NCBI RefSeq assembly: GCF_021325795.1
Contig: NZ_JAHPZX010000003.1
Coordinates: forward strand, 806,001-870,000
Direction of reading: 5' to 3'
From: Bordetella sp. LUAb4
Lineage (GTDB): Bacteria; Pseudomonadota; Gammaproteobacteria; Burkholderiales; Burkholderiaceae_B
DNA length: 64,000 bases
The position numbers and the translations under genes are program-made. Positions 1-64,000 of the stretch are shown piece after piece. Numbering within the stretch: the stretch's first letter is position 1; each line of letters starts with the position of its first letter. The notes beneath the pieces are model-generated. The model did not search any database. It saw only the letters and a program-made list of their open reading frames with translations, and was not told where the DNA came from.

Positions 1-9
1 GGAGACCTC

Positions 10-903
10 ATGGCCAGCAAAGGCAAACAGCTGCGCGCGCTGATCGACGCGCCGCAAATCCTCATCGCTCCAGGCGTCTACGACGGTTTCACCGCGCGGT
101 TGATAAGCACGCTGGGTTTCAAGACGGCATCCGTTTCCGGCGCGGGGGTCTCCGAAAGCCGCCTGGGCTATCCGGATCGGGGCATCATGGGCTATTCCGT
201 GAACGTGGAAACCTGCCGCAGTCTCGCGGCTGCCTGTCCAGATCTGTTGTTGCAGGGCGATGCCGATACGGGGTACGGCAACGAAATGAACGTGCACTTC
301 ACCGTACAAGGGTTCGAGGACGCGGGTATGGCGGCGGTCATGATCGAAGATCAGGCCTGGCCCAAACGCTGTGGGCACATGGCTGGCAAGAGCGTCATCG
401 ACGCCGACGAAATGGTCAGAAAAATCAGGGCGGCCGTCGCGGCGCGCCGTGACCCGGACTTCGTCATCAAGGCGCGCACGGACGCCGCGGGGCCGCTCGG
501 GCTGGAAGAGGCCATCCGCCGCCTGAATCTCTACGCCGAGGCGGGTGCCGACCTTTTGTTCGCCGATGCCTTGCTCACGCCCGCGGCCATCGAGCGAGTG
601 GCGCGCAATGTACCCAAGCCTCTGACCGTGAACATGGGGCTGGGTATACGCTCGCGGCCGACCACGCCTTTGCTGACGCCGCGGCAATTGCAGGACATGG
701 GCGTCGCGCAGGTCAGTTATCCCCGTATGTTGAGCACCGCGGCACTGATGGGGATGACCAAGGCCATGAACGTCTTCATGACGGAGGTCCTGGAGAAAAA
801 TAATGTGGTGGATCGGCCCGATCTGCTGATCAGCTTCGACGAGCTGAACCGAATCATGGGTGTAGAAGAACTGGATAGCCTGGAACAGGCCTATTCAAAA
901 TAA
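10..903 (+). CDS. isocitrate lyase/PEP mutase family protein
   Basis: A 297-residue TIM-barrel enzyme of the isocitrate lyase/phosphoenolpyruvate mutase superfamily. These cleave or form C-C or P-C bonds on small oxo- or hydroxy-acids. The acidic metal-binding stretch DADTGYGN lies near residues 84-91 and the family signature KRCGH at 119-123, which carries the catalytic Cys. The ATG at 10 follows a GGAG Shine-Dalgarno at 1-4. A Bug binding protein follows after 29 bp and an HD-type protein after that, so it is probably the catabolic enzyme of a small acid-uptake operon. Oxaloacetate decarboxylase, methylisocitrate lyase-like and carboxyphosphonoenolpyruvate mutase activities are all possible; the substrate is unknown. 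Confidence 0.85.
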   Translation: MASKGKQLRALIDAPQILIAPGVYDGFTARLISTLGFKTASVSGAGVSESRLGYPDRGIMGYSVNVETCRSLAAACPDLLLQGDADTGYGNEMNVHFTVQGFEDAGMAAVMIEDQAWPKRCGHMAGKSVIDADEMVRKIRAAVAARRDPDFVIKARTDAAGPLGLEEAIRRLNLYAEAGADLLFADALLTPAAIERVARNVPKPLTVNMGLGIRSRPTTPLLTPRQLQDMGVAQVSYPRMLSTAALMGMTKAMNVFMTEVLEKNNVVDRPDLLISFDELNRIMGVEELDSLEQAYSK

Positions 904-932
904 ATACGCGGTCGCGGGTAAGGAGACAAAGC

Positions 933-1934
933 ATGTTGAATAACAATACGGATGTGGCAAGGCGAGGCTTCGGCTGCCGCCTGCTGGCAGTATTCGGCGC
1001 GGCAGCCGGCTTGATACTGGCGCAACCCTCGGCGTGGGCGGACTATCCCGATAAGCCGATCCGGCTCATCGTGGGCTCCAACACGGGGGGCGGCGGCGAC
1101 ACGACAGCCCGCGTGGTTGCGGAAGCACTATCCAAGAAGCTGGGCACGTCTATCATCGTCGACAACAGGCCCGGCGCATCCGGCAATATCGGCGCCGCCT
1201 TCGTTGCGCGGGCGGAGCCGGACGGCTACACCCTGCTGTTCGCCTATACGGGCCATGTCATCAATCCCGCCCTGTTCTCCAATATGCCCTTCGACACGGT
1301 GAAGGACTTCCGCGCGGTCGGCAAGATCGGCGACAACCAGTCGATGCTGGTGGTCAATGAAAAGATACCCGCTCAGACCTTGGCAGAGTTCATCGGGCTG
1401 GCCAGGAAACAACCCGACCATTATTCCTTCGCGTCCCTGTTCGGTACGGATCAATACATGACGGCCAGGCTGTTGGCCCAGTCGCAGGACGTCAAATTCC
1501 TGTTCGTCCCTTACAAGGGGAACGCTGCTGCATTGAACGACGTGCTGAGCGGGCAAGTGGATGCCATGGTCAACACGGTAGGCGTGACGGCGCCGTTTGT
1601 GCGGGCGGGCAAGCTGCGCGCGCTGGCGGTCATGAGCAAAACCCGCAGTAGCTTGCTGCCGGAAGTGCCCACGCTGCAGGAAGCCGGCGTTCAGGGCGTG
1701 GCCAGCGGCGGTTGGTATGGCCTGATGGCGCCGGCCGGTGTGTCGGATGCGGTGATCGCCAAACTGGGAGCCGCCTTGGCGGCTGTGCTGACTGAAAAGA
1801 AAGTCGGCGAGGACATGCGCAAGCTGGGGGTCGAGCCCAGTTACGTGCCAGCCCAGGCGTTCGATGCCTTCATCAAGGCCGAAGTCCCACGCTGGCAGAA
1901 ATTCACAGCCGACGCGGGCATCAGGCCTGAATAA
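933..1934 (+). CDS. Bug/TctC-family periplasmic substrate-binding protein
   Basis: A 333-residue secreted protein of the tripartite tricarboxylate transporter receptor family. A hydrophobic signal peptide ends near the AWA of residues 34-36. It is followed by the typical YPDKPIRLIVG opening strand, the GGGGDTTAR ligand loop and the DNRPGASGNIG segment. These proteins bind carboxylates and related ligands in the periplasm. No TctA/TctB membrane genes are nearby, as is usual for orphan Bug proteins. It sits between the lyase-family gene and the HD gene in one operon, so its ligand is probably the substrate or a precursor for that lyase. AAGGAGA precedes the ATG. Confidence 0.9.
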   Translation: MLNNNTDVARRGFGCRLLAVFGAAAGLILAQPSAWADYPDKPIRLIVGSNTGGGGDTTARVVAEALSKKLGTSIIVDNRPGASGNIGAAFVARAEPDGYTLLFAYTGHVINPALFSNMPFDTVKDFRAVGKIGDNQSMLVVNEKIPAQTLAEFIGLARKQPDHYSFASLFGTDQYMTARLLAQSQDVKFLFVPYKGNAAALNDVLSGQVDAMVNTVGVTAPFVRAGKLRALAVMSKTRSSLLPEVPTLQEAGVQGVASGGWYGLMAPAGVSDAVIAKLGAALAAVLTEKKVGEDMRKLGVEPSYVPAQAFDAFIKAEVPRWQKFTADAGIRPE

Positions 1935-1957
1935 GCCGTCACAGCCGGAGAAACCCC

Positions 1958-2518
1958 ATGGTTCGTCCCACTCTGAATTTTTCCACATACTACCCGCAGA
2001 TAGACGAGATCTCGGATGCCGATCTGCGGGCCAAGACGCATGCCGTCCTGCAGGACATCTGGCAGGCATCGTCCTGGCAGTCGCTGGAGGACGTGCCTAC
2101 TTCCAGGGAGATTCCCTATCCCAATCTGCCGCACACCCAATGCGTCGTTGAGCTGTCGCTGGCTATCGCCGACATATTCCGCAAGTATCATGGCGTCGAG
2201 ACGGATCGCGATCACCTGATCGCCGCCGCGGTATTGCAGGATGCCAGCAAGCTGGTGGAGTATGCCCCCGGCGAGGGAGCAGACTCCGTGCAGCGCACCC
2301 CTATTGGCCAATGGACGCCACATGCCTTCTGGTGCGCCCATCTTTGCGCGCTGCACGAGATGCCCATGGCTGTCACCAACACCATACTGACACACTCTCC
2401 ACAGGCCGCGCAGTTCCCCCAGACCATCGAAGGCAAGATCCTGTATTACGCCGATCAACTGGACGTGATCGCCATATACAAGGACCGCTGGACGAAGAAG
2501 CTGTTCGTCACCAAGTAA
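1958..2518 (+). CDS. HD-domain-like protein with an altered HD dyad
   Basis: A 186-residue cytoplasmic protein that looks like an HD-superfamily metal-dependent phosphohydrolase. H59 lies in LPHTQ, an acidic/His region is at 94-102, and further His residues are at 122, 128, 133 and 146, with D166 in the final helix. Where the family has the His-Asp dyad it reads Gln94-Asp95 (LQDASK), so metal binding or catalysis may be altered. The start is fixed by GGAGAAACCCC just before ATG 1958, 23 bp after the Bug gene, so it is probably co-transcribed. Its role in the operon is unknown. The fold call rests on spacing of His/Asp residues only. Confidence 0.6.
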   Translation: MVRPTLNFSTYYPQIDEISDADLRAKTHAVLQDIWQASSWQSLEDVPTSREIPYPNLPHTQCVVELSLAIADIFRKYHGVETDRDHLIAAAVLQDASKLVEYAPGEGADSVQRTPIGQWTPHAFWCAHLCALHEMPMAVTNTILTHSPQAAQFPQTIEGKILYYADQLDVIAIYKDRWTKKLFVTK

Positions 2519-2560
2519 GGGGATGCGCGGCCCGGTGATCGCGCAAGCACGGGCCCGATA

Positions 2561-3574
2561 TCAGCGTGCGACGAGCACGGCTTTTCCCGTCATGTCACCC
2601 GCTTCCACCCAGGCATGGGCTTGCTTGAGACCGGCGGCATCGATGCCGTCGATGCGTCGCGTCAAGGTGTGCTTCAGGTCACCGCGGTCCACGAGTTCCG
2701 CGACGCGACGCAGCAAGGCGTGCTGACGATCAAGCGTGGCCGTAGCAAAGATCGGACGCGTGAACATCAGTTCCCAGTGAACCGAAATCGATTTCGTCTT
2801 GAAGGGGCGGATGTCGAGGCTGACGGGGTCGTCGATCAGCGCGAATCTGCCTTCGGGGCGCAGTACTTCGGCGATCTGTTGCAGATAGCTGGCGCTGTCG
2901 TTCAGGCCCACGACATAAGTGACTTCGTCGACACCGAGCGCCTGTAATTGCGGCGCCCACGCTTCACGATGATTGATCACGTGATGCGCACCCTGAGCAC
3001 GTACCCAGTCGCGGCTCGCGTCCCTTGATGCGGTGCCGATCACCGTCAGGCCGGTGAGTTGGCGGGCCAGCTGCGTCAGGATCGAGCCGACGCCGCCCGC
3101 TGCACCGACGATCAACAGAACGCCGTTTTCAGTGGGATCAGCGGTGTGGGCCTGGAGGCGATCGAACAGCAGTTCCCATGCGGTGATGGCCGTCAAGGGC
3201 AGCGATGCGGCTTCGGCAAAATCCAGCGTGGTGGGCATGGGGCCGACGATGCGTTCGTCGACCGCCTGCAGTTCGCTGTTGCTGCCCGGGCGGGTGATGT
3301 CACCCGCGTACCAGACGCGGTCGCCCGGCTTGAAATGGGTGGCGAGTGGGCCGACGGCACGGACGATGCCGGCCGCGTCCCAGCCGATGACGCGAGCCTG
3401 GCCTTGCGGTACGTCCCCATTGTTGCGAACTTTGGTGTCGACCGGATTGACGGACACCGCTTTGACTTCAACGAGGATGTCGTGGTCCTTGAGTTCCGGC
3501 GTCGGCAGCGTGATGTCTTCGAGCGCTTGGGGATGGCTGATGGGGTGATTCTGGTAGAAACCGACGGCTTTCAT
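2561..3574 (-). CDS. zinc-binding-dehydrogenase-family quinone oxidoreductase
   Basis: A 337-residue MDR-superfamily protein (NADPH:quinone reductase / zinc-type alcohol dehydrogenase-like). It has the N-terminal GroES-like fold with SVNPVDTKVR near 41-50, the GWDAAG segment near 64-69 and the nucleotide-binding GAAGGVGS at 157-164. It lacks the catalytic zinc Cys/His pattern of true alcohol dehydrogenases, so NADPH-dependent reduction of quinones or enones is the likely role. I place the start at the ATG at 3574 because the MKAVGFYQNHP opening matches the family. The reading frame stays open far upstream, but that part overlaps the divergent LysR gene. The LysR gene is its likely regulator. 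Confidence 0.85.
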   Translation of the reverse strand: MKAVGFYQNHPISHPQALEDITLPTPELKDHDILVEVKAVSVNPVDTKVRNNGDVPQGQARVIGWDAAGIVRAVGPLATHFKPGDRVWYAGDITRPGSNSELQAVDERIVGPMPTTLDFAEAASLPLTAITAWELLFDRLQAHTADPTENGVLLIVGAAGGVGSILTQLARQLTGLTVIGTASRDASRDWVRAQGAHHVINHREAWAPQLQALGVDEVTYVVGLNDSASYLQQIAEVLRPEGRFALIDDPVSLDIRPFKTKSISVHWELMFTRPIFATATLDRQHALLRRVAELVDRGDLKHTLTRRIDGIDAAGLKQAHAWVEAGDMTGKAVLVAR

Positions 3575-3699
3575 GAGAAAAGTCCTTATTCGTGGGCGTA
3601 ATGCGAAAGTGCGGGGACGGGGAACGCCTGTAAGCGAAGCTGAGCGCGGTTTTCGGCGCCATTCTGCAAGTCGAAAGCTGATGGTATCCTTCGCCGATT

Positions 3700-3715
3700 C
3701 GGGTGGAAACACCCG
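3700..3715. promoter_or_regulatory. small dyad in the divergent oxidoreductase/LysR promoter
   Basis: CGGGTG-GAAA-CACCCG is a perfect 6-bp inverted repeat with a GAAA loop. It lies inside a second inverted pair, GGTAT at 3683-3687 and ATACC at 3718-3722. It lies in the 174-bp region shared by the leftward oxidoreductase and the rightward LysR gene, 33 bp upstream of the LysR start. It could be an operator or a 5' UTR hairpin; nothing in the sequence decides this. Confidence 0.3.
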
Positions 3716-3748
3716 CCATACCGAAACACTTTCGGCATTTCGACGAAA

Positions 3749-4675
3749 ATGATCCGCTTCGACGACGTCCAGATATTCGTTCATACGGCGGAGCTTGGCA
3801 GCTTCTCGGAGGCCGCGCGGCGGCTCAATATCGCCCCGGCACATGCCAGTGCCTGCGTGCAGCGGCTGGAGAAGGCCCTTGGCGCGCGGCTGTTCACGCG
3901 GTCGACGCGCAGCATGCAACTGTCCGATGCCGGCGAGCGATACCTGCCGCACGCCAGGCTGATGCTCAGTGCGCACGCGCAGGGCCAGCAAGCGCTGTCG
4001 GCGGGACGCGCGGCGCTGAGCGGTCCTTTGCGCATCTCGGCGTCGTCCGATTTTGGCCGCAATCTGCTGCTGCCGTGGCTGGACGACTTCCAGCACCAGC
4101 ATCCGGACGTCTCCTTGCATGTGCGGATCAGCGACCGCTCGGTGGACTTGGTACGTGAGCCGCTGGACGCCGCGGTCCGCTACGGCGCGCTGCAGGATTC
4201 GTCCTTGCTGGCCCTGCCGCTGGCCGGCCACAACCGCCGGGCGCTGTGCGCGGCGCCCTCGTACGTAGAACGTCACGGCGCGCCGGCCAGGGTCGAGGAC
4301 CTGCGGCGCCACAATTGCCTGCGTTATGTATGGAGCGAACAGATCCACGAACGTTGGCGGTTCACGCTGCCTGGCGGCGACCGCACCGTCGCCGTCACGG
4401 GCAACCGCGTGAGCGACGATGCGGACCTGGTACGGCGGTGGGCCATCGCCGGCGAAGGCCTGATCTACAAGTCGCGGCTGGACCTCATCCCCGATCTGGC
4501 GGCCGGACGTTTGGTGGAGATCCTTTCGCCAGACCATTGCGAGCCTGCACCATTGCATCTGCTGTGCGCGCATCGCGCCCAACTGACGCCGGCGATGACG
4601 CAACTGCATGGATTCCTGCGGCAGCGGTGCACGGCCTTGCTCGATGGCTATCGTGGCGATACCGATTCGCCATGA
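3749..4675 (+). CDS. LysR-family transcriptional regulator
   Basis: A 308-residue LTTR. The N-terminal winged HTH covers roughly residues 1-60 (FVHTAELGSFSEAARRL, then the recognition helix and FTRSTRSMQLSDAGERY). The effector-binding domain follows from about residue 90. The C-terminal half resembles the group that contains regulators of quinone/enone reductases. It is transcribed divergently from the oxidoreductase at 2561-3574 and most likely controls it together with its own gene. The effector is unknown. Confidence 0.9.
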   Translation: MIRFDDVQIFVHTAELGSFSEAARRLNIAPAHASACVQRLEKALGARLFTRSTRSMQLSDAGERYLPHARLMLSAHAQGQQALSAGRAALSGPLRISASSDFGRNLLLPWLDDFQHQHPDVSLHVRISDRSVDLVREPLDAAVRYGALQDSSLLALPLAGHNRRALCAAPSYVERHGAPARVEDLRRHNCLRYVWSEQIHERWRFTLPGGDRTVAVTGNRVSDDADLVRRWAIAGEGLIYKSRLDLIPDLAAGRLVEILSPDHCEPAPLHLLCAHRAQLTPAMTQLHGFLRQRCTALLDGYRGDTDSP

Positions 4676-4775
4676 AGGAACACCAGTCGAGGTCTTGGTA
4701 CACATGGGATCACGATGCGCGACCGGCCCATGCGGCTCGCATCCATTCCGACGGTACTAACGAAAGGTCCTTCAA

Positions 4776-5826
4776 ATGGAAGCCTCTTCATCCACCCTGA
4801 ATGCAGCGTCCACTCAGAACGCGACGCCCACCCACGCAGCCGTGGAAAGTCCAGCTGGTCCGGGCCGGCGCCCCCGGCGCGCAGGCAGACGCGCATCGAA
4901 GCGCGCTGAGCCGCCTCAACGATCCGGAGCACGAGCTCCATCACTTGCGCGATAGGGTGAAAACCTTTCAAAAGCGCGATTCCAACGTGGTGCTCTACAC
5001 GCTTAAAGATGAATTGCAGTTGCCCCTGCCTACCGACGTAACGGGAAAACGGGTGGATCAGCAACACATCAGCGATCTGGAATACAGGCTCCACGACTCG
5101 CCTGTGAAATTGAATAAAAAACTGGATAAAGAGCTGAGGTGGTCCAACCTTCTTAGAAATCATCCAGTCGAATCAAAAGTTGTTGTCAGCCCGCCGAGCG
5201 ATCCGCGAAGCACCTCTGGCGTAACGAATCTTCCACCCGAGTGCAGGCGGTCATCCGTGAGACCCGAGGACGCCGACCGCTTTATCGTGACGCATGAAAC
5301 CCCGCTTCCCGGGGTGGGGATAGCAGTAAAAAAGAATGTATGCGACAAGGAATTGGAAGACCGATCCTTCGCCGCCCTTAGCGATGACGCCACGGCGTGG
5401 GTCACCGTTAACGGTAAACAGGTGCCCCACCCCCGGTTCAACGGAGGCGTGGACCGCCGTGGAGGACTCATCATCGGGCATGGCGTCGATGGAGCCAATG
5501 CCAACGCGCGCGCTGTGGGAAATCACTATCTGGAAGGTGCGATGTGCGCGCGTCCGAAATTTACCCACATAGAGGTACCTAAAGGGACGGACCTCGCCGG
5601 TTGCTACATCGTCCAGGTCACCGACGGCGCCCACTACAAAATGTCGACGGACACTATCGCGCAGCGTGCAAGGGAAGGAGATGCGAACGGGTACATCCCC
5701 GCGGTCATCGCCTCGCAGATCAACAAGGAAGCCTGCATGTCGGGATCCAGGGATGACGTGACCGTCCTGGTCGCACGGCTGGACCAGCTGGGGCTAGCGC
5801 CGGCACCGACGGCTACCCAAGCGTAG
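4776..5826 (+). pseudogene. PP2C-like protein interrupted by a one-base frameshift
   Basis: Two frames join to make one plausible protein of about 349 residues. Frame A starts at ATG 4776, behind a good Shine-Dalgarno (GAAAGG at 4762-4767), and encodes a Ser/Thr/Ala-rich N-terminus. It loses sense after a C5 run at 4871-4875 and ends at a TAG about 60 codons in. Removing one C joins it to the frame that runs to the stop at 5826. The C-terminal half resembles protein phosphatase 2C: KNVCDKELEDRSF recalls the ED motif, NARAVGNHYLEG the R-GD motif, VQVTDGAH the DG motif, and GSRDDVTVLVARL the DN motif. The DGHGG motif is not visible, so it is divergent or inactive. Without the join, an ATG at 4801 would give a 341-residue product with an arginine/proline-rich start. 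Confidence 0.55.
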
Positions 5827-5874
5827 CCGTTGTAGCGTTTCGTGCTTGACGACCAGCCCTAGCCCTAGCCCAGG

Positions 5875-5914
5875 CCCAAGCCGGGGCAGGGCTGAGGGCG
5901 ACGCCCGGCTTGGG
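5875..5914. terminator. inverted repeat downstream of the PP2C-like gene
   Basis: CCCAAGCCGGG at 5875-5885 pairs perfectly with CCCGGCTTGGG at 5904-5914 across an 18-base loop, about 50 bp after the PP2C-like stop. No T-run follows, so a Rho-independent terminator is only one possibility. Short CCCTAG repeats precede it. Confidence 0.35.
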
Positions 5915-5959
5915 TGAAAACAAGAAGATCCCGCATCGGCAGTGGGGTCACCCGGGGGC

Positions 5960-6072
5960 TGACAACTAATACAAATATATAATTAGAATTAATTTGTAAT
6001 AGTAGATAGCTATCGATTGTGTCGGAAATCCCTATCCGATATTCGATTGGATTCCCCTGCTGGAAGGCCCAT
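5960..6072 (+). promoter_or_regulatory. AT-rich promoter region of the chemoreceptor gene
   Basis: About 50 bp of this stretch (5964-6013) are strikingly AT-rich against the GC-rich background. They contain a dyad, ACAAAT at 5971-5976 and ATTTGT at 5992-5997, and several TATAAT-like sequences. The region directly precedes the chemoreceptor start, so it probably carries its promoter and possibly a nucleoid-protein site. Confidence 0.4.
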
Positions 6073-7662
6073 ATGCGCAGCTCGCTTTTTCTTTCTCGCC
6101 CTTTCCGTACGACCGGCGGCCGCATCATGCTCGGCTTCGCCCTTGTGCTGTGTTTGATGGTGCTTCTGACCGTGGTGGGTATCACCCAGGTCAACCGCAT
6201 GAACGCCGGCCTGAGCGCCATCAACGACGTGTTCGGTGTCAAGCAGCGCTATGCCATCACCTTTCGTGGCAGCGTGCATGACCGGGCGATTGCCTTGCGC
6301 GACGCCGTGCTGGCGGGTCCGGACGAGTTGCGTCCGCTGGTCGCTGATATAGAGCGCCTGCGGCGCCAATACGCCGAGGCGGCCGCACCCATGGATGCGC
6401 TGTTCGCGCCGGGCACCGTGGTGTCGGCCAAGGAACGCGATACCTACGCCGCCATCACGGCGGTCGCGTTGCGTACACAGCCTGTCGTCGACAACCTGCT
6501 CGCCGCCTTGCAGCGCGGCGACGCGGCCAGCGCCAGGGGGCTGCTCGATCAGGCGCGCCCGCTGTTCGTGCAGTGGCTGGCGGCGATCAATCGCATGATC
6601 GATCTGGAAGAGGCACTGAGTAAAGAGCAGAGTGACATGGCCCGCCAGGTAGGCGTCGAATTCCAGCATTTGATGCTGGCCTTGACCGCCTTTGCCATCC
6701 TGGTGGGGGCCGGCCTGGCCTGGATCATCGCCCGCCGCATCACTCGCGCCCTGGGCGCCGAGCCGGGCGATCTCAAGCACATCGCGGATGCCGTGAGCGC
6801 CGGCGATCTGGGCAACGCGATCCATCCCCGGGACGGCGACACCCATAGCATTCTCGCGACGCTGGCGCGCATGCAGCGTGGCTTGGCATCCGTCGTGGGC
6901 GGTGTGCGCCAGCACGCGGATGCGGTGTCGGTGGTCAGCGTGCAGCTCGCCGACGGAAACGCGGATCTATCGGCGCACACGAGCAACGAAGCGCGTGTGT
7001 TGCAGCAAACGACGCAAGCGATGGAAGCGTTGACGGACGAGGTCAAGCGCAATTCCAGGAACGCCCAGGAGGCCGGCGAAATGGCGAGCCAGGCGGTCGA
7101 AGCCGCGCGGCAGGGCAGCCAGACCATGCACGGTGTGGTCGAAACCATGCGGGCGCTTTCCGAAGCGTCGACGCAGATCTCGGATATCACGTCCGTGATC
7201 GAGGGCATCGCCTTCCAGACCAACATACTGGCGCTGAACGCGGCGGTGGAAGCGGCACGCGCGGGAGAGCAGGGCAAGGGCTTCGCGGTGGTGGCCAGCG
7301 AAGTGCGATCGCTCGCCCAGCGCTCCGCCACTGCCGCCAAGGAAATCAATGTCCTGATCGGCCAGTCGGCGGACACCGTGCAGCGCGGTGTGGACCGCGT
7401 GGGCGAGGCCGGCAAGGCCATGGGCGTCATTTTGGACAGCATCACGCAGACCACGACGACGATGAACGGGATCGTTCAAGCCTCGGCCGAGCAGACAGAG
7501 CGCATCGAGCACGTAGCGCAGACACTGGCCCGGCTGGATGAGGACACGCAGAAAAACGCACAGCGTGTGGAGGAGGTTTCCGAAGGCGCGGTGGTGCTGC
7601 GCGAGCAAGCAACGGAATTGCGCCAGGCAGTGGCCGCCTTTCGCCTGACTGCCGCGGCGTAG
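6073..7662 (+). CDS. methyl-accepting chemotaxis protein
   Basis: A 529-residue inner-membrane chemoreceptor. One TM helix lies at about residues 15-40. A periplasmic four-helix-bundle-type sensor domain follows, then a second TM helix ([18 protein letters not shown]), a HAMP domain beginning at [15 protein letters not shown], and the conserved signalling hairpin ([20 protein letters not shown]). I start it at ATG 6073, which has GGAAGG six bases upstream; an in-frame ATG at 6019 lacks a convincing Shine-Dalgarno. It would signal to CheW/CheA, which are not in this window. No CheR-tethering pentapeptide is visible at the C-terminus. The ligand is unknown. Confidence 0.93.
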
Positions 7663-7709
7663 GGGGGCGCGGCCTGAGGTGTTGCGGGCGCGCCAATGCG
7701 CGGAGCGCT

Positions 7710-8324
7710 TTATCGCAGCAGCGCGGCAATGCTCAAGAAGTGGCAGGCGCTGCCGCCGATCACGAACATGTGCCAAACCCCGTGGGCGTGGCGCAGCGCC
7801 CGGCGATTGCGGTAGAAGACGGTGCCGGCGGTGTACACCGCGGCGCCGCCCCACAGTGCCACGAGGCTGCGGGCGTTCATTTCCGGCATCACCGGGACCA
7901 GGGCCGCGACGGCGAACCAGCCCAGTCCTACATAGCGCCATACCGGCGGCTTGCGCGAACGGCCAAGCCAGACTTCATTGAGCAGGCCCGCCAGGCACAG
8001 CAGCCAGACGGCGCCGAGCAGGATCGCCAGTTTGAGCCCATTGAGGCAAAGCAGGGCAAGGGCGGTGTAGGTGCCGGCGATCAGCAGATAGATGGCGCTG
8101 TGGTCGACGATGGCCCAGGTTGCCTTGCTGGCGCCGCGCGTGCCGTGAAACAGCATGGAGCTGGCGTAGACCGTGAGCAGGGACAGGCCGTAGATCACGA
8201 ACCCGGCCGCCACGCCGGGGCCACCCTGTTGCCACATCCGCGGGCCTAGCCAGGCCAAGGCGGCGGTAGCCAGGCAGAACCCGAAGACGTGTGTTGCCGT
8301 GTTGAAACGCTCGCCGTGATGCAT
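7710..8324 (-). CDS. hemolysin III/TrhA-family membrane protein
   Basis: A 204-residue integral membrane protein with about seven TM helices, of the hemolysin III / PAQR-like family. Family marks are the N-terminal GERFNTATHVFG, SSMLFHGTRG, the IVDHSAIYLLIAGTYT segment and the C-terminal HMFVIGGSACHFLSI with its His residues. ATG 8324 is preceded by GGAGG five bases upstream, so I prefer it over the upstream TTG. The bacterial members help membrane energetics or lipid homeostasis; true haemolytic activity is doubtful. It converges on the chemoreceptor gene and is probably monocistronic. Confidence 0.88.
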   Translation of the reverse strand: MHHGERFNTATHVFGFCLATAALAWLGPRMWQQGGPGVAAGFVIYGLSLLTVYASSMLFHGTRGASKATWAIVDHSAIYLLIAGTYTALALLCLNGLKLAILLGAVWLLCLAGLLNEVWLGRSRKPPVWRYVGLGWFAVAALVPVMPEMNARSLVALWGGAAVYTAGTVFYRNRRALRHAHGVWHMFVIGGSACHFLSIAALLR

Positions 8325-8427
8325 GTCGACCTCCAACGGTCAGACTACACCGGCGGGTGTGACAAACTCAATACAAGCGAGGTGGATTCCCCGGCTTGCG
8401 CACGACTTTGATCGCGCCCCGTCCGAA

Positions 8428-9417
8428 TCACTCGGCGGTGATGTTGGCGCCCTTGATGATGGTGGACCACTTGGCGGCTTGTTCATTGATGAACGTGCCG
8501 AACTGCTCAGGCGTTCCGGGCTTGGTGATGACACCCATGTCCGTAAGTACTTTCTGCACATCCGGGCTGTTCACCGCGGTGTTGATTTCCTTGTTCAGTC
8601 TGGCGATGATCTCGGGAGGTGTGCCTTTGGGTACCGCGAAGCCCCACCAGACTGTCGCTTCGAAGCCTGGATAGCCAGCGTCGGTAGCCGAGGGGACATC
8701 GGGCAGCAACGGCAGGCGGCTGGCGCTGCCGACCACGATGGCGCGCAGGCGCTCGGATTTGATCTGCGGCATTGCTTGCGGGGGATCCAGCAGCATGAAC
8801 TGCACGCGTCCGGCCGTCAGGTCGATGATGGCCGGCGCTCCGCCCTTGTACGGGACGTGCAGCATGCCGACCTTGGCGACGGACTTCAACAGTTCGGAAC
8901 CCAGGTGAGCTGAACTGCCGGGCCCGGCGGATGCATAGGCGACTTTGCTCGGATCCGTTTTCGCGACGTCGATGACGTCCTTCAGCGTGTGGAAGGGCGA
9001 GTCCTTCGGCACCACCATGATCAGCGGCGAGGAACCCAGATAGGCTACCGGTGCCAGCGCGGTCAATTCAGAAAAAGCACGCTTGGGATACAGCGCGGTG
9101 TTGGTGGCCAGGCCGTTGGCACCCAGCAGCAGGGTATAGCCGTCGGGGTTGGACTTCGCGGCGGCCTCATTGCCGATGCTGCCGTTCGCGCCGGCACGGT
9201 TTTCCACGATGACCGACTGGCTCATCTGTTGGCCCAGGTGCTGCGCCATCAGGCGGCCCAGGATGTCGACCGCGCCGCCGGGCGGGAAGGGCACGAACAT
9301 GCGGATCGGCTTGTCGGGATAGTCGGCGGCTTGCGCGGGCGCGGCCAGAGGCAGGGCGCTTAGCGCCAGGGCGGCGGCGACCAGCCACCGCGGCAGATGG
9401 GATTGGCGTTTTTTCAT
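8428..9417 (-). CDS. Bug/TctC-family periplasmic substrate-binding protein
   Basis: A 329-residue exported binding protein. MKKRQSHLPRW and a hydrophobic helix ending APAQA form a signal peptide. The mature part starts with ADYPDKPIRMFVPFPPGGAVD, then VIVENRAGANGSIG, typical of the family. It lies 58 bp downstream of the amidohydrolase gene on the same strand, so the two are probably one operon whose ligand is the amidohydrolase substrate or a lactone/carboxylate relative. The longer open frame upstream of ATG 9417 overlaps the amidohydrolase and is not used. Confidence 0.9.
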   Translation of the reverse strand: MKKRQSHLPRWLVAAALALSALPLAAPAQAADYPDKPIRMFVPFPPGGAVDILGRLMAQHLGQQMSQSVIVENRAGANGSIGNEAAAKSNPDGYTLLLGANGLATNTALYPKRAFSELTALAPVAYLGSSPLIMVVPKDSPFHTLKDVIDVAKTDPSKVAYASAGPGSSAHLGSELLKSVAKVGMLHVPYKGGAPAIIDLTAGRVQFMLLDPPQAMPQIKSERLRAIVVGSASRLPLLPDVPSATDAGYPGFEATVWWGFAVPKGTPPEIIARLNKEINTAVNSPDVQKVLTDMGVITKPGTPEQFGTFINEQAAKWSTIIKGANITAE

Positions 9418-9475
9418 CGTTTGTCTCGGCGTGCTTTGATATGGAGTGATGTCGGTCACGGTATGCGTTTTGTGA

Positions 9476-10348
9476 TTACTTTGCCGCTTCGGGCCAGCCC
9501 AGCGCCCGGGACGCAGCCTTGCCCATGACCCATTCCCTGCTGTCCGCGTCGAGGAAGTCCAGGGCGAGGCGGAAATGATCCACGCACTCCTGGTAGGTGC
9601 AGGGCAGACGGGTGTAGTCGGAGCCCCACATCGTGCGCTGGGGGCCGAAAGCATCGAAGATGCGCCGCAGGTAAGGCGCGAGATTGGCGAAGGGATAGGG
9701 CTGGTTGCTGTAGCACGGCGCCGCGGACGTCTTCACGTATACGTTCTCGTAGCGCGACAGGGCCAGCAATTGGTCCAGGTCGGCGAAGCAGGCTTCGTCG
9801 CGCAGATTGCTCTCGCGGGCCATGTGGTCCAGTAACAGCTTCAAGCCGGGATGGCGCTCGGCAAGGCGGGGGATTTTGTCGACGTGTCCGGGCACGAATA
9901 CCATGAGCGGTATGCCCAGCCGTTCGCAGGCTGCCCAGAACCAGTCCATGGGGCCTTCGTCCAGCCATCCGCTCCACTTGGGTTTGTGGAAAGTAAGGCG
10001 TATACCCAGCATGCCCGGCTGCTCGAGCCAATGCTCCAGGCGTTCACGGGCATCGGCGGCTTCGGGGTTGAAACGGCCCATGATGGCGAACCGGTCCGGA
10101 TACCGCGCCGTCGCTTCCAGCGCGGTCAGGTTGTTGTCGCCGACCGGAGACGGCGGCACGATCATGGCACGCTGTACGCCGGCCGCATCCATGGTGGCAA
10201 GGAACTCCTCGGCCTGCAGCGGCTCTTCGCGATGCGGGCGGGCGCCTTCGACTGCCACGAACACCTTGCGCGCCACTTCTTCGGCCGGCCAGGGCCGGTC
10301 GGGCCGGTGTGCTTCCCATAGATGCACCTGGGTGTCGGTAATCTGCAC
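9476..10348 (-). CDS. amidohydrolase-family (2-pyrone-4,6-dicarboxylate lactonase-like) protein
   Basis: A 290-residue TIM-barrel hydrolase of the amidohydrolase_2 group (PF04909-type). DTQVHLW near the N-terminus corresponds to the metal-binding H-x-H strand, here with the first His missing (T-Q-V-H). LLLDHMAR supplies the middle His and MWGSDYTRLP the terminal catalytic Asp. I choose a GTG start at 10348 because GGGAG sits six bases upstream; a TTG at 10363 is the alternative. Members hydrolyse lactones such as 2-pyrone-4,6-dicarboxylate or decarboxylate aromatic acids. It heads an operon with the Bug gene at 8428-9417. Confidence 0.8.
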   Translation of the reverse strand: MQITDTQVHLWEAHRPDRPWPAEEVARKVFVAVEGARPHREEPLQAEEFLATMDAAGVQRAMIVPPSPVGDNNLTALEATARYPDRFAIMGRFNPEAADARERLEHWLEQPGMLGIRLTFHKPKWSGWLDEGPMDWFWAACERLGIPLMVFVPGHVDKIPRLAERHPGLKLLLDHMARESNLRDEACFADLDQLLALSRYENVYVKTSAAPCYSNQPYPFANLAPYLRRIFDAFGPQRTMWGSDYTRLPCTYQECVDHFRLALDFLDADSREWVMGKAASRALGWPEAAK

Positions 10349-10544
10349 GCTAGTCTCCCGCAATTCGCTATTGCCCGGGCAAGGAATACCCGGCTATTGA
10401 GTCGCCGATCATAATCAGCAACACGCCGCGATTAAACGGAATTTCCCATCTAGCTGCTATTACAAGAATGAATATCTGCGTGTGAGGGCGGGGGCACGGT
10501 GAAGTGATACGGCAGGGAGGGCGGGTGTTTTCCGCGTGCCTTTA

Positions 10545-10572
10545 TGCATGCTTATTTCTGCATGCCTATTCA
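10545..10572. repeat. two-copy 14-bp direct repeat
   Basis: TGCATGCTTATTTC is followed immediately by TGCATGCCTATTCA, 11 of 14 bases identical. It lies just past the 3' end of the leftward LysR gene, in the 255-bp gap before the amidohydrolase start. The rest of the gap (10349-10603) shows a short CCCGG dyad near 10378-10392 and no gene. Confidence 0.4.
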
Positions 10573-10603
10573 TGTGGCCCTAATCGAATGGCTATCTGAG
10601 CGC

Positions 10604-11530
10604 TTATTTGAATGCGGCTGCCTTGGCGCTCTTGTCCAACGTTTGCGGCAGCAATTTCTGCATCAATTCTGCGGTCTGCCGGCCCAGGGCGGTTGCCGGA
10701 CGTTCGGCGGAGGTCGCCAGCGCCAGCACGCTGCTCATGCGCGGCGATATGATGCGCCGCGCATTCAGCTTGGCGGCATCGGGGCCGATAAGCAGGGCAT
10801 TCAAGGTAACGATGGCGTGTCCGAAACCCTGCATGACCAGATCCACGATGCCTCCCACCGCGTCTATTTCCAAGGCCACGGATATCTTCTTGCCCATATT
10901 CGCCAGGCGCGTCTCCACTAGCATGCGCATGGGATGCGGGCGGCTTGGAATGATCAGCGGAATGTCGGCCAGGGCCTTGAGGGGAATAGGGGCGCTGGAC
11001 GCCGACCGGCGGCCCTGGCGGCGCTCGATCAGGAACAGCGGATCTTCGCGCAGGGGCACGAATTCCAGGCTGGGCGACGGCATGGGATCGTGCAGCACCG
11101 CCACATCGATGCGGCCAGCCAGCAGCCACTCATGTAGATGCACGGTCAGGCCTTCGGTAATGCACAGCGACGCGCGGGGAAACGCGCTTTTGAACTCGGC
11201 TACGAAGGGTGCGGTGATCAGGCGGCCGATGGAGTGCGGCACGCCGATGACGATGCGGCCCACCGGCGAGCCGCGCGCGTCTTCCACTTCCTGGCGAGCG
11301 CGTTCGAATTGCAGCAGGATGCCGCGGCCATGCGTCAACAGCCGTTTGCCAGCTTCGGTCACGCTGACGCCGCGGCCATTGCGGTAAAGCAGGGTCTGGC
11401 GCAGTTCGATTTCCAAGCGGCGTACCTGGCGGCTTAGCGCCGGCTGCGCGACGTCCAGAATGGCGGCCGCGCGCGTGAAACTGCCCAACTCCGCCACGTG
11501 AACGAAGTATTCCAATTGCTTGAGGTCCAT
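10604..11530 (-). CDS. LysR-family transcriptional regulator
   Basis: A 308-residue LTTR. MDLKQLEYFVHVAELGSF begins the winged HTH; the recognition helix is in VAQPALSRQVRRLE and the wing in YRNGRGVSVTEAGKRLL. The effector domain has the IVIGVPHSIG opening. It resembles the Nac/CynR-like branch. It reads in the same direction as the amidohydrolase-Bug operon, 255 bp upstream of it, and is the most likely regulator of that operon, though it could act elsewhere. Confidence 0.9.
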   Translation of the reverse strand: MDLKQLEYFVHVAELGSFTRAAAILDVAQPALSRQVRRLEIELRQTLLYRNGRGVSVTEAGKRLLTHGRGILLQFERARQEVEDARGSPVGRIVIGVPHSIGRLITAPFVAEFKSAFPRASLCITEGLTVHLHEWLLAGRIDVAVLHDPMPSPSLEFVPLREDPLFLIERRQGRRSASSAPIPLKALADIPLIIPSRPHPMRMLVETRLANMGKKISVALEIDAVGGIVDLVMQGFGHAIVTLNALLIGPDAAKLNARRIISPRMSSVLALATSAERPATALGRQTAELMQKLLPQTLDKSAKAAAFK

Positions 11531-11557
11531 ATCGATCCTGAATTCAGACTGCGCTGG

Positions 11558-11579
11558 CTGCCTGTTTTCCGGCAGGCAG
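11558..11579. terminator. hairpin between the carbonic anhydrase and LysR genes
   Basis: CTGCCTG at 11558-11564 pairs perfectly with CAGGCAG at 11573-11579 around an 8-base loop. It lies 44 bp beyond the carbonic anhydrase stop and just before the LysR start on the same strand. It could end the upstream transcript or be an operator for the LysR gene; there is no T-run. Confidence 0.35.
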
Positions 11580-11622
11580 GGGCCGCCTCCAAGGGCGGAT
11601 TGCCCCGCCAGATCCGGCAGTA

Positions 11623-12381
11623 TCAGTTCAGGAATGTGACCATACCGTTGCTCAGGTCGTACATCGATCCGACGATCTTGATTTTCCCTTCCTTTTCCAG
11701 CCCGGCGAGGATACTACTGTTGCGCCGGATGGCGTCGATGGTGTGGCGCACATTGGTAATCGCCACCGCGTCGACGAATTCGGGGTTCTTGCCGCTACGG
11801 TCGCCGGCGTACTTGGTGGCCTCGACCGCGGGCTTGATGACTTTCAGCAGACCGGTCAGGTGGCCCAGCTCAACGTTGTCGATCGCACCAACGATGGCGC
11901 CGCATGCGGTATGTCCCATGACCAGGATGACCTTGGCGCCGACCGCCGCGCAGGCGAATTCCATGCTGCCCAATAAATCGTCATTCGAGATGTTGCCCGC
12001 GATTCGCCCGTTGAAGGTGTCTCCGATCCCTGCGTCCAGGACGATCTCGGCGGGTGCACGGGAATCGATGCAGCTGAGAATGACGGCTGCGGGGAACTGG
12101 CCTGATGCGCTGGCGCGTTTCTGGGCAAGGTAGTCGTGATCCTGGGACTTGCCTGCTCGAAAGCGCTCGTTCCCCTGTTTCATCATTTCGATGACCTGGT
12201 CCGGGGTCATCGCATCTCGTTGTGCCTGCGTCAGGGATGCTGCTTGCGCTGGGCGCGGTACCAGCGATACGGTTGCCGCCATTAGAGCGGCCGAGCCTGC
12301 TCCCACGCCGGCTTTCAGCCAGGTGCGTCGGCCAGGGACCAGAGGATGTCTTCCCATGCAACAATCTTTGATCGTTTCCAT
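11623..12381 (-). CDS. Tat-exported beta-class carbonic anhydrase
   Basis: A 252-residue zinc enzyme interconverting CO2 and bicarbonate. Zinc ligands are in place: C104 and D106 in C-x-D-x-R (104-108), then H157 and C160 in HTACG. The N-terminus has a twin-arginine signal, RRTWLK at 18-23 followed by a long Ala/Val helix and PAQA-A near 44-48, so it is exported folded, presumably with its zinc. Start ATG 12381 has AGGGGG upstream. Most bacterial beta enzymes are cytoplasmic, so the periplasmic location is notable. A secreted protein gene precedes it on the same strand. Confidence 0.9.
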   Translation of the reverse strand: METIKDCCMGRHPLVPGRRTWLKAGVGAGSAALMAATVSLVPRPAQAASLTQAQRDAMTPDQVIEMMKQGNERFRAGKSQDHDYLAQKRASASGQFPAAVILSCIDSRAPAEIVLDAGIGDTFNGRIAGNISNDDLLGSMEFACAAVGAKVILVMGHTACGAIVGAIDNVELGHLTGLLKVIKPAVEATKYAGDRSGKNPEFVDAVAITNVRHTIDAIRRNSSILAGLEKEGKIKIVGSMYDLSNGMVTFLN

Positions 12382-12446
12382 GAACTACCCCCTATACGCG
12401 GCTCACAAGAGACAGATCGCGGGTTGCGGCTATTCATTCATGGGCC

Positions 12447-12473
12447 GGCCCTGAACCAGCGGGTTTCAGGGCC
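12447..12473. terminator. 9-bp-stem hairpin upstream of the carbonic anhydrase gene
   Basis: GGCCCTGAA at 12447-12455 pairs perfectly with TTCAGGGCC at 12465-12473, loop of nine bases. It lies between the stop of the small secreted protein gene (12525) and the carbonic anhydrase start (12381), both leftward, so it probably attenuates or ends the upstream transcript. No T-run follows on the minus strand. Confidence 0.4.
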
Positions 12474-12524
12474 CGTACATTCTGTTCCTGTTTGGCGTGG
12501 TGAACAACAGGTTCATCCGCGCGG

Positions 12525-13082
12525 CTAGTCGCGGTTCAGTTGCTCGTCAAGTTTCTTCGCCACGGCAAGGTAATGCTTGGCCGAAGCGGTGTTGCCCTCG
12601 CGCTTGTAGTTGTCGCTGACTCGCTTGGCGGCGGTTACCGCGACTTCGAAGCTGTCGTCGATATCGACCCGTTCTGCCTCTTTGGCGGAGCCGATTTCCT
12701 TGCCGTCGAACAGGCCGGCGCGGTAGCCATTGCCGTCATCGACCACGCCAATAATCGGGATGCCTGCGCGCACTTCGCCATAGAACGCGGGGCCGGCTTG
12801 ATTGCTTTTGCGCGCGACGATCATCCCGACACCCGTGGCGATGCTGGTGATATTGGAGCACGGGCCGGTCCAGTACTTCGGTCCATCGCCCAATGACTCG
12901 GGCGCGACGAATTTGCAGTGGGTCGTGGGATCCTGCGACCATTTCAAGCTGGCGTCTGATCCGGCGCCGAGGGCGGATGTCGATGCCATAGCTATCGATA
13001 CGGCAGCCAGGGCGACGATAGCGCGCAGATTCGTACGTGAGCCCGTGCTGCGTTCGCCCGGGTTCTTATCTTTGATTTGCAC
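12525..13082 (-). CDS. small secreted protein of unknown function
   Basis: A 185-residue protein with a signal peptide: a basic N-terminus, a hydrophobic core (IVALAAVSIAMASTSALG) and likely cleavage near residue 40. I place the start at GTG 13082, which has GGAG nine bases upstream; a longer open frame upstream has no support. The mature part carries two Cys residues (THCKF, GPCSN) that could form a disulfide, a central Gly-rich beta region, and a C-terminal helix rich in Lys and Ala. I do not recognise the family. It precedes the carbonic anhydrase gene but a hairpin separates them. Confidence 0.65.
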   Translation of the reverse strand: MQIKDKNPGERSTGSRTNLRAIVALAAVSIAMASTSALGAGSDASLKWSQDPTTHCKFVAPESLGDGPKYWTGPCSNITSIATGVGMIVARKSNQAGPAFYGEVRAGIPIIGVVDDGNGYRAGLFDGKEIGSAKEAERVDIDDSFEVAVTAAKRVSDNYKREGNTASAKHYLAVAKKLDEQLNRD

Positions 13083-13200
13083 GGTACAAGACTCCTCGTA
13101 AACGGGGTGAGACGCGGCGCTCCCATCTGGCCGCCCTAGCTTGTACCTTGCATTTGGAATCCTATGGATGAGCAAAATGCTTCGAAAGGTAAGGGATAAT

Positions 13201-14286
13201 TTAATCCTCCCGTCGCGCCTGTCCCTGAGTCTCATCGGCGTGTGCGCGCAAGGGCAGGACGAGCCTGGCCATGGCGGCGCCAATCACACTGCCCAATACG
13301 GTTTCCCACAAGCGTGCCAGCAGAACCGGCATCGAATGTTCTCCATTCACCGCCAGGGTGACGAGTAGCGTGAAGGCGAAGGCGCCGCAGGCGACGTCAT
13401 AGCGTTCGGGCAAGGCCATGGCATAGACGATCATCGCCAAGGCAGCGGCGCACCACATGAGTAAGGGCGCTTGCGCGGCGAAGGGGAGGCAGATCAGGGC
13501 CAGCGGAACACCGACCAGCGTGCCGGCAATCCGGCGTCGAACGCGATCCACTGTTCCCGACGCCGTCGCACCGATGACATACACGCATGCCGTCACGGCC
13601 CAGGCGGATTCCGTCAGGCCCAGGAAGGTGTTCAGGACCACGATCAGCAGGGTCGCGGCCGTCGCTTGCAAGCCCATCACCAACTCCGCGGGATAGGTGC
13701 GCGGATGGCCTGTGATCGGTCCCATCGCGGCCATCGTCGCTGGACGTTCGGCGGGGCCGCTCAACAAGCGTGGGATGACGGCTGCGATGATGGCTATCGC
13801 GGCCGCTACGGCGATAGCGGTCAGGTCCGTGGGACCCAGCGCCATGCTGTAAGCAGTCAACTGGCCTATATAGATCTGCGACCCGACGCCGGCGCCGAGG
13901 ATGCCGTATCGCTTCAGATATCCAACCGCGAATGCGCCGCTGGCCAACACCCATTCGCCACCGGCACTGAAGTGGGCGCGAAGCACGGGCTCGAACAAGG
14001 CAAAGACCGCGGCGCCCACGGCTGCTGCCAGGCAGAGTATCGTCATGTCCCGGCTTGACGTGGCGCGCGTCGTTCTTGCTTCCGAGACACTGGCCCACAA
14101 GGCGAAGCTCGCGGCTAGTGTTCCCAACGAAATCCCCGCAGGGGCGTCACTGCCGACCTCATGCAACGTTCCCAGTGCGGTCGCAATGCCGTAGGCAGTG
14201 ACCAGACGCAGCCCTTTGATCCGCCGATGGGCGTCCGGGTCGATGCGGTCCAGCCACGCGATGATGGATGCGATAGGACGATGCAT
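13201..14286 (-). CDS. FUSC-family inner-membrane protein
   Basis: A 361-residue polytopic membrane protein with roughly ten hydrophobic helices in two blocks separated by the loop GPAERPATMAAMGPITGHP. The second block (ATASGTVDRVRRRIAGTLVG) carries the RIAGT-type signature of fusaric-acid-resistance / aromatic-acid-efflux proteins such as YccS and AaeB. Family members export aromatic acids or other small toxic organics. It lacks the large cytoplasmic domain of AaeB, so it is a short form. The neighbouring coiled-coil gene is 41 bp upstream on the same strand. Confidence 0.8.
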   Translation of the reverse strand: MHRPIASIIAWLDRIDPDAHRRIKGLRLVTAYGIATALGTLHEVGSDAPAGISLGTLAASFALWASVSEARTTRATSSRDMTILCLAAAVGAAVFALFEPVLRAHFSAGGEWVLASGAFAVGYLKRYGILGAGVGSQIYIGQLTAYSMALGPTDLTAIAVAAAIAIIAAVIPRLLSGPAERPATMAAMGPITGHPRTYPAELVMGLQATAATLLIVVLNTFLGLTESAWAVTACVYVIGATASGTVDRVRRRIAGTLVGVPLALICLPFAAQAPLLMWCAAALAMIVYAMALPERYDVACGAFAFTLLVTLAVNGEHSMPVLLARLWETVLGSVIGAAMARLVLPLRAHADETQGQARRED

Positions 14287-14326
14287 ATTGGCGGCTGGCC
14301 TATATGTACTTTGAGTTTGCCGTGGA

Positions 14327-14992
14327 TCAACCCATGGTGAAGATCTTGATCAGCGTCCCCACCACTCCCATGAGTACGGTAACGTTTGCCCCTAACAGAA
14401 GGCGAAAATCCGCTCGGGATTCTGAGCGCAGGTTCGTTACCTCGGACTTCAAGTCCGCGCGCAGTCCGCGAACATCTATCTTCATATCACTGACGTCGCG
14501 CTGGATATGCTCCGTGGTCGCTTCCAGCTTGGCGACGCGGGCGTCCATGTTGGCGACGCGCGTATCCAAATGGGCGACGCGGGTATCCAGATGGGCGACC
14601 CGAGTATCCATATCGGCGACGCGAGTATCCAGGTTGGCCACGCGCGTGTCCATATCGGCGACGCGAGTATCCAGGTTGGCCACGCGCGTGTCCATATCGG
14701 CGACGCGAGTATCCAGATGGGCGACGCGAGTATCCATATCGGCCACGCGAGTGTCCAGATGGGCGACGCGAGTATCCATATCGGCCACGCGAGTGTCCAT
14801 ATCGGCGACGCGAGTATCCAGGTTGGCCACGCGAGTATCCAGGTTGGCGACGCGCGCTCCCAGTCCACGATTGTCATTGCCACGCCGGTTGACGCGCGCA
14901 TTGGCCCGGATGGTCTTGCCTGGTCCAAAACTTCCGCCGAGGATGTGTGTAGCCACGATAGATGCCGCTCCCGCAATTGGAAGACTTGGCAC
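14327..14992 (-). CDS. heptad-repeat coiled-coil protein with C-terminal TM anchor
   Basis: A 221-residue protein whose centre is sixteen consecutive heptads of the form DTRVA(D/N/H)(M/L), giving a long regular coiled coil with Val and Leu/Met at the core positions. After the repeats comes a mixed helix (HIQRDVSDMKIDVRGLRADL), then one C-terminal TM helix (LLLGANVTVLMGVVGTLIKI). The design recalls XhlA-like and DUF1640-type small membrane coiled-coil proteins: a rod held at the membrane by its C-terminus. The N-terminal 40 residues are Gly/Arg-rich and the start is uncertain. The FUSC gene lies just downstream. Confidence 0.7.
   Translation of the reverse strand: MPSLPIAGAASIVATHILGGSFGPGKTIRANARVNRRGNDNRGLGARVANLDTRVANLDTRVADMDTRVADMDTRVAHLDTRVADMDTRVAHLDTRVADMDTRVANLDTRVADMDTRVANLDTRVADMDTRVAHLDTRVAHLDTRVANMDARVAKLEATTEHIQRDVSDMKIDVRGLRADLKSEVTNLRSESRADFRLLLGANVTVLMGVVGTLIKIFTMG
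14525..14860. repeat. sixteen tandem copies of a 21-bp unit
   Basis: The unit on the + strand is close to TATCCAGATGGGCGACGCGAG, repeated 16 times in perfect 21-bp register; it encodes one coiled-coil heptad on the minus strand. The copies differ mainly at the codons for the sixth and seventh heptad positions (Asp/Asn/His and Met/Leu). Because 21 is a multiple of three, copy-number changes by slippage or recombination would lengthen or shorten the rod without breaking the frame. Confidence 0.95.
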
Positions 14993-15098
14993 GTCTTCCC
15001 ACGGCGATAATCATAGTCCCGGCACTCCTGCCCAGGACTCCAGGTGCGCAAAAATAAGACGGATCCTAGTGCCACCAGCGGTTGGCGTATGCATGATT

Positions 15099-15115
15099 TA
15101 TAGCGTCACGCTATA
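15099..15115. promoter_or_regulatory. palindrome upstream of the ABC importer operon
   Basis: TATAGCG-TCA-CGCTATA is a perfect 7-bp dyad with a 3-base spacer, 160 bp upstream of the binding-protein start. The surrounding 15085-15170 is more AT-rich than average, so a promoter with a repressor or activator site is plausible. The rest of the gap 14993-15259 shows no gene. Confidence 0.4.
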
Positions 15116-15259
15116 TCGATCAACGCGACGACTTACATAATCTAATAGCATCTATTTCCTATAGAACCCAAACCATTGCCCTTAGGATAAGCCCCTGATG
15201 GTGGCGCCGAGCCGTGATCCGGTGCCACGCGTATCGTGGCGCGGATCAAGGTGATGGCA

Positions 15260-16906
15260 ATGTCTGGCAATATCGATCGACGCGGTTTTCTTCGTGCAGG
15301 TGCCGCCGCATTGGGTGGCTCGGTGCTGACGTATGCAATAGGGGCGAACGCCGCGGGTAACTCCCCCGCCAAGCCGGATGCGGCGGGATTCACCGGTCCT
15401 TCAGGCTCACCGGTACGCGGCGGAACGTTGGTGTTTTCAGACACCGATACCGTCGCCAGTTGGCAAAACCAGAGATTGGGCACGTACAGCTCCGGCAACC
15501 TGACGGCGCCGACCAATGTACTTCTGCTTTACTTCGATCCCTATAGAAAGATCTTCCAACCCTGGGTCGCGGAACAATGGGGCAAGAACCCCGAGAACAC
15601 GCGCTTCTGGTTCAAGATCCGCAAGGGCATCACCTTCAGCGATGGCACGGCACTGACCCCGCAGGTGGTAGCAAAGAATATCGAACAGTTCGGCCGCGGC
15701 AACGAGAAGCTGCGCATTCCCGTGCATCCACAGATCGCGCGAGGATACGAGCGCGTCGAGGTGGACGGCGACACCGTCACTGTCATTCTCAACAAGCCCA
15801 ATCAGCAGTTCCTGCGCGATGTCACCCGCTCCAACTCGGCCATCGTCGGAGAGAAGAAGCTCGCATTGTCGCTCGAAGAGGCAGGTTTGCCGCAGAACCA
15901 CGTCGGCGCGGGACCCTTCGTCCTGCAATCCTATGTTCCAGGGCAGGGTGCCACGCTTGTACGCCGTGTCGGCTACAACTGGGCGCCGGGCGGTTCGCCC
16001 AATCAAGGCGAGGCCTATCTCGACAAGATCATCTGGCAGGTGCTGCCCGAAATCGGCCTGCGCACAGGGGCGTTGATTTCCGGCCAAGTCGATGTGGCGC
16101 GCGGCATCCAGCCCGCCGACGAAGCGGCCATCATCGAACAGGGCTTCCAACTGCTGGCTTACCGGCCGCCACTGGGTACGTCCAATTTCGCCGCCTTGCG
16201 GGTGAACAACGAATTCACCAAGGATTTGCGGGTGCGCCAGGCACTGGTGCTTGGTATCGACAGAGTGGGCTTGTCGCGCGACGCATTGACACCCCGCTAT
16301 CCGCCGCCGATTTCCATCCTGAACGCCGACAATCCCAATGCGGTCGACCTGTCGGCGGAGTTCGCCTACAACCCGGACAAGGCGCGCGATCTGCTCGAAC
16401 AGGCAGGTTGGACGCGCGGCGCGGATGGCGTCCGCGGCAAAGACGGCAAGCGTCTGCAACTGTCCGTCCCGCAAAGTTCGCAGCAGGTGGCGTTGGGACC
16501 CGCGTGGGAATACATCGCACAGCAGTGGCGCAAGGAACTGGGTATCGTGCTCGACGTCCGTAACGATCCATCGTTCGCGGCCAAGGCCAATCAGGACGTA
16601 AACATTCCCATCATCGTCAACCGCACGTCCATCATTTCGTTGGGGCAATTTTTCGCCGACACGGGCAACACGACCCTGTTGGCATCGCCGCCCGAACTCG
16701 TTGCCCTCTATCAGCGCGAGCTGGAAGCTGAAGACGATGCCGCGTTCAGGCAGGTACAGATCGAACAGCAGAAGGCGCTGCTCAAAGGGGCCTACGTGAT
16801 CGCCTACTTCGAGGAAGCGCAGACCTTCGGCGCCGCGCCCAATGTGCATCTGACGTTCCAGGCGCAGACCTATCCGGACTTCTACAACGCGTGGAAGAAA
16901 GCATGA
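15260..16906 (+). CDS. ABC transporter substrate-binding protein, peptide/nickel family (Tat signal)
   Basis: A 548-residue SBP_bac_5-type periplasmic binding protein. The N-terminus MSGNIDRRGFLRAG with a following hydrophobic stretch is a twin-arginine signal. Typical family segments follow: FWFKIRKGITFSDGTALTP, and the C-terminal YNPDKARDLLEQAGW. I start it at ATG 15260 because AAGGTG lies seven bases upstream; GTG 15236 and ATG 15254 are also in frame. It delivers its ligand to the two permeases and the double ATPase encoded next. A flavin monooxygenase at the operon end suggests a ligand attacked oxidatively, such as an organosulfur or amine compound. Confidence 0.9.
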   Translation: MSGNIDRRGFLRAGAAALGGSVLTYAIGANAAGNSPAKPDAAGFTGPSGSPVRGGTLVFSDTDTVASWQNQRLGTYSSGNLTAPTNVLLLYFDPYRKIFQPWVAEQWGKNPENTRFWFKIRKGITFSDGTALTPQVVAKNIEQFGRGNEKLRIPVHPQIARGYERVEVDGDTVTVILNKPNQQFLRDVTRSNSAIVGEKKLALSLEEAGLPQNHVGAGPFVLQSYVPGQGATLVRRVGYNWAPGGSPNQGEAYLDKIIWQVLPEIGLRTGALISGQVDVARGIQPADEAAIIEQGFQLLAYRPPLGTSNFAALRVNNEFTKDLRVRQALVLGIDRVGLSRDALTPRYPPPISILNADNPNAVDLSAEFAYNPDKARDLLEQAGWTRGADGVRGKDGKRLQLSVPQSSQQVALGPAWEYIAQQWRKELGIVLDVRNDPSFAAKANQDVNIPIIVNRTSIISLGQFFADTGNTTLLASPPELVALYQRELEAEDDAAFRQVQIEQQKALLKGAYVIAYFEEAQTFGAAPNVHLTFQAQTYPDFYNAWKKA

Positions 16907-18033
16907 ACGCCTACCACCTGGCCGAGAGCCTCGAACGCAGCGACCTGACGCTTCAGGACGGCAGCCTGGCCAGGCGTCCTGATTCGAGCAGTTCTGTTTC
17001 AAGAAGTCCGGATTCAAGAGGTCCCGATTCCAGTCCGGCCATCTTCACGCCAGCCACGGGCGCTGAAGCGAGCCGCGCGAAACGCCTGCTGCGTTACGCG
17101 GTGTCGCGCCTGGCGCAGGCGGTCGGCGTATTGTGGCTGGCGTACACACTGATATTCGTCGCCATATCCCTGTTGCCGGTCAATCCCATCGTGCAATTGT
17201 CGGCCAGTGAAACCGGCATCATCGATGCGAAGACCGTCGAACAGATGAAGCGCTACTACGGCTATGACCGCCATGTCGTCGAACGCTACTTCATCGAACT
17301 GAGTCATGTCGCCCAAGGCCGTCTCGGCTACTCCATCAGTACCGGACAGACCGTTGCGCAGGCCATCAGCGAAGCGGCGCCGCCCACGCTGCGCCTGGCA
17401 GCGACGGCGTTCTGCGCGGCGTTGCTGATCACGGCACTCATCGTCGTCACCGCCCATCTGGGGCGATGGCGCTGGTTGCGCGAGTTCGTCCAGCTACTGC
17501 CGCCTCTGTTCGCCGCCGCGCCCGTATTCTGGGTAGGCATCGTGGCGCTGACGATACTCTCCTTCAAACTACACCTGATCTCGATTTTTCCGGATGGCAC
17601 CTTCCTGTCCATCCTGGTGCCCGCGTTTGTCCTGGCTTTGCCCTTGTCCGCCGCGTTCGCCCAGGTCCTGCTCAAGAGCGTGGAAACCGTTTACGCCAGC
17701 GAGTTCATCGATGTCGTTCGTGCGAAAGGGGCGGGTCCCAAATGGGTCTTCTTTCGTCACGTCGTGCGCAATGCCGCCGCGCCGGGGCTGACCGTCGCGG
17801 GCCACATCCTCGGCACGCTGGTGGGGGGCACCGTGGTCACGGAAACCGTCTTCGCCCGCGCCGGGGTGGGCCGCGCGCTGCAGGCGGCGGTGACCACGCA
17901 GGATTCCTCGCTGGTGCAGGGCTTCATCCTGATCATCGCCGCGGTTTACATCGTCTTGAATCTGCTGATCGATCTGCTGTATCCGGTGCTCGATCCCCGC
18001 ATCCTGCTCGAACGCGGTACGACGCGCGACTGA
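16903..18033 (+). CDS. ABC transporter permease (DppB-like)
   Basis: A 376-residue inner-membrane permease. Its ATG overlaps the preceding stop by four bases (ATGA), so it is translationally coupled to the binding protein. After an unusual Ser/Pro/Arg-rich N-terminal tail of about 60 residues (RRPDSSSSVSRSPDSRGPDS) come the TM helices. The EAA-type loop reads EFIDVVRAKGAGPKWVFFRH, the coupling helix for the ATPase. The tail is absent from typical DppB proteins; it is low-complexity and probably disordered in the cytoplasm. Confidence 0.9.
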   Translation: MNAYHLAESLERSDLTLQDGSLARRPDSSSSVSRSPDSRGPDSSPAIFTPATGAEASRAKRLLRYAVSRLAQAVGVLWLAYTLIFVAISLLPVNPIVQLSASETGIIDAKTVEQMKRYYGYDRHVVERYFIELSHVAQGRLGYSISTGQTVAQAISEAAPPTLRLAATAFCAALLITALIVVTAHLGRWRWLREFVQLLPPLFAAAPVFWVGIVALTILSFKLHLISIFPDGTFLSILVPAFVLALPLSAAFAQVLLKSVETVYASEFIDVVRAKGAGPKWVFFRHVVRNAAAPGLTVAGHILGTLVGGTVVTETVFARAGVGRALQAAVTTQDSSLVQGFILIIAAVYIVLNLLIDLLYPVLDPRILLERGTTRD

Positions 18034-18042
18034 GGCCCAGGC

Positions 18043-18888
18043 ATGAATACTCGCACGCTTGCGCTTAGGCGCCTGAACATCACGTGGCTGGCCAGCCTGG
18101 ACCTGCTCAGTGGCCTGGCGCTGGTCGTGTTGGCCGTCGTCGTCATGTGGACTATCGCACCCGGCTGGTTTACGGCGGCGGATCCCCTGGTCGGCGATGG
18201 CGCCGACAAATTCCTGCCGCCGAGCCTCCAGCACTGGTTCGGCACCGACCGCGCCGGCCGGGATACGTTTGCCCGCGTGGTGCACGGCACGCATACCACC
18301 GTTTATGGGGCCGTCATCGGTACGGCGATCGGACTAAGCTTCGGCACGATTATCGGCGTCGTCGCGGGCGTCGCGCGCGGTACCGTCGATGCGGTGTTGA
18401 TGCGGCTGATCGACGTGTTGCTGGCGTTTCCCGGATTCCTGATCGCCTTGTGCCTGGTGTCCGCGTTCGGGCCGGGTACGGCGAAGATCGCCATAGGCGT
18501 AGGTATCGGTGCGGTGGCGCCTTTCGCGCGGGTCGCGCGCAGCGAAGCCCTGCGCGTGGTGCAGCTCGACTTCGTGGCGGCCGCACGCGTCTCGGGCGCA
18601 CGTCCGGCGGCGGTGCTATTGCGTCACGTGTTGCTGAATTCCGCGGGGCCGATCGTCGCCCTGATTCCCACCGAACTGGGCGCGATGATCCTGGCCATTG
18701 CCGGCCTGGGTTTCCTGGGCTATGGCGCGCCGCCGCCTCAACCCGAATGGGGCACCTTGCTGTCCGAGGGGCGCGACTATATCGCCAGAGCGTGGTGGTT
18801 GACGTCCTTGCCCGGCATCGTGGTCCTTTGCACCGTGCTGGCGGTGTCCCGGGTGAGCCGCCTGGTGCAACGGCGGTTCAGGATTTGA
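18043..18888 (+). CDS. ABC transporter permease (DppC-like)
   Basis: A 281-residue inner-membrane permease, the second subunit of the importer. It has the DppC-type FGTDRAGRDTFARVVHGTHT segment (residues about 66-85), five to six TM helices and the coupling loop QLDFVAAARVSGARPAAVLL. It starts 9 bp after the DppB-like stop. C-terminal GFLGYGAPPPQPEWG is the usual family ending before the last helix. Confidence 0.92.
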   Translation: MNTRTLALRRLNITWLASLDLLSGLALVVLAVVVMWTIAPGWFTAADPLVGDGADKFLPPSLQHWFGTDRAGRDTFARVVHGTHTTVYGAVIGTAIGLSFGTIIGVVAGVARGTVDAVLMRLIDVLLAFPGFLIALCLVSAFGPGTAKIAIGVGIGAVAPFARVARSEALRVVQLDFVAAARVSGARPAAVLLRHVLLNSAGPIVALIPTELGAMILAIAGLGFLGYGAPPPQPEWGTLLSEGRDYIARAWWLTSLPGIVVLCTVLAVSRVSRLVQRRFRI

Positions 18889-18898
18889 GGCGCAGCGA

Positions 18899-20551
18899 AT
18901 GTTAGAGATCGAGAACCTGACCATCCATTACCGCGGCAATGCCCAGCCCGCCGTCAACAACGCGCGGGTGTCGGTCGCCAGCGGTGAAATCGTGGCGGTC
19001 ATAGGCGAATCCGGTTCAGGCAAATCCACGCTTAGCAAGGCGGTCATAGGCCTGCTGCCGAAAACCGCACGTATCGCGGCGGGCAGCATCCGCATCGATG
19101 GCCAGGAACTGACGACACTGTCCGAGCGGGAGTGGGTGAAACGGCGCGGGCGCCTCATCGGCCTGGTGCCGCAAGACCCGGCCACGTCGCTCAATCCTGT
19201 GCAGACCATCGGTGCCCAGGTCACCGAGATATTCCGTTTGCATGCGGCATCGGGCCGAACACGTTCACGGCAGGAACTGCGGGACGAGGCCGCGGCGCTG
19301 CTTGAACTGGTGGGTATCGACCATCCGGTTCAACGGTTGTCGCAGTATCCCCACGAACTCTCCGGCGGCATGCGCCAGCGTGTCCTCATCGCCATGGCCT
19401 TCGGCTTGCGGCCCAAGCTCTTGATCGCCGACGAGCCGACCAGCGCGCTCGACGTCACCGTGCAGAAGCAGGTGCTGGAAGTGTTCGACAGGCTGGCACA
19501 ACAGACTCGTGTCGCCGTTCTGTTCGTGACCCACAACCTGGCCGTGGCCGGCGACCACGCGCAAAGAGCGATCGTGATGCGCAATGGCGAGGTACTGGAA
19601 AGCGGGCCTGTCGAGGAACTCGTTTTCAATCCCACGCAACCGTACACGCGTGATCTCGCCGCTTCCGCGTTCAAGGTCCGGTCCGTGGATAGCCGAGGCG
19701 TACGGCCGCAACCGGTTGACGCCAGGCGGGCTATCGAAGTGGCCGGCCTGAGCAAGGTATTCGCGCATGGATCGGGACAACGATTCAAGGCTGTCGATGC
19801 CGTGTCATTTGCCGTGCCAACGGGAAGCACATTCGCGCTCGTGGGCGAGTCCGGGTCGGGCAAGTCGACCGTGGCGCGGCTGATTCTGGGCCTGGCGCGC
19901 GCCAGCGAAGGGACGGTTCGGGTGGACGGCAAGGATGCCACCAACCTGGCCGGCGACGCCCAACGCGAGGTGTGGCGGCACATTCAGCTAGTCCAGCAGA
20001 ATCCCCAGGTCGCACTCGATCCGCGTTTCACGATAGCGCAGATCATCGCCGAACCCCTACATGCATTTGGCATTGGCGATCGTAGCCAACGGCCCCATCG
20101 CGTTGCTGAACTGCTGGACCAGGTCGGGCTGCCGCGCGCCGTCGCGCAGCGTCGGCCGCGCGAACTGTCCGGCGGCCAACAGCAGCGCGTGGCCATCGCG
20201 CGCGCGCTGGCGCCCCAGCCTCGCATCGTGGTGCTGGACGAGGCATTGTCGGCGCTGGACGTCGTGACGCAGGCCAGGATCGTCGACCTGCTCGATCGCC
20301 TCCAGCGCGACCTGAACCTGACTTATCTATTCATTTCGCACGATCTGGAAGTGGTGCGCTCGCTATCAGACTATGTGGCGGTCTTACGCCAGGGCCGCCT
20401 GATCGAGAGCGGCCCGACAGCGACCGTGTTCGAACGTCCGCGTAACGCCTACACCCAGGCATTGCTCGATGCGACGCCCGGACAGCGCCTGCGGGATGCG
20501 GGCAACAGGTTGCGGGCCGTGGCGGCACCCGCGGCGTTGGCAATTCAATAA
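18899..20551 (+). CDS. double-ATPase of the ABC importer (DppD-DppF fusion)
   Basis: A 550-residue protein with two complete ABC ATPase domains in one chain. Domain 1: Walker A GESGSGKST near residue 39, signature LSGGMRQR, Walker B KLLIADEPTSALD. Domain 2: Walker A GESGSGKST near residue 317, signature LSGGQQQR, Walker B RIVVLDEALSALD, where Glu-Ala replaces the usual Glu-Pro. It powers the DppB/C-like permeases encoded upstream, 10 bp away. Fused ATPases of this type occur in glutathione and opine importers (GsiA-like), so the exact ligand class stays open. Confidence 0.92.
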   Translation: MLEIENLTIHYRGNAQPAVNNARVSVASGEIVAVIGESGSGKSTLSKAVIGLLPKTARIAAGSIRIDGQELTTLSEREWVKRRGRLIGLVPQDPATSLNPVQTIGAQVTEIFRLHAASGRTRSRQELRDEAAALLELVGIDHPVQRLSQYPHELSGGMRQRVLIAMAFGLRPKLLIADEPTSALDVTVQKQVLEVFDRLAQQTRVAVLFVTHNLAVAGDHAQRAIVMRNGEVLESGPVEELVFNPTQPYTRDLAASAFKVRSVDSRGVRPQPVDARRAIEVAGLSKVFAHGSGQRFKAVDAVSFAVPTGSTFALVGESGSGKSTVARLILGLARASEGTVRVDGKDATNLAGDAQREVWRHIQLVQQNPQVALDPRFTIAQIIAEPLHAFGIGDRSQRPHRVAELLDQVGLPRAVAQRRPRELSGGQQQRVAIARALAPQPRIVVLDEALSALDVVTQARIVDLLDRLQRDLNLTYLFISHDLEVVRSLSDYVAVLRQGRLIESGPTATVFERPRNAYTQALLDATPGQRLRDAGNRLRAVAAPAALAIQ

Positions 20552-20566
20552 ATACTGGAGATGTGC

Positions 20567-21886
20567 ATGACCGATCCGGCAGCAAACCCAAAGCGACGTC
20601 TGTTCCTCAGCATCGCCATCAACAGCACCGGTTCGGCCGGCAAGTCCTGGGCGTGGCCGGGCACGGATTGGACGCGCTTCAACCGCTTCGATCACTACCT
20701 GCGTTCGGCGCAGCTCGCCCACGAGGGGCGTTTCGATATCGTATTTGTCTCCGACCACCCGGCGCTGCAGCGCGACAACACCAGTCGGCCTCTGCACAGT
20801 TTCGATCCGACAGTGTTGTTCACCGCCATCGCCGCCCGGGTGCCTGACATCGGCTTCCTGTTGACGGCTTCGTCGTCCTACAACTCGCCCTACAACCTGG
20901 CCCGCCGGCTGGCCACACTGGACAATATCTCCGACGGCCGGGTGATCTGGAATGTCGTGTCCAGCTTCAATCCGGATATCGCCGCCAACTTCAGCGCCGC
21001 GCCATTGCCGCCACGCGATGAACGTTATCGGCGCGCGGACGAGTTCGTGGAAGTGGTGAAGAAACTCTGGCTGAGTTGGGACACGCCGGCGGGAGACAGG
21101 CCGCAGGACAAGGTTTGGAACGAGACGACAGCACGCAAGATAGATCACCACGGTGAATTCTTCGACGTCACGGGCCCCTTGAACGTGCCGATCGGTCCAC
21201 AGAAGCATCCGGTCATCTCGCAGGCCGGCGCGTCGGATGCCGGCATCGACCTGGCCGCCAAGCATGCGGACATCGTGTATGCGTCGCTGTTCAACAAGCA
21301 GGCCGCGTTCAGTTACAAGGCGCAATTGAGCGAGCGCGCAGTGGCCCACGGACGCGACCCCGACGGCATCCGGTTGATGCCGGGGCTGGTCGTCGTGCTG
21401 GGAGAGACCCGTGAGGAAGCCTATCGCAAGCATGAGGCGCTGCACGGGGAGGGCGGCGAGGACAGTCTGGTAAAGGATTTCTTCAAGCGTGCCGCGCTAT
21501 CGGACGTTGCGGGCCTGGATCCCGACCAGCCCATCGACCCCGCGGTGTTCGACTACACGCAGGACCAGACCCGCCCGGTGGGGTTCTCGCGCTCATTCGC
21601 GGAACTGACGGCGGCGGAAAGCTTGACCCCGCGCCAATTGGTGAGACGCGTGGACGGCGGCCACCGCCTGGCGATCGGCACGCCGCGTGAAGTGGCGGAC
21701 ACCATTCTGGACTGGTGGCGCAGCGGCGCCGCGGATGGCTTCAATATCCACATCCCTGTGCTGCCCGACGGCATCGCCGAGTTCAACCGCACGGTCATTC
21801 CCTTGCTGCAGGCCGCGGGGGCCGTGCCGACCGAGTACGATGGATCGACGATACGGCAACGACTGGACCTGCCTGACCCGGTCTAG
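20567..21886 (+). CDS. LLM-class flavin-dependent monooxygenase (NtaA/SnaA/DszA type)
   Basis: A 439-residue bacterial-luciferase-like FMNH2-dependent monooxygenase. Family segments include the TIM-barrel opening with WAWPGTDWTRFNRFDHYL, LTASSSYNSPYNLARRLATLD, SDGRVIWNVVSSFNPD and the QAGASDAGIDLAAKHAD nucleotide region. I choose ATG 20567 (CTGGAG seven bases upstream) over ATG 20561. It ends the ABC importer operon, 15 bp after the ATPase, so it most likely oxidises the imported compound. It needs a flavin reductase, which is not in this operon. Its stop overlaps that of the convergent hydroxylase gene. Confidence 0.9.
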   Translation: MTDPAANPKRRLFLSIAINSTGSAGKSWAWPGTDWTRFNRFDHYLRSAQLAHEGRFDIVFVSDHPALQRDNTSRPLHSFDPTVLFTAIAARVPDIGFLLTASSSYNSPYNLARRLATLDNISDGRVIWNVVSSFNPDIAANFSAAPLPPRDERYRRADEFVEVVKKLWLSWDTPAGDRPQDKVWNETTARKIDHHGEFFDVTGPLNVPIGPQKHPVISQAGASDAGIDLAAKHADIVYASLFNKQAAFSYKAQLSERAVAHGRDPDGIRLMPGLVVVLGETREEAYRKHEALHGEGGEDSLVKDFFKRAALSDVAGLDPDQPIDPAVFDYTQDQTRPVGFSRSFAELTAAESLTPRQLVRRVDGGHRLAIGTPREVADTILDWWRSGAADGFNIHIPVLPDGIAEFNRTVIPLLQAAGAVPTEYDGSTIRQRLDLPDPV

Positions 21887-22758
21887 GCGTGGCGGAAGCG
21901 CCGCTCTCGTATCCACTTGGTCGCGATCCATTTTTCGCCAGCCAACACCTTGGCACCCGCGTGCAGGGACATCGGATCGGTGCGCCCATCCGCATTGCCA
22001 TACTCGAAGAAAAAGGCCTGGCCACGGCGCGGCAGCACGGACCAGCCGGCGTGGGGAAAGGTCGTCTCGCCGCCCGCATCCACGTCATTCAGATACATGA
22101 TGAAGGTAGCGATGCGCTGTCCGCTACGCGCGATGGATGACTGATTCGCTTGGTTGGCCGGCATCAGGTAATCGTAGTGCGCGGTACTCTCGGCACCGGT
22201 CGGATAGTGCAGGATCTGCAGGCCTTCTCCGTGCTCCATGGGCAAGCCGGTAAGCGCGGCGATGCGCTGCTCGATATGCGCTACCAGCGGCGTTTCCATC
22301 AGCTTGAAGAACATCCCGGCGCTGCTGCGGTGGTCTGCCACCCGGTCCAGTCCCGTTATGGGATCGACCACGGTGGAGGCCGCCAGGCGGGGCCGCGCCT
22401 GGGCGATCAATTGCCTGCACTCTTGCGCGTCGACCACGTTGCCCAGCAGGGCCGCGCAGGGCCTTTGCAGGCGCGCCAACACCGGTACGTCCCGGTTGCC
22501 TGCCTTGAGCACGGACATCCGGCCCAAGCGGCTCGGATCCGGTACATAGCGCGCGGGGGGCGCCGCCAGGTCGAGCTTGCCCTGGGGCATGGGTTCGCCG
22601 TACAGCAGCGCGTTGGAGACGGCTTGCACCATGGCCAGCGCCAACTGGTCCTCCAATCCATTACCCGCCAGTTCCTCGACCACGGCCTGCGGCTGGCACC
22701 CGCGCATCAGGTTCTGCGCGATCCAGTCGCGCACGCCGTTGGCGAAGTCGACGATCAT
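21883..22758 (-). CDS. prolyl-4-hydroxylase-like 2OG-Fe(II) dioxygenase
   Basis: A 291-residue Fe(II)/2-oxoglutarate oxygenase with a C-terminal double-stranded beta-helix. Iron ligands H194 and D196 lie in AHYDY, H266 in MSLHAGAKV, and K276 is placed to bind 2-oxoglutarate. The first 100 residues are a helical extension (ANGVRDWIAQNLMRGCQPQA) with repeated-helix character. Family members hydroxylate prolyl residues in proteins or peptides. The gene converges on the monooxygenase and their stop codons overlap (21883-21886). A lipoprotein gene lies 11 bp upstream on the same strand. Confidence 0.88.
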   Translation of the reverse strand: MIVDFANGVRDWIAQNLMRGCQPQAVVEELAGNGLEDQLALAMVQAVSNALLYGEPMPQGKLDLAAPPARYVPDPSRLGRMSVLKAGNRDVPVLARLQRPCAALLGNVVDAQECRQLIAQARPRLAASTVVDPITGLDRVADHRSSAGMFFKLMETPLVAHIEQRIAALTGLPMEHGEGLQILHYPTGAESTAHYDYLMPANQANQSSIARSGQRIATFIMYLNDVDAGGETTFPHAGWSVLPRRGQAFFFEYGNADGRTDPMSLHAGAKVLAGEKWIATKWIRERRFRHA

Positions 22759-22769
22759 TGCGCGTAACC

Positions 22770-23441
22770 CTAACGTTGGAAGAACTCTTCGGCCACCCAG
22801 CCATCCTTGGTCAGCCGCACGCCTTCGCGCAATTGCAAGGTGCCGGCACCTTCGACGACGCGCGTCACCATGGGGAACACGCGTTGGAAGTCAGCGTCGC
22901 GGGTGAACGGCGCAGGGTCGATGTGATACGTGTAAAGCACGGATGTCTTGCTCGTGCCGTCCTCTTGCTTGACAGGCGTTTCCCAACCGATGACCTTATC
23001 CAGCGTCAGGGTTGCCACGCAGAAATCGGCATCGTGCGTGACCTGCCGGGTAGCGGTGGCGACGACGACCGGTTTGTGCAGGTAGAACTTCTGGCCTGCC
23101 GTGGTCAGGTCGTAGCGCCGGCCGGGCACGCTTATCTTCGCGCCATCGTCGCCGGTACGTTCTACCGGCATCACGGTGCTCTTGAGCAGGCCGAGCTTCT
23201 CCAACACGGGCATCTGCATGGCGTCGCGCGAATTCGCGGAGGTGTCGTCGGCGACGTATTTAGGCCACTGGTACTGCGCCAGGCACAGGTGGCCGCGCTC
23301 GGCCAGATAGTCGTTGATCGCCTTGGTGAAGTTTGCCGTGCTGGGCTCGGCCGCGTTGCCGCTGCAAGCCGCGAGCAGGATCGCCGCCGTCAAGGGTAGC
23401 ATCACACCCGCGCGGCGCATGGCATTGGAAAGTCTGTTCAT
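22770..23441 (-). CDS. lipoprotein of unknown function
   Basis: A 223-residue lipoprotein: the signal peptide MLPLTAAILLAAC ends in a lipobox (L-A-A-C, Cys about 26). The mature part begins NAAEPSTANFTKAINDYLAERG, and contains two further Cys (LCLAQ, DFCVA) and many beta strands. I do not recognise a named family. It sits just upstream of the 2OG-Fe(II) oxygenase gene and 29 bp downstream of the haem peroxidase-like gene, so the three may be one transcript. Confidence 0.7.
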   Translation of the reverse strand: MNRLSNAMRRAGVMLPLTAAILLAACSGNAAEPSTANFTKAINDYLAERGHLCLAQYQWPKYVADDTSANSRDAMQMPVLEKLGLLKSTVMPVERTGDDGAKISVPGRRYDLTTAGQKFYLHKPVVVATATRQVTHDADFCVATLTLDKVIGWETPVKQEDGTSKTSVLYTYHIDPAPFTRDADFQRVFPMVTRVVEGAGTLQLREGVRLTKDGWVAEEFFQR

Positions 23442-23470
23442 CTAAGTCGACTCTTATTCAAATAAAAGGA

Positions 23471-24952
23471 TCAGTCCACGCACTTGCCGCTGGCCGGCGG
23501 TGTCGCGGGCGGCTTGTAGCCGTCGGTCAGAATGTTCATGAAGCAGATAAGGTCCTGCATGTCATGCTCGTTCATGACCGGTGCGCTGCCGGGTTTCCTG
23601 GGCGCCGTGCCGCTGCCCAGGGTGTTGTCGCCGCCTTCTCCCGTGCCCAGCGGGATTTCCTCGTCGATATTGCCCTGGAAGGCTACCGGCAGGTCGTTGA
23701 ACTTGTGCACCGTGGCATTGGGCACGGATTGTGGAAACAGGGCGTAGTCAGGGTTCGCGACCGGCGCGCCGCTACCGCCCGTCTGCGGGTACCAGTATTC
23801 CGGATTGGTGTCGCGCGTGTTGTAGAAGTGCACGACCTGGTTCAACGAGTGCATGACGCCGTTGTGGAAGAAGGCGTTGCGGGTGGCCACATTGCGCAGC
23901 GTAGGTACCTTGAAGACGCCGCAATAAGGGTCGGGCGTGGGAATGCCGGGCGTGCCCGGCGCGTGATCGGTACGTTCCGGTCCGCACAGACCCATGTCGT
24001 AGTAATCGGGATCGCGGTTGGCTGGAATGGGCGATGGATTGTTTGGAATGGATGCGTCATTGCGCGGCACGCCGATCGCCTGATAGGTGTAGTCGGTCAT
24101 CAGGCCCTGGCCGCCATTGAAGTTGGCGCCGGCGTAATGGCAAGCTGCGCAGTTGCCAATGGTGCCGCTGTTGAAAATCATCAGGCCTCGCCGCTCGGCC
24201 GGCGTCAAGGTGCCGCCCAGCTTGTTATGGACGTAAAGATCGTATTTGCTCGAGTACGGATGGAAGCTGACGTCTTCGCGTTCGAAGGCTTCGACGGCCT
24301 TGCCGATGCCGGCGAACGCTGCGTCGTTGTCGTTCAAGGCATCCGCGCCGAAGGCTTGCTTGAACAAGACGGTGTAGGTCGCGGCGCGTACCGCGTCCAC
24401 CACGGCGGCTTTGGATTTGTTGCCCATCTCAACCGGGTTCAGCAGCGGGAAGGCGGCTTGCTCGGCCAGGGTTCCCGCGCGGCCATCCCACATGAAGCCG
24501 CCGCCGGGGGCGCTCAGCGTCACGTTGTCCGGATTGTCGGCAACGTCGTTATAGGTCGGCGTACCGTCCTTGTAGCGCAGGGAGGGGATGGCACGCATGC
24601 CGGATAGCGCGGGGTCGGAACCCAGCTGCACGGACAGGCTGTTGGGTGGCCCGTAGGCATAGGCGGGGTCGTGGCAGGTCGCGCACGACATATTGTGGTT
24701 ACCGGACAGGCTCTTGTCGAAGAACACTTTCTGGCCGACCTGGGCGGCCAGGCTCAGGGCACTGTCGGGCGTGGGAGCAGGGGTTCTCGTAGCAGGGGCG
24801 TTCGTAGCAGTTGCGGTCGCTGAAGCACCCGTCCCCGCGCTGGTCGTCGCGCTTCCCACCTTGACCGCGGCGGATGGGTCCGAACCGTCGTCCCCGCATC
24901 CCGCCAGGATCAACAAGACTGCGGCCAGCACGCCCGCATGGATCTTGCGCAT
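23471..24952 (-). CDS. di-haem cytochrome c peroxidase/MauG-like lipoprotein
   Basis: A 493-residue periplasmic lipoprotein with two c-type haem sites: CATCH at 90-94 and CAACH at 268-272. The signal ends in the lipobox L-A-G-C (Cys19) and is followed by an Ala/Thr/Pro-rich linker to about residue 64. Family segments GQKVFFDKSLSGNHNMSC, AFPLLNPVEMG and FKVPTLRNVATRNAFFHNG are present. Start ATG 24952 has GAGGA upstream. Members reduce H2O2 or oxidise protein side chains using cytochrome c. It is 114 bp downstream of the phosphoesterase gene, with a hairpin between. Confidence 0.9.
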   Translation of the reverse strand: MRKIHAGVLAAVLLILAGCGDDGSDPSAAVKVGSATTSAGTGASATATATNAPATRTPAPTPDSALSLAAQVGQKVFFDKSLSGNHNMSCATCHDPAYAYGPPNSLSVQLGSDPALSGMRAIPSLRYKDGTPTYNDVADNPDNVTLSAPGGGFMWDGRAGTLAEQAAFPLLNPVEMGNKSKAAVVDAVRAATYTVLFKQAFGADALNDNDAAFAGIGKAVEAFEREDVSFHPYSSKYDLYVHNKLGGTLTPAERRGLMIFNSGTIGNCAACHYAGANFNGGQGLMTDYTYQAIGVPRNDASIPNNPSPIPANRDPDYYDMGLCGPERTDHAPGTPGIPTPDPYCGVFKVPTLRNVATRNAFFHNGVMHSLNQVVHFYNTRDTNPEYWYPQTGGSGAPVANPDYALFPQSVPNATVHKFNDLPVAFQGNIDEEIPLGTGEGGDNTLGSGTAPRKPGSAPVMNEHDMQDLICFMNILTDGYKPPATPPASGKCVD

Positions 24953-24997
24953 CGCTATTTCCTCAGGCATTTCAATCGTAGGTATTTCAATACGAGA

Positions 24998-25027
24998 GGC
25001 GGGAAGCGGCCACGGCCGCCTCCCGCC
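24998..25027. terminator. strong hairpin between phosphoesterase and haem-protein genes
   Basis: GGCGGGAAGCGGC at 24998-25010 pairs with GCCGCCTCCCGCC at 25015-25027 around CACG, with one A-C mismatch in 13 pairs. It follows the phosphoesterase stop (25067) on the minus strand and precedes the haem-protein start, so it may terminate or tune read-through between them. No T-run is present. Confidence 0.5.
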
Positions 25028-25066
25028 CAGACTTCATTTACGGCTTTATGCTCACAGCAGCGGCAT

Positions 25067-27517
25067 TCAGTTCAGCGCCCAGATGTTCTTCTGGGTTCTG
25101 TCCGGGCCTACCTGCGGCGTGACCACACCGTCAGTCGAAACCACGGTGCCGGTGCTGTCCTTGGCACCGCTGATGTCGGCCGGGTTGAGCTTCTGCGTAT
25201 AAGCAGCCGGTATCGTGTACGCGTGGTTGATCGGCCGCACCGAATCGAAGTGCGTATCCGCGCTGCTGGCGAACTCCGGCAGATTGATGATGTTCTGCGA
25301 GATGAACGCCTCTGTGTACTTCGCGCGATTCAGGTACGAGCCATCGACCGCGGGATCCGCCAGCTGGAACATGTCCTGCAGCGTACGCACCATGGCGAAA
25401 TGGCTATAGGCGTCGCTGTCGACGATGCCCTTGGCGGACAAGCCCGCATCCTGATGGTTGGTGATGACGCCGAAGATCGAGTTGCCGTGGCCGTTGTTGC
25501 CGGCGGTGTAGTTGGGGGGCGCGGTCGTCTTGGTGACCTTGCCGTTCTCATCGACCGTCAGTGGTGCGCCGCCGGAGCCGACACCGCCCGCGTTCCAGCC
25601 GCAGCATGACGTGCTTGAACCTTCGCCCTCGTCGAACATGACGACGATGGCCACGCGTTTCTGCGGATTCTTCCACAGCGCGGAGCCCTGGATCTGCGCG
25701 ACGACACGCTTCAGGTAGATGTCGGCACGCGTCACGCTGGGGTTCTGGCCGTCGTTGTTGTTGGCGCCGCCGTTGCAGGACTCGGTGTCGGGACCCACGC
25801 CGTGCATGTCATCACACTGGTCGGGTACGACGAAGTTGAGGTTGCCCACGTCGCCATTGGCCAGGTCTTTGCTGAACTGGTCATAGATCCAGGTCGAAAC
25901 ATCGTAGCTGGGATAGGCTGTCGAACTCTTCCAGGCCGCCTCGTTGTACTGCGAGCCGAAGATGGTACGGTTGTCGGCGTAGAACTCAGGCAGATTGCGT
26001 GCCGTCTGGTAAGCGATCGAGGGGCCGTGCTTGACCTTGTAAAGTCCGCCGGGAACCGTGTAGGACGACACGTCAGCGACCGTCGTGCCGTCGATGGCGG
26101 TGCCGCTGTATTGGCCGCTGACCGCGGCGTCGGCGATGCTGTCGGCGCGGGCGTCCTGGCCCGGATTCATCGATTCGCTGTAAGTACGCGCGGTCAGGCC
26201 GGCCTTCGACAGCAGGGTGAACAGGTTGTCGCCCGGCAGGTTGTGAGCCGTGCCGCCCGTCGGGGTGTCGCCGCAGGTGGTGCTGGCCGCGGAGTAGCCG
26301 GCCAGGTGCGCGCTGTCCTTGGGGGGCAGGGCACCGGTGGACGGCAGCACCTGGCCGTCGGAAGCAACACCGCCCGCGAACGCCACATCCTTCAGGGCGT
26401 AGGAGCCGGTTGCGCCACAGCCGAACCAGTTGTCATCGGTGATGCCGTTGTCGTCGCCACCGCCGAGTGCCGTGTAGTTGGGCTCGGAAGGATTGCCGGT
26501 CGAGTAGTAGGTGCTCAGCTGGTTATAGGTGCTGAGAAGCTGGTTGATATAGGGCGCGCGGGGATTCTTCAGTACCGCGTCGGTCGACTTGTTCTCTTCG
26601 ATGATGACGAAGATGTTGTCGTAGGCAGGGATGCCTTCGATGTTGAATGCGGCCTGCTGGGCCTGGGCGAAGGTGATCTTGGCCTGGGCTTGCGTAGGCT
26701 TCACGGCGGTGGCCGCGCTGATACCGCTCAGGCCGGCCAGGCGGGGATCGCCGCCGGTCACCGCCAGGTTGTCCGGGTACATATCACCGCGGTCGAGCTT
26801 GGCGGTGGCGTAGCCATAGCGATTGGCCAGGGCGTTGTCTTCGTACATCAAGGCGTACTTTTCCGCGGCATTGCCGATGCCGTTGACGTCGGCGATCGCA
26901 TCGCTGCCGCTGACGGTGGCGGTGCCCAGGTTGAACGCCGGGCCGGTAAGACGCGTCGCCAGATTGGCTTTTTCTGTCGCGTACGTGCTGTTGTTGGCTT
27001 CGACCAGGCGCTGCAGTTCGCTGGACATGGGGCTGATCACGACGCTGCCCGCGCCTTGGTCGGCGATCTGGTCCTTCGAGGCGCGCAAGATCAGGTGGCT
27101 CGGCACCAGAGCGCCCGAGGCGGTGTTGGTGGCGGTGGTGGGAATGTCGGCGACCAGCGGGCCCGACGTGGTCGTGCTCAACGTGAACTTGCCGTTGGCG
27201 TCGGTCGTCGCGGACGTTTCGTTGCTGTCGAGCACGCCGTTGCCGTTGGCGTCGACGAACACCGTGGCACCGGTGTAATAGCCAGCCTTCAGCGTCGGAT
27301 TACCCGACACACTGTTCTTGGCGGTGGTGGCTACCACGACGCCGGCATAGGTGGTGGCGACGGGGTCGGTGGACCCGGTGGACCCGGTCGACCCAGTGGG
27401 CGCTCCGGTCGAGTCGCTGGCGCTCGAGTCGTCATTCTTGTCCCCACCGCAACCGGCCACCAGTAGCGCCGCAGCGAGTGCTGTCAGCGACATGGTCAGC
27501 ATGGATTTGTTCGGCAT
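25067..27517 (-). CDS. large phosphoesterase-family lipoprotein
   Basis: An 816-residue exported protein. The N-terminus is a lipoprotein signal (LTALAAALLVAGC; Cys about 22) and a Ser/Thr/Gly/Asp-rich linker. A beta-sandwich-like region with an EF-hand-style loop follows (FVDANGNGVLDSNE). From about residue 280 comes a phosphoesterase/phospholipase C-type alkaline phosphatase-fold domain: FVIIEENKSTDAVLK with the catalytic-site Glu-Glu-Asn, FVVPDQCDDMHG, and VVMFDEGEGSSTSCCGWN. Start ATG 27517 versus GTG 27523 is undecided; GGGGA fits the GTG better. It probably hydrolyses phosphoesters at the cell surface. The Pho-box-like site upstream fits a phosphate-starvation role. Confidence 0.82.
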   Translation of the reverse strand: MPNKSMLTMSLTALAAALLVAGCGGDKNDDSSASDSTGAPTGSTGSTGSTDPVATTYAGVVVATTAKNSVSGNPTLKAGYYTGATVFVDANGNGVLDSNETSATTDANGKFTLSTTTSGPLVADIPTTATNTASGALVPSHLILRASKDQIADQGAGSVVISPMSSELQRLVEANNSTYATEKANLATRLTGPAFNLGTATVSGSDAIADVNGIGNAAEKYALMYEDNALANRYGYATAKLDRGDMYPDNLAVTGGDPRLAGLSGISAATAVKPTQAQAKITFAQAQQAAFNIEGIPAYDNIFVIIEENKSTDAVLKNPRAPYINQLLSTYNQLSTYYSTGNPSEPNYTALGGGDDNGITDDNWFGCGATGSYALKDVAFAGGVASDGQVLPSTGALPPKDSAHLAGYSAASTTCGDTPTGGTAHNLPGDNLFTLLSKAGLTARTYSESMNPGQDARADSIADAAVSGQYSGTAIDGTTVADVSSYTVPGGLYKVKHGPSIAYQTARNLPEFYADNRTIFGSQYNEAAWKSSTAYPSYDVSTWIYDQFSKDLANGDVGNLNFVVPDQCDDMHGVGPDTESCNGGANNNDGQNPSVTRADIYLKRVVAQIQGSALWKNPQKRVAIVVMFDEGEGSSTSCCGWNAGGVGSGGAPLTVDENGKVTKTTAPPNYTAGNNGHGNSIFGVITNHQDAGLSAKGIVDSDAYSHFAMVRTLQDMFQLADPAVDGSYLNRAKYTEAFISQNIINLPEFASSADTHFDSVRPINHAYTIPAAYTQKLNPADISGAKDSTGTVVSTDGVVTPQVGPDRTQKNIWALN

Positions 27518-27882
27518 GTGCACGGATATCCCCAAAAAGAAATGGCAAAGACGATGCGTTGATTCAATGTCATCGTCGGTTCGAAAGGCAGCGGGGATAC
27601 TGAAGGCGCTACTTGACACGAACGTTGGGGTTTCCTGGCGCCTACTTGAATGGACGCCAACTACATGCTGAAAAATAACTAACTGCCAGCTGTCGCCCGG
27701 ACAGCCATGCATTGCGATCGCGGCAGGGATCCCAGGGACATCGCGCCATTTCGGTGGAAAGTCAGCGGCTGGTCAGCGAAGGTGGAGCGGGGATGCCAGC
27801 AGCGCTGAATAATGCTGTCATAAAAACTTCACACAGCATCGCGTCACGGCGCCGCCACCGTGGCCGGCCTTGGTTCGCGCGC
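27518..27882. other. 365-bp intergenic region without a gene
   Basis: This gap separates the phosphoesterase start from the stop of the HTH gene, both leftward. It holds two near-identical direct repeats (GGCGCTACTTGA at 27605-27616 and GGCGCCTACTTGA at 27637-27649), a GCTGTC-GCCCG-GACAGC dyad at 27689-27705 and a Pho-box-like element at 27815-27832. I see no credible coding sequence in it. Confidence 0.6.
27815..27832 (+). promoter_or_regulatory. Pho-box-like sequence
   Basis: CTGTCATAAAAACTTCAC matches the established PhoB box layout of two 7-mers spaced by an AT-rich 4-mer (CTGTCAT-AAAA-ACTTCAC). It stands about 300 bp upstream of the phosphoesterase gene, but the best match reads on the + strand, opposite to that gene. 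The orientation and distance make direct activation uncertain. Confidence 0.4.
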
Positions 27883-28422
27883 TTACTTTTCTTTTGACAG
27901 GTTGCGGTTCGCTTGCGTCCAGGCCCAGGCCTCGCGCTTGCCGTAACCCAGTATCTGACTGGATTCCGCGGATGCCATGACGGCGTAGCGCACCCTGTCC
28001 TTGCCGGCGCCGAAGTTACCTTCTTCGCGGACGCAGAATGCATGGGGATACTTCGCCAGGACGCATTCCTTGCCGCGCTCTCCGCTGGAAACGGCTTGCC
28101 TGGCGATGGGAACGTGCACCGGGGTGGCGAATGCTCTCTTGTCCTTGTCCCGAAAACTGGTCAACTGCTTGCGCGTGAGCTTGAGGCGGGGGTGATGGCC
28201 GATCGACAAGAGGAACAGTTCCCACATGGCCAAGGGAATAGGCCGATGGACCACTTGTTCCACGGGGACCTCGTACTGGTTCCACATGCGGTACACATGC
28301 GCGCCATCGCCGCAGACGAGCTGGGCGGCCTGGGTTTGCGTCAGGCCGGCGCTCAGCCGCGCGTTACGTACTTCATCCGGCGTGGGCGGAGCGATTCGGT
28401 CGGCGATGGGCGGCAGCTTCAT
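27883..28422 (-). CDS. HTH (XRE-like) DNA-binding protein of unknown role
   Basis: A 179-residue protein. PDEVRNARLSAGLTQTQAAQL near residues 15-35 is a Cro/C1-type helix-turn-helix. The remainder has a second basic region (GHHPRLKLTRKQLTSF) and a C-terminal stretch around YAVMASAESSQILGYG whose fold I do not recognise. Similar HTH plus unknown C-terminal proteins are common in beta-proteobacterial accessory DNA. No obvious partner gene lies beside it. It could regulate the ABC exporter gene downstream of its promoter side, but nothing in the sequence shows this. Confidence 0.65.
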   Translation of the reverse strand: MKLPPIADRIAPPTPDEVRNARLSAGLTQTQAAQLVCGDGAHVYRMWNQYEVPVEQVVHRPIPLAMWELFLLSIGHHPRLKLTRKQLTSFRDKDKRAFATPVHVPIARQAVSSGERGKECVLAKYPHAFCVREEGNFGAGKDRVRYAVMASAESSQILGYGKREAWAWTQANRNLSKEK

Positions 28423-28508
28423 TTTTCGCGGCGGGAGAAAAAACCGCGTGCAGCGTACACGCCCTAAGCCTGCTAGTTCCTGAAACGGTCTTTCTCTTGA
28501 AACGGCGC

Positions 28509-30251
28509 TCAGGCCGCACGCCTGGCGAGTACCTCGTCACGCGGTCCGGCGTCGATCACGCGGCCGGCCTCGAGCACCACCACCGTGTCGAAGCGGGCGA
28601 GCAGGCTGGGCCGATGAACTGATGCGATGATGCAGGCCGTGGGGAACGCGGCGTCCATGCGATCGAAGACGCGGCCCTCGGCGGTGGGGTCCAGCGCACT
28701 GGTAGGTTCGTCGAGCAGCAGCAGCGAACTGCCATGCGCGGCCAGTACGCCGCGCGACAAGGCCAGGCGCTGCCTTTGCCCACCGGATAGATTGCCACCG
28801 CGTTCGTTCAGGGCGCTGGCCAATCCTTCAGGCATGCGTTGCAGCACTTCGTCGAATACGCCCGTGTGTACCGCCGACGCCAGCACTGCCGCGTCGGCCG
28901 GTTCACCGAAGGTCAGGTTCTCTTCGACGCTGGCTTCGAATACCTCGGCTTCTTGCGGGATGAGTGTAGCCAAGGTGCGCAATTCGGCCCAATCCACTGC
29001 CTGGCCGTCGCGCAGCAGTTCACCCTGCTGGGGCGGGTACAAACCGGCCAGCGTGCGCAGCAGGGTGCTCTTGCCGCCGCCGCTGGGGCCGATCAGTGCC
29101 ACGCGAGCGCCACGGCGCAGTTGCAGGTCTACGCCGTGCAGGCCACCGCGGGCATTGTCGGCATATTGCCAGGTGGCACCGCGCAGTTCCAGCGTATGCC
29201 AGGGCGCGTCCGGTATGACTGTCGGGACGAGGGCGTCGGGGTTGCCGGGAGCCTGCCAGATCGGTTCGGCGCTGCAGTAGTCGGTGTGCATGCGCGCGAA
29301 GCTTTGGAAGTTCGAGGCCATGGCGCCCACCACCTGGGCGGCCTGCTGCGCGTATTGGTAGATCATGAAGACGGTACCCAGCAGCACGACCTGGCCGGGC
29401 TGGCGGTTCTCCAATACGTACTCCACCACCAGGATCCACGTCAGGCCCATGCCCAGGATATCCACGGCGAACCATTTGCCTTCGTTGACCGTGACCGAAC
29501 GGCGCAGCGGCACCATGATGGCTTCCATGCGCCGGCCCAGCACTTTGCGCGACGCCGCTTGCAGGCGCAGGCCGATGATGGTGCCGGCATTGCCGACGAA
29601 GTCGAGCAGGGCGGCTGCGTAGCGGCGCTCCTGGTCGTTTTCCTCGCGCGCCAATTGCATCAGGACGCGGTCGAAACGCAGGATGATGATGGCGATGATG
29701 ACATAGCCGCTGATCGCGATCGCGCCGCTGACGCGGGACAGCAGCGCCAGCGCGACCAGCGGGCCGACGAAGCTGAATATGCTTTGCAGATAGCCGAACT
29801 GGTTCTGCGCGAAATCGGATAACGCACGGCTGGACTGCACTACGCGGTGCTGCAGCTCGCCGGAATGCCTGCCGTCACGCCAGGCCAGAGGCGCCGAGGC
29901 AATGCGGGCATACAACTCGTCGCCCATCCGCGTGCGCACCCGCACGCCTACGTTGCGTTCCAGGATGCGTCCGGGGCCGTGCAGGAACCACGAGGACAGG
30001 TAGATGAGGACGAGGACGACGATCCAGAGTCCGGCCGTATCCATCTCGCCCTGTTGCAATGCATTGATGGCGTGGGAGGCCAGCCAGGGCATGGTCAGCC
30101 GCATCAGTTGTGCTGCCGAAAGCAGGCCGGCGGCGCCGAGTAGCTGGTGGCGTGCGCCTTCTGCATGACGCCAGAGGGCGACGTAGAGTTCCCGGGCAGC
30201 GCTGCCCAGGCCGATGGAAGGGGTACGGGTAGAGGATGCGGACGTGGTCAC
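28509..30251 (-). CDS. ABC transporter half-unit (TMD-NBD exporter)
   Basis: A 580-residue exporter with about six TM helices in residues 30-310 and an ATPase domain from about 345: Walker A GPSGGGKST, signature LSGGQRQR and Walker B LLLLDEPTSALD. The start is taken as GTG 30251 (reading MTTSASS); no strong Shine-Dalgarno is visible. It works as a homodimer or, more likely, as a heterodimer with the related exporter encoded at 31132-32934. The PadR regulator between them is transcribed in the same direction as this gene, 174 bp upstream. The substrate is unknown. Confidence 0.88.
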   Translation of the reverse strand: MTTSASSTRTPSIGLGSAARELYVALWRHAEGARHQLLGAAGLLSAAQLMRLTMPWLASHAINALQQGEMDTAGLWIVVLVLIYLSSWFLHGPGRILERNVGVRVRTRMGDELYARIASAPLAWRDGRHSGELQHRVVQSSRALSDFAQNQFGYLQSIFSFVGPLVALALLSRVSGAIAISGYVIIAIIILRFDRVLMQLAREENDQERRYAAALLDFVGNAGTIIGLRLQAASRKVLGRRMEAIMVPLRRSVTVNEGKWFAVDILGMGLTWILVVEYVLENRQPGQVVLLGTVFMIYQYAQQAAQVVGAMASNFQSFARMHTDYCSAEPIWQAPGNPDALVPTVIPDAPWHTLELRGATWQYADNARGGLHGVDLQLRRGARVALIGPSGGGKSTLLRTLAGLYPPQQGELLRDGQAVDWAELRTLATLIPQEAEVFEASVEENLTFGEPADAAVLASAVHTGVFDEVLQRMPEGLASALNERGGNLSGGQRQRLALSRGVLAAHGSSLLLLDEPTSALDPTAEGRVFDRMDAAFPTACIIASVHRPSLLARFDTVVVLEAGRVIDAGPRDEVLARRAA

Positions 30252-30425
30252 TTAATGGGGCACCGTTATGGCTGGGCTCGAGTTGATGCCCCTGCGGGGG
30301 CGGTCAGCTGACGCATGGTCGGTCAAGTACAGCCTTAGGCTACTACACCATGCGTATGTCGGCCCGCGATGACGCCGTGCTGCGCCGCCGTGAGCGCCCC
30401 GTCATGTGACCATTTGGGTGGCCGC

Positions 30426-31046
30426 TTACGTGGCGGCTTGTGCGCCGCCGATCTCCGCGGCCGCGCGCAGAAGGATGGCGGCCACACGTCGCTGTTCTTC
30501 GTGCGGCGCGTTGCTTTTCAGCAGCAGGGCGCGTTTCAGGCTCCTGCGCGCCTCGACGAATTCCGGCAGCCAGACGCCACCGCCGGGATTTTCGCCCTCT
30601 TCAGCCATGGCCCCGCGCAGATACTTCATTTTCCGAGCAAGATCGGCCAGCCCCAGGAACATCTCGTCCAGCCGCTGCTGGCGCGCCTGCACGTAGCGTC
30701 TACCCTCTTCGGATATCCGATATGACTTCTTGTTGCCGATGACATCGGCATCGACCAGGCCCAGTTCGTGCACATACGTCAGCGCCGGGTAGACCACGCC
30801 GGGGCTGGGCACATAGGCGCCTTCGCTGCGGGTCTCCAGCGCCTTGATCAGTTCATAGCCGTGGCTGTCGCCGTCGACCAGCAGGCCCAACAGCATCAAC
30901 TGCAGGTCTTCCGAAGAGAAACGCCGTCCGCGCATCAGCTCGGCGCGTCCGCCGAAATCACCATGGCGGCCATGGCCCCCGCGTCCATGCTCGTCGCGGC
31001 GGGGCGCGTGGTAACCCGCGCAAGGTTTCTGATGATGATGTCCCAT
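30426..31046 (-). CDS. His-rich PadR-family regulator (YqjI-like)
   Basis: A 206-residue repressor-type protein. The first 36 residues are rich in His, Gly, Arg and Asp (MGHHHQKPCAGYHAP, HGRGGHGRHGDFGG). The PadR winged HTH follows: LMLLGLLVDGDSHGYELIKA, then YVPSPGVVYPALTYVHELG. A C-terminal dimerisation helix ends the protein. The layout matches E. coli YqjI, a nickel-responsive PadR repressor with a His/Cys-rich N-terminal tail, so metal sensing is a reasonable inference. It lies between two ABC exporter genes and next to a 12-bp periodic operator-like sequence. Confidence 0.85.
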   Translation of the reverse strand: MGHHHQKPCAGYHAPRRDEHGRGGHGRHGDFGGRAELMRGRRFSSEDLQLMLLGLLVDGDSHGYELIKALETRSEGAYVPSPGVVYPALTYVHELGLVDADVIGNKKSYRISEEGRRYVQARQQRLDEMFLGLADLARKMKYLRGAMAEEGENPGGGVWLPEFVEARRSLKRALLLKSNAPHEEQRRVAAILLRAAAEIGGAQAAT

Positions 31047-31061
31047 GGCAGTCCTTGTGTG

Positions 31062-31117
31062 TATCGCAAGATATGTCTTTAGATATGTCGTATGATATGT
31101 CTTACGATATAGATGGT
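31062..31117. promoter_or_regulatory. 12-bp periodic operator between PadR and ABC exporter genes
   Basis: GATAT occurs at 31070, 31082, 31094 and 31106, exactly 12 bp apart. Three of the copies are GATATGTC, and TATC-GCAA-GATA forms a dyad at 31062-31073. The array fills the 85-bp divergent region between the leftward PadR gene (start 31046) and the rightward exporter (ATG 31132). Regular spacing close to one helical turn suggests cooperative regulator binding on one DNA face, most likely by the PadR protein. Confidence 0.6.
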
Positions 31118-31131
31118 CAATCGCAAACGCT

Positions 31132-32934
31132 ATGAAACGTGTCGCCTTTTTCTACAGCCAGGCTTTGCAGGCAATCAACCTGGTCTGGAACACCTCGCGT
31201 AGCCTGTTCCTGGGCTTGATCGTGGCCACCATTGCCGCCGGGGCTCTGCCCGCGTGGGCGGCATGGGTGGGACAGCACATTGTCGATGCCGTGGTCGCGG
31301 CGATTCAGATCCGCGCACAGGCCGGCAGCGCGCCGTTGTGGCCGGTGTTGCGCTGGGTCTTGCTGGAAGCCGGAATACTGATCCTGCTGGCGGCGATGCA
31401 ACGCGCGCTTTCTGTCCAGCAGTCGCTGTTGCGCGTGCAATTGGGGCAGAAAGTGAACCTGCTCATATTGGAAAAGGCGCAGCAGCTTTCTCTGGTCCAG
31501 TTCGAGGACTCCGAGTTCTATGACCGGCTGGTGCGTATCCGCCGTGATGCGTCCACCCGGCCGCTGTCCCTGATCATGAAGTCGCTGGGCCTGGTGCAGA
31601 ATCTGATTCTTCTGGGCAGCTTCGCGGTGCTGCTGGTGCATTTCTCGCCATGGGTATTGCTGTTGCTGCTTGCCGGCGCGCTGCCGGTATTCGTGTCCGA
31701 AGCGCATTTTTCGGGAAATGCATTCCGCTTGTTCAGCCGGCGCGCGCCGGAAAGCCGTCAGCAGAACTACATAGAAAGCCTGCTCTCGCAAGAGAACAAC
31801 ATCAAGGAAGTGAAGATCTTTGGATTCGCGCCGCTGCTGTTGCAGCGTTACCGCGACACCTATGCACGCCTGTATGCCGAAGACAGGCGCCTTACCTTGC
31901 GCCGTGATGGCTGGGGTTTCCTGCTGGGCCTGTTCGGCACTGCCGCGTTTTATGGCGCATATGCCTGGGTGGCCTACGACACCATGCAAGGCCTGACCAC
32001 CTTGGGCCAGATGACCATGTATCTGGCCTTGTTCCGCCAGGGCCAGTCCGCCATCAGTTCGGGGCTGACCGCCATAAGCGGGCTGTATGAAGATGGCCTT
32101 TATTTATCCAATCTGCACGACTATCTGGCGCATCCGGTCGCGGCGCAGACGGGCGTTCTGCGCGAGGGCGCGCGGCCGGGCGATGGCCTGCGTTGCGAGA
32201 ACGTCGGATTCACGTATCCGGGGTCCAGCGAGCCTGCCTTGCGCAATATCGATTTGCACCTGGCGCCTGGCCGCAGCCTGGCGCTGGTGGGGGAAAACGG
32301 TTCCGGCAAGACCACGATGATCAAGCTTCTGACGCGCCTGTACCGACCCGACCAGGGCCGTATCCTGCTGGATGGCAGCGATCTCAATGATTGGGAAGAG
32401 GATGCGTTGCGCCGTCGCATTGGTGTCATCTTCCAGGACTTCATCCGCTATCAACTGCCGGTCAGCGAAAACCTGGGCGTGGGTGATGTGCAGGCTTTCG
32501 ACGAAGAGGCGCGCTGGCGCGAAGCTGCCGGCCAGGGTGCTGCCGCGGAATTCATCGAACGGCTGGAGCATGGCTACGCGACGCAATTGGGCCGTTGGTT
32601 CGCGGGCGGGCAGGAGCTGTCGGGTGGGCAGTGGCAGAAGATTGCGCTGTCGCGTGCCTATATGCGGCGTGAGGCGGACATCCTGGTGTTGGACGAACCC
32701 ACCGCCGCGCTGGATGCCGCCGCCGAAGCCGAGGTGTTCGAGCACTTCCGCAAACACGCGCAGGGCCGTATGACACTGCTGATATCGCATCGCTTTTCCA
32801 GCGTCAGGAATGCGGACGAGATCCTGGTGCTGGAACGCGGTGCGGTCCTGGAGCGCGGTGATCATTCGGCGTTGATGGCGCTGCAAGGGCGATATGCGCA
32901 CCTGTTTGATCTGCAGGCGCGAGGGTATCGGTAA
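31132..32934 (+). CDS. ABC transporter half-unit (TMD-NBD exporter)
   Basis: A 600-residue exporter with about six TM helices (residues 20-320) and a C-terminal ATPase: Walker A GENGSGKTT, signature LSGGQWQK (Trp instead of Arg/Gln at the sixth position) and Walker B ILVLDEPTAALD. The ATG at 31132 has no obvious Shine-Dalgarno. Divergent from the PadR gene and sharing its operator, it is probably repressed together with it. It may pair with the half-transporter at 28509-30251. The substrate is unknown; a metal, haem or peptide would fit a metal-sensing regulator. Confidence 0.88.
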   Translation: MKRVAFFYSQALQAINLVWNTSRSLFLGLIVATIAAGALPAWAAWVGQHIVDAVVAAIQIRAQAGSAPLWPVLRWVLLEAGILILLAAMQRALSVQQSLLRVQLGQKVNLLILEKAQQLSLVQFEDSEFYDRLVRIRRDASTRPLSLIMKSLGLVQNLILLGSFAVLLVHFSPWVLLLLLAGALPVFVSEAHFSGNAFRLFSRRAPESRQQNYIESLLSQENNIKEVKIFGFAPLLLQRYRDTYARLYAEDRRLTLRRDGWGFLLGLFGTAAFYGAYAWVAYDTMQGLTTLGQMTMYLALFRQGQSAISSGLTAISGLYEDGLYLSNLHDYLAHPVAAQTGVLREGARPGDGLRCENVGFTYPGSSEPALRNIDLHLAPGRSLALVGENGSGKTTMIKLLTRLYRPDQGRILLDGSDLNDWEEDALRRRIGVIFQDFIRYQLPVSENLGVGDVQAFDEEARWREAAGQGAAAEFIERLEHGYATQLGRWFAGGQELSGGQWQKIALSRAYMRREADILVLDEPTAALDAAAEAEVFEHFRKHAQGRMTLLISHRFSSVRNADEILVLERGAVLERGDHSALMALQGRYAHLFDLQARGYR

Positions 32935-32988
32935 TTCGCGATTCGACCTCCCCAGTCACGTACGCCATTCATGACATCTCAACCCTGA

Positions 32989-33132
32989 TTCCACCGCCAG
33001 AAGGCGGACGAGGACCTGTTGCCTACGCGTTGCAAAGTCCAGTTGGGGCAATTACTGAAAGCTAGCGGCGCTGCGGGACAGCATGAACGCTTGTTCGACC
33101 GTGCCTCGCTGCTCGAGCTGCCTGTGGGGTAA
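32989..33132 (+). pseudogene. 48-codon gene remnant without a start
   Basis: An open stretch reads as protein-like sequence (KVQLGQLLKASGAAGQHERL, ending LLELPVG, stop 33130-33132) but has no ATG and is preceded in frame by a TGA at 32986. Its stop lies 4 bp before the next ATG, like a coupled gene pair. It resembles the 3' end of a small gene cut off at its 5' side. I cannot name the family. Confidence 0.35.
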
Positions 33133-33136
33133 CGCG

Positions 33137-33335
33137 ATGGACCAACAAACGAACCATACATTGACCGAAGAAGAACTTTGGGCCGAGAAGCGTGAGCGTC
33201 AGGAACGCATCCTACGATGCAGTGCGACGCGGCGAGCGTACGCAGGAATCGATGTTTATCGTGCCCCCAGAGGTCGTCCGGACTTTCAAAGTGCGCCATG
33301 CCCGAGAATTTTCGTGGACTGAGCTGGATACATGA
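33137..33335 (+). pseudogene. small gene with a one-base frameshift
   Basis: From ATG 33137 the first 25 codons read well (DQQTNHTLTEEELWAEKRER). Skipping one base near 33211 (the CC of CATCCTAC) gives a charged, protein-like continuation (FIVPPEVVRTFKVRHAREF) that ends at TGA 33333-33335, for 65 residues. The length of 199 bases is one more than a multiple of three, consistent with a single insertion. Uncorrected, the frame ends at 33322. Size, charge and the coupled upstream remnant recall a decayed two-gene module such as toxin-antitoxin, but I recognise no family. Confidence 0.4.
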
Positions 33336-33348
33336 AGGAAGTCCTGCG

Positions 33349-33801
33349 TCACAGTAGGCGCGAGCGTTGGTCTTTGGTCAGCAGGGTGCAGTATTCGGTC
33401 TTGCCGAACCAGCGGTAGCGGTTGCGCGCGATCAGGGCGTAGATTCGATCACGCAGGCATTCGGGAACAATGGCGAATGCGCGGAGCAGATGCCAAGGGC
33501 CGCCTAGTATCTTGAATAGCTCTACGTAGCCACGCGTCGCGGTATAGGCCCGGCCGTTTGCGATGAGCAGATAACTCTCATCCATGATGAGGTCATAATG
33601 CGCGTAAAGCGTCTGGCCCAGCACTTCCTGCGCGGGTGCGAAATTCACGCGAGCTCGCCTGTCGTATTTCATCAGCCAGCTTGCACCGCCAGAACACAGC
33701 ACGCATATGCCGTCGAAGACGAACAAGGGCTTCCTGTCATCGTACTCGGGCACCGCCGAGTCCTGGCGGTAGCTGTAGGGGCTTTTCGAGATTTCTGGCA
33801 T
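33349..33801 (-). CDS. DCC-family thiol-disulfide oxidoreductase-like protein (DUF393)
   Basis: A 150-residue protein with the DCC signature FDGICVLCSGG at residues 29-39 (D30, C33, C36), a thioredoxin-like CxxC site. The remainder matches the DUF393 pattern, including SYLLIANGRAYTATRGYVEL and the C-terminal DRIYALIARNRYRWFG. Members are small redox proteins, sometimes with membrane partners; the physiological substrate is not known. It stands alone, convergent with the decayed small gene. Confidence 0.87.
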   Translation of the reverse strand: MPEISKSPYSYRQDSAVPEYDDRKPLFVFDGICVLCSGGASWLMKYDRRARVNFAPAQEVLGQTLYAHYDLIMDESYLLIANGRAYTATRGYVELFKILGGPWHLLRAFAIVPECLRDRIYALIARNRYRWFGKTEYCTLLTKDQRSRLL

Positions 33802-33938
33802 GAACGGGTTCTTGGATGAATCGGATCCCTACGATAGGCGCAAAACGAGGCCGTGTGCTACCAAGGTAGTTCGATAATTTTCCGTGTTCGACAGCTTCGG
33901 GCTAAAGTGGCGGTCAATCTGAACCGAGGACGGATGGG

Positions 33939-34886
33939 ATGGCCGACGAAAGCACGCTATTTAATGACACCGCGGTGTACAAAACCTTGCTGGAGTCGAC
34001 CAAGGCGATTCCTTGGAAGATCGATTGGGCCACGATGAAATTCGCCTACATCGGTCCGCAGATCGAGGCGCTGCTGGGTTGGAACGCTGACAGTTGGGTA
34101 AGCGTGGAAGACTGGGCCATGCGCATACACCCCGAGGATCGCGAATATGTGGTGAATTTCTGCGTCAGCCAATCCCAGTCCGGCGTCGACCACGAGGCGG
34201 ACTATCGGGCGCTGACCAAGGACAACGGCTATGTGTGGATCCGCGACGTTGTCCACGTGGTGCGCAATGGCAGCGGTGAAGTCGAGGCGCTGATCGGTTT
34301 CATGTTCGACATCACCGAGCGCAAGAAGACCGAGGAAAAGCTGCTGAGTTTGCAGAAGGAGCTGGAGGTCCTGTCCTTCAAGGATGGCCTGACGAATATC
34401 GCCAACCGGCGCCGTTTCGATAGCAGCTTCGAATTGGAGTGGGAGCGCGCCACCACCGAGCGCCAGCCGCTGTCCATGTTGTTTGTCGATGTCGACTTTT
34501 TCAAGCAATACAACGATTTGTATGGCCACGCTCAGGGTGACCAGTGCCTGGTGGATATCGCCCAGACGCTGAGTCTGGCGCTGGATGGACCACGCGATCT
34601 GGTTGCACGCTATGGCGGTGAAGAGTTCGTGGTGCTGCTGCCCGCCGCCGACGCCGAGGTCGCCCGCAAAGTCGCTGAACGCTGCCAGCGATTGCTTCAG
34701 AAGAAAGCCATCGTGCATGCATTGTCACCGCATGGCAGGCGCGTCACGGTCAGCATAGGGGCAGGCACGGTCGTGCCAGATGGACAGACGGAGCGCGCCG
34801 GGTTCATCAAAGCCGTGGACGAACAGCTATATGTCGCCAAGAACAACGGCCGCGACCGCACGGAGCATGTGCAGTTGCAGGCCTAG
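33939..34886 (+). CDS. PAS-GGDEF diguanylate cyclase
   Basis: A 315-residue cytoplasmic signalling enzyme. A PAS domain with PAC tail occupies roughly residues 20-130 (IDWATMKFAYIGPQIEALLG, then GFMFDITERKKTEEK). A GGDEF domain follows with the active-site GGEEF at 226-230 and upstream substrate-binding residues DVDFFKQYNDLYGH. The intact GGEEF predicts synthesis of cyclic di-GMP. An RxxD inhibitory site is not clear at the usual place before GGEEF (DLVARYGGEEF). The PAS ligand is unknown. There is no TM segment and no operon partner. Confidence 0.92.
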   Translation: MADESTLFNDTAVYKTLLESTKAIPWKIDWATMKFAYIGPQIEALLGWNADSWVSVEDWAMRIHPEDREYVVNFCVSQSQSGVDHEADYRALTKDNGYVWIRDVVHVVRNGSGEVEALIGFMFDITERKKTEEKLLSLQKELEVLSFKDGLTNIANRRRFDSSFELEWERATTERQPLSMLFVDVDFFKQYNDLYGHAQGDQCLVDIAQTLSLALDGPRDLVARYGGEEFVVLLPAADAEVARKVAERCQRLLQKKAIVHALSPHGRRVTVSIGAGTVVPDGQTERAGFIKAVDEQLYVAKNNGRDRTEHVQLQA

Positions 34887-34944
34887 GCGCGGATGAGATA
34901 GATGCAAGGCCTTGCGCTTCGCGCGGAACGTCCAGCGCGGGGCG

Positions 34945-35787
34945 TCAGCCGCGCCCGGCTTTCCCCAAATCCACATCCGCGCGTACCTGCGCGTGGCTGA
35001 TGAGCGCGAAGATGAACGTGCCGCCGACGATGTTGCCGAGCAAGGTCGGCAACACGAAAGTCGTCAAGGCATCCAAGGCCGTGGCGTCGCCCAGCAACAC
35101 CAGATACGTTACTTCTATCATCCCAACCACCACATGGGCAACGTCGGCGATCCCCATGAGATAGGTGACGAGGAAGATCAGCAGAACGCGTCCGGTCTCC
35201 ACGGCATGGATCATCCAGACCAACAGCGCGATCAGCCAACCCGCCAACACCGCCGTGGCGAAGGATTGCCCCTTGGGTGCCTCCATCAGATGCCGGCCTA
35301 GCGCGACAAAGGCGTCGTCCACCTCGGGCGAAAACATCGGCAGATACGCGAATACCGCCGCGGCAATCAGCCCACCCAGGAAATTGCCCAGCAACACCGT
35401 GCCCCATAAGCGGAATACCTGTATCAGCTTGGCCCAGCCGGGCCGCGCCATGAAGGGAAGCACGGGCGTCACGGTGTTTTCGGTGAAGAGCTGCTGCCCC
35501 GCGGTGATGACGAAGATGAAGCCCAGGGTGTAGCCCATCGCTTCGACGAGAATGGCCCAGGGAGCCTCGGGCAGGTAAGCCTGCAGGACGCCGCGGCCCA
35601 GCATGGACGTACTCATGATCAAGCCGCCGGCGATGGCCGACCAGAACAGCGCGAAGAAATCCCGCCGCAGCTCCTTTTCGCCTTCCTTGCGGATGATCTC
35701 GTGGACCGCCGCCGCCTTGGACGGAAGCGCCTCGGTGAGTTCTTCCGCGGATTTCTTCGTGGTTGCCGCTGAACTGGTGTCAGACAT
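34945..35787 (-). CDS. formate/nitrite transporter family (FNT) channel
   Basis: A 280-residue membrane channel with six TM helices. The family features GRGVLQAYLPEAPW, GQQLFTENTVTPVLPF and LLGNFLGGLIAAA mark the first half, and HVVVGMIEVTYLVLLGDA the omega-loop/His region in the second half. FNT channels move formate, nitrite, hydrosulfide or related monovalent acids. I start it at ATG 35787 (MSDTSS); the upstream extension is unsupported. The 40-residue charged N-terminal tail is longer than in FocA. No pyruvate-formate lyase or nitrite reductase gene is adjacent. Confidence 0.85.
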   Translation of the reverse strand: MSDTSSAATTKKSAEELTEALPSKAAAVHEIIRKEGEKELRRDFFALFWSAIAGGLIMSTSMLGRGVLQAYLPEAPWAILVEAMGYTLGFIFVITAGQQLFTENTVTPVLPFMARPGWAKLIQVFRLWGTVLLGNFLGGLIAAAVFAYLPMFSPEVDDAFVALGRHLMEAPKGQSFATAVLAGWLIALLVWMIHAVETGRVLLIFLVTYLMGIADVAHVVVGMIEVTYLVLLGDATALDALTTFVLPTLLGNIVGGTFIFALISHAQVRADVDLGKAGRG

Positions 35788-35944
35788 GGGCACTCTCGCT
35801 GGTGGGCGTAGCGCGATCACCTGGCAAAGGTGTCGCGCTGGCCCATGAAATGGATGACGTTCAACTCTACGTCAGATTCTGTGCGAGAGGGGGGATGTGC
35901 GGCCGGCAGGCGTGATTAAAGAGTGACGCTCGGTAAGGCGCGGT

Positions 35945-37213
35945 TCATCCAGCACCAGACTCGTTCAATGGTTGGGGGAATGACCGGGCCCACTGCAGCA
36001 AGCGCGCGTCGCAGTCAGGTTTACCGATCCACTGCACACCCACGGGCATCCCTTGGGCGCCTGTACGGGTAGGCAGATGCAGGCACGGCCAGCCCAGCAA
36101 GGACCACATGCGATTGAAAACGGATGATCCGGTAGTGGACAGTCCCAGTGGCGCTTCGCCGGGCGCGCTGGGCGCCAAGATGAAGTCGATCTCGGAAAAT
36201 CTTTCCAGCCACCGCGCGGCAAGTGTCGCGCGTTGTCGCTGCGCCAGCACATACGTACGGTAGGAAATCGCAAGACCCACGCGCACCACGTCTCGCGCCG
36301 CCACGCTGATGCGGTCTTCCGCCGCCTGCACGACAGGCATGAGCCCTCGCGCAAGTTCGTAGCGCATGATGGTGGCATGCAGTGACGTCAGCGTATCGAT
36401 GTCCCCATCCAGATCGGGACGTTCGATAACGGCACCCGCAGCCACCAGTCGCGCTTCGCAAAGGCTCAAGGCATCGCGCGCGGCGGGACTCAGCGTGCCC
36501 AGTGTCGTGCATTCAAGTATCGCGACACGGGGGGGCGCTTGTTTCGCGGCGCTGACGTCGTCATCCGGCGTCAGTACGGCCGCCACTTCCAGGGACTGCG
36601 CCACCGTTCGTGTGAACCATCCTACGGTGTCGAGACTGTCGCAAAGCACTTGCATCCCGCCGCGATGAACGCGTCCGAAGGTCGGTTTGAAACCCACGAC
36701 GCCGCAGTAAGCCGCGGGCCGGATCATCGATCCCCCCGTTTGTGTGCCCAGTGCCACGTCGACCAGTCCGGCGGCAACCGCCGCGGCGGAGCCGCTGGAA
36801 GATCCCCCTGGCGTGTGGTCGACATTGCGGGGGTTGCGCGTGGCGCCCGGTGTGGTGAAGGCGAATTCCGCTGTGACGGTCTTGCCTACCGGTACCGCGC
36901 CGGCCGCGCGCAGCTGTGCCACGCAAGTGGCGTCGAAGGTTTTCGGAACATCACCGAGCGCCCGGCTGCCCGCTTGCGTCGGCATCCCCGCGACGTCGAT
37001 CACATCCTTGACGCCAAGTGTCCAACCGGCGAGTGGACCTTGGGCCTGGGCGTTGAGCTTGTCCTGCGCTTGAGCCGTCCAGACGAAGGCGTGCAGCTCG
37101 GCGTCGTCACGCTGAATCCTGGTCAATGCGTGCTGGACACGGTCGGCGGGAGATAAGGCGCCGGTATCAAACGGAGGGGACACGCTGGGATGTGACATGC
37201 TGGGGGGCGACAT
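35945..37213 (-). CDS. amidase-signature family protein
   Basis: A 422-residue hydrolase of the amidase-signature family (GatA-like). The Ser-cisSer-Lys triad elements are visible: Lys in LGVKDVIDVAG near residues 68-78, the serine loop GGSSSGSAAAVAAG and the nucleophile region GTQTGGSMIRPAAYCG. These enzymes cleave amide bonds of small carboxamides. The start is uncertain, because tandem 15-bp repeats place ATGs at 37213 and 37198 and neither has a clear Shine-Dalgarno. The Bug gene is 44 bp upstream on the same strand, so uptake and hydrolysis of an amide are probably coupled. Confidence 0.85.
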   Translation of the reverse strand: MSPPSMSHPSVSPPFDTGALSPADRVQHALTRIQRDDAELHAFVWTAQAQDKLNAQAQGPLAGWTLGVKDVIDVAGMPTQAGSRALGDVPKTFDATCVAQLRAAGAVPVGKTVTAEFAFTTPGATRNPRNVDHTPGGSSSGSAAAVAAGLVDVALGTQTGGSMIRPAAYCGVVGFKPTFGRVHRGGMQVLCDSLDTVGWFTRTVAQSLEVAAVLTPDDDVSAAKQAPPRVAILECTTLGTLSPAARDALSLCEARLVAAGAVIERPDLDGDIDTLTSLHATIMRYELARGLMPVVQAAEDRISVAARDVVRVGLAISYRTYVLAQRQRATLAARWLERFSEIDFILAPSAPGEAPLGLSTTGSSVFNRMWSLLGWPCLHLPTRTGAQGMPVGVQWIGKPDCDARLLQWARSFPQPLNESGAG

Positions 37214-37238
37214 GCTTGGATGTGAAGTGCTTCTTCGT
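37179..37238. repeat. 15-bp tandem repeat over the amidase start region
   Basis: Four consecutive 15-mers (GACACGCTGGGATGT, GACATGCTGGGGGGC, GACATGCTTGGATGT, then a decayed GAAGTGCTTCTTCGT) span the amidase N-terminus. Each of the middle two contains a CAT that is an in-frame ATG on the minus strand. The encoded N-terminus is the low-complexity MSPPSMSHPSVSPP. Changing the copy number would add or remove start codons without breaking the frame. Confidence 0.7.
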
Positions 37239-37257
37239 GTGGTCTGGGGAATCCGAG

Positions 37258-38256
37258 TTACTGGATCGTGATGTGCTTTTCGCTGATCAAGGTACCCCAA
37301 CGCTTGGACTCGCTGGCGATGAACGACGTGAAGTCTTGCGGTGATCCACCTGCGACTTCGCCACCTTCGGATTCCACGACGCGACGGTAGGCCGGATCCT
37401 TCAAGATCTCGTTGAGGTTGGTGTTGAGCTTGTCGATGATCGGTTGCGGAGTTCCCGCCGGCGCGATCACGCCGAACCAGTTGGAAGCCACCATGTTCGC
37501 GATACCCAGTTCCTTGAATGTCGGAATATTGGGCAACGCAGCCAGACGCGTGTCCGCGGAAACGGCAAGCAGCCTCAAGCGAGCTTGATCGCCCTGGGCG
37601 TTGGGCAGAAGCAGGCTTGGCAGTTCCAGGTAAAAGTCCACATTGCCCGCCATCAGGTCCCCCGCCGCGGGTGCGCCGCCTCGATAGGGGACGTGCGTGG
37701 CGTTGAAGCCGGCATTGTCCTTGAACAATTCGGTAATCAGCTGCGATGCACTGCCGGCGCCCGTGGACGCGAAATTGAGCTTCTTGGGATCCGCCTTCCC
37801 AGCCGCGATCAGATCGCCGGCGCTCTTGTAAGGGGACTGCGCATTGACCCCCAGCACCATGGCACCCCGTTCGAGCAGCAATATCGGGGCGATGCCTTTG
37901 TCCGGATCGAAGCCCAGATTGCTACCGTAGAGCGCCTTGTTGACCGACAGCGGAGCGAAGTTGCCCAGGCCGATGGTGTAGCCGTCCGGATTCGCACGGG
38001 CGATTTGCGCCGTACCGATATTGCCGCTGGCGCCCGGCTTGTTCTCGACCACCACCGCCACCTTCAGGCGCGTACTCAGCTGCTGGGCAATTTGTCGCGA
38101 GCGGGTGTCGGAACTGCCGCCGGCCGCATAAGGAACGATGAAGGTAATGGGTTTGGATGGGTAGGCATCCTGTGCCTGGCCGGGCGTGGCAATGAACAGC
38201 GCCAAGGCGCTCGCCAGCGCGAGCATGGATTTTCGGACGCTTGCATGGTTCCGCAT
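37258..38256 (-). CDS. Bug/TctC-family periplasmic substrate-binding protein
   Basis: A 332-residue exported binding protein. MRNHASVRKS plus a hydrophobic helix ending TPGQAQ is the signal. The mature part shows YPSKPITFIVPYAAGGSSD and VVVENKPGASGNIG. A divergent LysR gene starts 127 bp upstream and an amidase follows downstream, so its ligand is probably an amide or the carboxylate released from it. No TctAB genes are present. Confidence 0.9.
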   Translation of the reverse strand: MRNHASVRKSMLALASALALFIATPGQAQDAYPSKPITFIVPYAAGGSSDTRSRQIAQQLSTRLKVAVVVENKPGASGNIGTAQIARANPDGYTIGLGNFAPLSVNKALYGSNLGFDPDKGIAPILLLERGAMVLGVNAQSPYKSAGDLIAAGKADPKKLNFASTGAGSASQLITELFKDNAGFNATHVPYRGGAPAAGDLMAGNVDFYLELPSLLLPNAQGDQARLRLLAVSADTRLAALPNIPTFKELGIANMVASNWFGVIAPAGTPQPIIDKLNTNLNEILKDPAYRRVVESEGGEVAGGSPQDFTSFIASESKRWGTLISEKHITIQ

Positions 38257-38383
38257 GAATTCTCCCCCTGATGGTCTCTATGGAACGCGCGCTGAAAGCG
38301 GCATGAAAAGGATTCTAGGGAGCGCATGATTGTGATGTCTAATACTAAGAAAAGTCGATATTGATTCCTTGAAGGAAATAATC

Positions 38384-39271
38384 ATGTTGGACCATCGCTG
38401 GCTGCATGCCTTTTCCATCGTGGCCGAGGAATTGCACTTTGGCCGTGCGGCGCAGCGCCTGCATCTGAGCCAGCCGCCGCTGAGCAAGACCATACGCAAG
38501 CTGGAAGCGCAGTTGGGTGCGGCCTTGCTGATTCGGACGACCCGCTCGGTGAAACTGACCGCCGCCGGCGCGGAACTGGCCAGGCGCATCCGCCAACTGT
38601 CGGTGGACGCCGAGGCCATGGAGGCAGCCGTACGCCAGACGGCACGCGGAGAGATCGGCCGCCTGGCCTTGGGCATCACGCCTAGCGCGGCCTATTCGAA
38701 TTTCTCGGAAGTGTTGTACGAATTCAGGCAGCGCTATCCGACGGTGCGCCTGGACTTGCGTGAGATGAATTCCAGCGACATGCCCGATGCCCTTCATCGG
38801 CGGCAATTGGACATGGCTATACTGCGCCCGCCGTTCGCGGATCCGGACCTGGCGCCGCAACGCGTTTACGACGAGCCCATGGTCGCCGCGATGCGCAAGG
38901 ACCATCCGCTGGCAGGACGTAGATGGGTCACCATGAAGCAAGTGCTGGCCCATGACCTCATCGGCTATTCCCGCGAGAACTCACGCTATTTCAGCCAGAT
39001 CCTGCAAATGATGATAGGCGCCACCGGCGCGCCCGCGCGCATCGTCATGGAAAGCATGATCCCCACGATTCTTACCTTGGTGGCAGCGGGCTTCGGTATT
39101 GCCCTGGTGCCTGCGGCGCTGTCCACGGTGCGCGGCGACATCATGACCTACGTCGGCATTCGTGGCCCTGGCGCCATGCGTGCCGAGTTGTTCGTCGCGC
39201 GCCAGCCGGCCAGCGTCAACCCTGCGGTCGACAGGCTGATGGAGGTGATTCGGGATATGAATGGCAAGTGA
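38384..39271 (+). CDS. LysR-family transcriptional regulator
   Basis: A 295-residue LTTR of the BenM/CatM-like branch. The winged HTH reads MLDHRWLHAFSIVAEELHFG, then LHLSQPPLSKTIRKLEAQLG. The effector domain begins near IGRLALGITPSAAYSNF. ATG 38384 has AAGGA seven bases upstream; the TTG-initiated extension at 38369 is not needed. Divergent from the Bug-amidase operon across 127 bp, it is the likely activator of that operon. Confidence 0.9.
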   Translation: MLDHRWLHAFSIVAEELHFGRAAQRLHLSQPPLSKTIRKLEAQLGAALLIRTTRSVKLTAAGAELARRIRQLSVDAEAMEAAVRQTARGEIGRLALGITPSAAYSNFSEVLYEFRQRYPTVRLDLREMNSSDMPDALHRRQLDMAILRPPFADPDLAPQRVYDEPMVAAMRKDHPLAGRRWVTMKQVLAHDLIGYSRENSRYFSQILQMMIGATGAPARIVMESMIPTILTLVAAGFGIALVPAALSTVRGDIMTYVGIRGPGAMRAELFVARQPASVNPAVDRLMEVIRDMNGK

Positions 39272-39313
39272 GGTGGCGGCTGGTGCACACCGCCTCGCTT
39301 GCCGGCGGCGCCA

Positions 39314-40828
39314 TCACAGCAGTCCGCGCAGCAATGTCCCCTGGCGCTCGATCTCCGCCGGCCGCAGCCCGCTATAACCGATCACCACGCCGGGAGGCAG
39401 GGCTACCCGGCGGCAGAATTGGGCGATGAACTGCATGCTCAGCCCCTGGTCCTGAATCCTGGCCTGCACGGCCGCCAGATTGATGTCCGGCGGCAACCAC
39501 CATACCAGATGAAATCCCGCATGTTCGCCGCCGACGTGCAAATTGTCGCGGCCTACCGCAAGGGCCAGCACTTGCATCACCAGGTCGCGTTTTTGCGCAT
39601 ACACCGCCCGGGCTTTGCGGATATGGCGCGCGAAGCTCCCATCTTCCAGAAAGCGTGCCAAGGCGATCTGCTCGATCATGCCGTTGGATCGTCCCGTCGT
39701 CAGACGTGCTCGCGTGAACGCCGCTACCCATCGTTTTGGAAGCACGGCGTAGCCAATGCGCAGCGCGTTGAACATGGTCTTGTTGAAGCTGCCAAGATGG
39801 ATCACCCGGTCCGCCGTATCCAGGCTTTTCAAGGCCGCCAGCGGGGCAGCGTCGTAGTTGAATTCGCTGTCGTAGTCGTCCTCGATGATCCAGCAGTTCT
39901 CCTGCGCGGCCCAGGCCAGCAGGTCCAGGCGGCGGGACACCGGCATCGTGACGCCCACGGGCGATTGATGCGCGGGCGTGACATGTACCAGCTTCACGTT
40001 GCGCTGCCGCCTGGCGCGGTCTACCGAGAAGCCGTGTTCGTCGATGGCGATGGGCACGACCCGGGACGTGAACTGGCTGAACAAGGGCAGGGCGGTCAGG
40101 TAGCCCGGGTCTTCCACCAGCACCTGGTCTTGCGGTTCCAGCAGAACGCGGGCGCTCAAGTCCAGGCCGTCGCGGATGCCGGTGAGAATGACGACCTGAT
40201 CGGCGTCGCAGGAAATCCCGCGCGCCGCGCCCAGGTAACGTGCGACCTGTTCGCGCAAGGGGCGCCAACCCTGTGGCGCCTCATAGGCCAGTTGCTCGGG
40301 CGTCACGGCCTTCGCGCTTGCCAGCAGGCCTCTGCGCCAGGCCGCCATGGGGAATATCGATGCATCCGCGCTGCGGGCGGCGAACAAGGGTTGTGGGACG
40401 CGGTGTCCGTTGGCGGCAGGAGGGGCGTCCGACGGGATCGAGGCTGGCAATGGAGCGGGTTTGCCTCGGCCGGCACCCGCACCCGGGACCCCGGCCACGC
40501 CGTGGCTCTGGCCCGGCAACCCACGTCGGAAGAAGCGATCGGGGATGACCGCTGAGACGTAGGTTCCGGATCCCACCGTCCCGGTCGTATAGCCTTCGCT
40601 ACGCAGCTGGTCATACGCTGCCTCGACCGTGGACCGCGAGACGCTCCACCGTTGCGCCAGCGAGCGCGTCGAGGGCAGCCGTGTGCCCGCTGCCAGGGCG
40701 CCTTGCAGGATGCGCTCCTGGATCTGCCGATACACCCACGACTGCTTGGATTCCCCCGCCCGCGCCGGTGACGCCGGCAAATCCAGACTCGACTCGGCCT
40801 TGCGGTGAGAAGAAAGTGGCTTGGTCAT
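39314..40828 (-). CDS. MocR-type GntR regulator with aminotransferase domain
   Basis: A 504-residue MocR/PdxR-like regulator. The N-terminal GntR winged HTH (about 30-100) contains QERILQGALAAGTRLPSTRS and LAQRWSVSRSTVEAAYDQL. A fold-type I PLP aminotransferase-like domain follows, with EDDYDSEFNYD and the PLP lysine region HLGSFNKTMFNALRIGY. Members sense PLP, amino acids or related effectors. It is divergent from the reductase-M24 fusion gene, with 174 bp between, and is its likely regulator. Confidence 0.92.
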   Translation of the reverse strand: MTKPLSSHRKAESSLDLPASPARAGESKQSWVYRQIQERILQGALAAGTRLPSTRSLAQRWSVSRSTVEAAYDQLRSEGYTTGTVGSGTYVSAVIPDRFFRRGLPGQSHGVAGVPGAGAGRGKPAPLPASIPSDAPPAANGHRVPQPLFAARSADASIFPMAAWRRGLLASAKAVTPEQLAYEAPQGWRPLREQVARYLGAARGISCDADQVVILTGIRDGLDLSARVLLEPQDQVLVEDPGYLTALPLFSQFTSRVVPIAIDEHGFSVDRARRQRNVKLVHVTPAHQSPVGVTMPVSRRLDLLAWAAQENCWIIEDDYDSEFNYDAAPLAALKSLDTADRVIHLGSFNKTMFNALRIGYAVLPKRWVAAFTRARLTTGRSNGMIEQIALARFLEDGSFARHIRKARAVYAQKRDLVMQVLALAVGRDNLHVGGEHAGFHLVWWLPPDINLAAVQARIQDQGLSMQFIAQFCRRVALPPGVVIGYSGLRPAEIERQGTLLRGLL

Positions 40829-40863
40829 TTTTCTAAATATGGCTCTATTGATGAGGCCATTTT

Positions 40864-40983
40864 ATGGGTAACTTTGGTTTCCCATTGGCTTCCGATTTAG
40901 CTTCTTCTTTAGCTGCCCCTTTAGCCTCCCCCTTTGGCTGCCTCGCTAGCTTCCCCTTGGACTTCTCAAGTGTCGCTGCCTGA
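40864..40983 (+). CDS. possible 39-residue leader peptide upstream of the fusion gene
   Basis: ATG 40864 has GAGG eight bases upstream and an open frame of 39 codons rich in Leu-Ala-Ser repeats (PLASDLASSLAAPLASPFG), ending with TGA at 40981-40983, 19 bp before the fusion gene ATG. The DNA from 40896 to 40931 is a 12-bp tandem repeat (TTTAGC plus six pyrimidine-rich bases, three copies). It could be a translated leader, or simply repeat DNA in a promoter region. Confidence 0.25.
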   Translation: MGNFGFPLASDLASSLAAPLASPFGCLASFPLDFSSVAA

Positions 40984-41002
40984 GCGAATCCCGGATCCTT
41001 CG

Positions 41003-42826
41003 ATGAATACACGTACTGCTCGGCCCGTCACCATTACGCTCGAAACAGGCGCGTTCACCGCTCATGACCAGACGTCCATCCTGGATGCCGCGTTGGCCAG
41101 CGGTGCGCCGGTCCCGTTTTCCTGTCGGCGTGGCGAATGCGGATCCTGCCGCGCCCAGGTGCTGGCGGGAGAGTTCGAGCCTATCGTGGCGCCCACGGAG
41201 CGGACCTATGTGACCGCGAGCGACGAATTGCTGATGTGCCAATGTCGGGCGAGCAGTGACCTGACTCTGCGATTTCCCCATTGGCAGGCGCCTGAGCGGG
41301 CACCGGTTCAGCGCAGCGCCAAAGTGGTTTCGCGCCGTTCGATGACGGCCGGCGTGACGGAACTCATCATCGATGTCCAGGGACCAGAGCCCTTCGATTA
41401 CCGCCCGGGGCAGCATCTGCATATGTTGCTGAAAGACGGTAGCCGGCGTCCCTTCTCCATCGCCAATGCGCCCGGTAGCACGGGGCATGGACGCTTGCAC
41501 TTCCATATCCGGCGGATGCCCGGCGGGGTTTTTACCGACGGCCACCTGCCGGCCTTGATGCCGGGTGACATCTTGAACCTGGAAGGCCCGTACGGAGACT
41601 GCGTCTGGCCGTCCGCGCTGGCCGAGGACATCGAACACGTCGTTCTGCTGGCCACCGGTACTGGCTTCGCGGGTGTATTCCCCGTCCTTATGGCGGCCAT
41701 CGAAAGCCGGTGCCTGCAGTCCGTCACGCTGTATTGGGGCAGCCGGGAGCTGGAGGACTGCTATGCTGCCGGACTGCTGAATGCGCTGCAAGGCAAGGAC
41801 ACGGTATTCCGCTGGGAGCCGGTAGTAAGTAACAGCCACGGCAGCAACAGCAGCAACAGCAGCAGCAGCACCGACGCAGACGACCCCGGCAACCCCGCTC
41901 TTATCGCCCCTTCTGTCTACGTGCAGGACGCAGCGGCACGCGCCTCCCACGACTGGGCCCGCACCATGGTCTATGCTTGCGGCAACCCGCAAATGGTCCG
42001 TGCCGCCCGCCGGCAATTACAGGCGCAGGGCCTGCCCGCGCATCGCTTCCGATCCGAAGCATTCCTGCCGGCCGCCGACGCTCCACCAACCGGCGCGACC
42101 GCGACGTCACTCCCCAAGCACCCTTGGGAACAAGTCGGGGCGCGCTTCACGCTGGCGGGCATCCTGCAAGCGCGGCAACGTTCCATCACCGCCGTGCGCG
42201 AAATCGCTGCCTTGATACGCCCTGGCATGACGACGGCGCAGGCCATCGCGCTGGCGGACGAGCACTTGCGCGGCATGGGGGCATCGCACAACTGGCATCC
42301 CACCTACATTCGATTCGGCGCCGACTCGCAATCGCCGGCCGTGCAACCCACTGACCGTCAGCGCATCCTGGGTGAAGACGACATCTTCGTGGTCGACATC
42401 GGTCCCGTCTGGGGCAACTACGAAGGCGACTATGGCGACACCTACACGACGGGTGCCAGCGCGGACCAAGCGCGTTGCGCCGAGGCGGCGCGGCTGGTGT
42501 TCCAGCGCACACGGCTGGCCTGGCTGGATGGCTTGACGGGTGCGGCGCTCTACGACGTGGCGGACGAGTACGCGCGCGAATACGGTTGCACCATCGTGCG
42601 CGAAATCCCCGGCCATCGCGTTGCCGATTTTCCTCACGCGCTGTATGGCAAGCATCAACTGGCCGCGGCGGACTTCGTTCCCAGCGATGGCATCTGGGTC
42701 TTGGAAATTCAGGTGCGTGACCTGCGCCTGCCGATCGGCGCATTCTACGAGGACGTGCTGTTGCGCGATGGCGCAGTCATCGCCGGCGCTGCCGAGACCG
42801 CCGCTGTAGGCACCGCTGTCATCTGA
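41003..42826 (+). CDS. fusion of ferredoxin-type flavin reductase and M24 metallopeptidase-like domain
   Basis: A 607-residue chain with four modules. Residues 8-90 are a plant-type 2Fe-2S ferredoxin (C41, C46, C49, C79). About 100-205 is an FAD-binding domain with RRPFSIAN at 148-155, and 212-355 an NAD(P)-binding domain (LLATGTGFAG, then YACGNP). A linker to about 375 leads into an M24 fold to 595 with likely metal ligands D465, D476 (or D479), H538, E568 and E583. The first three modules match CDP-6-deoxyglucoseen-reductase/phenol-hydroxylase-reductase types. A Ser/Asn-rich insert (residues 276-290) sits inside the NAD domain. No internal stop or frame break separates the halves. It is divergent from the MocR gene. 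Confidence 0.85.
   Translation: MNTRTARPVTITLETGAFTAHDQTSILDAALASGAPVPFSCRRGECGSCRAQVLAGEFEPIVAPTERTYVTASDELLMCQCRASSDLTLRFPHWQAPERAPVQRSAKVVSRRSMTAGVTELIIDVQGPEPFDYRPGQHLHMLLKDGSRRPFSIANAPGSTGHGRLHFHIRRMPGGVFTDGHLPALMPGDILNLEGPYGDCVWPSALAEDIEHVVLLATGTGFAGVFPVLMAAIESRCLQSVTLYWGSRELEDCYAAGLLNALQGKDTVFRWEPVVSNSHGSNSSNSSSSTDADDPGNPALIAPSVYVQDAAARASHDWARTMVYACGNPQMVRAARRQLQAQGLPAHRFRSEAFLPAADAPPTGATATSLPKHPWEQVGARFTLAGILQARQRSITAVREIAALIRPGMTTAQAIALADEHLRGMGASHNWHPTYIRFGADSQSPAVQPTDRQRILGEDDIFVVDIGPVWGNYEGDYGDTYTTGASADQARCAEAARLVFQRTRLAWLDGLTGAALYDVADEYAREYGCTIVREIPGHRVADFPHALYGKHQLAAADFVPSDGIWVLEIQVRDLRLPIGAFYEDVLLRDGAVIAGAAETAAVGTAVI
41828..41871 (+). repeat. AGC/AAC trinucleotide repeat inside the fusion gene
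   Basis: A run of AGC and AAC triplets encodes the Ser/Asn-rich insert SNSSNSSSST within the NAD domain. It stays in frame and should give a flexible loop. Such triplet runs can change length by slippage. Confidence 0.7.
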
Positions 42827-42883
42827 CACCCGCCGCCACCTGACGCCACGGCCATCCCAAGCCACGGCCATCCCACCCCGTGG

Positions 42884-43756
42884 CTATCTCACGCTAAGTA
42901 TCCAATCGGAGAACGTGCTGAATGGCTGCACCGATGACCGTGCAGGGTCGCTGACCAGATAGTAGCCATTGCCGCTCAACGCGCTATGCGCAAGCGGCTG
43001 CACCAATTGCCCGGTGGCGAAATCCTGGGTGATGTACGCGCGTTGCGTCACCGCGATGCCCAGCCCTTCGGCCGCGGCCTGCAGGCACAGCACCGCGTTG
43101 GCCAGCGGCAGGAAGCGCGTATCGCTCTTGGGCGCCAGGCTGGTGGAGTGCAGCCAGCGCTCCCAGCAATCCGGCGCGATCATCGACTTCAACAAGGTTT
43201 CACCCAACACGTCGGCGGGCGTGCGCAGGCGTGCCGCCAGCGCCGGGGCGCAGGCCAGCACCAGTTCATCCGGAAACAGCAGGTGAGCGCTCAGGCCCGG
43301 CCAGTGCCCATTGCCGCAGCGCACGACGAAGTCGGCGTTGTGCAGGTCGGTGTCATCGGCACGGGCCACCGTGGCGACCTCGATGTCGATGTTGCTGTGC
43401 CGCGCATACAGCGAACCAAGCCGGGGCATCAGCCATTTGATGGCAAGACTGGGGATGACCTTGACTCGGATGCGACGATTGGCGCCGGTCTCCGCCGCCT
43501 TGGCCAGCACCGATTCCAACTGGTCGAACAACTGGGCGGCCTGCACGGCCAGCTCCGTGCCCGCCGCGGTGAAACCGATGTCGCGGCCATCCTTGCGTAC
43601 CAGTGGCACGCCCAACTCGATCTCCAGGCGACGCAACTGATGGCTGACCGCGCCGGGCGTGATATGCAGCAGCTCGGCGGCACGGCCTACGCCGCCGCTG
43701 CGGTACACGGCATCCAGCACCCGGAGCGGGGCGAGGCGGTTTCTCAGTTTGTGCAT
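42884..43756 (-). CDS. LysR-family transcriptional regulator (GcvA-like)
   Basis: A 290-residue LTTR of the GcvA/AmpR branch: LRVLDAVYRSGGVGRAAELL, then ITPGAVSHQLRRLEIELGVP for the recognition helix. The effector domain begins VKVIPSLAIKWLMPRLG. It is divergent from the Bug-PrpD-Bug-dehydrogenase operon, 155 bp away, with a perfect 10-bp inverted repeat between them, and is the likely regulator of that operon. Confidence 0.9.
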   Translation of the reverse strand: MHKLRNRLAPLRVLDAVYRSGGVGRAAELLHITPGAVSHQLRRLEIELGVPLVRKDGRDIGFTAAGTELAVQAAQLFDQLESVLAKAAETGANRRIRVKVIPSLAIKWLMPRLGSLYARHSNIDIEVATVARADDTDLHNADFVVRCGNGHWPGLSAHLLFPDELVLACAPALAARLRTPADVLGETLLKSMIAPDCWERWLHSTSLAPKSDTRFLPLANAVLCLQAAAEGLGIAVTQRAYITQDFATGQLVQPLAHSALSGNGYYLVSDPARSSVQPFSTFSDWILSVR

Positions 43757-43796
43757 TATTGAGCTGGATTAAATGATCCAGGAATAAGTTTCCACA

Positions 43797-43855
43797 GACA
43801 CTTGATAGGAAGCGGCCTACAGTCTGCCTTGCTACATAAAACTAAATCAAGTGTC
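43797..43855. promoter_or_regulatory. long-spaced perfect inverted repeat in the LysR/Bug divergent promoter
   Basis: GACACTTGAT at 43797-43806 and ATCAAGTGTC at 43846-43855 are exact inverse complements separated by 39 bp, filling most of the space between the two divergent starts (43756 and 43912). The intervening DNA is a good place for both promoters. Widely spaced half-sites fit a LysR tetramer, though each arm could also be half of a separate site. Confidence 0.5.
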
Positions 43856-43911
43856 GGACGCACGCTCGCCATGTTGCAGGGCGGCAAAAGATCCGGCCAG
43901 AAGGAGACAGC

Positions 43912-44946
43912 GTGACCAAGGGTTCCAGACGTATCGCCTTGTCCCGCGCGCGGCTTTCATTCGCCTGCGTGCTGTTGGGTATCCCCCTGGGTAGCTTCCT
44001 GGTGGGCTTCGCGGGGGCCGCGCCCGCCGCGGCAGCCTATCCCGACCATCCCATCAAGCTCATCGTTCCCTTCGCTGCCGGGAGCGCCGCCGACACCTTG
44101 TCGCGCGCGGTGGCGTCGGCGCTGGCCGAACAACTGGGCCAGCCCCTGGTGGTGGACAACAAGGGCGGGGCGGGCGGCACTATAGGCACGACGGACATCG
44201 CCCGTGCGAAGCCGGACGGCTACACCCTGGGCATTGCCGCGCAGGGCACCTTCGTCAACAATCAGGTGCTGTATAGCGCGCCCGGCTACGACTCCATCAA
44301 GGACTTCAGCTTCATCAGCGAGATCGCCGATGTGCAGAACCTTCTGGTCGTGTCCGAGAAGTCGCCTTATCAGACGGCCTCCGCGCTGCTGGACGCCATC
44401 AAGGCCAAGCCGCCGGAGACCTTCCGCTATTCCTCCAGCGGCGTGGGTACCAGCCACCATATCGCCGGCGCCACGGTCGCGAAGTATCTGCACAAGCCGC
44501 TCATGCACGTGCCCTACACGGGCGCACCGCAGGGCCTGAGCGCCATCATCAGCGGCGATGTGGATATGGGCCTCTACAACCTGCCCGCCGCCATCGGCCT
44601 GGTGAAGGGGGGCAAGCTGCGTCCGCTGGCCGTGACGGGTCCCAAGCGCTCGACGCTGCTGCCGGATGTGCCCACCTTGGACGAGAGCGGCCTCAAGGGC
44701 TACTCGGTCACCCTCTGGTGGGGTCTGGTAGGCCCGGCCGGGCTGCCGTCCGACGTTTCCGCACGTCTGTATGGCGCGTTGAACACGGTCATGAGCAATC
44801 CGGCCTTGCGCGACAAGCTGATCAGCCAGGGCTTCACCCTGCCCGATACCCCCATCCCCAAACCCGCGGCCTTCCAGGACCTGGTGCGCCAGGACCTCGC
44901 GACATGGGTGCCGGTTCTCAAGGAACTGGGCACGGCCGCGCAGTGA
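43912..44946 (+). CDS. Bug/TctC-family periplasmic substrate-binding protein
   Basis: A 344-residue exported binding protein starting at GTG 43912, with AAGGAGA just upstream. The signal runs to about residue 42 (AAPAAAAYPDHP). Family marks: YPDHPIKLIVPFAAGSAAD and LVVDNKGGAGGTIG. First gene of an operon that continues with an MmgE/PrpD protein, a second Bug protein and a beta-hydroxyacid dehydrogenase. Two Bug proteins in one operon suggest two related ligands or high- and low-affinity capture. Confidence 0.9.
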   Translation: MTKGSRRIALSRARLSFACVLLGIPLGSFLVGFAGAAPAAAAYPDHPIKLIVPFAAGSAADTLSRAVASALAEQLGQPLVVDNKGGAGGTIGTTDIARAKPDGYTLGIAAQGTFVNNQVLYSAPGYDSIKDFSFISEIADVQNLLVVSEKSPYQTASALLDAIKAKPPETFRYSSSGVGTSHHIAGATVAKYLHKPLMHVPYTGAPQGLSAIISGDVDMGLYNLPAAIGLVKGGKLRPLAVTGPKRSTLLPDVPTLDESGLKGYSVTLWWGLVGPAGLPSDVSARLYGALNTVMSNPALRDKLISQGFTLPDTPIPKPAAFQDLVRQDLATWVPVLKELGTAAQ

Positions 44947-45036
44947 TGCAGCCGGGGGTTGCAGCCGGGGTTGCAGCCGAAATTTCGCTGTGATGCCGCG
45001 GTGCTCCTTACTCAAACCTGCCGAAGGAAACCTATT

Positions 45037-46470
45037 GTGCAATTCCCATCATTGACGCCGCCCTTGGCGCGTCAACTGGCCGAACTCGTCCTGTCCACGC
45101 GCCATGGCGACCTGCCGGCGCTGTCTCTCGAGCACGCCAAAATGAGCTTGGCCAGCACGCTCGCCAGCGCTGCCGTCGGTTACGGTATTGAATCGGCCCG
45201 CATCGTGCGCGAGCTGGAAGCGGCCGATGGCGGTACGCCGGCGGCGGCCCTGTGGTTCGATGGCCGCCGCCTGCCGCTGGCCAGCGCCGCACGGGTCAAC
45301 GCGGTAGCCAGCGACGCGGCCGCGTCGGACGACAGCGACATGCGCAGCATCGCGCACATCGGCACCATCATCTCCAGCGTGGCGCTGGCCGTCGGCGAAC
45401 GCCAGGGCGCCAGCGGGCGCGATGTGCTGGCGGCCATGGTGCTGGGCTACGAGGTGGCCGGTCGCATCGACGAATCGCTGACGCCGGTACGGATGCAGCG
45501 CGGCTTCCATGGTTCTTACTCCACGGTGTTTGGCGCCTGTGTCGTCGCCGGTGTGCTGCTGCGGCTGGACGCGCGCCAACTGGCCCATGCGATTGCGTTG
45601 TCGGCGACGTCGATTGGCGGCATGGCGATCGCGGCCGACACGAGTTGCGCCCGCGAATATCACGCCGGTCTGGCCGCAAGCACGGGCATCCGTGCCGCGC
45701 TGGCGGCGCAACACGGTTTCGAGGGCGAACTGGGCGTGCTGGAGCAGCCGCGCGGCTTTCTCGATGCCTTGGGCGGCCAGGCGCGCGAAGATATCGTGCG
45801 CGACTGGGGCGCGTCCTGGGACATCGTCACCGACATGGCTATCAAGCTGATGCCGGGCGCGCATCCTTTCCATGCCACCGCCGAGGCGGCCGCCAATGCC
45901 GCCCGCGCCGCGGGTTCCGGTGCGGTGGAAGGCGCGGGAGACGGCGCGCGCGCGGACAACCCCGCCCGGGTCAAGCCTGGCGACATCGCCCGCATCGTCG
46001 TGTCGGCGGCGGTGCAGTGGACCAATTTCAAGGGTGACCCGCATCCGCGCAACCTGGTCGATGCCGCCCACAGCCTGCATTACTTCGTCGCCGCGGCCAT
46101 CGTCGATGATGGCTTCTCCTGGCAGCACATGGACGAGGCCAAGATGGCTGATCCGGTGATTGCCGCATTGCAGGACAAGGTCGAGTTCGATCCCGCCCCG
46201 CCTCCCTTGCCGGACCGCTTTCCCCACCGGCATGGCGGCACGGTCACCCTGCACATGAAGGATGGCGCCGTGCATCGCGGCACTTGCATCATGCCGCGTG
46301 GCTCCGGCGCGCGTGGCATCGAATGGCGCGACGTGCAAGACAAATTCCTGCATCTGTTCCCGCAGGCCGGGCTGGCGCCGGCCACGACCACGGCGTGCCT
46401 GGATGTCATCGCGCATCTGGAGCGTGCCGATTCCATGGGTTTGCTGGTACGCCTGCTAAGCGGGCGTTGA
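45037..46470 (+). CDS. MmgE/PrpD family protein
   Basis: A 477-residue all-helical-plus-alpha/beta protein of the MmgE/PrpD family (2-methylcitrate dehydratase, cis-aconitate decarboxylase and others). Recognisable stretches are AALWFDGRRLPLASAARVNA, MVLGYEVAGRIDESL and AIKLMPGAHPFHATAEAAAN. I set the start at GTG 45037 with AAGGA nine bases upstream; the frame is open further upstream, but that part reads as non-coding. It likely dehydrates or isomerises a hydroxy-tricarboxylate-like acid. It is a paralogue of the gene at 58383-59762. Confidence 0.85.
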   Translation: MQFPSLTPPLARQLAELVLSTRHGDLPALSLEHAKMSLASTLASAAVGYGIESARIVRELEAADGGTPAAALWFDGRRLPLASAARVNAVASDAAASDDSDMRSIAHIGTIISSVALAVGERQGASGRDVLAAMVLGYEVAGRIDESLTPVRMQRGFHGSYSTVFGACVVAGVLLRLDARQLAHAIALSATSIGGMAIAADTSCAREYHAGLAASTGIRAALAAQHGFEGELGVLEQPRGFLDALGGQAREDIVRDWGASWDIVTDMAIKLMPGAHPFHATAEAAANAARAAGSGAVEGAGDGARADNPARVKPGDIARIVVSAAVQWTNFKGDPHPRNLVDAAHSLHYFVAAAIVDDGFSWQHMDEAKMADPVIAALQDKVEFDPAPPPLPDRFPHRHGGTVTLHMKDGAVHRGTCIMPRGSGARGIEWRDVQDKFLHLFPQAGLAPATTTACLDVIAHLERADSMGLLVRLLSGR

Positions 46471-46482
46471 CCCGTTTTTTTT
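46458..46482 (+). terminator. terminator-like hairpin after the PrpD gene
   Basis: AAGCGGG at 46458-46464 and CCCGTTT at 46471-46477 form a 7-bp stem (one G-T pair) with a 6-base loop containing the PrpD stop, followed by more T (eight consecutive T at 46475-46482). It may attenuate transcription before the next Bug gene rather than end it fully. Confidence 0.45.
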
Positions 46483-46537
46483 ATCCGGACCCGAATGACA
46501 AGGCCGCAAAGGCTACCCCCCGAGGAGAGGAGACAAA

Positions 46538-47539
46538 ATGAAACGACGCATCGCATCCGCATTTGCCGGCATCGCCATGAGCATGGGGCTGAGCTTGGCC
46601 CCAGGTCTGATCAACACCGCGGCCGCCGCCGACAGCTTTCCGTCCAAACCCGTCACCATCATCGTCGGCGTGGCGCCCGGCGGCAGCCTGGACGCGTTGG
46701 CCCGGCTGGTGGCCACCGAACTGGGCAAGGTCACCAACAACACCTTCGTGGTGGAGAACGTCACCGGCGCCGGCGGCCTGTTGGGCTTCCAGCGGCTGGC
46801 GCGGTCGGCGCCGGATGGCTATACGCTGATGTTCAGCAACCAGTCCATGGTGCTAATTCCCTTGCTCTATCCCAAGGCCGGCCTGGACATCGTGAAGGAC
46901 ACGACGGCGATAGGCACGGTGGCCAATGTGCCCATGGTGCTCAGCGTGAGCAACCAGAGCGGCATCAAGGATCTACCCTCCATGCTGAAGGGCATGCGCA
47001 GCGGTGAACTGAAGCTGTACTTCGGTTCGGGCGGCCCCGGCACCACCGCTCACCTGGCCGAGGCGCTGTTCCTGCAGATGGCCGACGTGAAAGCCGAGCT
47101 GATCCAGTACCGTGGCTCAGGTCCGGCGATCACCGACTTGATCGGCGGCACCATCCAGGCGGTGCTCGATCAGACGGTGACCATGCTGCCCCTGCACAAC
47201 GGCAAGCAGATCAAGGCCATCGCCGTGGCGTCCAAGACGCGCCTGCCGCAGATGCCGGATGTGCCCACCTTCGCCGAGGGCGGCGTGCCGCAGTTCGACC
47301 TGCAGATATGGAATGGCCTGGTCGGGCCCAAAGGCATGCCCAAGGATGTCGTGGACAAGCTGGCCGAGGCGGTATCCAAGGCGGTGCAGACGCCTGAGTT
47401 CCGCGCGCGTATCGATACGCTGGCCGCGCGCATTCCGTCGGCGGAGGAACGCAGCCCGGCGAATTTCACGAGTACGCTGCAACGCGACCAGATGCAATTC
47501 GCCGAGCTGGCCAAGAAGATCGGTCTGGAAGCACGTTGA
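46538..47539 (+). CDS. Bug/TctC-family periplasmic substrate-binding protein
   Basis: A 333-residue exported binding protein with a strong Shine-Dalgarno (GAGGAGAGGAGA) before ATG 46538. The signal ends near AAAADSFPSKPV. Mature segments PVTIIVGVAPGGSLDALAR and VVENVTGAGGLLG are family-typical. It is the second Bug gene of the operon, followed 43 bp later by a beta-hydroxyacid dehydrogenase. Confidence 0.9.
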   Translation: MKRRIASAFAGIAMSMGLSLAPGLINTAAAADSFPSKPVTIIVGVAPGGSLDALARLVATELGKVTNNTFVVENVTGAGGLLGFQRLARSAPDGYTLMFSNQSMVLIPLLYPKAGLDIVKDTTAIGTVANVPMVLSVSNQSGIKDLPSMLKGMRSGELKLYFGSGGPGTTAHLAEALFLQMADVKAELIQYRGSGPAITDLIGGTIQAVLDQTVTMLPLHNGKQIKAIAVASKTRLPQMPDVPTFAEGGVPQFDLQIWNGLVGPKGMPKDVVDKLAEAVSKAVQTPEFRARIDTLAARIPSAEERSPANFTSTLQRDQMQFAELAKKIGLEAR

Positions 47540-47582
47540 ACCCTGCCGCGCCCCGCGCGGCTTTTCCCGAGTGAGGATGGAA

Positions 47583-48482
47583 ATGAGCGACACGATTTAC
47601 GGATTCATTGGACTGGGCAATATGGGCGGCCCCATGGCGGGGCGCCTGCTCGACGCCGGCTGCGTACTGCATGTGACCGACAGCAATCCGGCGGTGGTGC
47701 GGAAGCTGGTGGCGCGCGGTGCCGTGGCCCACGATAGCGCCAAGGCGGTAGGCGACGCCGCCGATGTGGTGTTCCTGAGCCTGCCCGATGGCAAAGTGGT
47801 GGAGAAGGTGCTGAGCGGTGACAGCGGCCTGGCGCGAGCGGGCCGGGCCAAGTGCGTGGTGGACTTGTCGACCATCGGGCCGGCCGCGGCACGGCGTGGC
47901 TTCGAGATCCTGGCGGCGCAGGGCATCGAGTACGTCGATGCCCCCATCAGCGGCGGCGTCGGCGGTGCCGAGCGCGGCACGCTGGCGATCATGGCGGCCT
48001 GCCCCCTGGCTCGCTATGAGGCGCTGACGCCCGTGCTGGGCAATTTCGGCAAGCCCTTCCATCTGGGGACCGAAGCGGGCCAGGCCCAGGTGATGAAGCT
48101 GGCGAACAATCTGCTGTCCGCCACCGCCGTGGCCATTACCGCGGAGGCCATGGCGCTGGGTGTGAAGGCCGGACTCGATCCCAGCGTGATGATCGACGTC
48201 ATCAACGCCGGCTCGGGACGCAACTCCGCCACCGTGGACAAATTCCCCAAGGCCGTGCTGACCGGCACGTTCAACGTGGGCTTCGCGGCGCGGCTGGCGC
48301 ACAAGGACGTGCGCCTGTGCCTGGAAGAGGCCGAACTGCGCGGCGTGCCCATGGTGGTGGGCTCGTCGGTGCGCGAGATGCTGGTGATGACCACCGCCAT
48401 TTGCGGCCAGGAGGCGGACTACTCCGACGTGGCCCGCGTGGTGGAGGACTGGGCCGGCGTCAAAGTGCGCGCCAAGCACTGA
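47583..48482 (+). CDS. NAD(P)-dependent beta-hydroxyacid dehydrogenase (3-HIBADH family)
   Basis: A 299-residue dehydrogenase. FIGLGNMGGPMAGRLL near residues 7-22 is the Rossmann GxGxxG-type start. DAPISGGVGGAERGTLAIM is the family substrate-binding signature, and the catalytic Lys lies in AQVMKLANNLLSA. Members oxidise 3-hydroxyisobutyrate, tartronate semialdehyde and similar acids. ATG 47583 has GAGGA six bases upstream; ATG 47577 is an alternative. One of three paralogues in this window (others at 55578 and 61566). Confidence 0.88.
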   Translation: MSDTIYGFIGLGNMGGPMAGRLLDAGCVLHVTDSNPAVVRKLVARGAVAHDSAKAVGDAADVVFLSLPDGKVVEKVLSGDSGLARAGRAKCVVDLSTIGPAAARRGFEILAAQGIEYVDAPISGGVGGAERGTLAIMAACPLARYEALTPVLGNFGKPFHLGTEAGQAQVMKLANNLLSATAVAITAEAMALGVKAGLDPSVMIDVINAGSGRNSATVDKFPKAVLTGTFNVGFAARLAHKDVRLCLEEAELRGVPMVVGSSVREMLVMTTAICGQEADYSDVARVVEDWAGVKVRAKH

Positions 48483-48498
48483 GCGGAGCCGGCCGGTG

Positions 48499-49320
48499 TC
48501 ATGCGGAGGGTGCGACGTCCAGGCGCACCACCTTGCCTTCGAGTTCCGCGCTGGGGGCAGGGTAGCGCTGCATCACCAGGGGATCGTGGCCCGGCACGAT
48601 GTGGGCTTCGGAGTCGGCCATGGCCCGCACGATGGCATAGCCTTCCATCATGTCGGCGACGTTGTGCACCAGCGGGAAGGGGGCGTTGCGGCCGATGTTG
48701 CCGTACAGATGCGAGGCGTCGGACGCCAGCACCACCCAGCCGCGCTGCGTGTACACCCGCACGACCTGCAGGCCCGCGCTATGGCCGCCCACCAAGTGCA
48801 CCGACAGGCCGGGCGCCAGCTCGGCGCTGCCACGGTGGAATTTCACGCGTTCGGCGTACACCTTGCGGACGAAGGTGACGACGTCCTCGATGTCGTAGGG
48901 ATGACGCATGACGCCGTGGCACATGCAACGGCCCGTCGCATAGGAGACCTCGGCGTCTTGAATATGCAGGGTGGCCGCGGGGAAGTCGCCCAGCGTGCCG
49001 GCATGGTCATAGTGCAGGTGGGTGATGATGACATCGCGAATCGCGGCGGCGTCGATGCCCAGCAGTGCCAGTCCCTGGGCCGGCCGCAGCAGCAACTGGC
49101 GGCCGCGCTGGGTGGCGGCTTCTTCGCCGAAGCCGGTATCAACCAGATAGACCTCGGTGCCGCGGCGCAGCACCCACACGAAGTAGTCGAGGTCGGAGTC
49201 GGCGTCATGGAAATCGACGCTACCCAGGTAGTTGTCCGAAGCGCGCCGATTGGCGTGATGGGCGTAGCGGATGGCATAGACCTCGAACGGTTCGAGGGGG
49301 CGCGGGGGCATGTGGCTCAC
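48499..49320 (-). CDS. metallo-beta-lactamase-fold hydrolase (AHL-lactonase-like)
   Basis: A 273-residue MBL-fold enzyme with the zinc motif HLHYDH at 101-106 and further His in GGHSAG and VPGHDPLVM. The N-terminal extension VYAIRYAHHANRRASDNYLG and the overall layout resemble N-acyl-homoserine-lactonase (AiiA-like) proteins, but many relatives hydrolyse other lactones or thioesters. Start GTG 49320 has GGAG six bases upstream. It is divergent from the SDR-Liv operon and could open a lactone intermediate of that pathway, or act on quorum signals. Confidence 0.8.
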   Translation of the reverse strand: MSHMPPRPLEPFEVYAIRYAHHANRRASDNYLGSVDFHDADSDLDYFVWVLRRGTEVYLVDTGFGEEAATQRGRQLLLRPAQGLALLGIDAAAIRDVIITHLHYDHAGTLGDFPAATLHIQDAEVSYATGRCMCHGVMRHPYDIEDVVTFVRKVYAERVKFHRGSAELAPGLSVHLVGGHSAGLQVVRVYTQRGWVVLASDASHLYGNIGRNAPFPLVHNVADMMEGYAIVRAMADSEAHIVPGHDPLVMQRYPAPSAELEGKVVRLDVAPSA

Positions 49321-49440
49321 GGTTGTCTCCGGTTGATGTGGCTGTTCGCCCGCAGGCGGCGCCACGGCTTATCTGCTCGGGTCGGTCAACGGCAGGGTCA
49401 GGGTAAGTCCTAGATTGAATGCGCGGCCAGGACTCACAAT

Positions 49441-49500
49441 TCATTTGCCATTCAATCATACAATCAGTCTATAGTACAAGAATACAAATTATCAGAAACG
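49441..49500. promoter_or_regulatory. AT-rich divergent promoter with ATACAAT motifs
   Basis: ATACAAT occurs at 49458-49464 and ATACAAA at 49482-49488 in an AT-rich patch of the 225-bp region between the MBL-hydrolase and SDR genes. The same heptamer forms exact palindromes at 61440-61456, so both may be bound by the FCD-GntR regulator encoded at 60152. Confidence 0.4.
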
Positions 49501-49545
49501 CCAGGGTGTCTTCAATGCCTGGCGTAGCGGAGCCAAGGAGACGGT

Positions 49546-50289
49546 ATGGGAGTGCTGGACGGAAAAGTCGCGATCATCACCGGCGGCGCGGGTGGCATCG
49601 GCCTGGACATCGCGCGGGCGTATCTGCGCGAGGGCGCCAAGGTAGGGCTGCTGGATATCGATGCGGCCCGGCTGGAGGAAGCCGCGCGCGAGTTGCCCGG
49701 CGCCCAGACGCTGACCTGCGACGTGTCGGATCGTGCGCGGTTGCGGCAGGTCATCGACGGCTACGCGCAACAGGCGGGCGGCCTGGACATCCTGGTGAAC
49801 AACGCGGCGTATTTCTACTACGCGCCGCTGGTGGATATGCCTGAAGACAAGGTCGACAGGATGATAGACGTCGGCTTCAAGGGCGCCTTATGGTCCTTGC
49901 AGGCCGCCACGCCCCATCTGATCGCACGCGGTGGCGGCGCGGTCATCAACCTGTCTTCGGTGGCGGTGTCGGTGTCGATCAAGAATGCGGCGGTGTACAG
50001 CGCCATCAAGGGCGCGCTGGATACCCTGACCCGGCAACAGGCGGCGGAGCTGGGCGCGCACGGTATCCGTGTCAACGCGCTGGCCCCGGGACCGGTGGTC
50101 ACGCCGGGCGCCAGTTCGGTGATTTCCAAGGAAGGTTGGGATATGCGCCGTCAACGCACGCCTTTGAATCGCTTGTCGTCGGGCGGCGATATCGCCGAAG
50201 TGGCGGTGTTCCTCGCGTCGCCGGCCAGTGCGATGGTGGCTGGCGTCACGCTCAAGGTGGACGGCGCCATGACCGTCGTGGGCTACTGA
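49546..50289 (+). CDS. short-chain dehydrogenase/reductase
   Basis: A 247-residue classical SDR. AIITGGAGGIGLDIARAYL gives the TGxxxGIG cofactor motif, NNAAYFYYAP the NNA motif, and YSAIKGALDTLTRQQA the catalytic Y-x3-K. C-terminal MVAGVTLKVDGAMTVVGY is standard. It heads the operon with the Liv-type importer and probably interconverts an alcohol and ketone on the imported acid. AAGGAGA precedes ATG 49546. Confidence 0.9.
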   Translation: MGVLDGKVAIITGGAGGIGLDIARAYLREGAKVGLLDIDAARLEEAARELPGAQTLTCDVSDRARLRQVIDGYAQQAGGLDILVNNAAYFYYAPLVDMPEDKVDRMIDVGFKGALWSLQAATPHLIARGGGAVINLSSVAVSVSIKNAAVYSAIKGALDTLTRQQAAELGAHGIRVNALAPGPVVTPGASSVISKEGWDMRRQRTPLNRLSSGGDIAEVAVFLASPASAMVAGVTLKVDGAMTVVGY

Positions 50290-50360
50290 CAAAGCCGCGC
50301 GGCGCGGACGCGTCGTTGCGCCATGCCGGCGCGAACAGCACAGACCTGTGACGAGGGAAG

Positions 50361-51341
50361 ATGCTTGCCACGATGGAAATGACCGGACTGCAAATCCAGC
50401 TCGAAGCGTTCTTGCAAGCGCTAACCGCCGGTGTGCTGGTGGGCGGCCTGTATGGCTTGATGTGTGTTGGGCTGGCGATGATCTTCGGCATCATGCGCGT
50501 CATCAATTTCGCCCAGGGCGACTTCATGATGCTGGGCATGTATGTCACGTACTACTTCTTCATCCTGCTGGGCGCGCACTGGCTGGCGGGCGGCGTCCTG
50601 GCCCCTTATGTATCGGTGCTGCTGGCCGTGCCGGTGATGTACGCGGTGGGCTATCTGGCGCATCGTTTCCTGATCTCGCGCGTCACGGGCCGCCGTGGCG
50701 CCGCGCTCGATGGTGACGGCCACTATGCGCAACTGGTACTGACGCTGGGCATTGCCCTGATCCTGCAGAACGGCGGCATGATGGTGTTCGGTCCGCAACT
50801 GGTGTCGCTACGCACGCCCTTGTCGAGCAGCGCCTGGGAGATCGGTCCGCTGTGGGGCGATTACGTCAGCGTCTTCGCCAATAAGGGCCGCGCCGTGGCG
50901 GCGTTGATCTCCGTGGCGGCCATCGTGCTGCTGGGCGCGCTGATCACGCGCAGCCGGTTGGGCAAGGCCCTGCGGGCATCGGCCGACAATCCGGTCGCCG
51001 CTTCCTATATGGGCATCGACGTCAATCGTTCCTACCGCATCGCCTTTGCCCTGGGTACGGCAGTGACGGCGTTGGCCGGTGGCTTGTTGGCGACCAATTT
51101 TCCTTTCCACCCCTTCGTCGGCCTGGAGTACGTGATCATCATGTATGCCGGCGTGGTGCTGGGCGGCATAGGCAGCATCCTGGGCGCGTTCTGGGGCGGC
51201 ATGGTGATCGGCCTGGTGCAGCAGCTGTCGGCGCTGGTATTGCCCATGCAATTGCAGAACGCGGCCATCTTCGTGTTCTTTCTGTTGATCGTGATGTTGC
51301 GACCGCAAGGGCTGTTCGGCCGCGTTTCGGAGCGAACCTGA
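50361..51341 (+). CDS. livH: branched-chain amino acid-type ABC permease (LivH)
   Basis: A 326-residue inner-membrane permease of the LivH type, with about eight TM helices and the family stretches YGLMCVGLAMIFGIMRVINFAQG and YVIIMYAGVVLGGIGSILGA. ATG 50361 lies right after GAGGGA; ATGs at 50373 and 50379 are alternatives. The next permease overlaps it by one base. In this context the substrate is more likely an aromatic or aliphatic acid than leucine. Confidence 0.85.
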   Translation: MLATMEMTGLQIQLEAFLQALTAGVLVGGLYGLMCVGLAMIFGIMRVINFAQGDFMMLGMYVTYYFFILLGAHWLAGGVLAPYVSVLLAVPVMYAVGYLAHRFLISRVTGRRGAALDGDGHYAQLVLTLGIALILQNGGMMVFGPQLVSLRTPLSSSAWEIGPLWGDYVSVFANKGRAVAALISVAAIVLLGALITRSRLGKALRASADNPVAASYMGIDVNRSYRIAFALGTAVTALAGGLLATNFPFHPFVGLEYVIIMYAGVVLGGIGSILGAFWGGMVIGLVQQLSALVLPMQLQNAAIFVFFLLIVMLRPQGLFGRVSERT

Positions 51342-53119
51342 TGAAGCGACTGTCGACTTCCGTGACGATGCTGCTGGTGGCCGCGCTGTACCTGGGCGCC
51401 GCGCTGCTGGTGAACAATGCCTATCATCAACTGATCTTCACGCTGGTGCTGGTGTGGGCCTGCTTCGGCCTGTCCTGGAACATGCTGAGCGGCTACACGG
51501 GCCTGGTTTCCTTCGGCCATGCCGCGTTCTTCGGCCTGGGCGCTTATTCGGCGGTGCTGGGGCAGGTCTACCTGGGCCTGTCGCCGTGGGTGATGTTGCC
51601 GCTGGCCGGCGTGATCGGCGCCGTGGCCGGGGTGCTGGTGGGCCTGCCTACGTTCAGGCTGCGCGGGCACTACTTCGCGCTGGCGATGCTGGCCTATCCA
51701 CTGGCCTTGCTCTATGTGTTCGAGTGGCTGGGGCTGCAGGAAATGACTTTCCCGATGCAGCGCGAGAATCCCGGGCTGTACATGCAGTTCGCTGACCGGC
51801 ATTACTACACCGTGATCGGCCTGGTGATGCTGTTGGTGTTCGTGCAGATCACTTTGTATGTGGAGCGTACCCGCTTCGGCATGGCGCTCATTGCCATCAA
51901 GCAGAATGAAGCGGCCGCCGAGGCCGCCGGCATCGACACGCTGCGCTGGAAGCTGCGCGCCATCGCGTTGAGCGGCGCCATCGCGGGGGCCACGGGGGCT
52001 TTCTATGCGGTCGTGCTGCTGGTGGTGACGCCGGTGTCGGTGTTTGGCATGCTGGTATCGGCACAGGCACTGACGGTGTCGATGTTCGGCGGTGTCGGAT
52101 CGGTCTGGGGACCCATCATCGGCGCGGCCATCCTGGTGCCGCTGGGCGAGATCCTGCATGCGGAGCTGGGCGCCACCTACCCGGGCATCCAGGGGGTGAT
52201 CCTGGGTGTGGCCATCATCGCGGTGATCCTGATGGCGCCCGAGGGCGTGTTCTGGAAATTGCGGGATGGCTGGCAACGGCGCAAGGCGACGGCAGCCGCA
52301 TCGCTCGGTTCCGCTGCCCCGAACTCGCCGACCCCGCCAACCCCGTTGCTTCGGCCCATCCCCACCGCGTCCTCCGCTGCCACCGACATCATCCTGGACG
52401 TGCAGTCGGTATCGCGCAGCTTCGGTGGACTCAAGGCCGTGCAGAACGTCAGCTTCTCGGTGCGGCGTGGCATGATCCTGGGCATCATCGGCCCCAATGG
52501 CGCGGGCAAGACCACGCTGTTCAATCTGCTCAACGGCTTTCTGCGGCCGGACACGGGCAAGGTGATCGTCAACGGCGTCGACATGGCCGGACGCAAGCCG
52601 CACGTGCTGTGTGCCGCGGGCGTGGGACGTACCTTCCAGGTGATGCGGCCTTTCATGCGCTTGACGGTGGCGCAGAACGTCAAGATAGGCGCTTACGTAC
52701 GCGCTGGCGACGAGGCGCGCGCCGAAGCGCTGACGCAGCAGGCTATCGCGCGGGTTGGTCTTTCCGATTGCGCCAACAAGGTCGCCGCGCTGCTCACCAC
52801 CCGCGAACTGCGCCTGATGGAATTGGCGCGGGCGGTGGCCGGACAACCCGAACTGCTGCTGCTGGACGAAACCCTGGCCGGCCTGGGGCATGGCGAGGTC
52901 GACGATATCGTCAACGCCATCCGCGCGCTCTCCGCTGAAGGCATCACCGTGGTCATCATCGAGCACACCATGCAGACCATGGTGCGCCTGGTCGACGAGT
53001 TCCTGGTGCTGGACCACGGCCAAGTGCTCACTCGCGGCGATCCGCAGGCCATCACCCAGGATCCCCAAGTCGTGCAGGCGTATCTGGGCAAGAAGTGGAG
53101 CGCGCAACATGCTGCTTGA
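51341..53119 (+). CDS. LivM-LivG fusion (permease plus ATPase)
   Basis: A 592-residue chain. Residues about 1-310 are a LivM-type permease (WNMLSGYTGLVSFGHAAFFG, then VYLGLSPWV). A Pro/Ser/Ala-rich linker near 322-350 joins it to a LivG-type ATPase from about 352, with Walker A GPNGAGKTT near 384. The signature loop reads LTTRELRLMELA instead of the common LSYGEQR form. Walker B is LLLLDETLAGLG. The ATG overlaps the LivH stop by one base. Confidence 0.9.
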   Translation: MKRLSTSVTMLLVAALYLGAALLVNNAYHQLIFTLVLVWACFGLSWNMLSGYTGLVSFGHAAFFGLGAYSAVLGQVYLGLSPWVMLPLAGVIGAVAGVLVGLPTFRLRGHYFALAMLAYPLALLYVFEWLGLQEMTFPMQRENPGLYMQFADRHYYTVIGLVMLLVFVQITLYVERTRFGMALIAIKQNEAAAEAAGIDTLRWKLRAIALSGAIAGATGAFYAVVLLVVTPVSVFGMLVSAQALTVSMFGGVGSVWGPIIGAAILVPLGEILHAELGATYPGIQGVILGVAIIAVILMAPEGVFWKLRDGWQRRKATAAASLGSAAPNSPTPPTPLLRPIPTASSAATDIILDVQSVSRSFGGLKAVQNVSFSVRRGMILGIIGPNGAGKTTLFNLLNGFLRPDTGKVIVNGVDMAGRKPHVLCAAGVGRTFQVMRPFMRLTVAQNVKIGAYVRAGDEARAEALTQQAIARVGLSDCANKVAALLTTRELRLMELARAVAGQPELLLLDETLAGLGHGEVDDIVNAIRALSAEGITVVIIEHTMQTMVRLVDEFLVLDHGQVLTRGDPQAITQDPQVVQAYLGKKWSAQHAA

Positions 53120-53819
53120 AATCCACCAGCTGGAGGCCGGCTATTCCGCCGTGCCGGTGCTCAAGGGCGTGTCGGTCGAGGTGGGCGAAGGCCAGTTCAT
53201 TTCAGTCGTCGGCCCCAATGGCGCGGGCAAGAGTACCTTGTTCAAGACCATTTCAGGCAGCGTCTCCGCGCGCGCCGGCAGCATCCGCTTCGACGGCCGC
53301 GATCTGCTGACCGTACCCATCGACCGGCGCCCGCACCTGGGCATCGCCCACGTGCCCGAAGGGCGGCAGGTGTTTGCTTCGATGAGCGTGCTGGAGAACC
53401 TGGAGATGGGCGCGTATACCGAGGCCGGACGGCGCGACTGGTCGCGCAACCTGGAGCGCATCCACACCTGGTTTCCCGTGCTCAAGCAGCGCGGCCGCCA
53501 ACTGGCGGGCACGCTCTCGGGCGGCGAGCAGCAAATGCTGGCGATCGGCCGGGGGCTGGCGTCTTCGCCCCGCCTGTTGATGCTGGATGAGCCCTCGATG
53601 GGGCTGGCGCCCGCCGTGGCCGACTTCATCTTCGAGCGCCTGATCGACATTCGTCGGGAAGCGAACCTGACCATTCTGCTGGTGGAGCAGCGGGTGGCGG
53701 AGGCGCTGCAGTACGCCGACCGGGGCTACGTGCTGGAAACCGGGCGCGTGGTGCTGGAAGGTACGCATCAGACACTGCAGGCGGACGATCGCGTCCGCCG
53801 TGCATATCTTGGGATGTAG
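53109..53819 (+). CDS. livF: branched-chain amino acid-type ABC ATPase (LivF)
   Basis: A 236-residue ATPase: Walker A GPNGAGKST, signature LSGGEQQMLAIGRGLA and Walker B LLMLDEPSMGLAP. ATG 53109 overlaps the fusion gene by 11 bases, so the two are translationally coupled. It is the second ATPase subunit of the importer whose solute-binding protein follows. Confidence 0.92.
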   Translation: MLLEIHQLEAGYSAVPVLKGVSVEVGEGQFISVVGPNGAGKSTLFKTISGSVSARAGSIRFDGRDLLTVPIDRRPHLGIAHVPEGRQVFASMSVLENLEMGAYTEAGRRDWSRNLERIHTWFPVLKQRGRQLAGTLSGGEQQMLAIGRGLASSPRLLMLDEPSMGLAPAVADFIFERLIDIRREANLTILLVEQRVAEALQYADRGYVLETGRVVLEGTHQTLQADDRVRRAYLGM

Positions 53820-53864
53820 AACTCATACCGTCTGGATCAAGGCGGAAAAGGCGAGGAGATCGAC

Positions 53865-55082
53865 ATGAACAGAAGATCCGCGGTTTTCAGTCTCATCGGC
53901 ATGACGCTAAGTGCCAGCCTGCTGGCGGGCGGCAATGCCATGGCGCAAGCGGCCGATGTCAGCGTGGGGCTTATCGCACCCATGTCCGGTATCTATGCGC
54001 GCTATGGGCAGGTCATGCGCATGGGCGCGGAGATGGGCGTCAAGGACATCAACGACCAGGGCGGCATCAAGGCGCTGGGTGGCGCCAAACTCAAGCTGGT
54101 GGTGGTCGACTCCGGCGACTCCACCGAGAAGGCCAAGAGCGCCGCCGAGCGCATGGTGGCCGACTATCCCAACCTGGTCGCCGCCACCGGTGCCTACTTG
54201 AGTTCCTTCACCCTGGCCGTGACGGAGGTCACCGAGCGGGCAAAGCTGCCGCTGCTGACACTGTCCTATTCCGACCTGATCACAGCGCGTGGCTTCAAGT
54301 ACGTCTTCCAGACTTCCGCACCGGCCGGCAAGCAAGCCGACATCGCCCTGCCCAGCATCCTGGAGCTGGCGACCAAGGCGTCGGGCAAGCGGCCCAAGAC
54401 GGTGGCCATCGTCACTGACAACACGGCGGCTTCGCTGTCCACGGTCAAGGCCTTGAAGGATGGCCTGCTGGCCAAGAATGGCCTGGAGCTCGTGGTCGAC
54501 GAGACTTTCACGCCGCCGCTGGCGGATGCCTCGTCCTTGATCCAGCGGGTGCGATCGCGGCGTCCGGACCTGCTGTTCTTCCTGCCGACCGTGATCTCCG
54601 ATGCCAAGCTCATACTGGAAAAAATGAATGAGACCAATGTGAAGGTGCCGGTGATCTCCTTCGGCATCGCCATCGCCGAGCCCGAAGTGGTCAAGACCGT
54701 CAGCCCGACGCTGCTCAATGGCGTCATGTCGGCGGTGGGCAATTGGGGCGCCAAGGGCCAGGAGGCGCTGATCAAGCGCATGAAGACGGACTACAACGAA
54801 CCCTGGATGACGCAGAACGCGATCTCGACCTATGGCGATATGTGGATCATGAAGGCGGCGCTGGAGCGCGCCGGCAAGGCGAACCGAGAGGCCGTCGGCC
54901 AGGCGATGCATGCGCTGGACGAGGGGCCCAGCCCGTATTTCCCCGGCGGCGTGGTCAAGTTCGACGAGGCTGGGCATAGAGAGGGCGCGACGCTGACGGT
55001 GATTCAGTGGCAGAACGGCGTGCCGGTCACGGTGTTCCCGGAGGCGCAGGCGATTGCGCAGCCGATCTGGCCGGGGAAATAG
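53865..55082 (+). CDS. ABC transporter substrate-binding protein (LivK-like)
   Basis: A 405-residue periplasmic binding protein of the type I LivK/amide-binding group. The signal peptide ends near AMAQA (about residue 29). Mature segments VGLIAPMSGIYARYGQVMRMGAE-type opening and GAYLSSFTLAVTEVTER are family-typical. It completes the SDR-Liv operon and determines the importer's specificity. GAGGAGATCGAC precedes the ATG. The ligand is not predictable from sequence alone. Confidence 0.9.
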   Translation: MNRRSAVFSLIGMTLSASLLAGGNAMAQAADVSVGLIAPMSGIYARYGQVMRMGAEMGVKDINDQGGIKALGGAKLKLVVVDSGDSTEKAKSAAERMVADYPNLVAATGAYLSSFTLAVTEVTERAKLPLLTLSYSDLITARGFKYVFQTSAPAGKQADIALPSILELATKASGKRPKTVAIVTDNTAASLSTVKALKDGLLAKNGLELVVDETFTPPLADASSLIQRVRSRRPDLLFFLPTVISDAKLILEKMNETNVKVPVISFGIAIAEPEVVKTVSPTLLNGVMSAVGNWGAKGQEALIKRMKTDYNEPWMTQNAISTYGDMWIMKAALERAGKANREAVGQAMHALDEGPSPYFPGGVVKFDEAGHREGATLTVIQWQNGVPVTVFPEAQAIAQPIWPGK

Positions 55083-55140
55083 CAGGTTTTTCCGCCGCTG
55101 CGTCATGCAGCGGCGCATCGATGACGTTGGAGAATATGTA

Positions 55141-55581
55141 ATGGCTGAATCCGATCGGTTTTCCGAGGGCTTCGAGAACCGCAAGACGGTCCTTGGCGCA
55201 GAACATGTCGAGCGCTCGTGGTCCGCCGCCGACGACTTCAACCGGCCCATGCAGCGGCTGGTGACGGAGTATTGCTGGGGCGAAATATGGGGCGACGACA
55301 CGTTGCCGTTCAAGACGCGCAGCATCATCAATCTGGCGATGCTCACTGCCACCAGCCAGCACCACGAACTGGGTGTGCACGTGCGGGGAGCCTTGCGCAA
55401 TGGCGTCTCCAAGGAGGAGATCCGCGCCGTGCTGATGCAGGCCACGGTCTACTGCGGTGCGCCTCTGGGACTGGCGGCTTTCCGCGTCGCGTCGGAAGCC
55501 ATCCGGGCGTATGAGGCCGAAGCGGCGGGTTCGGCAACCAAGGCGACCAAGGCGACGCAGGCCAAGGGGGCGGCGCAATGA
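55141..55581 (+). CDS. carboxymuconolactone decarboxylase family protein
   Basis: A 146-residue all-helical protein. RLVTEYCWGEIWGDDTLPFK and ELGVHVRGALRNGVSKEEI match 4-carboxymuconolactone decarboxylase (PcaC-like). The CxxC peroxidatic pair of AhpD is absent; a single Cys lies in QATVYCGAPLG. Its final codons overlap the next dehydrogenase gene (ATGA). It is a paralogue of the gene at 60960. Decarboxylation or isomerisation of a lactone-like acid is a plausible role. Confidence 0.85.
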   Translation: MAESDRFSEGFENRKTVLGAEHVERSWSAADDFNRPMQRLVTEYCWGEIWGDDTLPFKTRSIINLAMLTATSQHHELGVHVRGALRNGVSKEEIRAVLMQATVYCGAPLGLAAFRVASEAIRAYEAEAAGSATKATKATQAKGAAQ

Positions 55582-56471
55582 ACAAGGATCGAATCGGCTT
55601 TATCGGCTTGGGCAATATGGGCGGACGCATGGCGCGTCGCCTGGTCGACGCCGGCATTCAGGTGCTGGGCTTTGACACGGATCCCAGCCGCGCGGCGGCG
55701 GCCGGGGCGCAGCCACTGCCCACGATTCGTGAAGTCATGGCAGGCGCCGATGTCGTGCTGTTGTCGCTGCCCGACAGCAAGGTGGTGGAGGCCGTGGTGG
55801 AGGGCGCCGGCGGCATCCTGGAAAACTGCCGGCCCGGCCAGGTCGTCGTCGATCTGAGTACGGCGGCCGCCAGTTCCACCGTGCGCCTGAACACCCGCTT
55901 CGCCAAGGCGGGCGTGCAATACGTCGACGCTGGCATCTCGGGCGGCGCGGCCGCCGCGGAGAAAGGTGCGCTGACGCTGATGGTGGGCGGCGACGCCGGT
56001 ACGATCGAAGCCCTGGACTGGGTGTTCGCGCCCATCAGCGCCAAGGTCGTGACGATGGGTGGCAGCGGTGCCGGCCACGTCACCAAGCTGCTCAATAATT
56101 TCCTCAACGCGGTCAGCCTGGCGGCGACCGCGGAAGTGATGGTGGCGGGCAAGAAGGCGGGCCTGGACCTGCATCGCCTGCTCGACGTGATCAATAGCAG
56201 CAGCGGCGTGAATTTCGCCTCGCTCAAGCGTTTTCCGTTTATCGTGGATGGCGACTACCTGGAAGGGGGCTTGACCAATAAGCTCATGACCAAGGATGTG
56301 GTGCTGTACGTGGATCTGGTCCGCGAACTGGGCGTGGCGTCACTGAACGCCGCCGGTCCGGCCGCCTGCTTCGGTCTGGCCACCGCGCTGGGCTATGGTG
56401 ACCAGATCAGCAATCGTGTGGTGGATGCCATCGGGGATGTGTCAGGTGGCGTCCGTTTGAATAGTAATTAA
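55578..56471 (+). CDS. NAD(P)-dependent beta-hydroxyacid dehydrogenase (3-HIBADH family)
   Basis: A 297-residue dehydrogenase. GFIGLGNMGGRMARRLVDAG starts the Rossmann fold, DAGISGGAAAAEKGALTLM is the substrate signature, and the catalytic Lys is in HVTKLLNNFLNA. It overlaps the carboxymuconolactone decarboxylase-family gene by four bases, so the two products probably act in the same pathway. It is the second of three paralogues here. Confidence 0.88.
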   Translation: MNKDRIGFIGLGNMGGRMARRLVDAGIQVLGFDTDPSRAAAAGAQPLPTIREVMAGADVVLLSLPDSKVVEAVVEGAGGILENCRPGQVVVDLSTAAASSTVRLNTRFAKAGVQYVDAGISGGAAAAEKGALTLMVGGDAGTIEALDWVFAPISAKVVTMGGSGAGHVTKLLNNFLNAVSLAATAEVMVAGKKAGLDLHRLLDVINSSSGVNFASLKRFPFIVDGDYLEGGLTNKLMTKDVVLYVDLVRELGVASLNAAGPAACFGLATALGYGDQISNRVVDAIGDVSGGVRLNSN

Positions 56472-56511
56472 CCCCGTAATCAACCCCGCATTCAACCCAA
56501 GGAGTAGTGTC

Positions 56512-56901
56512 ATGCAAGTATTTCACGGTCGCGACCAGGGTAAGCCTTCGGAACAGCGTGGCCCGACATTCAGTGGCGTGGTCTATGCCGATCCGGTCAT
56601 GCCGCCGCAGGACAATGTCGGCATCAACCACGTCTTCTTTCCACCCGGCTCGCGTACCTTCTGGCACGCCCACGAGTACGGTCAGGTGCTGCACGTGACG
56701 GCGGGGCGGGGCTGGATCTGTCTGGACGGTTCTGCTCCCCAGGAAATCCGCCAGGGCGACGTGGTCTGGATAGGGCCGCATGAGCGTCACTGGCATGGTG
56801 CCGCCGCCGATACCCTGATGGCGCACCTGGCCATCTCGCTGGGCGCGGCCGATTGGCAGGAAGAACTGCCCCAGGCGGAATATCTGCAAGCGGGACGGTA
56901 A
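56512..56901 (+). CDS. cupin-domain protein
   Basis: A 129-residue single-domain cupin. Metal-site His/Glu residues are in GSRTFWHAHEYGQVLHVTAG and a later His in WIGPHERHWHGA. AAGGAG lies seven to eight bases before ATG 56512. It follows the dehydrogenase in the same operon; possible roles are isomerase, small-molecule dioxygenase or sensor. Confidence 0.8.
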   Translation: MQVFHGRDQGKPSEQRGPTFSGVVYADPVMPPQDNVGINHVFFPPGSRTFWHAHEYGQVLHVTAGRGWICLDGSAPQEIRQGDVVWIGPHERHWHGAAADTLMAHLAISLGAADWQEELPQAEYLQAGR

Positions 56902-56928
56902 ACTTCCAGCCCCTTCCAAGGAGACCCC

Positions 56929-57255
56929 ATGATCATCGAAACCCGTATCTACCATTGCCTGCCTGGGCGCTTGCCGGCGCTCAACGAACGCTTCAGCAAG
57001 ACGACGCTGGGCTTCTTCGAGAAGTATGGAATCAAGCCCCTGGGTTTCTGGACCACGCTGGTCGGGCAGAGCAACCACGCGCTGACCTATATGCTGCAGT
57101 GGGAGAGCATGGAGGAGCGTGAGCGCAAGTGGAATGCGTTCCAGGCCGATCCGGAGTGGATCGCCAAGCGTGCCGCCAGCGAGGCGGAGAAATCCATCGT
57201 CGAGCGGATCGAGAACAATTTTCTCAGCCCGACGGATTATTCGCCGTTGCGTTGA
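56929..57255 (+). CDS. NIPSNAP-family small protein
   Basis: A 108-residue ferredoxin-like-fold protein of the NIPSNAP family: MIIETRIYHCLPGRLPALNE at the start, then LTYMLQWESMEERERKWNAF. AAGGAGACC precedes ATG 56929. Dimeric alpha-beta barrel members of this kind occur beside catabolic enzymes, with monooxygenase-like or unknown roles. It is the last gene before a strong terminator. Confidence 0.85.
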   Translation: MIIETRIYHCLPGRLPALNERFSKTTLGFFEKYGIKPLGFWTTLVGQSNHALTYMLQWESMEERERKWNAFQADPEWIAKRAASEAEKSIVERIENNFLSPTDYSPLR

Positions 57256-57309
57256 TGTCGAAGCCGCTTCGATGCGGCTTTGAGATGTCCTTGCAGCACC
57301 CTCGGCGGA

Positions 57310-57341
57310 AAAATAGCGGCGCTCCTGGGCGCCGCTATTTT
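57310..57341. terminator. perfect bidirectional terminator
   Basis: AAAATAGCGGCGC at 57310-57322 and GCGCCGCTATTTT at 57329-57341 are exact inverse complements around TCCTGG. The A/T-rich stem ends give a U-tract on both strands. It sits between the end of the SDR-Liv operon (57255) and the stop of the leftward Bug gene (57396), so it ends both transcripts. Confidence 0.9.
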
Positions 57342-57395
57342 CTGCTTTGTCGACCCGGCCCGGTGGGGCCTGGGTCTCTATTTCGTCCCACGCGC

Positions 57396-58352
57396 TTATT
57401 CCGCGCGTAGATTCAGATCCTTCACCAGCTTGCCCCACTTCTGAACTTCAGAGGCCACCAGCGTGGCTGCTTCCGCGGGACTATTGGCGACCAGATCGAT
57501 GCCGTCACGCGCCATCATCTCCTGCAGCGCGGGCGTATTCATTGCCGCCTTCGCCGCGCTGTTGAGTTTGTCGATCACGGCCGGGGGCGTGCCCGCCGGT
57601 GCGGCCAGGATGAACCAGTTCTTCGCCTCGAACCCTGGATAAAGCTCCGCTACCGTCGGGACGTCGGGCAGGATGGCCATGCGTGTGCTGCCGGTCGTCG
57701 CCAGCACATGCAGTTTGCCGGACCGCACGTGTACCAGCGATGACGCCGGGTTGTCGATCATCAGGTCCACCTCGCCACTGATCAGGTCGACGAAGGCGGC
57801 ACCCGCGCCCTTGTAGGGGATCTTCATGAAAGACACGCCGGCCTGTTGCGCCAGCATCGCGGTCGCCAGGGACTGGATGCCCGAACTGCCGCTCAGCGCG
57901 AAATTCATCTTCTCCGACCGCTTCGCCTTGTCGACCACCTCTTGCAGCGTGGTCGGCTTGAATTTGTTGCTCGCCACCATGACCTGGGAAGCGGCCGCCA
58001 GGACGGTGATCGGCGCGAAGCCCTTGACGGGGTGATAAGGAACGTCAGGGTAGAAGGCTGGCGTGGTAGCGAATGCCGCGGAGGTCAGGAGCAGGGTGTA
58101 GCCGTCCGGTGCCGATCGCTCCACGTCGGTCGCCCCGATCTGCCCCGTATTGCTGGCCTTGTTCTCGACCACGACGCTGCGGTCCAGTATCTGGCCCAGT
58201 TCCTTGGCGAAGGGCCGCGCCAGGACATCGACGCCGCCACCCGCGGCAAAGGGGACGACGATACGTATCGCCTTATCGGGGTACTCCGCGTTTGCCACGC
58301 CGAGCAACAAAAGGGTCGCGGCCATGCCGGACAGGATTTTTTTTCTGATCAT
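57396..58352 (-). CDS. Bug/TctC-family periplasmic substrate-binding protein
   Basis: A 318-residue exported binding protein. A short basic start (MIRKKILSG, encoded by an A8 run) leads to the hydrophobic signal. Mature features: YPDKAIRIVVPFAAGGGVD, VVVENKASNTGQIG. GGAGACATCATC precedes ATG 58352. It is 30 bp downstream of the MmgE/PrpD gene and probably co-transcribed with it. Confidence 0.9.
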   Translation of the reverse strand: MIRKKILSGMAATLLLLGVANAEYPDKAIRIVVPFAAGGGVDVLARPFAKELGQILDRSVVVENKASNTGQIGATDVERSAPDGYTLLLTSAAFATTPAFYPDVPYHPVKGFAPITVLAAASQVMVASNKFKPTTLQEVVDKAKRSEKMNFALSGSSGIQSLATAMLAQQAGVSFMKIPYKGAGAAFVDLISGEVDLMIDNPASSLVHVRSGKLHVLATTGSTRMAILPDVPTVAELYPGFEAKNWFILAAPAGTPPAVIDKLNSAAKAAMNTPALQEMMARDGIDLVANSPAEAATLVASEVQKWGKLVKDLNLRAE

Positions 58353-58382
58353 GATGATGTCTCCTCCAACGGGTGGTTTGCG

Positions 58383-59762
58383 TCAGGAACCCGCGGCCAG
58401 GCGCATGGGCAGCGACGCATCGGCGGCGCGTTCCAATGACCAGACGGCGTCTATCAGGCGATCGGCATCGATGTGGGCGCCGCCATAATGGTTCAGCTCC
58501 CTCAGCTTCTGTTCGATCTCATGGTCTTGCAGGGGACGCGCCAGCGAGCCGCGTGGGGTGGTGATCTCCCGCTGCAGGCTGCGGCCGTCCGTCAGGTCGA
58601 TGCGGACTTTGACGGCGTCCACGGACAGGGTGGTGTCGTCGCGAAACACCACGCGCGCGCCCAGAGTGCGCAGATCCGTGTCGGCGACTGCTTCGTCCGA
58701 GAATTCCGCCAGGCCGGCGCGTCCGCGCACCAGCGATACCGCGACCGCATGCTGGGCGCAGACTTGTGATTGCCGCCCGTTGGCAATAGTCGGGCGATCG
58801 GTCCGCTGCCGTAGCAGGGGGTGCCCAAGCAGCTCGATGGACTGGATGCCGCGCCAGCCGTCGCCCGAGATAGCGGGCTCTTGCGCCAACGCCAGGCAGG
58901 CATCGATCACAGGGTTGAGGACGACGCCGCAAGGGTAAGGCTTGTAGGCATTCTTCAAGAGTTCCCACCGTTGCCCCAGGCCGTCGGTGATCTCGCCCAG
59001 GCGGGGCGCCTCGCCGAAGACCCGCAGAAAGCCCCGCGGTCCTTCCAGGGGTTGGGATGGACCATCGAAGCCGGCTTCGACCAGGAAGGCGGACAGCAGG
59101 CCGTTGCGCGCCGCATTGCCGACGCTGATGCTCTTGGCCGCGGTGCCCAGGGTTTCCACCAGTCCGCCCGCCTGCACCGCCGCCGCGCTGATCACGTGCA
59201 GATTCCGACCGGCGTCCAGTCCCAGGCATCGAGCGGATGCCAGGGCGGATCCGAACACGCCGCAAGTGGAGGTGATATGCCACCCGCGGGCGTAATGCTC
59301 CGGCGAGATGGCGTTACCGATGCGGCACGCGGCTTCGACGCCCAGGATGAACGCGTGCAAGAGCTGGGCGCCGTTGATGGGACGGCTCTCCGCAAGGGCG
59401 AATAGCGCCGGCGCGATCGGCGAGGTCGGATGGATGATGGTCGGATGGTGCGTATCGTCGAAGTCGTAGAGGTTGGCCGCCATGGCGTTGAGCGCTGCCG
59501 CGGTGGGCACGTCCACGCGTTCCGTTCGCCCCGCCACAGTGGCCTGCGCGCCCGCGGAGAAAAGGCCATAGGTGCGTAGCGCGGCCTCCAGCGGGGGGGT
59601 GCGGGTGGCCGACAAGGCGACGGCGAAGAAATTCAACAAGGCACGGCAGGCGGCGTGACGCACCTCGGCTGGCACATCGGTCCATTGGCTACTGGCGACG
59701 AAGCCGGCAAGTTGCGCGCTGACGGCCGGGGCCTCAGCGGATGGGATGGCTGCTTGGGTCAT
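58383..59762 (-). CDS. MmgE/PrpD family protein
   Basis: A 459-residue MmgE/PrpD protein: ALNAMAANLYDFDDTHHPTI contains the conserved DFDDTH substrate-site region, and ARGWHITSTCGVFGSALA the following helix. It lies immediately upstream of the Bug gene on the same strand, and divergent from the FCD-GntR gene across 389 bp. It is the second PrpD paralogue of the window and likely dehydrates or isomerises an acid taken up by its Bug partner. Confidence 0.87.
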   Translation of the reverse strand: MTQAAIPSAEAPAVSAQLAGFVASSQWTDVPAEVRHAACRALLNFFAVALSATRTPPLEAALRTYGLFSAGAQATVAGRTERVDVPTAAALNAMAANLYDFDDTHHPTIIHPTSPIAPALFALAESRPINGAQLLHAFILGVEAACRIGNAISPEHYARGWHITSTCGVFGSALASARCLGLDAGRNLHVISAAAVQAGGLVETLGTAAKSISVGNAARNGLLSAFLVEAGFDGPSQPLEGPRGFLRVFGEAPRLGEITDGLGQRWELLKNAYKPYPCGVVLNPVIDACLALAQEPAISGDGWRGIQSIELLGHPLLRQRTDRPTIANGRQSQVCAQHAVAVSLVRGRAGLAEFSDEAVADTDLRTLGARVVFRDDTTLSVDAVKVRIDLTDGRSLQREITTPRGSLARPLQDHEIEQKLRELNHYGGAHIDADRLIDAVWSLERAADASLPMRLAAGS

Positions 59763-60151
59763 GAAGGTTCCACTCTCGGGCAGTCGCCCAGGCGACTGCT
59801 TCAGGCTACGGAGCTACGGGGTAAGGGCGACGACACCCAGGGATGCCTGGGACTGCCACTGCGATGCTGGATGGCCTGAGCGATCCAGCTGTCTCGAGTA
59901 TTATCGGAATATTGTATTATTGAGTGATCATATCCATAGCTTTGGCGGCGCGCAAGATGAACGGCATGCGGGCCGGTCGAGGCACTGATTCGGGACGGAC
60001 GCATGGCGACGATGGCTTGCATGGAACGACTCATCCCGTGCAAGCCACAGAGGGCGACGATGAGGAAGCGGCTAAACTATCCACCTTCATTTGTTCCACA
60101 GTGGTCCCGCCGCGCCCAACGCGCGCCCGACCTCCTACGCTTTAGAGACGC
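59763..60151. other. 389-bp divergent promoter region without a gene
   Basis: The gap lies between the MmgE/PrpD start and the GntR start. It contains an AT-rich stretch at about 59895-59935 with the motif ATTGTATTA and two GTATTAT repeats, and a GC-rich remainder with no credible coding sequence. An antisense-looking open frame at 59924-60145 has no Shine-Dalgarno or family-like sequence. Confidence 0.6.
59898..59920. promoter_or_regulatory. GTATTAT direct repeat with ATTGTATTA motif
   Basis: GTATTAT at 59898-59904 and 59914-59920 are 16 bp apart. The second copy lies in ATTGTATTA (59911-59919), the exact inverse of TAATACAAT at 61438-61446. A candidate operator for the adjacent FCD-GntR regulator, acting on the MmgE/PrpD-Bug operon. 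Confidence 0.45.
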
Positions 60152-60862
60152 ATGACTTCTCACGCAGAGACACAAGACGATTTCAAGGTCGAGCGCGTTG
60201 CTTCGGTATTGCGCCATCGCGTCACCGACAGTATTCGTAATGCGATTCTCGTTGGCCGGTTTCGCCCGGGGGAACGGTTGCCGGAGCGCGAGCTGTGCGA
60301 GATGACCGGCGTCAGCCGCACGCTGGTGCGTGAGGCGCTGCGGCAGCTGGAATCCGAAGGGCTGATCCTTGTCATCCCGCATCGCGGACCGGTCGTCGCC
60401 CGGGTGACACCGGAGCAGGCGCGTGGCATTTACCAGGTGCGCGAAGAACTTGAAGGCCTGGCCTGTCAGCTGTTCGCGCAACAGGCGTCGGAGGCGCAGT
60501 TGGCCAACTTGCGCGAGGCTTTCCAGACGCTCAAGAAGGCGTTGACGCGTGGCACCGCGCTGGAGCAGATCGCCAGCAAGAATGCGTTTTATCAGCGGCT
60601 GCTGGAAGGCGCGGGCAACGAGGCGCTGATGACCACGCTGCGCCTGCTGAATTCGCGCGTGATGCTGTTGCGCTCGACCTCCATGCAGGCACCGGGACGC
60701 GCCAAGCAGAGCGTGGCGGAGCTGTCCCTGCTGCTACAGGCACTGGAAGCCCGCGATGGCAAGGCGGCGCGTGCCGCCGGCAGCCTGCACGTGCGTAATG
60801 CGGCCGCGGTCGCGATAGCGATTCTCGAGGAATCGCTGGCGTCCGAGCCTGCCGCGGTTTGA
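60152..60862 (+). CDS. GntR-family regulator, FCD subfamily
   Basis: A 236-residue regulator. The N-terminal winged HTH reads ILVGRFRPGERLPERELCEM, then SRTLVREALRQLESEGL. The C-terminal FCD effector-binding domain starts near QARGIYQVREELEGLACQLF; its metal-site His residues are less obvious than in typical FCD proteins. The context of acid-catabolism genes fits: FCD members respond to organic acids. The recurring ATTGTAT-type motifs are its likely targets. Confidence 0.9.
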   Translation: MTSHAETQDDFKVERVASVLRHRVTDSIRNAILVGRFRPGERLPERELCEMTGVSRTLVREALRQLESEGLILVIPHRGPVVARVTPEQARGIYQVREELEGLACQLFAQQASEAQLANLREAFQTLKKALTRGTALEQIASKNAFYQRLLEGAGNEALMTTLRLLNSRVMLLRSTSMQAPGRAKQSVAELSLLLQALEARDGKAARAAGSLHVRNAAAVAIAILEESLASEPAAV

Positions 60863-60959
60863 CATCAGGTGGCTGATTCCTCGGCGTCTGATCTCCCGGG
60901 TTTCATCCCCCGCGCGTCATCCCCCGCGTGCCATACGCGTCCAGCGGGGCACGCAACGC

Positions 60960-61370
60960 TCAGGCGACCGGCCCTTCCTTCTCCATGTCGGCGATGACTT
61001 CGCGCGCCGCTTTCATCGCATCCAGCGAGGCGGGCACCCCGCAGTAGATCGCCGCCTGCAGCACGACTTCGACGATCTCCGCTTTGGTCACGCCATTGTT
61101 GATCGCGCCGCGCATATGCAGGCGCAACTCATTGGGCCGATTCAGCGCGATGAGCATGGCCAGGTTCAGGAAGCTGCGGGTCTTGCGCTCCAGCCCGGGC
61201 CGGGTCCACACATCTCCCCAGCAGTACTCCGTCACCAGCTTCTGCAATGGTGCTGTCAGGTCGTCCGCGCCTTCCAGTGATTTGTTCACATAGGCGTCGC
61301 CGACGACGGCGCGACGCACCTCCAGGCCTTTCTGGAATAGTTCGGACTGAAATTCTGGCCTCATTGCCAT
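60960..61370 (-). CDS. carboxymuconolactone decarboxylase family protein
   Basis: A 136-residue paralogue of the protein encoded at 55141: LVTEYCWGDVWTRPGLERKT and ELRLHMRGAINNGVTKAEI align with it. ATG 61370 has GGAG eight bases upstream; an in-frame ATG follows at 61364, and an upstream extension to 61445 is unsupported. It is divergent from the third beta-hydroxyacid dehydrogenase, with exact palindromes between. Confidence 0.85.
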   Translation of the reverse strand: MAMRPEFQSELFQKGLEVRRAVVGDAYVNKSLEGADDLTAPLQKLVTEYCWGDVWTRPGLERKTRSFLNLAMLIALNRPNELRLHMRGAINNGVTKAEIVEVVLQAAIYCGVPASLDAMKAAREVIADMEKEGPVA

Positions 61371-61429
61371 GACTGTGTTCTCCAAGGATTGAGCACGGTG
61401 CTGGACCATCCATATGCCACCGCAACACG

Positions 61430-61456
61430 TATTACTGTAATACAATCCTATTGTAT
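61430..61456. promoter_or_regulatory. two overlapping exact palindromes between divergent catabolic genes
   Basis: TATTAC-T-GTAATA at 61430-61442 overlaps ATACAAT-CCT-ATTGTAT at 61440-61456; both are perfect dyads. They lie between the carboxymuconolactone decarboxylase-family gene (leftward) and the dehydrogenase (rightward). Their AT content and symmetry fit a GntR/FCD operator, and the shared TAATACAAT 9-mer links them with 59911-59919. Confidence 0.6.
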
Positions 61457-61565
61457 TTTGATAATTCGGTTGCCGGAAAGTGGAAAAGAACCGTATCCGG
61501 GCGGCCGCTGTGGCGCAGCTGCGAGGCGCGCCGCGTCCTCAGAAAACGACGAGAGCGAGATTTTC

Positions 61566-62480
61566 ATGACGACAGGAAAACACCTTGGTTTTGTAGGCAT
61601 CGGGCGGATGGGCGCACCCATGGTCGAGCGCCTGCTGAACGCCGGTTTCAAAGTCACCATCTACGACACCCAGCCGGCGGCGCTGAAGGCCTTGGAGGCC
61701 AAGGGTGCGGCGATTGCCCAATCACCCAAAGCCGTGGCCGATGCCGCCGCCACGGTGTTGGTGTCCTTGCCGACACCCGATATCGTCCTGGCGGTCGCGT
61801 TGGGAGAAGCGGGCCTGGTACATGGCAAGGCGGTGCGTACGGTGATCGACCTGTCCACCAGCGGCTCCCAGGCTGCGCGCGCGCTGGCGGAGGGCTTGGC
61901 CGAGCACGGCATCCAGAGCATCGATTGCCCCGTCAGCGGCGGCGTGACGGGGGCAGGCAAGGGCACGCTGGCCCTGATGATTTCCGGTCCGCAAGCGAGC
62001 TTCGACGCTTTGCAGGATGTGTTCACGGTGCTGGGCAAGCCAGTCTATGTCGGGGAGAAGCCCGGCATGGCGCAGACGATGAAGGTCATCAACAACCTGA
62101 TCTCCGTCACGGCCTTGAGTGTCACGTCCGAACTGCTGGTGATGGGCGTGAAGGCGGGCCTGGATCCGGACATCATGCTGCGGATCATCAATTCCGGATC
62201 GGGCCGCAGCAATGCGTCGGAAGACAAGATTCCCCGCTTCGTCCTGACGCGCAGTTTCGACTTCGGCTTCGCGATGGGCTTGTCGGCCAAGGATGTACGC
62301 CTGTGCCACGAAGAAAGCCAACAACTGGGCATGCAGCTACGCGTGGGCGACGCCGCGCGCCGCCTGCTCAATGATGCGCACGACAAGTTCGGCGACGACG
62401 CCGACCTGACCGAAATCATCCGCTATATCGAGGAAGGGGTGGGGGTCGAAGTGCGCGGCAAGGCGGCTGGCCCGAGGTGA
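61566..62480 (+). CDS. NAD(P)-dependent beta-hydroxyacid dehydrogenase (3-HIBADH/GarR-like)
   Basis: A 304-residue dehydrogenase: LGFVGIGRMGAPMVERLL, substrate signature DCPVSGGVTGAGKGTLALM, and catalytic Lys region AQTMKVINNLISVT. The start is at ATG 61566, since the open frame upstream reads as non-coding. It is the third paralogue in the window, followed by a Bug gene 111 bp downstream and most likely co-regulated by the palindromes upstream. Confidence 0.88.
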   Translation: MTTGKHLGFVGIGRMGAPMVERLLNAGFKVTIYDTQPAALKALEAKGAAIAQSPKAVADAAATVLVSLPTPDIVLAVALGEAGLVHGKAVRTVIDLSTSGSQAARALAEGLAEHGIQSIDCPVSGGVTGAGKGTLALMISGPQASFDALQDVFTVLGKPVYVGEKPGMAQTMKVINNLISVTALSVTSELLVMGVKAGLDPDIMLRIINSGSGRSNASEDKIPRFVLTRSFDFGFAMGLSAKDVRLCHEESQQLGMQLRVGDAARRLLNDAHDKFGDDADLTEIIRYIEEGVGVEVRGKAAGPR

Positions 62481-62591
62481 GCTGAAGCGTGACCACGCGT
62501 TGCAACGTCGTGACGCGGCGTGCCGGCGCGGCGGTCATGCCCGATTGATCCAATAAAAGCCAAAGCCATAAAACAAATAAACGAGACACGC

Positions 62592-63581
62592 ATGTTCAAG
62601 GTACTTGGAAAATTCGGCCGGAAGCTGCCCGGCCTGGCACTCTGCGCGGTCGGTCTGTTGGGCGCGGGCCATGCGCAAGCCGCCTATCCCGATCGGCCGG
62701 TCAGAGTCATCGTGCCGTTCGCCGCCGGAGGCGGGGCCGACATCGTCGCCAGGCTCGTCTTCAAGGGCGTGAGCGAACAACTGGGCAAGGCATTCATCAT
62801 CGATAACCGCGGCGGTGCGGGCGGCATCATCGGCACGGATGCGGTGGCCAAGGCAGACGCCGATGGCTACACGCTGCTGTTGGGGCAGAGCGGCCCGAAC
62901 GCCATCAACCCATCGGTGTACAGCAAGCTGCCGTATGACGCCCGCAAGGACTTCGCGCCGGTGACGCAGCTGACCCGATATCCGTACGTCATCGCGGCCA
63001 GAAAGACGCTGCCTGTGGATAACTTGAAGGAGTTGATCGCCCTGGCCAAACGGCAACCTGGAACATTGACGGTATCCACGGCGGGCCAAGGCAGTTCGGC
63101 CCACCTGGCCATCGAGTTGTTCATGAGGCAGGCGGGGATCTCCATCAATGCGGTGCCCTACAAAGGGGCCGGTCCTGCTTTGCTCGATGTGGTTGGCGGC
63201 GTGGTCGATCTGACGTTCGGCGACGCGGCGTCGGCGTCCAAGCAGGCGCAGGCGAAGAACGTCAAGGCGCTGGCGGTCACCGGGGCGAAGCGATCTCCCT
63301 TGATCCCGGATGTTCCGACGGTGGCCGAGGCCGGCGTGCCGGGTTATGAAGCCTCGGCGTGGCACGCCGTGCTGGCCCCGCGTGGTACGCCGGAAGCAAT
63401 CGTCCATACCCTGCAAGAAGCCATCGCCAAGGTGTTGGCGGATCCGGCCCTGAAGGCGCGGCTGGCTGAAGACGGGATCGAAACCGTGGGCAGTTCGCCG
63501 GAGGAGTTCAACCGCGCGCTGCAGGCGGAGATCGAGAAGTGGCACCAGGTCGTGGTCGAGGCCAACATCAAGCTGGAATAG
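62592..63581 (+). CDS. Bug/TctC-family periplasmic substrate-binding protein
   Basis: A 329-residue exported binding protein starting at ATG 62592 (MFKVLGKFGRKLPG, then a hydrophobic signal to GHAQA). Mature features: YPDRPVRVIVPFAAGGGAD and FIIDNRGGAGGIIG. It follows the third dehydrogenase gene, so it probably belongs to that unit. The upstream in-frame extension to 62520 has no Shine-Dalgarno and is not used. Confidence 0.9.
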   Translation: MFKVLGKFGRKLPGLALCAVGLLGAGHAQAAYPDRPVRVIVPFAAGGGADIVARLVFKGVSEQLGKAFIIDNRGGAGGIIGTDAVAKADADGYTLLLGQSGPNAINPSVYSKLPYDARKDFAPVTQLTRYPYVIAARKTLPVDNLKELIALAKRQPGTLTVSTAGQGSSAHLAIELFMRQAGISINAVPYKGAGPALLDVVGGVVDLTFGDAASASKQAQAKNVKALAVTGAKRSPLIPDVPTVAEAGVPGYEASAWHAVLAPRGTPEAIVHTLQEAIAKVLADPALKARLAEDGIETVGSSPEEFNRALQAEIEKWHQVVVEANIKLE

Positions 63582-63627
63582 TCACAGCGTCGGGACTTGC
63601 AAAGGGACCGGCCTGCTCCTGCTCCGC

Positions 63628-64000
63628 TCAACTGGCGAGCCAGCCGCCGTCTATGGGCATGACGACGCCCGTGATCTGTCTTGCGGCCGGTCCGCACAGA
63701 TACGCCACCATTTCCGCGACGTCGGCGGCATCCACCAACTGCCCGTTCGGCTGCTTTCCTTTCAAGAAAACCTTGACGGCCGCATCCCTCTCCAGGTCTT
63801 GCGCCTGCATCACATCCGCGATGCGTGCATCGATGTTGGGCGTCAGCACCGAGCCCGGACACAGTGCATTGCAGGTGATGCCGTCATCGATGCACTCCAA
63901 GGCCACCGCGCGCGTGAATCCCACGATGGCGGTCTTGGTGGTGACGTAATCCACCCGGTTCGTGGTGGCGCGCGCGCCGTACACCGACGTCATATTGAAG
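63628..64000 (-). CDS. 3-hydroxybutyrate dehydrogenase-like SDR (5' end outside the window)
   Basis: The C-terminal 124 codons of a short-chain dehydrogenase. NMTSVYGARATTNRVDYVTT holds the catalytic Tyr of Y-x3-K, then IVGFTRAVALECIDDGITCN and CPGSVLTPNIDARI, and the ending QITGVVMPIDGGWLAS. The pattern LKGKQPNGQLVDAADVAEMV is typical of D-beta-hydroxybutyrate dehydrogenases. The cofactor-binding half lies beyond position 64000. Confidence 0.8.
   Translation of the reverse strand, partial: FNMTSVYGARATTNRVDYVTTKTAIVGFTRAVALECIDDGITCNALCPGSVLTPNIDARIADVMQAQDLERDAAVKVFLKGKQPNGQLVDAADVAEMVAYLCGPAARQITGVVMPIDGGWLAS

Follow-up and report, generated by a model that had tools for sequence, protein, structure and literature searches.

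A conserved MocR-linked module joins a flavin/[2Fe-2S] reductase to a short M24 domain and suggests an undescribed redox enzyme

Several described systems resemble parts of the locus reported here, which was found in a window of 64,000 nucleotides (the whole stretch of DNA that was analysed) from Bordetella sp. LUAb4 and encodes a reductase and an M24 domain in one chain. Type I methionine aminopeptidase (MetAP) and the catalytic domain of aminopeptidase P and prolidase are like its M24 half in their pita-bread family profile, in their five metal ligands, and in a His at the second conserved position (H545); however, the M24 half scores below the MetAP cut-off, does not conserve the equivalent of MetAP His79, has no creatinase-type N-terminal domain detectable by Pfam, and is paired with a reductase. 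Reductases of the BenC, AntC, MmoC, and PaaE types have the same Fer2-FAD-NAD order and cofactor motifs as the reductase half, whereas the fusion falls far below the cut-offs of the named models, has no adjoining oxygenase, and carries the M24 domain in the same chain. Self-sufficient oxygenases of the P450 BM3 and P450-PFOR types also hold a fused reductase and a metal centre in one chain; here, the metal domain is M24 and not P450, and oxygenase activity is only proposed. Hydrolase folds have been reused as dinuclear-metal oxygenases in CmlA (beta-lactamase fold), MIOX (HD fold), and AibH2 (amidohydrolase fold), all of which share with the present case a hydrolase fold, a dinuclear site, and a supply of electrons; yet none is built on the M24 fold, for which such chemistry is proposed here. 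With regard to regulation, EnuR together with the ectoine hydrolase EutD/DoeA provides an example of a MocR regulator that controls an M24 protein for the use of amines or amino acids, in a system not known to include a reductase half. EnuR is classed as a MocR/GabR-type regulator (PMC8739950). Unlike EutD/DoeA, the M24 domain of the fusion is of the short form, and no other ectoine gene adjoins the fusion. The literature searched, which lay mostly outside subscription journals, yielded no description of a reductase-M24 architecture and no oxygenase of the pita-bread fold.

An earlier note on this DNA, made from the sequence alone, had proposed a single-chain reductase-M24 fusion, and this proposal was borne out: the 607-residue product is read from one open frame, and its Fer2, FAD_binding_6, NAD_binding_1, and Peptidase_M24 domains all score above the Pfam gathering cut-offs (Table 1). 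The four cysteines assigned by the note to the iron-sulfur cluster (C41, C46, C49, and C79) were likewise found to be kept in all 56 aligned fusion rows. Purifying selection acts on both halves of the fusion: across six pairs, dN/dS is 0.11-0.29 in the reductase part, compared with 0.04-0.10 in the M24 part, which is the more constrained in every pair.

Table 1. Features of the reductase-M24 locus, in window coordinates.
Feature	Position	Strand	Basis
MocR-type regulator, GntR plus aminotransferase fold (Aminotran_1_2), divergent	39314..40828	-	Pfam; conserved neighbour
Control region, 174 bp, MocR to fusion	40829..41002	.	
Putative MocR operator, ATGGCTCTATT-N6-GCCATT	40839..40861	+	Alignment of 10 junctions
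Fused CDS, 607 aa: [2Fe-2S] ferredoxin-FAD-NAD(P)H reductase-M24	41003..42826	+	Frame without internal stop
Fer2 domain, residues 18-83; cluster ligands C41, C46, C49, C79	41054..41251	+	Pfam
FAD_binding_6, residues 107-200; R149-x-F-S	41321..41602	+	Pfam
NAD_binding_1, residues 215-336; ATGTGFAG, YACGN	41645..42010	+	Pfam
Ser/Asn-rich insert within NAD domain, residues 276-298	41828..41896	+	Sequence; not scored as conserved
Reductase-M24 linker, residues about 355-386	42065..42160	+	Between Pfam domains; frame unbroken
Short, methionine-aminopeptidase-like M24 domain, residues 387-590	42161..42772	+	Pfam match 387-540

The distribution of the fusion was examined in the window's family (f1, 268 genomes) and in a distant genus (g204, 398 genomes). 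Within the family, strong matches to the M24 half were detected in 33 genomes, with the reductase half preceding M24 in 27 and a stand-alone M24 only in the other six. The fused frame is unbroken in 26 of the 27 module genomes; the copy in G002 has one in-frame TAG (L066, 9642-9644) between the FAD/NAD part and M24, with the MocR gene and the junction kept. In g204, 53 genomes matched, including one with a stand-alone M24 (G1356) and 52 with frames long enough for the fusion; 29 of these 52 loci were read, and each of the 29 gives a single continuous match to the fusion that is longer than 500 residues and free of stops. The fused set that was read comprises 56 loci (27 from the family and 29 from g204), with unbroken frames in 55 genomes. 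Wider samples gave (i) M24 matches in 13 of 399 genomes of the order, fused only in the window genome and split in G339 and G363; (ii) further fusions in two of 398 genomes of the phylum (G922 and G944); and (iii) a match to the window genome alone among 369 genomes of the class. The plasmid collection held nothing covering 80% of the query and, for a g204 fusion query, nothing at 1e-60, while phages gave a single weak match, to the reductase half. At L072 (8240-10174, in G031), the reductase half is several dozen residues longer (644 residues called), and its FAD domain was not reported by Pfam at 0.001.

These counts bear on whether the fusion is genuine. The earlier note had considered that the two halves might be separate genes in close relatives, joined here through a sequencing error that shifted the frame. 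No frame difference was found at this locus, and sequencing error and mis-assembly were rejected given the recurrence of fused frames in 55 genomes of two distant groups. Relatives with the halves as separate genes do exist, in four genomes, but these are distant and their genes still lie side by side. A broader form of the same doubt, in which the fusion is spurious or a neutral joining without joint function, could appeal to the broken copy in G002, but is countered by the 55 fused genomes, by the purifying selection on both halves, and by the occurrence of the same pairing in unfused form; because of this conservation it can be regarded as already refuted, with a negligible chance of being correct.

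The unfused trio was identified in three genomes of one family (G363, G1408, and G1436) and one genome of another (G339), with the gene order MocR, divergent reductase, M24. The split reductase is built FAD-NAD-Fer2, such that its ferredoxin domain is C-terminal rather than N-terminal as in the fusion, and the spacing of its cluster cysteines is C-x5-C-x2-C in all four genomes compared with C-x4-C-x2-C in the fusion. Two split M24 proteins were scanned against PF00557 and scored 57.7 and 64.0 bits. Since the trio exists unfused, the pairing of reductase and M24 is independent of the fusion. The conserved module consists of a MocR gene and, divergent from it, one gene or an operon that encodes a flavin/[2Fe-2S] reductase together with a short M24 protein. 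The wide distribution of the architecture, and the existence of an unfused form with its reductase built in another order, go beyond what the earlier note had reported. In the M24 tree, the fused M24 domains form one clade (100/99) and three split M24 proteins another (100/97; G339 not included), with the split clade adjoining nine stand-alone M24 proteins. For the FAD-NAD part, a single clade of fused and split sequences was not rejected (p-AU 0.143), the GPxGD and ATGTG motifs are shared in part, and the module MocRs of g204, G002, and the split copies group together; two independent origins of the partnership with the reductase are therefore not claimed. Judging from the sequences, either one origin with later loss or two gains may account for the partnership. 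Two transporter genes were also noted: an amino-acid permease gene ahead of the split reductase in G1436, the sole addition to that operon, and a gene for a ProP-type betaine/proline transporter behind the fusion in G002. On the basis of these two genes, the company kept by the module points to amino-acid-like compounds.

The divergent MocR gene that the earlier note had described was confirmed by its GntR and Aminotran_1_2 domains, and was found to adjoin 55 of the 56 fused loci (27 of 27 in the family and 28 of 29 in g204), the only locus read without an adjoining MocR gene being L135 of G1399. Against the NCBIfam PdxR model NF052282 (cut-off 320), the window MocR scored 405 bits and two relatives 340.2 and 359.8 bits; control of pyridoxine genes by the window MocR is not suggested by its gene context. 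According to a survey of MocR regulons (PMC5320631), redox enzymes of unknown pathways are under the control of many MocR groups. The MocR proteins of the module fall into two groups, namely the window's clade and a single clade that holds those of g204, G002, and the unfused modules. For the window's clade, the junction consensus ATGGCyCTATT-N(5-8)-GCCATT was detected in 23 of the 27 module genomes of the family and in none of 229 loci outside the module; the window holds one copy of this putative operator, compared with none in 100 shuffles of the window. The junction of the other MocR group, AACTGGAnGTT, is exact in 25 of the 29 g204 loci, in G002, and in two of the four split modules, and is also matched by two unrelated loci. 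Co-occurrence of the MocR gene, which the earlier note had put forward as a check, was thus upheld, as the gene belongs to the fusion by its adjacency at 55 of 56 loci plus the conserved putative operator. Between this element and the start codon, about five tandem copies of a 12-bp unit (TTTAGCTGCCCC, 69% matches) were observed at 40896-40958 of the window; they are absent from the aligned junction of G005.

Stretches of about 20 kb around the modules were mapped for further neighbours, and none but MocR was common across the fused groups. A recurring neighbour that might name the substrate was sought and not found: the LysR, TctC, and MmgE/PrpD genes that flank the window copy are repeated in G005 only. 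Many genes for TctC-like periplasmic binding proteins, named by eye, lie around the module in the window (37258-38256, 43912-44946, 46538-47539, and others).

In the M24 half, the earlier note had listed plausible metal ligands and left a choice between D476 and D479. The set was found to be intact: D465, D476, H538, E568, and E583 are invariant in all 91 rows of the alignment (57 fused, drawn from 55 genomes, plus 3 split and 31 stand-alone). D465, D476, and H538 were placed on MetAP by profile; a MAFFT alignment that included a MetAP-like protein served for E568 and E583. In the profile alignment, D476 coincides with the second metal-binding Asp of MetAP, so that D476 is taken as the ligand; D479 was rejected, as it varies among stand-alone homologues. 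Likewise invariant in the 91 rows are W431, H432, R437, E474, C492, R539, and H545. Of 88 M24 proteins, two (L095 and L105) had been set aside as too short. The M24 part of the fusion scores 67.8 bits against PF00557 (cut-off 23), and its top-ranking relatives of known structure are MetAP, aminopeptidase P, and prolidase. The type I MetAP model TIGR00500, with a cut-off of 171.35, gave 26.1 bits for the whole protein and 29.2 bits for the M24 part. Residue 448, which by sequence alignment falls at the position of MetAP His79 and aminopeptidase P His243, both with catalytic roles, is found as Q (40 rows), E (12), H (3), or K (2) in the fused proteins, as A in the three split proteins, and mostly as Q or E in the stand-alone proteins. 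The suggestion of the earlier note that this domain hydrolyses peptides or small amides is therefore unsupported as it was stated, given a score far below the MetAP cut-off and a catalytic His position that is not conserved as His.

Stand-alone M24 proteins carry the same ligands, and only one of the 26 stretches around them (L142) was found to have a ferredoxin motif, at a distance of about 9 kb, according to a simple gene caller that may miss genes. No MocR gene adjoins a stand-alone M24 in these stretches; at one locus (L080), a MocR gene lies about 2.4 kb away. Because the ligands are shared by proteins that mostly have no reductase nearby, the ligand set alone needs no electrons. Tyrosine at position 435 is found in 57 of 57 fused rows and four of four split M24 proteins but in none of 34 stand-alone proteins; two of 15 other subsets also gave one column of this kind, so Y435 is a hint only. 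Other features of the stand-alone loci include a regulator of the GlxA type (DJ-1/PfpI plus AraC) alongside M24 at seven loci (L062, L076, L077, L079, L080, L082, and L083), unlike the MocR of the module, and, at L145, L152, and L155, a following gene for a small protein of one cluster, which at L145, the locus scanned, is gamma-glutamyl cyclotransferase-like (PF06094).

An M24 domain that needs no electrons for its chemistry could nonetheless be partnered with a reductase for upkeep, the M24 protein being a ferrous hydrolase and the reductase doing nothing more than re-reducing a metal oxidised by O2, with no electrons used in turnover. In keeping with this explanation, Fe(II) can support the activity of methionine aminopeptidases, none of the M24 ligands is missing, and the model of the maintenance ferredoxin YfaE gives a weak match to the Fer2 part (36.8 bits, cut-off 75). 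We nevertheless consider it quite unlikely, since His is not conserved where MetAP has its catalytic His, a full three-domain NAD(P)H reductase seems more than upkeep would need, and the stand-alone relatives manage with no reductase nearby.

The reductase half was matched most closely, among named models, by BenC (106.9 bits, cut-off 430), AntC (106 bits, cut-off 402), and MmoC (98 bits, cut-off 500), all far below their cut-offs; among proteins of known structure, the closest are a P450 reductase and the reductases of toluene and benzoate oxygenases. A reductase of this oxygenase-serving kind could feed an oxygenase encoded elsewhere in the genome, in line with the pathway tether that the earlier note had raised, with the M24 domain hydrolysing the oxygenase product and the fusion only coupling the two steps and their control. 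That related bacteria have M24 with no adjoining reductase is what would be expected on this account if the M24 chemistry needs no electrons. In a survey of 53 module genomes that covered PF00848 and PF02332, PF00848 oxygenases were detected in all 53, which makes an acceptor in trans possible. On the other side, the multicomponent diiron hydroxylases of PF02332, the usual partners of MmoC-type reductases, were present in only four of the 53 genomes and absent from 49, and the mapped stretches of about 20 kb show no recurrent oxygenase gene next to the module. Moreover, in G1338, a genome that lacks PF02332, each of the two PF00848 proteins is encoded beside a reductase of its own (GbcA-GbcB in one case), and these proteins are only 24-31% identical to the Rieske proteins of the window genome (G000) and G363; at this level of identity, there is no obvious partner common to these genomes. 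The explanation by an external oxygenase draws some support from a Rieske oxygenase-like protein (PF00848) that is common to the window genome and the split-module genomes G363, G1408, and G1436, and that has no NCBIfam name above 1e-20. On balance, we regard it as an unlikely explanation, though the strongest of the rivals. The gene for this Rieske protein lies at L227 3507-4664 on contig C17 of the window genome, with counterparts at L224, L225, and L226; the proteins of G000 and G363 are 54% identical, no NCBIfam match was obtained at 1e-20 for the two that were scanned, and no reductase was recognised alongside.

Direct reduction of a substrate by the reductase half was also considered. 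Candidates for the group reduced include N-O and S-O bonds and a bound metal; hydrolysis of the product, or elimination from it, would follow at the M24 domain. The M24 fold does include non-hydrolytic and non-peptide members (the DMSP lyase DddP, creatinase, and ectoine hydrolase), and models of NAD(P)H-flavin reductases match the reductase half too (PRK08051, 87.2 bits, cut-off 230). However, both builds of the reductase retain a [2Fe-2S] exit, which direct two-electron reduction by the flavin would not need; this explanation is judged improbable.

The same feature argues for a metal centre as the acceptor, which fits better than a two-electron acceptor because the one-electron carrier is kept in both builds, at opposite ends of the chain. 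Besides the cluster, the only metal centre of the module is the predicted carboxylate-rich dinuclear site of M24. Overall, the recurrence of the reductase-M24 pair, fused or neighbouring, with the same type of regulator, suggests an undescribed redox enzyme, and the partnership itself is well supported; in some way, the reductase probably serves the M24 protein. The acceptor, the O2 chemistry, and the substrate we infer, along the following lines. NAD(P)H would reduce the FAD, and the FAD would in turn reduce the [2Fe-2S] domain, from which single electrons would pass to the dinuclear metal centre at D465, D476, H538, E568, and E583. The reduced M24 metal, most likely iron, may then activate O2 and oxidise a small amine or amino-acid-like substrate, and MocR, as a PLP-type sensor, would turn the gene on in the presence of such a compound. 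To this oxygenase-like mechanism as a whole, as read from sequence comparison, we assign a probability of roughly 0.45. Its boldest step would be O2 activation at the M24 metals, which is suggested by the type of reductase and by analogy with other hydrolase folds. As a tentative proposal that we place short of even odds, the module may represent a new class of oxygenase, in which an M24 pita-bread fold with an O2-activating, carboxylate-bridged dinuclear centre is served by its own NAD(P)H-FAD-[2Fe-2S] reductase, in one chain or as two components, in MocR-controlled amine catabolism.

M24 proteins are annotated as peptidases in genomes, and a dedicated one-electron reductase in a subgroup of them would mean that the fold also performs redox chemistry. 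Such redox reuse of hydrolase folds has precedent in the beta-lactamase, HD, and amidohydrolase folds. The fusion, as a single soluble protein, lends itself to a direct test of the idea; if the proposal is true, a function would be named for the module in the 55 fused genomes read.
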